Shown in pieces: positions 1-32,660 of a DNA stretch of 32,660 nt. The translations under genes and the position numbers were made by a program. The stretch spans positions 1 through 32,660 of the forward strand of contig NZ_AJHH01000675.1 of the NCBI RefSeq assembly GCF_000256565.1, in the 5' to 3' direction. The notes under the pieces are model-generated. The model made no database searches. It worked only from the letters and a program-made list of their open reading frames with translations, and had not been told where the DNA came from. Source of the DNA: Herbaspirillum lusitanum P6-12. GTDB taxonomy: Bacteria; Pseudomonadota; Gammaproteobacteria; Burkholderiales; Burkholderiaceae_D. Every line of letters begins with the position of its first letter. Position 1 is the stretch's first letter.

Positions 1-40
1 TTTTTTTTTTTTTTGGGCGCCGGAATTTCTTCCGGCGCCG
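1..40. repeat. Perfect 10-bp inverted repeat beside a 14-base T tract, just past the rpoC stop
   Basis: Positions 16-25 and 30-39 are exact inverted complements around a 4-base loop (GAAA when read on the minus strand). A run of 14 T fills 1-14. Read in the rpoC direction, the hairpin comes first and is followed by A14, so it lacks the U tract that an intrinsic terminator for rpoC needs. Read on the plus strand, the T run precedes the hairpin and only a moderately T-rich stretch follows. It may be a processing or 3'-end-protecting hairpin, or an assembly edge. The structure is certain; its function is unknown. Confidence 0.6.
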
Positions 41-93
41 CTCTTCTTTACCGTATATCCACCCGTCAGGGCAGATACGCTGCTATTGCATCA

Positions 94-4332
<4,239 letters not shown>

Positions 4333-4610
4333 GTATCACTCCAGTTGGCGTGAGAACGCTAGGTAATGCTGTGTATATCGAGACGGCCGCACCACAATCT
4401 GCGCACACCCTGTTCGCACCTGCGGGAGAGCCGTGGCTTGCGCCGGGTTCCGCATGTACCGGGACAGACTTGGTCGTCCTTGACTGCTTACAATTGCTTG
4501 TAGCTGCTTGCTGAACTGCTTACTTTACTACGTTGCCGCCTTTGTTTCAGGCGGCAGGGTCAGACGATGAAACAGGGCAAGACGGCCGCGCCGCCTTGCC
4601 CTTGGGAACA
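4333..4610 (-). other. rpoB-rpoC intergenic region with two stem-loops and a short degenerate repeat
   Basis: This 278-base spacer holds no gene. GCCGCCT (4535-4541) pairs with AGGCGGC (4549-4555). GGGCAAG (4575-4581) pairs with CTTGCCC (4595-4601); on the minus strand that second stem is followed by TGTTTC, a weak U-rich tail. Between 4481 and 4525 the heptamer CTGCTTA/G recurs four times at irregular 9-15 base steps. The stems could be RNA-processing or partial-termination signals that set rpoB:rpoC balance. No clear promoter is seen. Confidence 0.5.
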
Positions 4611-7600
4611 TCAGTCGCGTTCGAGATCGATGTCGATACCGAGCGAACGGATTTCCTTGACCAGCACGTTGAAGGACTCCGGGCGTCGATCACGTGGTCG
4701 CCCTTGACCAGGTTTTCATAAACCTTGGTACGGCCGTTCACGTCATCGGACTTCACGGTCAGCATTTCCTGCAGCACATAGGATGCGCCGTAGGCTTCCA
4801 GTGCCCAGACTTCCATTTCACCGAAGCGTTGACCGCCGAACTGCGCCTTACCGCCCAGAGGCTGCTGAGTAACCAGCGAGTAAGGACCGGTCGAACGTGC
4901 ATGCATCTTGTCATCGACCAAGTGATGCAGCTTCAGGTAGTGCATGTAGCCGACAGTCACGGAACGCTCGAAAGCTTCGCCGGTACGGCCGTCATACATG
5001 GTGACCTGGTTCTTCGACGGCGTCATGCCCAGTTGCTTGGCGATGTGATCCGGATACGCCAGATCCAGCATGCGACGGGTTTCATCTTCGTGCGCACCGT
5101 CAAACACCGGCGTGGCGAACGGAACACCCTTCTTCAGGTTGGCTGCCAGTTCCAGGATCTCCTGATCGCTGAACTCGTCGAGCGCTTCCTTCTTGCCCGA
5201 TTCGTTGTAGATCGTGGTCAGGAACTTGCGCAGTTCGGCGATCTTCACTTGTGCAGTCAGCATTTCGCCGATGCGCAGGCCCAGACCCTTGGCTGCCCAG
5301 CCCAGATGGACTTCCAACACCTGACCGACGTTCATGCGCGATGGCACGCCCAGCGGATTCAGGACGATGTCGGCTGGCGTACCGTCGGCCATGTGCGGCA
5401 TGTCTTCGATCGGCAGGATGCGCGAAACCACACCCTTGTTACCGTGACGACCCGCCATCTTGTCGCCTGGTTGCAGGCGACGCTTCACGGCCAGGTAAAC
5501 CTTGACCATCTTTTGCACGCCTGGCGGCAGTTCATCGCCTTGGGTCAGCTTCTTGCGCTTTTCTTCGAACGCCAGATCGAACTGGTGACGCTTTTCGGCG
5601 ATCGATTCCTTGATCGCTTCCAATGCAGTCGCCATGTCGTCGTCAGCCGGACGGATGTCGAACCAATGGTACTTGTCCAGATCGTCCAGGTACGCCTTGT
5701 CCAGCTTGGTGCCCTTCGACAGCTTCTTAGGACCGCCGTTGGCGACCTTGCCGATCAGCATCTTTTCCAGACGCTGGAAGGCATCGCCTTCAACGATACG
5801 CAACTGATCGTTCAGGTCCAGGCGATAGCGCTTCAGTTCATCGTCGATGATCTGTTGTGCGCGCTTGTCGCGCTGAATGCCTTCGCGGGTGAACACTTGC
5901 ACGTCGATGACGGTGCCGACCATGCCCGAAGGCACGCGCAGCGAGGTGTCCTTAACATCGGAGGCTTTTTCGCCGAAGATCGCACGCAGCAGCTTTTCTT
6001 CCGGCGTCAGCTGGGTTTCGCCCTTTGGCGTTACCTTACCGACCAGCGTATCGCCGGCTTCGACTTCAGCACCGATGTAGGTGATGCCGGACTCGTCCAG
6101 ACGCGCCAGCTGGTTTTCCGCCAGGTTCGAAATATCGCGGGTGATTTCTTCCGCGCCGAGCTTGGTGTCACGTGCAACAACCGACAACTCTTCGATGTGG
6201 ATCGAGGTGTAGCGGTCGTCAGCAACGACTTTTTCGGAGATCAGGATCGAATCTTCGAAGTTGTAGCCGTTCCATGGCATGAACGCCACCAGCATGTTCT
6301 GACCCAGAGCCAGTTCGCCCAGGTCGGTCGATGCGCCGTCGGCGATCACGTCATGCTTGGCGACACGGTCGCCGACCTTGACGATAGGACGCTGGTTGAT
6401 GTTGGTGTTCTGGTTCGAACGCGTGTACTTGATCAGGTTGTAGATGTCGACGCCGACTTCACCAGCCTGCGCTTCTTCATCGTTCACACGAATCACCACG
6501 CGGCCTGCATCGACGTAGTCGACGATACCGCCACGCAACGCTTGCACGGTGGTACCGGAGTCAACTGCAACGGTACGCTCGATGCCGGTGCCGACCAGCG
6601 GCTTTTCCGGACGCAGGCAAGGCACGGCCTGACGTTGCATGTTGGCGCCCATCAATGCGCGGTTCGCGTCATCGTGTTCGAGGAACGGAATCAGCGACGC
6701 CGCCACGGACACGACCTGGCCTGGGGCCACGTCCATGTACTGGACGCGCTCCGGCGAGACCAGAATGGTTTCGCCGGCTTCACGCGCCGAGACCAGTTCA
6801 TCCGACAGCTTCAGCGAAGCGTCGATGGTCGCATTCGCCTGAGCGATGATGTAGCGGCCTTCTTCGATTGCCGACAGGTAGTCGATCTGGTTGGTGACCT
6901 TGCTGCCCTCGACCTTGCGGTATGGGGTTTCCAGGAAACCGTATTCGTTCAGGCGGGCATACAGCGCCAGCGAGTTGATCAGGCCGATGTTCGGGCCTTC
7001 AGGCGTTTCGATCGGGCACACGCGGCCGTAGTGGGTCGGGTGCACGTCGCGGACTTCAAAGCCGGCGCGTTCGCGCGTCAGACCACCAGGTCCCAGAGCG
7101 GAAACACGGCGTTTGTGCGTGATTTCCGACAGCGGGTTGGTTTGGTCCATAAACTGCGACAACTGCGAGGAGCCGAAGAATTCACGGATCGCTGCCGAGA
7201 TCGGCTTGGAGTTGATCAGGTCGTGCGGCATCAGGTTATCCGCTTCGGCCTGGCCGAGACGTTCCTTGACGGCGCGCTCAACGCGGACCAGACCGGCGCG
7301 GAATTGGTTTTCCGCCAGTTCGCCGACGCAACGGACGCGACGGTTGCCCAAGTGATCGATGTCATCGACTTCGCCGCGACCATTGCGCAGTTCCACCAGA
7401 ATCTTGATCACGGCCAGGATGTCTTCGTTCGACAAAGTCATGGCGCCGGTCAGTTCATCGCGGCCGATACGGCGGTTGAACTTCATGCGGCCGACAGCCG
7501 ACAGGTCGTAACGGTCTTCGCTGTAGAACAGGCCGTTGAACAGGGCTTCCACCGAGTCTTCGGTCGGCGGTTCGCCAGGACGCATCATGCGATAGATCGC

Positions 7601-8710
7601 CACGCGCGCAGCGGTTTGATCCGCCGTGTCGTCGGTACGCAATGTTTGCGAAATGTAGCCGCCCTGGTCCAGGTCGTTGGTGTACAAGGTCTGGACTGCG
7701 TCAATGTCGGCTTCGCGCAGGCGGGCCAGCAGTTCTTCGGTCAGCTCGTCGTTGGCCGACGCGATGACTTCACCGGTGTCGCCGTCAACGATGTTCTTCG
7801 CCAGGACGCGACCCAGCAGGTAGTCTTCCGGCACGGAAATCTGCTTGATGCCGGCAGCTTCGATGTCGCGCACATGCTTGGCGTTGATACGCTTGTCTTT
7901 TGCGACCAGCGGCTTGCCGGACTTGTCGAGAATGTCGAAGCGCGCAACTTCGCCGCGCAGACGCTCGGCGACGAATTCCATCTCGGCGCCTTCAGCGTGC
8001 AACGTGAAGTTGTCGAACACGAAGAAGTTCGCCAGGATCTGCTCGGACGTCATGCCGATCGCCTTGAGCAGGATCGTTACCGGCATCTTGCGACGACGGT
8101 CGACGCGGAAGAACAGGATGTCCTTCGGATCGAATTCGAAGTCCAGCCACGAACCGCGGTAAGGAATGATGCGGGCGGAGAACAGCAGCTTGCCGGACGA
8201 GTGAGTCTTGCCGCGGTCATGTTCGAAGAACACGCCAGGCGAACGGTGCAGCTGCGACACGATGACGCGCTCGGTACCGTTGATGACGAACGAACCGGTG
8301 GTCGTCATGAGCGGCAATTCGCCCATGTAGACTTCCTGTTCCTTCATTTCCTTGATGACCGGCTTGGTCGGCGATTCCTTGTCCAGGATCACCAGACGCA
8401 CCTTGGCACGCAGCGGCGACGCAAAGGTCAGGCCACGTTGTTGGCATTCCTTGACGTCGAACGGCGGCGCGCCCAACACATAGGACAGAAACTCGAGACG
8501 CGCAAAACCATTGTGCGAAACGATAGGGAAAATCGATGTAAAGGCCGATTGCAGACCTTCGTTCTTGCGTTGGGACGTTGTTTTGTCCGTCTGCAAGAAT
8601 GTCTGGTATGACTCGATCTGAGTCGCTAGCAGGAACGGAACGTTGTGGACGTTAGCGCGTTTCGCAAAGGATTTACGAATACGCTTCTTCTCAGTAAATG
8701 AGTAGTGCAT
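4611..8710 (-). CDS. rpoB: DNA-directed RNA polymerase subunit beta, C-terminus frameshifted
   Basis: This is the second-largest RNA polymerase subunit. The frame starts at ATG 8710 ([15 protein letters not shown]), with GGAG five bases upstream; a GTG two codons earlier is less likely. The rifampicin region ([19 protein letters not shown]) keeps the wild-type Asp, His and Arg, and SALGPGG keeps the wild-type Ser. The frame is normal up to KGDHVIDA at about 4682. The sequence then continues out of frame, and the uninterrupted ORF stops at 4547. In the other frame the conserved ending [20 protein letters not shown] resumes and stops at 4611. Seven bases appear to be missing where family members read GMPE. 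Restoring them gives 1368 residues, the usual betaproteobacterial length. As the gene is essential, a sequence error is likely. Confidence 0.95.
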
Positions 8711-9045
8711 GGACACTCCGTGAGTGACAGGAAGGATAGAGAGTTCAGGACTCGCCCGGATTGCTTGTTGCCTTGTTGCTGCAATCCGTTAACAGCGAAA
8801 CCTCAAGTCTCAGCCCTTCAGTCTTGGTTGGCGCCTTCTCTTGCTTCACCGGCAAAGCGGGCAAGAAACTGCTGACCATTAACGAACTTGAATTCGACGC
8901 AAATTCGAATCGGACTCAAATTCACATACAAAATTACGAAACGACAAAGGAGCCAAAGCCGAATCCTTCTTTCAAAGGATTCTGCACTTTGACTCCGGTG
9001 GAACGATGCGCCGGCGAACCGGCGATATTCCAGCTCAAGTAAAAA
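8711..9045 (-). other. rplL-rpoB intergenic region with stem-loops
   Basis: A 335-base spacer without a convincing gene. GAATCCTT (8961-8968) pairs perfectly with AAGGATTC (8975-8982) around a 6-base loop, followed on the minus strand by a T-rich but interrupted stretch. A second stem, CGCCGG (9009-9014) with CCGGCG (9019-9024), has a TTCG loop on the minus strand. In E. coli the same position holds a leaky attenuator and an RNase III site that lower rpoBC expression relative to the ribosomal genes. The position and hairpins suggest a similar role here; this is inference. Confidence 0.45.
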
Positions 9046-9423
9046 TTACTTGATTTCAGCTTTCGCGCCAGCTTCTTCCAGCTTCTTCTTGGCTGCTTCA
9101 GCATCAGCCTTAGGAATTGCTTCCTTGACTGGCTTCGGTGCGCCATCAACCAGATCTTTAGCTTCTTTCAAGCCCAGACCGGTGATTTCGCGAACTGCCT
9201 TAATGACGCCAACCTTGTTCGCGCCGATTTCGGCCAGAACAACGGTGAACTCAGTTTGCTCTTCAGCAGCAGCGGCGCCAGCGCCACCACCAGCAGGACC
9301 AGCGACAGCCATAGCTGCTGCGGAAACGCCGAACTTTTCTTCGAATGCCTTCACCAGGTCATTCAATTCCAATACTGTCAGGTTGCCTACGGCTTCCAGG
9401 ATATCGTCTTTGCTAATTGCCAT
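9046..9423 (-). CDS. rplL: 50S ribosomal protein L7/L12
   Basis: This is the multicopy acidic stalk protein of the large subunit, which binds L10 and recruits translational GTPases. The 125-residue product has the expected plan: an N-terminal dimerisation helix region (about 1-35), an Ala/Gly-rich hinge (about 38-55, with [12 protein letters not shown]), and a C-terminal domain containing [20 protein letters not shown] strong AGGAG site lies upstream of ATG 9423. It follows rplJ by 107 bases. A small stem in that gap (GACCGC 9508-9513 with GCGGTC 9518-9523) has only a weak U tract and may be an internal processing site. Confidence 0.97.
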
Positions 9424-9530
9424 TTGAAACTCCTAATTTTTTCGATAAAACATCTAGTCGGTACTGACGCTAAAAAAGCGAAAGACACAGGGCCTTGCCA
9501 AAATCGTGACCGCCTGAGCGGTCAAACGAC

Positions 9531-10079
9531 TTAAGCTTCGGCTTCGGCAGCCGGAGCTGCTTCTGCAGCTGGCGCTGCCACTGTGCCGGATTCGGCTTCT
9601 TTTTTGGCTGCCAGAGCAGCCAGACCACGCGTAAATCCAGCAACCGGAACTTGCATCATGCCCAACAACTGGGCCAGCAATACTTCGCGGCTTGGGATAT
9701 TTGCCAATGCGACAACCGCTGCTTTATCCAGCGATTTACCTGCATAGTTACCTGCCTTGACAACCAGCTTGTCGTTGGTCTTAGCAAAGTCAGAGATGAC
9801 TTTGGCTGCAGCAACGGCATCTTCCGAGATCGAATAGATCAGCGGGCCGGTCATTTCAGAAGCGAGGTCAGCAAACGCGGAACCTTCAACGGCACGACGC
9901 GCGAGTGTGTTTTTCAACACGCGCAGGTACACGCCTTGGTCACGCGCTTTGGCGCGCAGTTGCGTCAAGTGACCAACCTGGATGCCACGGTATTCGGCCA
10001 CGACGATAGTCTGCGCAGTTGCTACTTTTGCGGCGACTTCGGCGACAACGGCCTTTTTGTCATTCAGATTGAGACTCAA
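9531..10079 (-). CDS. rplJ: 50S ribosomal protein L10, TTG start
   Basis: L10 is the base of the ribosomal stalk, binding 23S rRNA and L7/L12 dimers, and it is the usual autoregulator of its own operon. The frame has no ATG near its start. TTG at 10079 gives [15 protein letters not shown], the standard beginning, and lies six bases after GGAGG. A second TTG at 10085 directly abuts the GGAGG and is too close to be used. The product is 182 residues from the preferred start. The C-terminus is Ala/Glu-rich (about the last 25 residues), which is common in this group. A TTG start may limit translation to match the feedback control typical of this gene. Confidence 0.95.
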
Positions 10080-10404
10080 GATCAACCTCCAAAAATGATG
10101 CTTGGCGACGACACAGGCGAAAAACCTGCTTGCCTTGCATCGGTTCGAACACGGCGTCCGACGTTAGGAGTTCATTGCAGCGTTTCAAGATGCACGAAGC
10201 GCTGTGTGAGACTGCAAAACTTGTTCGGGGTCACCATCTGCGCTGGGTAATCGGAAACGTGAGCTTCCGACGTTTTAACTTTATGCCTGCCTGCTGCATG
10301 CCGCCCAACGGTCTTTGATTGCCTGAAGCACTTCACAATTGCAAAATGCTCCAGCCCAAAGATGCGCCTCGCCTCCTTGAGGAAACGAGGACTTGATTCT
10401 TTAC
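10080..10404 (-). promoter_or_regulatory. rplJ leader, candidate L10 autoregulatory region
   Basis: About 320 bases without a gene separate rplA from rplJ. In many bacteria this position carries the L10 leader RNA, to which the L10-L7/L12 complex binds to repress translation. On the minus strand a stem TCGGAA/TTCCGA with an 8-base loop can form near 10250-10275, and an A/T-rich GGAGG site ends the leader. I could not place a complete L10-leader consensus or a promoter by eye, so the assignment rests mainly on position and length. Confidence 0.4.
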
Positions 10405-11100
10405 TTAAGCCGACAGAGTCGATTGATCCACGCGGACGCCAGCGCCCATGGTGGACGACAGCGACACCTTGCGCAGGTAAACACCCTTGCTGGTAGCCGG
10501 CTTGGCCTTGTTCAGTGCATCGATCAGTGCAACCAGATTCGACTTCAGATCTGCATCGCTGAACGACTTGCGACCGATGGTGGCGTGAATGATGCCGCCC
10601 TTGTCGGTACGGTATTGCACTTGACCAGCCTTGGCGTTCTTGACGGCGGTAGCCACGTCAGGAGTCACGGTGCCGACCTTCGGGTTAGGCATCAGGCCGC
10701 GTGGACCCAGGATCTGACCCAGAGTACCGACGATACGCATGGTGTCCGGCGAAGCGATCACGATGTCGAAAGGCATGTTGCCGGCCTTGACCATTTCGGC
10801 CAGGTCTTCCATACCGACCACGTCTGCGCCGGCTGCTTTAGCTTGCTCAGCCTTTTCGCCCGAAGCGAACACGGCGACGCGAACGGTCTTGCCTGTACCA
10901 GCCGGCAGAACCACGGAACCGCGAACCACTTGGTCCGACTTCTTCGCATCAACGCCCAGTTGGACGGACACGTCGATCGATTCGTTGAACTTCGCTGTTG
11001 CGAATTCCTTGACCAGCGCCAGCGCGTTATCGAAAGGATAAGCCTTGGTGCTATCGATCTTGCCTTCTTGCGCCTTAGCGCGTTTTGTCAACTTAGCCAT
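10405..11100 (-). CDS. rplA: 50S ribosomal protein L1
   Basis: L1 binds 23S rRNA at the mobile L1 stalk beside the E site and represses its own mRNA in enterobacteria. The 231-residue product matches family length. Diagnostic stretches are VVLPAGTGK and the RNA-binding [15 protein letters not shown]. The ATG at 11100 overlaps the rplK stop codon by one base (TAATG), so the two genes are very probably translationally coupled. The frame is intact. Confidence 0.97.
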
Positions 11101-11531
11101 TACAGACCCTCCACCGTGATGCCCATGGAACGTGCCGAACCAGCGATGGTACGCACAGCCGCTTCCAGATCAGCAGCGGTAAGATCCGGCTTCTTCTGGG
11201 TAGCGATTTCTTCCGCTTGTTTACGAGTGATCTTGCCAACCTTGTCTGTATGCGGCTTGGCAGAACCCTTTTGGATACCGGCAGCCTTCTTGATCAGGAT
11301 GGTTGCTGGAGGAGTCTTCATCACGAAGGTGAAGGACTTGTCCGCAAATGCAGTGATCACGACCGGAATCGGCAGACCTGGCTCAAGGCCTTGAGTCTGG
11401 GCATTGAATGCCTTACAGAATTCCATGATGTTCAGACCGCGCTGACCCAGCGCCGGGCCGATCGGTGGGGATGGATTTGCTTTACCAGCTGGCACTTGCA
11501 GCTTGATAAAACCGATGATTTTCTTTGCCAT
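11100..11531 (-). CDS. rplK: 50S ribosomal protein L11
   Basis: L11 forms, with its 23S rRNA site, the GTPase-associated centre, and is needed for RelA activation in stringent control. The 143-residue product has the N-terminal [20 protein letters not shown] and the C-terminal rRNA-binding domain ending in [18 protein letters not shown] lies seven bases before ATG 11531. It follows nusG by a 137-base gap containing a GC-rich stem near 11637-11653 without a U tract, and shares its last stop base with rplA. Confidence 0.97.
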
Positions 11532-11668
11532 GATGGCTCCTACGTTGATTGAGTGTTAGCGCCTGTTCATTTGCCTTGCGGCGTTTTACTGAGGCTCCTC
11601 TGCTGCTGCAGGATTCGGGAAACTTGCATTTCGCCGCGCTCCTGCGGGGCGCTTGATAGGGGTCTTGC

Positions 11669-12259
11669 CTAGACTTTTTCGACCTGGCCGAACTCGAGCT
11701 CGACCGGTGTTGCACGACCGAAAATGGTCACGGAGACGCGCACGCGGGATTTTTCGTAATTCACTTCTTCCACGTTGCCGTTGAAATCGGTAAAAGGACC
11801 ATCCTTGATGCGAACCAGCTCGCCCACTTCGTACAAGACCTTCGGACGCGGCTTTTCGATGCCGTCCTGCATCTGCTGCATGATCTTGTCGACTTCATGC
11901 GGCGGAATCGGCGTCGGGCGGTTGGACTTGCCGCCGATGAAACCGGTCACCTTGCTGGTGTTTTTCACCAGATGCCAGGTTTCGTCCGTCATTTCCATCT
12001 CAACCAGGACGTAGCCCGGGAAGAAACGACGCTCGGTCACCGACTTGTGACCGTTTTTCATGTCCACGACTTCTTCAGTCGGCACCAGGATCTGGCCGAA
12101 CTGTTCTTCCATGCCGGCGCGGACGATGCGCTCGGTCAGTGCACGCTGCACACTCTTTTCCATGCCGGAATAGGCATGCACAACGTACCAGCGCTTTTTA
12201 CTTGCGCTTGAAACGCTTTGCGCACCAATCGGTGCGCTGTCTTGTGTGCTATCGCTCAT
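11669..12259 (-). CDS. nusG: Transcription termination/antitermination factor NusG
   Basis: NusG binds the RNA polymerase clamp, suppresses pausing, and links polymerase to Rho or to ribosomal protein S10. The 196-residue product has a variable Ser-rich N-terminal extension of about 22 residues. The NGN domain follows, from [13 protein letters not shown] through [10 protein letters not shown] and VTGFIG. The C-terminal KOW domain contains [18 protein letters not shown]. It starts three bases after the secE stop, so the two genes are co-transcribed and probably coupled, as in most proteobacteria. Confidence 0.97.
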
Positions 12260-12262
12260 GTT

Positions 12263-12643
12263 TTATTTCCAGCCCAAAATTACGTCGTACAACAGGAATT
12301 CGAGCAATTTGTCCGTACCCCAGAGGAAGATCGCCATGATCAGCACGAAGGCGAACACGATCGCCGTGATCTGCGTCGCTTCCTTGCGGGTAGGCCAGAC
12401 AACTTTTTTGGTTTCACGTACCGATTCTTTGGCAAAGCCGACGAAACCGCGACCCTGCGAAGATGTCCAGGCGAAACCTACCGCCACCAGCAAGCCGGCC
12501 ACCAGGGCCAGTGCGCGCACCGGAGTCGATTGACCCGACAACACAAAAAAACCGACCACACCCGCGATGACCGCTACGATTGCCAGGGCAACCTTGAGCT
12601 TGTCGCTTGATGTATTGACGGTTTGTACAGGCTGGTTAGACAT
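12263..12643 (-). CDS. secE: Preprotein translocase subunit SecE
   Basis: SecE is the small membrane subunit that clamps the SecY channel. The 126-residue product has three predicted membrane segments (about residues 16-35, 42-59 and 91-108), as in the E. coli type. The conserved amphipathic stretch ESVRETKKVVWPTRKEA lies before the last segment. It sits between tRNA-Trp and nusG, the usual place in proteobacteria. Confidence 0.96.
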   Translation of the reverse strand: MSNQPVQTVNTSSDKLKVALAIVAVIAGVVGFFVLSGQSTPVRALALVAGLLVAVGFAWTSSQGRGFVGFAKESVRETKKVVWPTRKEATQITAIVFAFVLIMAIFLWGTDKLLEFLLYDVILGWK

Positions 12644-12678
12644 TTATTTACTTTCAGTACCCTACTCACCTGAATCGG

Positions 12679-12754
12679 TGGCAGGGGCGGAGGGCATCGA
12701 ACCCCCAACCTCCGGTTTTGGAGACCGGCGCTCTGCCAATTGAGCTACACCCCT
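12679..12754 (-). tRNA. tRNA-Trp (anticodon CCA)
   Basis: The 76-base cloverleaf reads on the minus strand. The 7-bp acceptor stem is AGGGGTG with CGCCCCT. The anticodon stem CCGGT/ACCGG encloses the loop CTCCAAA, which gives CCA. The T arm has GGTTCGA. The 3' CCA is encoded. It lies between tuf and secE, as in many proteobacteria. Confidence 0.97.
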
Positions 12755-12818
12755 ACGATCAAAACACTGATCTGAACGGCTTGGCCAGCCAACTTACGCT
12801 TGCCGCTCAGACATCAAC

Positions 12819-12849
12819 GCCGCGAGGCGGGAATTTCCCGAATCGCGGC
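12819..12849 (-). other. Two-part stem-loop downstream of tuf
   Basis: GCCGCGA (12819-12825) pairs with TCGCGGC (12843-12849), and inside it CGGGA pairs with TCCCG, giving an extended hairpin just after the tuf stop. The minus-strand tail has no U run, so it is more likely an RNA-processing signal ahead of tRNA-Trp, or a barrier to 3' decay, than a strong terminator. Confidence 0.5.
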
Positions 12850-12866
12850 GATTGCTACTCTTCTTA

Positions 12867-14063
12867 TTACGCGTCAGGCAGGATCTTGGCAACCACACCA
12901 GCGCCGACGGTACGGCCGCCTTCGCGGATCGCGAAGCGCAGACCTTCTTCCATCGCGATCGGGTTGATCAGCATCACGGTGATCGACACGTTGTCGCCTG
13001 GCATGACCATTTCCTTGTCCTTCGGCAACTCGATCGAGCCAGTCACGTCCGTGGTACGGAAGTAGAACTGTGGACGATAGTTGTTGAAGAACGGCGTATG
13101 ACGGCCGCCTTCGTCTTTCGACAACACATAGATCTCGCCGGTGAAGTGCTTGTGCGGCTTGATCGAACCTGGCTTGGCCAACACCTGGCCGCGCTCCACG
13201 TCTTCACGCTTGGTGCCGCGCAGCAGCACGCCAACGTTGTCGCCCGCCTGACCTTGGTCCAGCAGCTTGCGGAACATTTCGACGCCGGTGCAAACCGTGT
13301 CTTGCGTGTCGCGGATACCGACGATTTGCAGGGCTTCGCCGACCTTGACGATGCCGCGCTCGACGCGACCGGTCACAACCGTACCGCGGCCGGAGATCGA
13401 GAACACGTCTTCCACTGGCAGCAGGAAGGCGCCGTCAACAGCACGTTCCGGTGTCGGGATGTAGGTGTCCAGCGCTTCTGCCAGTGCCATGATCGCTTGC
13501 TCGCCCAATGGGCCAGTGTCGCCTTCGAGGGCCAGCTTCGCCGAACCCTTGATGATTGGCAGGTCGTCGCCTGGGAATTCGTACTTGGTCAACAGCTCGC
13601 GCACTTCCATTTCGACCAGTTCCAGCAGCTCTTCATCATCGACCATGTCGGCCTTGTTCAGGAACACGATGATGTAAGGAACGCCAACTTGACGCGACAG
13701 CAGGATGTGTTCGCGGGTTTGCGGCATCGGGCCGTCTGCTGCCGAGCAAACCAGGATCGCGCCGTCCATCTGCGCGGCGCCGGTGATCATGTTCTTCACA
13801 TAATCGGCGTGGCCTGGGCAGTCAACGTGGGCGTAGTGACGGTTCGCGGTTTCGTATTCGACGTGCGCGGTGTTGATCGTGATGCCGCGTGCCTTTTCTT
13901 CCGGCGCTGCGTCAATTTGATCGTAGGCCTTCGCTTCGCCGCCGAATTTCTTCGACAACACGGTCGCGATTGCGGCTGTCAGTGTGGTCTTGCCGTGGTC
14001 AACGTGACCAATCGTGCCAACGTTCACGTGCGGCTTGGTCCGCTCGAATTTGCCTTTTGCCAT
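12867..14063 (-). CDS. tuf: Translation elongation factor Tu
   Basis: EF-Tu is the GTPase that delivers aminoacyl-tRNA to the ribosome. The 398-residue product has the P loop GHVDHGKT (residues 19-26), the switch [10 protein letters not shown], the guanine-specificity motif NKAD, and domains 2 and 3 complete to AKILPDA. AGGAG precedes ATG 14063. Lying between a tRNA cluster and secE, it corresponds to tufB of E. coli; betaproteobacteria usually have a second copy in the str operon, which is not in this window. Confidence 0.98.
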
Positions 14064-14159
14064 CTTAGACTCCTAACGATTATGAGAATGTTCAGGCAAC
14101 GCGCCCGATCGACTTGCTGACTTGCTGCAGCGCTTACTATGAAACACCTGCTATAGAAC

Positions 14160-14234
<75 letters not shown>

Positions 14235-14284
14235 ATACCTGCCGATCGCACCAACTACCAAACAATGCAACCGGACAAAAACTT

Positions 14285-14358
14285 TGGAGCGGGTGAAGGG
14301 AATCGAACCCTCGTCATAAGCTTGGAAGGCTTCAGCTCTACCATTGAGCTACACCCGC
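14285..14358 (-). tRNA. tRNA-Gly (anticodon TCC)
   Basis: 74-base cloverleaf on the minus strand. The acceptor stem is GCGGGTG with CACCCGC. The anticodon loop CTTCCAA gives TCC. The T arm has GGTTCGATT. The 3' CCA is encoded. The outermost anticodon-stem pair (27-43) reads G against A, a mismatch where many bacterial tRNA-Gly(TCC) have a Watson-Crick pair. Confidence 0.96.
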
Positions 14359-14421
14359 GAGGAACTGCCATCGAACACTTATCACTTCACAGCCGCAACA
14401 ACTTCAAGACTGTTCCCAAAA

Positions 14422-14507
14422 TGGTGGAGAGGGCTGGATTCGAACCAGCGTACTCGTAAGAGGGCAGATTTACAGTCTGCTGCCATTAACCACTCGGCCA
14501 CCTCTCC
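14422..14507 (-). tRNA. tRNA-Tyr (anticodon GTA)
   Basis: 86-base class II tRNA with a long variable arm. The acceptor stem is GGAGAGG with CCTCTCC. The anticodon stem GCAGA/TCTGC encloses CTGTAAA, giving GTA. The 3' CCA is encoded. It is the first product of the tRNA-tuf transcript, starting about 17 bases after the -10 box. Confidence 0.97.
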
Positions 14508-14523
14508 GCGCAGGGAACTCAAA

Positions 14524-14552
14524 ACTATAGGCGAACACTTTTCCCTTGTCAA
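14524..14552 (-). promoter_or_regulatory. Near-consensus sigma-70 promoter for the tRNA-tuf cluster
   Basis: On the minus strand TTGACA (14552-14547) and TATAGT (14529-14524) are separated by exactly 17 bases. Transcription should start around 14517, about ten bases before tRNA-Tyr. This matches 6/6 and 5/6 of the two consensus hexamers, as expected for a growth-rate-linked stable-RNA and EF-Tu promoter. It may also supply part of the transcription of secE-nusG and the ribosomal genes beyond. Confidence 0.88.
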
Positions 14553-14591
14553 CTAAAATACGAGAGCGGACGCATTATTTTTAGCTTCCGG

Positions 14592-15863
14592 CTATTCCCG
14601 GATCCCGACTGTTGTCTTGGGACGATGCTCGACATGATTCCACGGGGCAATTTTCAGCAACATGACCATCCCGGGAAGCGCCAGGATGAAGCACAGGATG
14701 AAGAAGTTGAACCAGCCCATATAGGCGACGATGTACCCCACCGATGAATTGACGAAGGTGCGCGGCACCGCCGCCAGGCTGGTGAACAGGGCAAATTGCG
14801 TGGCCGTATAGCGCGGATCGGTTTCGCGCATGATGTAGGCGACGAAGGCCGCGGTGCCAAGGCCGACGCCGAAGGCTTCAATGCCGATCACCACCGCCAG
14901 CGCTACCGTGCTGGCGCCGACCTGGGCCAGCCAGGCGAAACCGAGGATCGCCACCGCCTGGACCACGCCAAACACCCACAGCGCCTTGTTGATGCCGAGC
15001 CGGATCATCCAGACCCCGCCGATGATGCCGCCCACCACGCTGGCCCACAGGCTGGTGGTTTTCGACACCACGCCGATCTGCGTCATGGAAAAGCCGAGAT
15101 CGATGTAAAACTTGGTCGCCAGCGCGGTCGCCATGCTGTCGCCGAGCTTGTAGAGGAAGATGAAGGCCAGCACCCACAGCGCCTTGCTCCAGCCGCCGCG
15201 CGTGACGAATTCGCGGAACGGCAGCACCACGGCTTCGCGCAGATTCTTGGGCGGCACGCCGTAGACCACGGGCTCTTTGACCGCCAGCGTGCACAGCAAA
15301 CCCGGCAGCATGAAGCCGGCCGTGATCCAGAACACGGACTGCCACGGCATCAGATCGGCCAGCACCAGCGACAAGGCGCCGGGCACCATGCCCGACAACT
15401 TGTACGCGTTGACGTGGATGGCGCTGCCCAGGCCGAGCTCTTCTTCCGGCAGGATTTCACGGCGGTAGGCGTCGACGACGATGTCCTGGCTGGCCGACAG
15501 GAAGGCCACCACCGACGCCATGAACGCGATCGTGCCGATCTGGGTCTGCGGATCCAGCATCCCCATGCCGCCGATGCCGAAGAACAGGCCGATCTGGGTA
15601 AACAACATCCAGCCGCGCCGGCGCCCCATGCGGCCGAAATGGAAACGGTCCATCAGCGGCGACCACAGGAATTTCCAGGTGTAGGGAAACATCACCAGCG
15701 CAAACAAGCCGAGCGCCTTGACGTTGAGCCCCGACTTGGCCAGCCAGGCCTGCAACAGGCTCAGCAGGATGAACAGCGGCAACCCCGAGGTGAAGCCCAG
15801 AAACACGCAAATCAGCATGCGACGGTTGAGATAGCTGTGCCATGAAATGCGGTTATCGGTCAT
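14592..15863 (-). CDS. AmpG-like MFS permease (muropeptide transporter family)
   Basis: A 423-residue polytopic membrane protein of the major facilitator superfamily. The N-terminal CVFLGFTSGLPLFIL, the loop MDRFHFGRMGRRRGW and the SASQDIVVDAYRREIL segment are typical of AmpG, which imports anhydromuropeptides for cell-wall recycling and, where ampR/ampC exist, beta-lactamase induction. About 12 membrane segments are visible. ATG 15863 (MTDNRISWHSYL) was chosen because upstream codons are out-of-family; it has no good ribosome-binding site. It lies between metW and the tRNA-tuf promoter, about 150 bases after metW. The exact substrate cannot be read from the sequence. Confidence 0.8.
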   Translation of the reverse strand: MTDNRISWHSYLNRRMLICVFLGFTSGLPLFILLSLLQAWLAKSGLNVKALGLFALVMFPYTWKFLWSPLMDRFHFGRMGRRRGWMLFTQIGLFFGIGGMGMLDPQTQIGTIAFMASVVAFLSASQDIVVDAYRREILPEEELGLGSAIHVNAYKLSGMVPGALSLVLADLMPWQSVFWITAGFMLPGLLCTLAVKEPVVYGVPPKNLREAVVLPFREFVTRGGWSKALWVLAFIFLYKLGDSMATALATKFYIDLGFSMTQIGVVSKTTSLWASVVGGIIGGVWMIRLGINKALWVFGVVQAVAILGFAWLAQVGASTVALAVVIGIEAFGVGLGTAAFVAYIMRETDPRYTATQFALFTSLAAVPRTFVNSSVGYIVAYMGWFNFFILCFILALPGMVMLLKIAPWNHVEHRPKTTVGIRE

Positions 15864-16015
15864 AGAAAAGGATCGGGGATCATCAGTACATGCGTCTGTG
15901 CATGCGAGAAGAACTCCGCCCGCGGGAAAGCTCGGGCGAAGACGTCTGCGGAGTATAAGGAATTTGCCGGCGCCGGTACGATTTTTCCTGCTGCTGCGGC
16001 AATGAAGATGGCGCC

Positions 16016-16611
16016 TTACTTCTTCTTGAGGCGGAATACCGCCAGGCTGCCGCGCCAGTTCGGCAGGAAGGTCACCGGCTTGCCGTCGTGCAGCGCCACG
16101 CATTCCAGCACGTTGAGCCCCACCTCGTTGGCCAGCGCTTCGAAGTCCTTGATCGTGGCGCAACGCAGGTTGGGCGTGTCGTACCACTCGTAGGGCAGCG
16201 ATTTCGACACCGGCATGCGACCGCGCAGCAACGCGACCCGGTGCGACCAGTAGGCGAAGTTGGGGAAGGATACGGTGGCTTCGCGGCCGACCCGGGCGAT
16301 TTCGCGCAGGATGCCTTCGACGTCCTTGACCATCTGCAGCGCCGACAGGCACAGGACGTTGTCGAAGGCGTTGTCTTCGAACATGGCCAGGCCGCCTTCC
16401 AGATCCTGCTGGATTACCGACACGTTGCGCGCCACGCATTGCGGGCGTCGTCGATTTCAATGCCGTAGCCGCTGCAGGCCTTGTCGGTCTGCAGGTAATC
16501 GAGCATCACGCCGTCGCCGCAGCCGACGTCAAGCACCTGCGAGCCGGCCGGAATCCAGTGCGCGATGAAGGCCAGGTCGGGGCGCAGTACGCTCAGTTCA
16601 GGGAAATTCAT
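16016..16611 (-). CDS. metW: Methionine biosynthesis protein MetW, frameshifted
   Basis: MetW is a class I methyltransferase-fold protein found paired with MetX; recent work on other bacteria links it to MetX activity or stability. The start ATG at 16611 overlaps the metX stop (ATGA). The first part is in frame: [15 protein letters not shown], then the SAM-binding-type motif [12 protein letters not shown] and GYGIEIDDA. Near 16440 the frame breaks, and the direct reading stops soon after, inside 16414-16440. The rest of the protein ([16 protein letters not shown] to the Lys-rich end at 16016) continues in another frame. About 10 missing bases would restore a 201-residue product, a normal length. 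Either a sequence error or a recent inactivation. Confidence 0.88.
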
Positions 16612-17747
16612 GCGCTCTCCTCCATGGCGATTTCCGCCCAGACGCGTTGATAGTATTCGCGCAGCAAGGTCATGTAGCGCGCATCGTCCAGCAGGAAGGC
16701 ATCATGCCCGTGCGGCGCGTCGATTTCGGCATAGCTGACGCGGCGCTTGTTGCTGACCAGCGCCTGCACGATTTCTCGCGTGCGCTCCGGCGAGAAGCGC
16801 CAGTCGGTGGTGAACGAAGCCAGCAGGAATTGCGCCTTGGTGCCGGCCAGCGCCTTGCGCAGATCGCCGCCGAAGTCGCGCGCCGGATCGAAATAGTCGA
16901 GCGCCTTGGTGATCAGCAGATAGGTGTTGGCATCGAAGTAGGTCGAGAATTTGTCGCCCTGGTAACGCAGGTAGGATTCGATCTCGAAATCCACGCCGTA
17001 GCCGAACTGGTATTCGCCCGAGCGCAGGTCGCGGCCGAATTTTTCCGCCATGTCGTCGTCCGACAAGTAAGTGATGTGGCCGACCATGCGCGCCACGCGC
17101 AAGCCGTTTTTCGGCACCACGCCGTGCGCATAGAAATCGCCGCCGTGGTAATCCGGATCGGTCAGGATCGCCTGGCGCGCGACGTCGTTGAAGGCGATGT
17201 TCTGCGCCGACAGTTTCGGGGTCGACGCGATCACCACACAGTGGCGCAAGCGATCCGGATACATGATGCTCCACGCCAGCGCCTGCATGCCGCCCAGTGA
17301 GCCGCCCATGACGGCGGCGAAGCAGGTGATGCCCAGGCGGTCCGCCAGGCGGGCCTGGGCATTGACCCAGTCTTCCACCGTCACCACCGGGAAATCGGCG
17401 CCGTAGGGCTTGCCAGTGGCCGGATTGGTATGCATCGGGCCGGTCGAGCCGAAACAGGAGCCGAGGTTGTTGACGCCGATGACGAAGAATTTGTCGGTGT
17501 CGAGCGACTTGCCGGGTCCGACCATGTTGTCCCACCAGCCGACGTTGTCGGGCTCGTCCTTGTAGACGCCGGCCACGTGGTGCGAGGCGTTCAGCGCGTG
17601 GCACACCAGCACGGCATTGGACTTGTCGGCATTGAGCGTGCCGTAGGTCTCATACATCAGCACGTAGTCGGCCAGCGCCGTGCCGTTCTTGAGCGGCAAC
17701 GGCTCGGGGAAATGCATGATTTGCGGCGATACGATTCCGATCGACAT
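16608..17747 (-). CDS. metX: Homoserine O-acyltransferase
   Basis: This alpha/beta-hydrolase-fold enzyme activates homoserine by O-acylation, the committed step of methionine synthesis. The 379-residue product is full length. The nucleophile elbow GGSLGG gives Ser150, and the triad is completed by Asp315 (FTTDWRFSP) and His348 (PHGHDAF). Family members labelled MetX use either acetyl-CoA or succinyl-CoA, and proteobacterial ones are often succinyltransferases, so the acyl donor is left open. ATG 17747 follows a modest AGAGAG site. The stop overlaps the metW start. A long structured leader with an intrinsic terminator precedes it and probably controls both genes. Confidence 0.95.
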
Positions 17748-17949
17748 GGGCTCTCTTCGTTATCTTGCGGTTATGTCCGTCTACCGATTCAGGGGCCCGA
17801 AAACAAAAAAGCCCGGAGCTTGCGCTCACGGGCTAAATTCTGGGCTTGTCTGATATTGCACCAAGCTCGCTTTAGCCGTATTTAGATGGAACCCGGGGTT
17901 CCGGCGCCCGCAAGCTGAGGTTTGGAGAAACCATTCAAATCGGCGCAGT
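17748..17949 (-). promoter_or_regulatory. metX 5' leader: candidate transcription attenuator or riboswitch
   Basis: About 200 bases lie between a predicted start site (about 17949) and metX. The RNA can form GGTTT/AAACC (17920-17933) and GGAACC/GGTTCC (17887-17902) hairpins, then a perfect intrinsic terminator at 17800-17834. Two upstream segments are exact complements of the terminator. AGCTTGCG (minus, 17916-17909) pairs with CGCAAGCT (17824-17817), and GAGCTTG (17868-17862) pairs with CAAGCTC (17822-17816). Either pairing would break the terminator. A 20-codon frame (17872-17934) has no Met codons and no ribosome-binding site. I do not recognise a SAM-I, SAM-II or SAH consensus. Confidence 0.6.
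17800..17834 (-). terminator. Intrinsic terminator inside the metX leader
   Basis: AGCCCG and CGGGCT (17810-17815 and 17829-17834) plus GAGC and GCTC pair around a 4-base loop, with one bulged base at 17828. On the minus strand the stem is followed by TTTTTT-G-TTTT. It ends about 50 bases before the metX start, a space in which no promoter is visible, so transcripts for metX must read through it. Confidence 0.9.
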
Positions 17950-17955
17950 GGTGTA

Positions 17956-17984
17956 AGGATAACCAAGTCGGGGCATGCCGTCAA
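17956..17984 (-). promoter_or_regulatory. Sigma-70 promoter upstream of the metX leader
   Basis: On the minus strand TTGACG (17984-17979) and TATCCT (17961-17956) are separated by 17 bases, matching 5/6 and 4/6 of consensus. It lies between the ptsI stop and the leader hairpins, so initiation near 17949 would produce the full structured leader. This separates metX-metW expression from the upstream phosphotransferase genes. Confidence 0.65.
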
Positions 17985-18012
17985 ACCACGGTGACGCACG
18001 CCTGTCGTGCAA

Positions 18013-19800
18013 TCAGCGGCGCCGTGCGGCGGCCTTGATTTCCGGTTCGCTGTTGATGGCGCGCAATTGCGCCATGGCGGCCTCGATGGCGGACGGCTCG
18101 GATGCCTTCAACACCTTCTTGACCTGCGGCTCCAGCAGGGTCAGGTCGCTGTTGAGGATTTCCTGCTTGACGGACAACAGTTGCGAAGGATGCATGGAAA
18201 ACTCCAGCAAGCCCATGCCCAGCAACAGCCGCGTCCACTTCACGTCGCCCGCCATTTCGCCGCACACCGCCACCGGAATGCCGGCCTTGCGCGCCATGGA
18301 AATCACACTCGACAACAGGAACAGCACGGCCGGATGCAGCGGATCGTACAGATGGGCCACCTCGTGGTCGACGCGGTCGATCGCCAGCGTGTACTGGATC
18401 AGATCGTTGGTGCCGATCGACAGGAAGTCGAGCCGCTTGATGAACATCGGCAAGGCCAGCGCCGCCGCCGGGATTTCGATCATGGCGCCGATCTCGATGT
18501 CTTCGTCGAACTTTTGCTTGCGCTGGCGCAATTGCCCTTTGGCCTGCTCGATCAGCGCCAGCGTCTGGTCGATTTCGAACGCGTGCGCCATCATCGGGAT
18601 CAGCAGCTTGATCGGACCGAAGGCCGAGGCGCGCAAAATCGCGCGCAGCTGCGTCAGGAACATCTGCGGCTCGCTCAGGCAATAGCGGATCGCGCGCAAA
18701 CCCAGGGCCGGGTTCAACGCGGTCTGTTCGTCTTCGTCGAGCGGCTTGTCGGCGCCGACGTCGAGCGTGCGGATGGTGACCGGACGGCCCTTCATGGACA
18801 CCACGGTCTGGCAATAGGAATCGAACTGTTCGTCTTCGGACGGGAATTTTTCCAGATGGCCGGCGCGGCCCATGAACAGGAATTCGGAACGGAACAGGCC
18901 GACGCCGTTGGCCCCCGCCTCCAGCGCGGGAGCACTGTCGCTGGGCAACTCGATGTTGGCCAGCAGCGTGATCTCGGTGCCGTCCTGGGTGATCGCCGGA
19001 GTCTTCTTGAGACGGCCGAGCTTCTTGCGATCGCGCAGCATGCGCTCCTGGCGCGCGCGGTATTGCGCCAGCACCAGCGGCGACGGATTGACGATGGCGA
19101 CACCGGCGTCGCCGTCGATGATCAGCACGTCTTCCTGCTTGACCAGCACCGAAGCGTTGTTCATGCCGACTGCAGCCGGGATGTCGAGGCTGCGCGCGAC
19201 GATGGCGGTGTGCGAATTCTGGCCGCCGAGGTCGGTGACGAAACCGGCGAAGGCGCCGTCACGGAACTGCAGCATGTCGGCCGGCGAAATATCATGCGCG
19301 ACGACGATGATGCTGGCGGCGGCGCCCTCCCCTGCGACCGGCGGCAAACTGATGGCGCTCCCGGTCAATACTTTGAGCACGCGGTCGCCGACCTGCTGGA
19401 TATCGGCCTTGCGCTCGCGCAGATACGGGTCTTCGATCTCGTCGAACTGCGCCGACAGGCCGTCAATTTGCGTGACCAGCGCCCATTCGGCGTTGTAATA
19501 GCGATGCCGGATGATGTTGAGCGGCACTTCGGCCAGCATCGGGTCCGACAGGATCAGCGCATGCACATCGATGAAAGCGCCCAGTTCCGGCGGCGCCTCT
19601 TTCGGCAAATCGTCGCGGATGATTTGCAGTTCCTGATGGACGGCGGCGATTGCGTTCTTGAGGCGCAGGACTTCGGCTTCGACCTGCTCTTCGGGAATCA
19701 GATAATGTTTGACGTCCAGCGCGGCCGGCGCGAGCAGATGCGCGCGACCGATGGCGATCCCTTTGGAAACCGGGATGCCGTGTAAGGTGAAAGATGCCAT
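18013..19800 (-). CDS. ptsI: Phosphoenolpyruvate-protein phosphotransferase, enzyme I
   Basis: Enzyme I takes phosphate from phosphoenolpyruvate and passes it to HPr in the cytosol. The 595-residue product has the N-terminal HPr-binding and phosphohistidine domains with the active site GGQNSHTAI (His197). The C-terminal PEP-binding barrel carries LSIGTNDLIQYTLA and the AVCGEMAGD cysteine near residue 510. AGGAG lies nine bases before ATG 19800. It is last in EIIA-ptsH-ptsI; a 156-base gap separates it from ptsH. The antisense strand is also open over this span, but the protein signatures settle the coding strand. Confidence 0.97.
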   Translation of the reverse strand: MASFTLHGIPVSKGIAIGRAHLLAPAALDVKHYLIPEEQVEAEVLRLKNAIAAVHQELQIIRDDLPKEAPPELGAFIDVHALILSDPMLAEVPLNIIRHRYYNAEWALVTQIDGLSAQFDEIEDPYLRERKADIQQVGDRVLKVLTGSAISLPPVAGEGAAASIIVVAHDISPADMLQFRDGAFAGFVTDLGGQNSHTAIVARSLDIPAAVGMNNASVLVKQEDVLIIDGDAGVAIVNPSPLVLAQYRARQERMLRDRKKLGRLKKTPAITQDGTEITLLANIELPSDSAPALEAGANGVGLFRSEFLFMGRAGHLEKFPSEDEQFDSYCQTVVSMKGRPVTIRTLDVGADKPLDEDEQTALNPALGLRAIRYCLSEPQMFLTQLRAILRASAFGPIKLLIPMMAHAFEIDQTLALIEQAKGQLRQRKQKFDEDIEIGAMIEIPAAALALPMFIKRLDFLSIGTNDLIQYTLAIDRVDHEVAHLYDPLHPAVLFLLSSVISMARKAGIPVAVCGEMAGDVKWTRLLLGMGLLEFSMHPSQLLSVKQEILNSDLTLLEPQVKKVLKASEPSAIEAAMAQLRAINSEPEIKAAARRR

Positions 19801-19956
19801 CGCGTTTGTCTCCTGCGTTATTTTGTTATGCCGTCATCTGTGTTCATGCGCGGTAGCTCTCAAAACCTTACCGGACAACGCGTGATTTAGCAATCGTGCG
19901 GCAAAACAAGAGGAAAACAAACGGGAAAAATTCGAAGACTTACGACTTCCCCAGGA

Positions 19957-20226
19957 TTACTGGCCTTCGCCAAAACGGTCCAGGATCAGCGCTTCCAATG
20001 CATTGAAGCAATCCTGCTCGTCGTCGCCTTCGGTTTCCAGCAGCACTTTGGTGCCCTTGCCGGCGGCCAGCATCATCACGCCCATGATGGACTTGGCGTT
20101 GACGCGGCGCTTGTTGAAGGTCATCCAGACCTCGCACTTGTACTTCGACGCAAGCTGCGTGAATTTGGCCGACGCGCGCGCATGCAGACCGAGCTTGTTG
20201 ATGATCTCAAGTTCTTTTTGAATCAT
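19957..20226 (-). CDS. ptsH: Phosphocarrier protein HPr
   Basis: HPr relays phosphate from enzyme I to EIIA proteins. The 89-residue product has the active-site histidine in LGLHARAS (His15) and the regulatory serine in AKSIMGVMML (Ser46), the site phosphorylated by HPr kinase in species that have it. The start follows the EIIA stop by 21 bases, so the two are co-transcribed. No sugar permease is nearby, which suggests a signalling role with the adjacent EIIA. Confidence 0.96.
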   Translation of the reverse strand: MIQKELEIINKLGLHARASAKFTQLASKYKCEVWMTFNKRRVNAKSIMGVMMLAAGKGTKVLLETEGDDEQDCFNALEALILDRFGEGQ

Positions 20227-20247
20227 GGCAGTTCTTTCTTTGTGCTT

Positions 20248-20655
20248 TTATTGGGATGAAACGCGAATGCGGTTGTCGATGCGGACGGCGCCGCTCTGGC
20301 CGCCGGCCAATGCCATTTCCATGACGACATCGAGCGTGTCGTTGCGGTAGGTCAGCGCGCGCAGCAGCATCGGCAGGCTGATGCCGGCGATGATTTCGAC
20401 GTTGTCGATGGCGCACAGGTAACCGGTGCAGTTGGACGGCGTGCCGCCCATGACGTCGGTGATGACCAGCACGCCGCTGCCGTCGTCGAGGCGATGCACG
20501 GCGTCAGCCGCCATGCGCTGCACTTCCGCCGGGTTCTGGTCGGCGATGACGTCGATTGCTTCGATGCGTTCCGGCAAGCCGCGAAAGACATGCGTGGCCG
20601 CTGCAATGAAAGCCTGACCCAGCGGAGCATGCGTAAGGAGAAGGATACCGACCAT
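20248..20655 (-). CDS. PTS EIIA component, mannose (ManX) family
   Basis: A 135-residue single-domain EIIA of the mannose/fructose/sorbose family. The phosphohistidine is His9 in LLLTHAPLG, and the family motif DVMGGTPSN follows near residue 67. ATG 20655 is chosen because it yields the usual MVGILLLTH start; the longer open frame upstream is out-of-family. There is no EIIB, EIIC or EIID next to it, so sugar transport is unlikely. In betaproteobacteria this EIIA-HPr-EI set is thought to form a regulatory relay. It starts 61 bases after the gshB stop. Confidence 0.9.
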   Translation of the reverse strand: MVGILLLTHAPLGQAFIAAATHVFRGLPERIEAIDVIADQNPAEVQRMAADAVHRLDDGSGVLVITDVMGGTPSNCTGYLCAIDNVEIIAGISLPMLLRALTYRNDTLDVVMEMALAGGQSGAVRIDNRIRVSSQ

Positions 20656-20716
20656 GAATTTCTGCTTGCTATATGTACGTTGTGTACGTTGCCAGACCGG
20701 GCGCCGGATGATTGAT

Positions 20717-21664
20717 TCAGCTGCCGGCGACTGCGGTTTCCAGCGCATCGACGAACATGGCGGCAACATCGAAGCCGCTTTGCTGCGTGATTTCCTGGAA
20801 ACAAGTCGGACTGGTGACGTTGATTTCTGTTAAATAATTGCCAATAGCGTCCAATCCTACCAGCAACAACCCCCGCTGCGCCAATACCGGCGCCAGTGCT
20901 TCGGCGATCTCCAGCTCGCGCGGCGAAATCGGTTGCGCCACGCCGAGACCGCCGGCTGCCAGATTGCCGCGCACTTCCCCGCCTTGCGGAATGCGCGCCA
21001 AAACGTGCGGCACCACTTTACCGCCAATCAGCAGGATGCGCTTGTCGCCCTTGGAAATTTCCGGGATGAAACGCTGCGCCATGATGGTCCGGTTGCCGTT
21101 GTCGGTCAGGGTTTCGATGACCGAGCCGAGGTTCATGCCGTCCTGGCCGATGCGGAAGATGCCCATGCCGCCCATGCCGTCGAGCGGCTTCAGGATCACG
21201 TCCTTGTGTTCTGCGTGGAAGGCACGCAGGCGCTTGGCGTCGCGCGTGACCAGGGTCGGTGCGGTGTATTGCGGGAATTGCGCGATCGCCAGCTTTTCGT
21301 TGTGGCTGCGGATGGCTTCGGGCTTGTTGAAGACACGTGCGCCCTGCTTCTCGGCCAGCTCCAGCAGATACGTCGTGTAGATGTATTCCATGTCGAACGG
21401 CGGATCCTTGCGGATCACGATGGCGTCGAACTCCGACAGGAAGGTCGAGGCCGGGGCATCGGCGCGGTACCAGTCGTCGGCGTCGCCGGTGAGCGTGATC
21501 TTCGCGACGTTGGCGGTGACCAGGCCGCTTTCCAGCACGACGTCGGTCTGCTCGAACGCGTAGATGGCGTGGCCGCGCCGGGCGGCTTCGCGCATCATGG
21601 CGAAGGTCGAGTCCTTGTAGGTCTTGAAGGTGTCGAGCGGGTCGGCGAGGAAAGCGATTTTCAT
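20717..21664 (-). CDS. gshB: Glutathione synthetase
   Basis: This ATP-grasp enzyme joins gamma-glutamylcysteine and glycine, the second step of glutathione synthesis. The 315-residue product matches the proteobacterial GshB length. It shows KIAFLADPLDTFKTYKDS at the start, the ATP-grasp loop LKPLDGMGGMGIF, RGNLAAGG, and the metal-binding LTEINVTSPTCFQEI near the end. It follows gshA by 33 bases, so the pathway is encoded as one unit. Frame intact. Confidence 0.97.
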   Translation of the reverse strand: MKIAFLADPLDTFKTYKDSTFAMMREAARRGHAIYAFEQTDVVLESGLVTANVAKITLTGDADDWYRADAPASTFLSEFDAIVIRKDPPFDMEYIYTTYLLELAEKQGARVFNKPEAIRSHNEKLAIAQFPQYTAPTLVTRDAKRLRAFHAEHKDVILKPLDGMGGMGIFRIGQDGMNLGSVIETLTDNGNRTIMAQRFIPEISKGDKRILLIGGKVVPHVLARIPQGGEVRGNLAAGGLGVAQPISPRELEIAEALAPVLAQRGLLLVGLDAIGNYLTEINVTSPTCFQEITQQSGFDVAAMFVDALETAVAGS

Positions 21665-21697
21665 GAAATGTCCGTCAAAAATGTCAGCCAGATAAGG

Positions 21698-22993
21698 TTA
21701 ATAGACTTCCGGATTCGGATCGGTCTTTTCCATTTCCAGCGACGCGGCCAGCAGCGCCAGGCGCGCCACTACGCCGTACATGTAGAAACGGTTCGGCGCC
21801 GCAGTGCCGGGCTTGGCTTGCAGGTCCGGCAAGGCGTGCTGCTGCTGGAACGCCAGCGGCACGAAATGGGCACCGGGGGCGTTCAGGTTTTCGTTGATGT
21901 CGCGATCGGCGTGGACCCGATAGAAGCCGCCCACGACATAACGATCGATCATGTAGACCACCGGTTCGGCCACCGCTTCGTTGATGCGCTCGAACGAATG
22001 CACGCCTTCCTGGATCACCAGTTCGTTGACTTCCAGTCCTTCCTTGCCGACCGCCAGCTTGCTGCGCTGCTGGCGGTTCAGGTCCTTGACTTCGCTGGCG
22101 TCCTTGACGGTCATGATGCCCATGCCGTAGGTGCCGGCGTTGGCCTTGACGATCACGAACGGCTGTTCCTTGATGCCGTATTCCTTGTACTTCTTGCGGA
22201 TCTTCGACAGCAGGCTGCTGACGTTGTCGGCCAGACAGTCCGAGCCGGCGTCTTCCTGCAGATTGAGCTCGCCGCATTTGGCGTATAGCGGATTGAGCAT
22301 CCACGGATCGACGTCGACCAGCTTGGCGAATTTTTTCACGACGTCGTCGTAGGCCGAGAAGTGGTTGCTCTTGCGCCGCACTGCCCAGCCTGCATGCAGC
22401 GGCGGCAGGACGTTTTGTTCGTCGAGGTTTTCCAGCACCGACGGGATGCCGATCGACAGGTCGTTGTTGAGCAGCACGGTGCACGGATCGAAGTTCTTCA
22501 AACCCAGGCGACGGCCGTTCTTGGAGCGCTCGAGCGGCTCCAGCGTGATGGTGCTGCCGTCGGGCAGGTCGATCAGCTTGGGCTTCTTGATGTCTTCCAG
22601 CGTACCGAGGCGCACATTGAGGCCGGTCTGGCGGAAGATCTGCATCAGCCGCGCGACGTTTTGCAGGTAGAAGCTGTTGCGTATGTGATTCTCCGGAATC
22701 AGCAGCAGGTTCTTTGCATCGGGGCAATATTTTTCGATGGCAGCCATCGCGGCTTGTACGGCCAGCGGCAGCATTTCCGGCGACAAATTGTTGAAACCGC
22801 CCGGGAACAGGTTGGTGTCCACCGGCGCCAGCTTGAAGCCGGCGTTGCGCAGATCGACCGAACAATAGAACGGCGGCGTGTGCTCTTGCCATTCCATGCG
22901 GAACCAGCGCTCGATCGCGGGAGTTGCGCCCAGGATTTTCTTTTCCAGGTCGAGAAGCGGACCGTTGAGGGCGGTGACAAGATGCGGAACCAT
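21698..22993 (-). CDS. gshA: Glutamate-cysteine ligase, Acidithiobacillus-type
   Basis: This enzyme catalyses the ATP-dependent first step of glutathione synthesis. The 431-residue product belongs to the separate GshA family first seen in Acidithiobacillus ferrooxidans and common in betaproteobacteria, rather than the E. coli type. Markers are PVDTNLFPGGFNNL, KANAGTYGMGIMTV and the C-terminal NRFYMYGVVARLALLAASLE. ATG 22993 (MVPHLVTALNGPL) has an AAGG site seven bases upstream; the open frame extends 28 codons further without family support. About 200 bases upstream, the amtB terminator isolates the unit, so its promoter should lie at 22994-23192, where I see none that is convincing. Confidence 0.93.
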   Translation of the reverse strand: MVPHLVTALNGPLLDLEKKILGATPAIERWFRMEWQEHTPPFYCSVDLRNAGFKLAPVDTNLFPGGFNNLSPEMLPLAVQAAMAAIEKYCPDAKNLLLIPENHIRNSFYLQNVARLMQIFRQTGLNVRLGTLEDIKKPKLIDLPDGSTITLEPLERSKNGRRLGLKNFDPCTVLLNNDLSIGIPSVLENLDEQNVLPPLHAGWAVRRKSNHFSAYDDVVKKFAKLVDVDPWMLNPLYAKCGELNLQEDAGSDCLADNVSSLLSKIRKKYKEYGIKEQPFVIVKANAGTYGMGIMTVKDASEVKDLNRQQRSKLAVGKEGLEVNELVIQEGVHSFERINEAVAEPVVYMIDRYVVGGFYRVHADRDINENLNAPGAHFVPLAFQQQHALPDLQAKPGTAAPNRFYMYGVVARLALLAASLEMEKTDPNPEVY

Positions 22994-23192
22994 AAAAGAC
23001 CTTCTGCGCGTGCTCGGTAGCGATTGGACGAAATCAGACAAACTGCGGCGGCGATCGATGGCAAGAACCGATAACAAAACCGACAGGAACCGGCCATTTT
23101 AGCGGGATTCTGGCTATTGCGTCCTTCGCCACCCGGCAATATCTGGTGGAGAGGTCTTTTACATGGCGGCGTTGTCGTTTTTTTAAAGAGAC

Positions 23193-23228
23193 ATAAAAAA
23201 AGCGCCCGGACCGGAGTCGCGGGCGCTT
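23193..23228 (-). terminator. Intrinsic terminator downstream of amtB
   Basis: AAGCGCCCG (23200-23208) pairs perfectly with CGGGCGCTT (23220-23228), followed on the minus strand by a run of seven T. It ends the porin-glnK-amtB transcript about 30 bases after the amtB stop. A further GC palindrome (CCGGGGCCCCGG, near 23243) lies between the stop and this stem. Confidence 0.93.
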
Positions 23229-23258
23229 CTGAACGGGGCCGGGGCCCCGGAAAACTGA

Positions 23259-24803
23259 TTAAGAGTGGTAAGCCGATTCGCCGTGGCTGGAGATGTCCAG
23301 GCCTTCGCGCTCTTCTTCTTCCGTCACACGCAGACCGATCACGATGTCGACCAGCTTGTAGGCGATGAAGGAGACCACGCCCGACAGGATCACGGTAGTC
23401 AGCACGCCCTGGAACTGAATCCAGACCTGACCGCCGATCGAGTAGTCGGGAGCGACTGCGTTGGCGACGTAATCGTAGATACCTGTGCCGCCCAGGCTAG
23501 GCGCAGCAAACACGCCAGTCAGGATCGCACCCAGAATACCGCCCACGCCGTGCACGCCGAACACGTCCAGCGCATCGTCCGAACCCAGCAGTTTCTTCAG
23601 ACCGGTGACGCCCCACAGGCACAGCAGACCGGCCAGCAGGCCCATCACGACCGCACCGCAGACACCGACGAAACCGGCTGCAGGAGTAATCGCCACCAGG
23701 CCGGCGACTGCACCCGACGCTGCACCCAGCATCGAAGGCTTGCCCTTGCCGATCCATTCACCGAAGCTCCACGACAGCACTGCAGCAGCAGTTGCCAGGA
23801 TGGTGTTGACGAAGGACAACGCTGCACCGCCGTTGGCTTCCAGACCGGAACCGGCGTTGAAGCCGAACCAGCCGAACCACAGCAGCGAGGCGCCGACCAT
23901 GGTCAACGTCAGGCTATGCGGCTTGAAGGCTTCCTTGCCGTAACCGACGCGCTTGCCGATCACATACGAACCGACCAGACCGGCGATCGCAGCGTTGATG
24001 TGCACCACGGTGCCGCCGGCATAATCCAGCGCGCCCTTCTGGAACAACCAGCCGGAGATCGCAGTCGCCTTTTCTGCAGCAGCAGCGTCGGTGAATGCAT
24101 CCGGACCAGGCCAGAACCAGACCATATGGGCCATCGGCAGGTACGAGAAAGTGAACCACAGGATCGAGAATGCGATCACGGCGGAGAACTTCACGCGCTC
24201 AGCGAAGGAACCGATGATCAGCGCCACGGTAATCGCTGCGAACGCGCCCTGGAAGGCCACGAACGACAGTTCAGGAATCACGACGCCCTTGCTGAAGGTT
24301 GCAGTGGTCGAGTCGCCGTTGAGGCCGTGCAGGAACAGACGATCGAAGCCGCCGAAGAACGCGTTGCCTTCAGTGAATGCGATGCTGTAGCCGTAGACGA
24401 ACCACAGGATGTAGATCAGCGAGAAGATCACGAAACATTGCATCAGCACCGACAGCATGTTCTTGCTGCGGACCAGACCGCCGTAGAACAGGCCCAGGCC
24501 CGGCAATGTCATCAGGATCACGAATGCAGTACACACCAGCATCCAGGCCGTGTCGCCCTTGTTCGGAACCAGCACAGGTGCAGCTGCGGCGGCAGCCGGG
24601 GCTGCAGCAGCGGCAGCAGCAGGAGCCGCTGCAGGCGCTTCGGCTTTCGGTGCGTCAGCCTTCGGCGCTTCCGCCGCAGGAGCAGCAGCGGCGGCGGCTT
24701 CCGGCTTCGGCGCGTCTTGCGCCTGGACCGGTGCGGCGAAACTCACCGCCAACAACAACGTGCCGATTGCAAGCGCACTTGAAAACATTTTCTTGATACT
24801 CAT
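23259..24803 (-). CDS. amtB: Ammonium transporter AmtB with an Ala/Pro/Lys-rich N-terminal linker
   Basis: A channel-type ammonium transporter of the inner membrane. The 514-residue precursor starts with a signal peptide (residues 1-28, ending VQAQ). An unusual low-complexity linker of about 48 residues follows, made almost only of Ala, Pro, Lys and Glu, and then the Amt core. The core shows GLGLFYGGLVRSKN, the twin histidines in GGTVVHINAAIAG and VFGVHGVGG, and about 11 membrane segments. AAGGGGG precedes ATG 24803. It follows glnK by 11 bases; PII proteins such as GlnK block Amt channels when nitrogen is ample. The linker should lie in the periplasm after signal cleavage. Confidence 0.95.
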   Translation of the reverse strand: MSIKKMFSSALAIGTLLLAVSFAAPVQAQDAPKPEAAAAAAPAAEAPKADAPKAEAPAAAPAAAAAAAPAAAAAAPVLVPNKGDTAWMLVCTAFVILMTLPGLGLFYGGLVRSKNMLSVLMQCFVIFSLIYILWFVYGYSIAFTEGNAFFGGFDRLFLHGLNGDSTTATFSKGVVIPELSFVAFQGAFAAITVALIIGSFAERVKFSAVIAFSILWFTFSYLPMAHMVWFWPGPDAFTDAAAAEKATAISGWLFQKGALDYAGGTVVHINAAIAGLVGSYVIGKRVGYGKEAFKPHSLTLTMVGASLLWFGWFGFNAGSGLEANGGAALSFVNTILATAAAVLSWSFGEWIGKGKPSMLGAASGAVAGLVAITPAAGFVGVCGAVVMGLLAGLLCLWGVTGLKKLLGSDDALDVFGVHGVGGILGAILTGVFAAPSLGGTGIYDYVANAVAPDYSIGGQVWIQFQGVLTTVILSGVVSFIAYKLVDIVIGLRVTEEEEREGLDISSHGESAYHS

Positions 24804-24814
24804 TACTGTCCCCC

Positions 24815-25956
<1,142 letters not shown>

Positions 25957-26012
25957 GGCGTCCCTCTAGGTTTCTGTTAAACAACAAATTGTTCATTTCT
26001 GCACAACTTGTA

Positions 26013-26030
26013 TAGCAGGAGCCATGCCAA
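26013..26030 (-). promoter_or_regulatory. Sigma-54 (-24/-12) promoter of the porin-glnK-amtB operon
   Basis: On the minus strand TTGGCATGGCTCCTGCTA matches the RpoN consensus, with the invariant GG and GC separated by exactly 10 bases. Initiation would be near 26003, leaving a leader of about 47 bases before the porin start. RpoN promoters are standard for glnK-amtB operons. One base of the -12 element differs from consensus (CTGCT instead of TTGCT). Confidence 0.85.
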
Positions 26031-26113
26031 CCCTTTTTTGGCAGTTTGCGTTACTTTTTTTAGCGCAAATCAACATTCCAATTAGGCATTTTTTCTTTTT
26101 TTCCCAAAAACAG

Positions 26114-26157
26114 TGCATTAGAGTGAAACACAAACGTCGCCGCACAACAATAGTGCG
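26114..26157 (-). promoter_or_regulatory. NtrC-like enhancer sites
   Basis: At 26142-26156, GCAC-N7-GTGC has the exact half-site spacing of the NtrC consensus (10 of 14 defined positions over 26141-26157). A weaker match (9 of 14) lies at 26114-26130. Their centres are about 146 and 119 bases upstream of the predicted start, the usual distance for NtrC enhancers. The rest of 25957-26496, a 540-base intergenic region, is AT-rich with several T runs, consistent with a bendable segment, and holds no gene. Confidence 0.65.
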
Positions 26158-26496
26158 CAACAATTTCAACGCAACATTTTCCCTTGGGAAATTTTTGTTT
26201 TTTATGGTGCATCACCGGGCGCAGTTTTGCCACCCGGTTGAGGACGCATAAAAGTGTTGCAAAAATGCCATCAATCTAAAGCCGCTTCATGCCGGATTGC
26301 AGCAACCGTCCCCGACGATCGGATAAACCGTGACACCCGCCGCAACCGGCGCTGAACGTTTCGGCGCTATTCCATTCTGACATGCAGCACCATGACACCG
26401 ATTGCACCGGTGTGTTTTGCGTTGCTTTGTTTTCCCGCACGACAACGAAAGCGCTACACTTGTCGGATAGTCATTACTCAAAATAAAGGAAGCATC

Positions 26497-26739
26497 ATGG
26501 ACAAACCACAATTCTTCGAAGATATTCAGTCCAAAATCAACAAGGCAATCGAAAACTCTCCCGCCAAAGACATCGAGAAAAACGTCAAGGCCATGCTCAG
26601 CCAGGGTTTCTCCAAGCTGGACCTGGTGACCCGCGAAGAATTCGACATCCAGGCGCAGGTGCTGGCCAAGACCCGCGCCAAACTGGAAGAACTGGAAGCC
26701 CGCGTAGCCGAACTCGAAGCACGCCAGAAAGCCTCGTGA
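26497..26739 (+). CDS. ubiK: Ubiquinone biosynthesis accessory factor UbiK
   Basis: An 80-residue protein of the BMFP family (YqiC/UbiK), which helps assemble the aerobic ubiquinone biosynthesis complex. It starts [18 protein letters not shown]. The C-terminal half is a coiled coil (about residues 52-78, [20 protein letters not shown]). AGGA lies a few bases before ATG 26497; the longer open frame upstream has no family support. comM starts ten bases after the stop, so they are probably co-transcribed. Confidence 0.9.
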
Positions 26740-26749
26740 TTCCATCCCC

Positions 26750-28253
26750 ATGAGCCTTGCTGTATTGAAAAGCCGTGCGCTGGCGGGCATGCAAGCGCCC
26801 CAGGTCACGGTGGAGGTACACTTGGCCAACGGTCTGCCGTCCTTCACCATCGTCGGCCTGCCGGAAACCGAGGTGAAGGAATCCAAGGACCGCGTGCGCG
26901 CCGCCCTGCAGAACGCGCGCTTCGAATTTCCCGCCAAAAGAATCACCGTCAATCTTGCGCCCGCCGACCTGCCCAAGGAGTCGGGCCGTTTTGATTTGCC
27001 GATCGCGCTGGGCATCCTGGCTGCCTCCGGACAAATGCCCGGCGACGATCTCGACGCTGTCGGGCGACTTGCGACCGATCCGTGGCGCCTTGGCGATGAC
27101 CTACGCCATGCGCACCTCGCATCACAGTGACGGCCGCCGGCGTATTTTCATCCTGCCGCGCGACAGCGCCGACGAAGCCGCGCTGGTCGCTGACGCCACC
27201 ATTTTCCCCGCTGATTCGCTGCTGCAGGTGTGCGCCCATTTCGCCGCTCGCGGCGCCGACACCGACGTACGGCTGACACAGCACCGGCCGGCCATCAAGC
27301 CTGCCGCACCAGCCTATCTCGATTTTTCCGACGTCAAAGGCCAGTTGCAGGCCAAGCGCGCGCTCGAAGTCGCTGCAGCCGGCGGCCACAGCGTGCTGCT
27401 GGTGGGGCCTCCCGGCACCGGCAAGTCGATGCTGGCGGCGCGTTTCCCCGGCATCTTGCCGCCCATGACAGATGAGGAGGCGCTGGAATCGGCTGCCGTG
27501 CAATCGCTGACCAGCGGATTTTCCGCCGCGCGCTGGAAGGTGCGCCCTTACCGTTCGCCGCACCACACCGCATCCGGCGTCGCACTGGTCGGTGGCGGCA
27601 GCACACCACGCCCTGGCGAAATCTCGTTGGCGCATCGCGGTGTATTGTTCCTCGACGAGCTCCCGGAATTCGATCGAAAGGTGCTGGAAGTATTACGCGA
27701 ACCGCTCGAATCAGGCCAGATCACGATCTCCAGGGCCGCGCGTCAAGCTGATTTCCCGGCGCGCTTCCAGCTCATCGCTGCGATGAATCCCTGTCCGTGC
27801 GGCTTCCTTGGCGCGCGTCATCGCGAATGCCGCTGCACGCCGGATCAGGTGACGCGTTATCAGGGAAAAATTTCAGGTCCGCTGCTGGATCGCATTGACA
27901 TGCAAATCCAGGTCGGCGCCATCGCGCATGACGATTTGCTGCAACAAGCCGCAGGCGAAGCATCGGCGGACATTGCCGCGCGCGTGGCAAGCAGCTTCGA
28001 GGTGCAGCAACGACGCCAGCGCAAAAGCAACTACCTGCTGTCGACCACCGAAATCGATCTGCATTGCAAACCCGATGCCGCCGGCGAAGACTTGCTGCGT
28101 ACCGCGATGACGCGCCTGAACTGGTCGGCGCGCGCCTATCACCGCGTGCTGAAAGTCGCGCGCACCATTGCCGACTTGTCGCAAGTCCCGATCATCGGCA
28201 AGGTCCACATCGCCGAAGCAATCCAGTATCGGCGCGCGCTGCGCGAGCAATAG
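26750..28253 (+). CDS. comM: ComM/YifB-family AAA+ ATPase, frameshifted
   Basis: ComM is a hexameric branch-migration helicase that helps recombine DNA taken up by transformation. The first frame runs from ATG 26750 ([19 protein letters not shown]) to DDLDA near 27056. Family members then read YEFAGEL..LSG, but here the sequence jumps straight to [17 protein letters not shown] in another frame. That frame continues to the stop at 28253, with Walker [11 protein letters not shown], Walker [12 protein letters not shown], and [13 protein letters not shown]. About 26 bases appear to be lost, since restoring them gives 509 residues, the normal size. Either a sequence error or a disrupted gene. It converges with the OPT gene, 15 bases apart. 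Confidence 0.9.
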
Positions 28254-28268
28254 CGCAGTTCGCTCTCC

Positions 28269-30089
28269 TCAGGCGGCCTTGAGCAATCGCCGCACGAACC
28301 ACGCGATCACCAGCGCGAACACCGCCAATCCCAGCCATTGCGCAGCCGGCGCAAAACCGGCGCCGACCAGCGCCAGCGGATCGTCACGTCCGGTGGCGCC
28401 GATCACCGCCGCCAGGATCACGCCCATGAGGCTTTCTCCGACGATCAGACCGGACGTCACGAGTACGCCGCGCCGTTCTATGCGCCCGGCCCCGGCCTTG
28501 TCGCCGGACGCCTTGCGTTTGGCCAGGTGCAGCTGCAAACCCCATGCGATCAGCGCGCCCGCCACCAGCGCCATGCCGACCGACGGCGGCAGGTAGATCC
28601 CCAGGCCGACCGCCAGCGCCGGCACGCGCGCCTTGCTACCGCGTTTTTCCAGGACGATGTCGATGACGATCAGCAGCGCGCCGATGGCCACGCCGATCAG
28701 GATCATGGTCCAGTTCAGCTGATGCGTGAAGATGCCGTTGGCGATCGCCGTCATCAGTGTCGCCTGCGGCGCCGCCAGAGCGTGCGAAGCATCCATGCCG
28801 GGTCGCGGCAGCGCACCGACGAAACCGTAGGCGTTGTAGAGCAGCTCAAGAATCGGCGAGATCACCGCGGCGCCGACGACGCAGCCGATCAGCAGCGCGA
28901 TCTGCTGGCGGTAAGGCGTGGCACCCACCAACCAGCCGGTCTTGAGGTCTTGCAGGTTGTCGTTGGCGATGGCCGCGATGGCGATGATGGCCGCGGTCAC
29001 GAAGATCGCCAGGGCGATCGGCAGCTTGCTCGAGCCGGGCGCATCAAGCAGATGATCGACGCTGCCCGAGGCCAGCAGCAACAGCGACACCAGGATCATC
29101 GCGATGATGCCGATGCCGGAAATCGGACTGCTCGATGACCCCACCAGCCCGGCCATGTAGCCGCAGGCGGCCGCCACCAGGAAGCCGAACACGCACGAGA
29201 ACGCCAGGCTCATGGCAACCAGTCCGCACAGCAACGGCAACGACAGTCGGGCATCGATCAGGAACACGGAAAAGATCAGCGTCAGCAAGGCCATCACCGC
29301 CACGCCGATCAAGGCAATCGCGCGCACAGGCAAATCGCGGTCGGTCAGCGGGCGCTCGCTGCCGTCGTCGAACGTGCTGCGACTGCGCAGCGACTCGCGC
29401 ACGCCCGCCACCATCGGCCGGAACAACGTGATCAGCGTCCACACCGCCGCCACGCCGATGGTGCCGGCGCCCATGAAGCGCACCTGGCTGCCCCACAAGC
29501 CGGTGGCGTACGCGGCGAGCGTCGTGCCCGGCGACGCGGGCGTCAGCATGCTCAGGATCGGCACGGCGAACACCCAGCTGATGATCACGCCGATCAATAC
29601 CGCCACGCCGGCGACGATGCCGATCAGGTAGCCGGCGCCAAGGAGGGCCAGTGAAAAACCCAGCGGCAGCCGGAAAATCGCGGCGCCGATGCCGGCCCAG
29701 ACATTCAGTCCCTCCGACAGCAAACGAAAACCGCCGGTGACCAGCGCCACCGCCGCCGACACGATGCTGCCGGCCCAGATGTCGTTGAGCCCCTTGCGCA
29801 CGTCGTCACCGCCGGGCAGGATGAAAATCACCGCCGACAGCGTGCCGGCCGCCGAGGCCTGGGTCTGCACCATGTTGTTTTCGAGGATGCTGGCGGAGCC
29901 GAACAGGCGCAGCACCGCCATTGAAATCACCGCCGCCGGGATGGCCGAGGAAAACGTCAGGCCGACCTTCAACCCGAGATAGACGTTGGACGCCGTAAAC
30001 ACGATGGTGATGAGTGCGCCGAGGATGACGCCGCGCAGCGTCAGTTCAGCCATGTTGTATTGCGCGGAAGCAGGAGGGGAAGCTGACAT
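28269..30089 (-). CDS. OPT-family oligopeptide transporter with an internal gap
   Basis: A 606-residue polytopic inner-membrane protein of the OPT family, which carries peptides or metal chelates. The N-terminus (ELTLRGVILGALITIVFTAS, NVYLGLKVGLTFSSAIPAAV, ILENNMVQTQASAAGTLS) is typical. After VIFILPG, near 29812, the sequence passes directly to GDDVRKGLNDIWAGS. Family members have about 60 more residues here, including the conserved GFPFWQT and DLPYPEG stretches. The frame is kept, so the loss is a multiple of three. AAGGAG precedes ATG 30089 at ten bases. If real, the loss would remove one or two membrane segments and probably the activity. The substrate cannot be told from sequence. Confidence 0.85.
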   Translation of the reverse strand: MSASPPASAQYNMAELTLRGVILGALITIVFTASNVYLGLKVGLTFSSAIPAAVISMAVLRLFGSASILENNMVQTQASAAGTLSAVIFILPGGDDVRKGLNDIWAGSIVSAAVALVTGGFRLLSEGLNVWAGIGAAIFRLPLGFSLALLGAGYLIGIVAGVAVLIGVIISWVFAVPILSMLTPASPGTTLAAYATGLWGSQVRFMGAGTIGVAAVWTLITLFRPMVAGVRESLRSRSTFDDGSERPLTDRDLPVRAIALIGVAVMALLTLIFSVFLIDARLSLPLLCGLVAMSLAFSCVFGFLVAAACGYMAGLVGSSSSPISGIGIIAMILVSLLLLASGSVDHLLDAPGSSKLPIALAIFVTAAIIAIAAIANDNLQDLKTGWLVGATPYRQQIALLIGCVVGAAVISPILELLYNAYGFVGALPRPGMDASHALAAPQATLMTAIANGIFTHQLNWTMILIGVAIGALLIVIDIVLEKRGSKARVPALAVGLGIYLPPSVGMALVAGALIAWGLQLHLAKRKASGDKAGAGRIERRGVLVTSGLIVGESLMGVILAAVIGATGRDDPLALVGAGFAPAAQWLGLAVFALVIAWFVRRLLKAA

Positions 30090-30211
30090 GGGGGATGGCT
30101 CCTTCTTGAATTGCCGTTGGTCGGTTGGAATGATCTGCCGTCATTTCTACCCATCTGCCGGTGCGGCATCGTTTGCTATCATGGCGTTCTCGCAGAAAAC
30201 ATCCCGCCGCC

Positions 30212-30521
30212 ATGAATCAGCCCGTCCGCCTTGCCGTCGCCTCCCTGTTGCTGGCTTTGACCAGCGGCGGCGCATTCGGTGCCGCGAATTCCACTACTGC
30301 GGACAGTAACGCAATCGGCAAGGCCATGAGTCCCTTGCCACCCGGCGCGCAGACAGGCCTCAACCTTGACCTCGGCGACGCCGCCAGGAACCCCGCCGCC
30401 GTCACCGATGCCGGGTCTGCAGGTGCAATCGTCCAACAGCTTGCAAGGTCGTCCTTCCGGCGACATCGAATACAGCCGACGCGCCAAAGCGGAACAACAA
30501 TTCCAGCGCGAATGCGAATAA
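30212..30521 (+). CDS. Small secreted protein of unknown function, possible frameshift
   Basis: From ATG 30212 the frame encodes a clear signal peptide (MNQPVRLAVASLLLALTSGG, probable cleavage after AFG or GAA), then a short Ser/Thr/Pro-rich part. Read straight on, it runs to 30583 with an Arg-rich tail of noncoding character. In another frame, from about 30330, the sequence reads PGTPPPSPMPGLQVQSSNS, then SGDIEYSRRAKAEQQFQREC, and stops at 30519-30521, which looks more like real protein. A frame break between about 30330 and 30405 is therefore likely. I do not recognise a family. It precedes the DMT permease by 69 bases in the same direction. Confidence 0.45.
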
Positions 30522-30590
30522 ATGGCGACACTTTACGGCTGCCTTTGCGGGCCGCGCGTGGCCTCTCCCTGACTCTGTCCTGACTCTTAT

Positions 30591-31562
30591 ATGTTCATTG
30601 GAATACTCTGCGCGCTGTGCGCCGGCCTGATGTGGGGCCTGGTCTTTGTCACGCCGCTGCTACTCGGCGATTACCCCGGCGTGGTGCTCTCGCTGGGACG
30701 CTATGTCGCCTTCGGCCTGATCGCGCTGGCGCCGGCCTGGTTCGATCGCCGTCGCATCGGACTGCTGAGCCGGCAGGACTGGACTGTCGCCTTCAAGCTC
30801 GCCCTGGTCGGCAACCTGATCTACTACGCCATGCTGGCCACTGCCATCCAGCTGGCCGATGCGCCCTTGCCGACGATGCTGATCGGCACCTTGCCGATCG
30901 TGATTTCGGTGTGCGCCAACTGGCGTCCCGGTCACGTCTCGGAATCGGTCGCATGGAGCCGGCTGGCGCCGTCGCTGATGATCCTGGGCCTGGGCCTGAC
31001 GCTGGTCAATAGCAGCGAGCTGGAGCGTCTGCGCGACACCATCGGCAACGCCCGCTCCACCACCGACTATGCGCTGGGCTGCCTCATCGCGGTCTGCGCC
31101 ATCGCCGCCTGGACCTGGTATCCGATCGTCAATTCGCGCTACCTGCGCACCCACACGCACATCAACTCGGTCACCTGGGCCACCGCGCAGGGCTTGGCCA
31201 CGCTGCCGATGGCGCTGATCGGCTTCGCGCTGTTCGGGATATACGGCGTCGCCAGCGGCAGCGATTACGCGTTCCCGCTGGGACCACGTCCCGGAACCTT
31301 CGTCGTCATGATGCTGGTGATCGGATTGTCGGCGTCATGGCTGGGCACGCTGCTGTGGAACAAGGCCAGCCAGTTGCTGCCGACTGCGCTGGTGGCGCAG
31401 CTGATCGTGTTCGAAACGCTGGCCGCCTTGCTGTATGCTTTCCTGCTGCGCGGCGTCGCGCCCGACCTTCGCGTATTGGCCGGTGCAGTGCTGCTGTGCA
31501 TCGGCGTGGTCTACGGCGTGCGGACGTTCTCGCGCCGGCCTGCGGTTTCGCATTTACCTTGA
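30591..31562 (+). CDS. EamA/DMT-superfamily permease
   Basis: A 323-residue inner-membrane protein with about ten hydrophobic segments in two repeats, the plan of the drug/metabolite transporter superfamily. It starts MFIGILCALCAGLMWGLVFV. Features typical of the EamA group include a first segment with GLMWG, a pair of PTM and PIV turns in mid-repeat, and FETLAALLYAFLLRG near the end of the second repeat. Substrates of such proteins are usually amino acids or metabolites leaving the cell; this one cannot be assigned. A lipoprotein gene follows 16 bases later. Confidence 0.85.
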   Translation: MFIGILCALCAGLMWGLVFVTPLLLGDYPGVVLSLGRYVAFGLIALAPAWFDRRRIGLLSRQDWTVAFKLALVGNLIYYAMLATAIQLADAPLPTMLIGTLPIVISVCANWRPGHVSESVAWSRLAPSLMILGLGLTLVNSSELERLRDTIGNARSTTDYALGCLIAVCAIAAWTWYPIVNSRYLRTHTHINSVTWATAQGLATLPMALIGFALFGIYGVASGSDYAFPLGPRPGTFVVMMLVIGLSASWLGTLLWNKASQLLPTALVAQLIVFETLAALLYAFLLRGVAPDLRVLAGAVLLCIGVVYGVRTFSRRPAVSHLP

Positions 31563-31578
31563 TTTCACCTGATTTTTC

Positions 31579-32112
31579 ATGACCATGCGCCACACATCCC
31601 CCGCCTTTTCCTTCGCCCTGCTGGCGCTCTTTGCCACGCTGCTGACAGCCTGCTCGCCCAAATACAACTGGCGCGAAGCCCACGGCGAAAAGATCCAGTT
31701 CACCGTGCTGCTGCCCGCCAAACCGGCCTCCTTCACGCGCCAGATCGACCTCGACGGCCTGCCGGTGTCCATGACCATGACCGCGGCCGAGATCGACGGC
31801 GTCACCTTCGCGGTCGGCGCCGCCGAGTTGGCCGATGCCGCGCAAACCGGGAAGGCGCTGGAAGCGATGCGTACCGCGCTGATCAACAACATCGGCGGCA
31901 CGGGGACGCCGGCGACGATTCCCGGGAAAACCGCGGGCGACCGCACTCTCGACGTGGTGGTCGCCGGCATGGCGCACGGTCAGCCGATGCGGCTCATGGC
32001 GCGGCTGCTGGCGCGCGACAAGCGCATCTACCAGGTGCTGATCGTCGGTCCGGAGAAGTCCATCGACGCCGAACACGCCGAAACCTTTTTCACCTCGTTT
32101 GCGCCAAGCTGA
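31579..32112 (+). CDS. Predicted lipoprotein of unknown function
   Basis: A 177-residue precursor. The N-terminus has a positive start, a hydrophobic core and the lipobox LTAC at about residues 22-25, so it should be lipidated and anchored to a membrane. The mature part opens SPKYNWREAHGEKIQFTVLLPAKPASFTRQ, a pattern found in conserved betaproteobacterial hypothetical proteins. The rest is an alpha/beta-looking domain ending in FFTSFAPS. ATG 31579 has no clear ribosome-binding site; a second ATG two codons later (MRHTSP) is equally possible. Probably co-transcribed with the permease upstream. Confidence 0.75.
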   Translation: MTMRHTSPAFSFALLALFATLLTACSPKYNWREAHGEKIQFTVLLPAKPASFTRQIDLDGLPVSMTMTAAEIDGVTFAVGAAELADAAQTGKALEAMRTALINNIGGTGTPATIPGKTAGDRTLDVVVAGMAHGQPMRLMARLLARDKRIYQVLIVGPEKSIDAEHAETFFTSFAPS

Positions 32113-32193
32113 CAGGCCTGAAGAGCCGGCGCAGATGACAAGCGCGGCGCGTCCGGGGTATTCTGTCAACCTGCCGTAAACCCATTAGGCAAT

Positions 32194-32213
32194 AATTAAG
32201 CAGAAATTAAGCA
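32194..32213 (+). repeat. Tandem 9-bp direct repeat 11 bp apart
   Basis: AATTAAGCA occurs at 32194-32202 and again at 32205-32213, one helical turn apart, in an AT-rich patch 66 bases upstream of the DUF1840 gene. It may be a small operator or part of the promoter region. No clear -35/-10 pair could be fixed. Confidence 0.4.
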
Positions 32214-32278
32214 CCAAGGCGTTATCTGGAAGGAAACAGGCAGATACGCTCTCATCAACACCAATACCCTGAGGAAAT

Positions 32279-32623
32279 ATGCTGGTAACGTTCAAATCAA
32301 AAGCGGCTGCAGATGTTGTCATGTATGAATCCCATGCCAAGCCCATCCTCGACCTGCTGCACAAGGACATCAAGCGCGGCGTGATCACCGCAGCCGAAAG
32401 CGCCGACGCGGTCGCGCTGATCGAGAAGCAGATCGACAACAGCAAGTCGCATGAAGCTGCCGAAGCCCTGGAGCGCGACGTGCACGCGCATCACAACGCC
32501 AACGGCGACGACAACGGCCATGAAAAGATCGAGCCGGTGACGTTTTCGGCGCGTGCCTATCCGCTGCTGGACATGCTGCGTGAAGCAAAGAAGGGAAATT
32601 ACGACGTGCTGTGGGGCGTCTGA
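32279..32623 (+). CDS. DUF1840 family protein
   Basis: A 114-residue soluble protein beginning MLVTFKSKAAADVVMYESHA and ending in ARAYPLLDMLREAKKGNYDVLWG, both diagnostic for DUF1840, a family of small proteins largely restricted to betaproteobacteria and without known function. A His/Asn/Asp-rich linker (about residues 68-82) separates two helical parts. GAGG precedes ATG 32279. It is separated from the lipoprotein gene by 166 bases and probably has its own promoter. Confidence 0.88.
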   Translation: MLVTFKSKAAADVVMYESHAKPILDLLHKDIKRGVITAAESADAVALIEKQIDNSKSHEAAEALERDVHAHHNANGDDNGHEKIEPVTFSARAYPLLDMLREAKKGNYDVLWGV

Positions 32624-32660
32624 GTCCGGCAGGCCCATTGCTGCAGGACACCGCAGGACC

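What the first reader, a model, noticed from the sequence alone, without database searches (positions are those of the whole stretch)
17748..17984. metX leader with promoter, mutually exclusive stems and intrinsic terminator: candidate new methionine-responsive RNA
A promoter (TTGACG-17-TATCCT) starts a leader of about 200 bases that ends in a perfect intrinsic terminator only about 50 bases before metX. Two separate upstream segments, AGCTTGCG and GAGCTTG, are exact complements of the terminator core, so an antiterminator fold is possible. No Met-rich leader peptide is present. The layout is that of a riboswitch or protein-controlled attenuator, and I do not recognise a known SAM or SAH aptamer in it.
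Basis: partly seen in the sequence, partly recalled or inferred. Interest (0 to 1): 0.62.

Follow-up and report, generated by a model that had tools for sequence, protein, structure and literature searches.

The report
SAM-II riboswitch variant upstream of metX
The leader in front of a methionine-synthesis gene looks like a SAM-II riboswitch, an RNA sensor that should switch the gene off when S-adenosylmethionine is plentiful; it carries two extra hairpins that hide it from the standard RNA database, so it belongs to a known class in a disguised form rather than to a new class.

Summary
In detail: promoter TTGACG-17-TATCCT, a leader of about 200 nt and a strong intrinsic terminator lie before metX (minus strand). 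The leader is not a new aptamer class: 17947-17862 is a SAM-II (SAM_alpha) aptamer with two inserted hairpins (17932-17919, 17902-17888). Rfam 15 does not report it even at E<=10, but a covariance model from 24 relatives outside the genus finds it as the only strong match in the genome (68.4 bits; next 19.8). An insert-free relative with the same core letters (L049) passes Rfam's SAM_alpha cut-off; others score just below it. The leader precedes metX in all 34 genomes examined of the genus (Herbaspirillum); the core precedes metZ, metH, metK and other methionine genes elsewhere. Likely mechanism: without SAM, pseudoknot strands pair with the terminator's 5' half; SAM binding ties them up, the terminator forms and metX is off. 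Leyn et al. 2014 described what is probably this element ('metXZ') as novel, without a ligand; Rfam's 'Bp2_287 sRNA' appears to be its antisense strand. I found no paper linking either to SAM-II. Verdict: new variant of a known class, plus a likely identity for an orphan RNA. SAM binding is untested.

The parts
17979..17984 (-). -35 hexamer TTGACG
17956..17961 (-). -10 hexamer TATCCT; start site inferred at about 17947-17950, at the 5' edge of the aptamer
   Evidence: start site is inference
17862..17947 (-). SAM-II-type aptamer with two inserted hairpins, plus the first tail bases
   Evidence: model R1 built without the genus, 68.4 bits, E 1.5e-15
17942..17946 (-). P1 5' strand GCGCC
17936..17941 (-). 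GATTTG, L1 third strand of the ligand-site triplex
   Evidence: invariant in A1; matches RF00521 consensus
17919..17932 (-). inserted hairpin H1 GGTTT-CTCC-AAACC within L1
   Evidence: (this insert: shuffle p 0.04)
17910..17915 (-). GCTTGC, 5' strand of the P2 pseudoknot
17904..17908 (-). P1 3' strand GGCGC
17888..17902 (-). inserted hairpin H2 GGAACC-CCG-GGTTCC between P1 and L3
   Evidence: (this insert: shuffle p 0.085)
17868..17884 (-). TAAATAC-GGCTAAAGCG: L3 and 3' strand of P2 (ligand site)
17862..17866 (-). GCTTG, inner stem of the proposed antiterminator, 5' side
   Evidence: predicted fold
17844..17848 (-). CAAGC, inner stem of the proposed antiterminator, 3' side
   Evidence: predicted fold
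17831..17837 (-). TTTAGCC, exact complement of GGCTAAA (17877-17871), overlaps the terminator 5' arm
17817..17824 (-). CGCAAGCT, exact complement of AGCTTGCG (17916-17909) in the aptamer
17805..17834 (-). intrinsic terminator: arms 17834-17829 and 17815-17810, inner stem, U-tract 17810-17805
16608..17747 (-). metX, homoserine O-succinyltransferase, the controlled gene

Best explanation
The leader is a SAM-II-class riboswitch that controls metX by transcription termination. RNA polymerase starts a few bases before P1. When SAM is scarce, GGCTAAA (17877-17871) pairs with TTTAGCC (17837-17831), helped by GCTTG:CAAGC and AGCTTGCG:CGCAAGCT; this occupies the 5' half of the terminator and transcription runs into metX. 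When SAM is plentiful it binds the P1/P2 pseudoknot, GCTTGC and GGCTAAAGCG are locked in P2, the terminator forms and metX is off. Two hairpins inserted in loops outside the conserved ligand-site letters extend the aptamer without changing that site. Shown here: homology to SAM-II, conservation, promoter, terminator, complementarity, gene context. Inferred: SAM as ligand, the OFF direction, the start site and the exact antiterminator.
For: R1, a covariance model from 24 family members with the own genus left out, hits the 4.9 Mb genome once strongly: window 17947-17862, 68.4 bits, E 1.5e-15; next best 19.8 bits, E 0.04. Insert-free members: L049, with the window's core letter for letter, scores 40.6 bits against RF00521 (cut-off 36), and L048, with some other letters, 40.6; L050, L051, L053, L055 and L118 score 32.2-35.8, just below. 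R2, a model of nine insert-free members, matches the window in two parts, 26.9 bits (its P1 laid on H2) and 13.7 bits (GATTTGA, a 14-nt insert, then the CAGCTTGCGGGCGC side). All 34 genus copies, found by DNA similarity, carry GATTTG, GCTTGC and GCTAAA. Pair counts on 20 distinct genus sequences: 99.7% of cells paired, 5 pairs (all in H1 and H2) with double changes, 0 of 500 shuffles as high, slid versions lower (the structure was drawn on the window, which favours it in the slid control). H2 folds at -1 kcal/mol or better in 69 of 69 distinct inserts, 45 of 69 at shuffle p<=0.05; H1 in 33 of 45, 16 of 45 at p<=0.05. metX follows in 88 of 102 copies. Complements in the tail: 43 of 102 carry the 7-mer complement (2.8 expected), 20 of 102 GCCCGCAAGC (0.02), 11 of 102 CGCAAGCT (0.18). 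A terminator-like hairpin with T-run follows in 91 of 102 (own script, no shuffle control).
Against: RF00521 does not report the window at gathering or at E<=10. The best RF00521 match in this genome is a sub-threshold one elsewhere (C98, 22.6 bits), where R1 finds nothing at E<=1 (L120). P1 and P2 never vary in A3, so they give no covariation. The 3' helix P2a, 5 bp in 60% of SAM-II (PMC6061858, passage), has no clear equivalent of that length here. The nascent-fold test (terminator arm paired to the aptamer: genus mean 0.77, 34 of 34 at 0.5 or more, 72 of 91 overall) exceeds shuffles (0.33) but hardly the order-reversed control (0.68 in the genus; over all 91 the control is higher, 0.65 against 0.60), so base composition explains much of it; the 'locked' result follows largely from the constraint itself. 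In the 68 copies outside the genus only 33 have any of the three exact complements. These counts come from related sequences and are not independent. No binding or expression data.
Confidence: 0.87

Rival explanations
1. A new aptamer class for a methionine-related ligand, resembling SAM-II only by chance.
For: Rfam 15 misses it even at E<=10; Leyn 2014 treated a beta-proteobacterial metX/metZ leader RNA as novel and distinct from SAM_alpha.
Against: L049, with the same core letter for letter, is over the RF00521 cut-off; the conserved SAM-II segments are present in order; methionine and SAM genes lie downstream.
Confidence: 0.04
2. A SAM-II relative whose ligand or sense has changed, for example answering to SAH or another adenosyl compound.
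For: Two large inserts; no clear P2a; no biochemistry on this variant.
Against: The ligand-site letters are invariant in the 20 genus sequences of A3 and, GGCTAAA's first G apart, in A1, and the genes are mostly methionine- and SAM-synthesis genes.
Confidence: 0.05
3. Only the terminator of the upstream ptsI transcript, with incidental complementarity.
For: ptsI lies upstream in 34 of 34 genus copies and 41 of 68 others.
Against: 13 copies outside the genus have aptamer and metX without a ptsI match in the upstream stretch held; a conserved promoter stands between ptsI and the aptamer; the same aptamer precedes metH, metZ, metK and others.
Confidence: 0.02
4. A protein-controlled attenuator (RNA-binding repressor) or a DNA operator for SahR or MetR.
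For: Not excluded by any motif scan, none was run; inverted repeats such as GGAACCCCGGGTTCC look like operators.
Against: H2 changes its sequence and keeps its pairing, unlike an operator; the conserved letters are those of an RNA aptamer.
Confidence: 0.02

Closest known systems
SAM-II riboswitch (Rfam RF00521, SAM_alpha)
   Same: P1, GATTTG L1 strand, GCTTGC and GCTAAAG P2 strands, AAA in L3, position before met genes, terminator platform (reported as the usual one for SAM-II in alpha- and beta-Proteobacteria, PMC2258182; most SAM-II transcriptional, PMC6061858; passages read). SAM-II is already in print as present in Beta- and Gammaproteobacteria (PMC2704228, passage)
   Different: Two inserted hairpins; where the alpha consensus has CGGCC/GGCC (P2a region) the window offers only CAGC/GCG (my reading); not detected by the Rfam model
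SAM-II long loops (RF01726; PMC2864571, table row and passage)
   Same: Named as a SAM-II form with longer loops
   Different: Listed for Bacteroidetes and marine sequences; not among the matches on the window at gathering or at E<=10; where its loops are enlarged was not examined
metXZ RNA element (Leyn et al. 2014, PMC4239095; abstract, passages and section 10 read)
   Same: Beta-proteobacterial leader of metXW or metZ, proposed pseudoknot, downstream terminator
   Different: Described there as novel with no ligand; its alignment (Figure S2) is not held here, so identity is inferred from gene, lineage and layout
Bp2_287 (RF02424; Khoo et al. 2012, PMC3521395, passages and section 17 read)
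   Same: Element upstream of methionine genes (metX, metZ) in Burkholderiales, proposed there as cis-acting
   Different: The Rfam model lies on the opposite strand: antisense to the aptamer in 8 of 8 coincident matches, all below its gathering score

Membership tests
SAM-II riboswitch | P1 helix enclosing L1 | tested here: met
   GCGCC/GGCGC paired in 20 of 20 genus sequences, invariant, so no covariation
SAM-II riboswitch | Pseudoknot P2 between L1 and the strand downstream of P1 | tested here: inconclusive
   Complementary letters present and invariant in 20 of 20, so covariation cannot support or refute it
SAM-II riboswitch | 3' helix P2a (5 bp in 60% of SAM-II, PMC6061858) | tested here: inconclusive
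   No 5-bp equivalent seen by eye in the window or in A1; a short form cannot be excluded
SAM-II riboswitch | Ligand-site letters (triples G8-C23-G42, U11-U21-A45, U12-U20-A46; PMC3764141) | tested here: met
   GATTTG, GCTTGC and GGCTAAA invariant in A3; register taken from the RF00521 alignments; the 2QWY sequence used for numbering was recalled, from no call
SAM-II riboswitch | Detected by the Rfam RF00521 model (an operational criterion, not a structural one) | tested here: not met
   Window not listed; 20 loci with at least one insert, 11 genera: 0 of 20 at E<=1; insert-free L048 and L049 pass; of 20 of the 30 best R1 loci in the class 4 pass
SAM-II riboswitch | Controls methionine or SAM genes | tested here: met
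   88 of 102 copies before metX; of 20 downstream proteins scanned 19 match methionine, SAM or aspartate-kinase/homoserine families best, 11 of them over the curated cut-off, 8 below (6 of those cut by the locus end); the one outsider is over its cut-off
SAM-II riboswitch | Selective SAM binding | not testable with these tools
   needs in-line probing or ITC
SAM-II long loops RF01726 | Match to its model | tested here: not met
   not listed
metXZ element | Before metX or metZ in beta-proteobacteria with a terminator | tested here: met
metXZ element | Its six conserved sequence regions | not testable with these tools
   the alignment is in a supplement (Figure S2, named); supplement look-ups are capped at 0

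The most novel reading that the evidence does not exclude
A structural subclass of SAM-II in which two freely evolving hairpins are added to the classical pseudoknot and change its folding speed or SAM affinity to suit co-transcriptional termination. This form, with its insert-free sisters, would be the main methionine switch of beta-proteobacteria, largely overlooked because it is held as an orphan element (metXZ), as an antisense 'sRNA' (RF02424), or not at all. (Odds set at 0.3 because SAM-II in beta-proteobacteria as such is already in print and no function of the inserts was tested.)
Probability: 0.3. Interest if true: 0.6.

Novelty: new variant of a known kind. Interest (0 to 1): 0.47.

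Why it matters
It probably gives a ligand (SAM) and a mechanism to an RNA element published in 2014 without one, shows that the current Rfam SAM_alpha model misses insert-bearing copies (0 of 20 found) and many insert-free ones (4 of 20 pass), and suggests that the sRNA family RF02424 is annotated on the wrong strand. It also supplies a natural series (no insert, H2 only, both) for testing how peripheral helices tune a small pseudoknot aptamer.

Tried and rejected
Rfam at gathering and at E<=10 on the window leader: only weak matches far below their gathering scores. Consensus terminator scan: did not list the real terminator. Nascent-fold sequestration: not clearly above the order-reversed control, so I rest the antiterminator on exact complementarity, itself not phylogenetically independent. 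P2 covariation: none available, the letters never vary. The paper search for 'SAM_alpha' with Betaproteobacteria found nothing although PMC4239095 uses the term; it is not used as evidence of absence. Statements that I found no paper linking metXZ or Bp2_287 to SAM-II rest on searches of the open library only; of the papers listed there I opened passages of PMC2258182, PMC2704228, PMC2864571, PMC4239095, PMC3521395, PMC10907184, PMC9481103 and PMC6061858 and saw PMC11218506, PMC5780412 and PMC7392346 only as listings.

Rows dropped: the pattern script gave 107 rows; 5 with a wrong upstream GATTTG or GATTTA in the same loci were left out, giving 102 distinct copies. The pattern requires GATTTG or GATTTA, GC[TA][TA]GC and GCTAAA, so it cannot measure how often these vary. 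Among the loci without a row, L052 is a further SAM-II-like site with other core letters (56.3 bits with R1) and L085 holds two partial matches (32.2 and 31.6 bits); L094 has the core of L091 and L119 is the place of L054 again (L094 by eye). A1 was built from 24 chosen copies; A3 from 20 distinct sequences of the own genus, without L102 and L103 (left out by name). RF00521 matches at E<=10 (276 of 294 genomes, and 13 of 14 control genomes) are mostly noise; 2 of 294 genomes pass the cut-off. Searches used stricter filters that lose weak matches. Of 31 loci listed, 19 downstream proteins were scanned (plus the window's) and 12 were not, among them L198, whose nearest ORF I did not identify.

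Full report
What was checked. The finding covers the leader of metX on the minus strand (metX 16608-17747). The leader matches in 34 of 34 genomes of the genus, the own one included. In a wider DNA search 186 of 294 genomes of the GTDB family gave a match at E<=0.1; these were not checked one by one. The genus is Herbaspirillum by two contigs that share length and aptamer letters with named records (G021:C15 with L164, both 93,210 bases; G030:C49 with L213, both 8,883).

What it is. Reading the leaders side by side shows a core, GCGCC-GATTTGA-x-CAGCTTGC-GGGCGC-y-AAATACGGCTAAAGCG, with variable x and y; 64 of 102 distinct copies have these letters exactly. Where x and y are short, Rfam's SAM_alpha model scores the element: L049, with exactly these letters, and L048, with some changes, reach 40.6 bits (cut-off 36), and L050, L051, L053, L055 and L118 32.2-35.8. 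In the window x and y hold hairpins of their own. A covariance model (R1) from 24 family members without any own-genus sequence finds the window once in the whole genome at 68.4 bits, next best place 19.8. A model from nine insert-free members (R2) matches the window in two parts, with its P1 laid on H2 in the stronger one. The match is therefore to SAM-II with two insertions.

The inserts. Of 102 copies 71 carry both inserts and 14 more the second alone, by length. H2 (17902-17888) folds in 69 of 69 distinct inserts, with unrelated sequences in different genera; 45 of 69 reach shuffle p<=0.05, the window's own p 0.085. H1 (17932-17919) is less uniform: 33 of 45 distinct inserts fold at -1 kcal/mol or better and 16 of 45 reach p<=0.05 (the window's own 0.04); several inserts of metH copies do not fold. 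Within the genus, 5 pairs of these two helices change on both sides, and none of 500 shuffles reaches the observed values. Both lie in loops outside the triplex letters G8, U11, U12, U20, U21, C23, G42, A45 and A46 reported for the crystal structure 2QWY (PMC3764141, passages; my mapping uses a recalled 2QWY sequence), so the ligand site is intact. How the inserts stack on the pseudoknot is unknown.

Why Rfam misses it. At E<=1, 0 of 20 loci with at least one insert, from 11 genera, were reported as RF00521. Among 20 of the 30 best R1 loci of the class, insert-free or nearly so by match length, 4 pass the cut-off. R1 finds a match at E<=0.01 in 135 of 274 sampled genomes of the class.

What it controls. 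metX follows in 88 of 102 copies (34 of 34 in the genus, 54 of 68 outside). NCBIfam was run on 20 downstream proteins: the window's and 19 chosen because metX was not seen. Best matches over the curated cut-off: MetX (window), O-succinylhomoserine sulfhydrylase (L048, L161, L179, L183, L216), MetH (L186), MetK (L191), betaine-homocysteine methyltransferase (L196), cystathionine gamma-synthase family (L163, L210), and one outsider, threonine 3-dehydrogenase (L212). Best matches below the cut-off: MetH in L050, L087 and L097, O-succinylhomoserine sulfhydrylase in L167, homocysteine synthase in L170 and homoserine dehydrogenase in L175 (all six cut by the locus end), aspartate kinase in L197 and MetN in L205.

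How it works. The start is inferred a few bases before P1, because the promoter ends 8-10 nt before the P1 letters in 77 of 102 copies. A terminator-like hairpin with T-run follows in 91 of 102. Of the 11 without one, nine, all of one genus that includes named Undibacterium contigs, carry TTTTAGCCTTCC and a later GGAAG, which could mask a ribosome-binding site, suggesting a translational form; this is inference from sequence. In the window three pairings compete with aptamer and terminator together: GGCTAAA:TTTAGCC, GCTTG:CAAGC and AGCTTGCG:CGCAAGCT (predicted fold). Exact complements of the aptamer strands are far above shuffle expectation (7-mer, GCCCGCAAGC and CGCAAGCT in 43, 20 and 11 of 102 against 2.8, 0.02 and 0.18); 30 of 34 genus copies and 33 of 68 others have at least one. 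The counts are inflated by common descent. The thermodynamic version of the test did not discriminate against reversed tails. I take the antiterminator as likely, its exact form as open, and the OFF direction from the SAM-II literature.

What is known. Barrick and Breaker 2007 (PMC2258182, passages; [quoted passage not shown] The 2010 survey of 104 candidate RNAs (PMC2864571, passages) lists a long-loop SAM-II in Bacteroidetes and marine sequences. Leyn et al. 2014 (PMC4239095, abstract, passages and section 10) report SAM_alpha only in Rhizobiales and Rhodobacterales and describe a novel 'metXZ' RNA before metXW or metZ in 35 beta-proteobacterial genomes with a pseudoknot and terminators. Gene, lineage and layout agree with the element studied here, but I could not see their alignment. 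The 2012 Burkholderia sRNA paper (PMC3521395, passages and section 17; first author Khoo, recalled) lists Bp2_Cand287 as an RT-PCR-tested candidate upstream of methionine genes. Its Rfam model RF02424 lies antisense to the aptamer in 8 of 8 coincident matches; in a scan of 97 family genomes 23 of 42 listed matches overlap an aptamer site, each on the opposite strand, the other 19 lie elsewhere, and none passes its cut-off (my comparison by coordinates). I found no paper that makes either link to SAM-II (searches; open-licence papers only).

Verdict. Observation confirmed; 'new methionine-responsive RNA' not supported as a new class; the element is best read as a SAM-II variant. It is ordinary in class and useful in consequence: it likely names the ligand of an orphan element and exposes a blind spot in annotation.

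Noticed in passing
L048, L049, L050, L053, L055; L066, L102, L108; family scan: Rfam family RF02424 (Bp2_287, 'Burkholderia sRNA') matches the strand opposite to the SAM-II aptamer each time the two were seen to coincide; the family looks mis-stranded. All matches are below its gathering score, and 19 of 42 lie elsewhere.
   Followed up: partly
L050, L076, L087, L092, L097, L104, L105, L109, L112, L113, L115, L117, L118: A SAM-II aptamer followed by a terminator precedes a metH-like gene in several genera of the family, in some genomes as a second copy beside the metX one (G050, G143). NCBIfam was run on L050, L087 and L097 only; the others are judged by their first residues.
   Followed up: partly
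G418:C37:37949-38119, G384:C2:263695-263864, G508:C81:6481-6650, G547:C6:272764-272927; L198:604-841: Two SAM-II-type matches lie about 45-105 bases apart in the same orientation: possible tandem SAM-II riboswitches, an arrangement already in print (44 examples, PMC9481103, passage). G547 has eight matches in all.
   Followed up: no
L071, L072, L077, L078, L080, L082, L084, L095, L114 (genus g32, including named Undibacterium contigs): No terminator found; TTTTAGCCTTCC stands where the terminator 5' arm would be and can pair with a downstream GGAAG before the start codon, suggesting a translational version of the same switch.
   Followed up: partly
L052:1512-1569 (-): A further SAM-II-like site in the same genome as L084 (G267), with other core letters (CAGATTGC, GCTAAAAGGACC) nearer the alpha consensus; its downstream gene was not examined.
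   Followed up: no
L205, L238, L253 (Legionella species): The exact aptamer core lies in Legionella contigs with a longer spacer at the H2 position; in L205 and L238 it precedes an ABC-transporter ATPase gene (best match MetN for L205, below cut-off; L238 by its first residues).
   Followed up: partly
window 15312-15401 (-): ARAGORN reports an odd tRNA with a four-base anticodon inside an ORF (14592-16460); Rfam does not list it at gathering, so it is probably a false call.
   Followed up: no
G000:C98:17094-17155 (-): Best RF00521 match in the window's genome outside the leader, 22.6 bits, below cut-off; model R1 finds nothing there at E<=1, so probably chance.
   Followed up: partly
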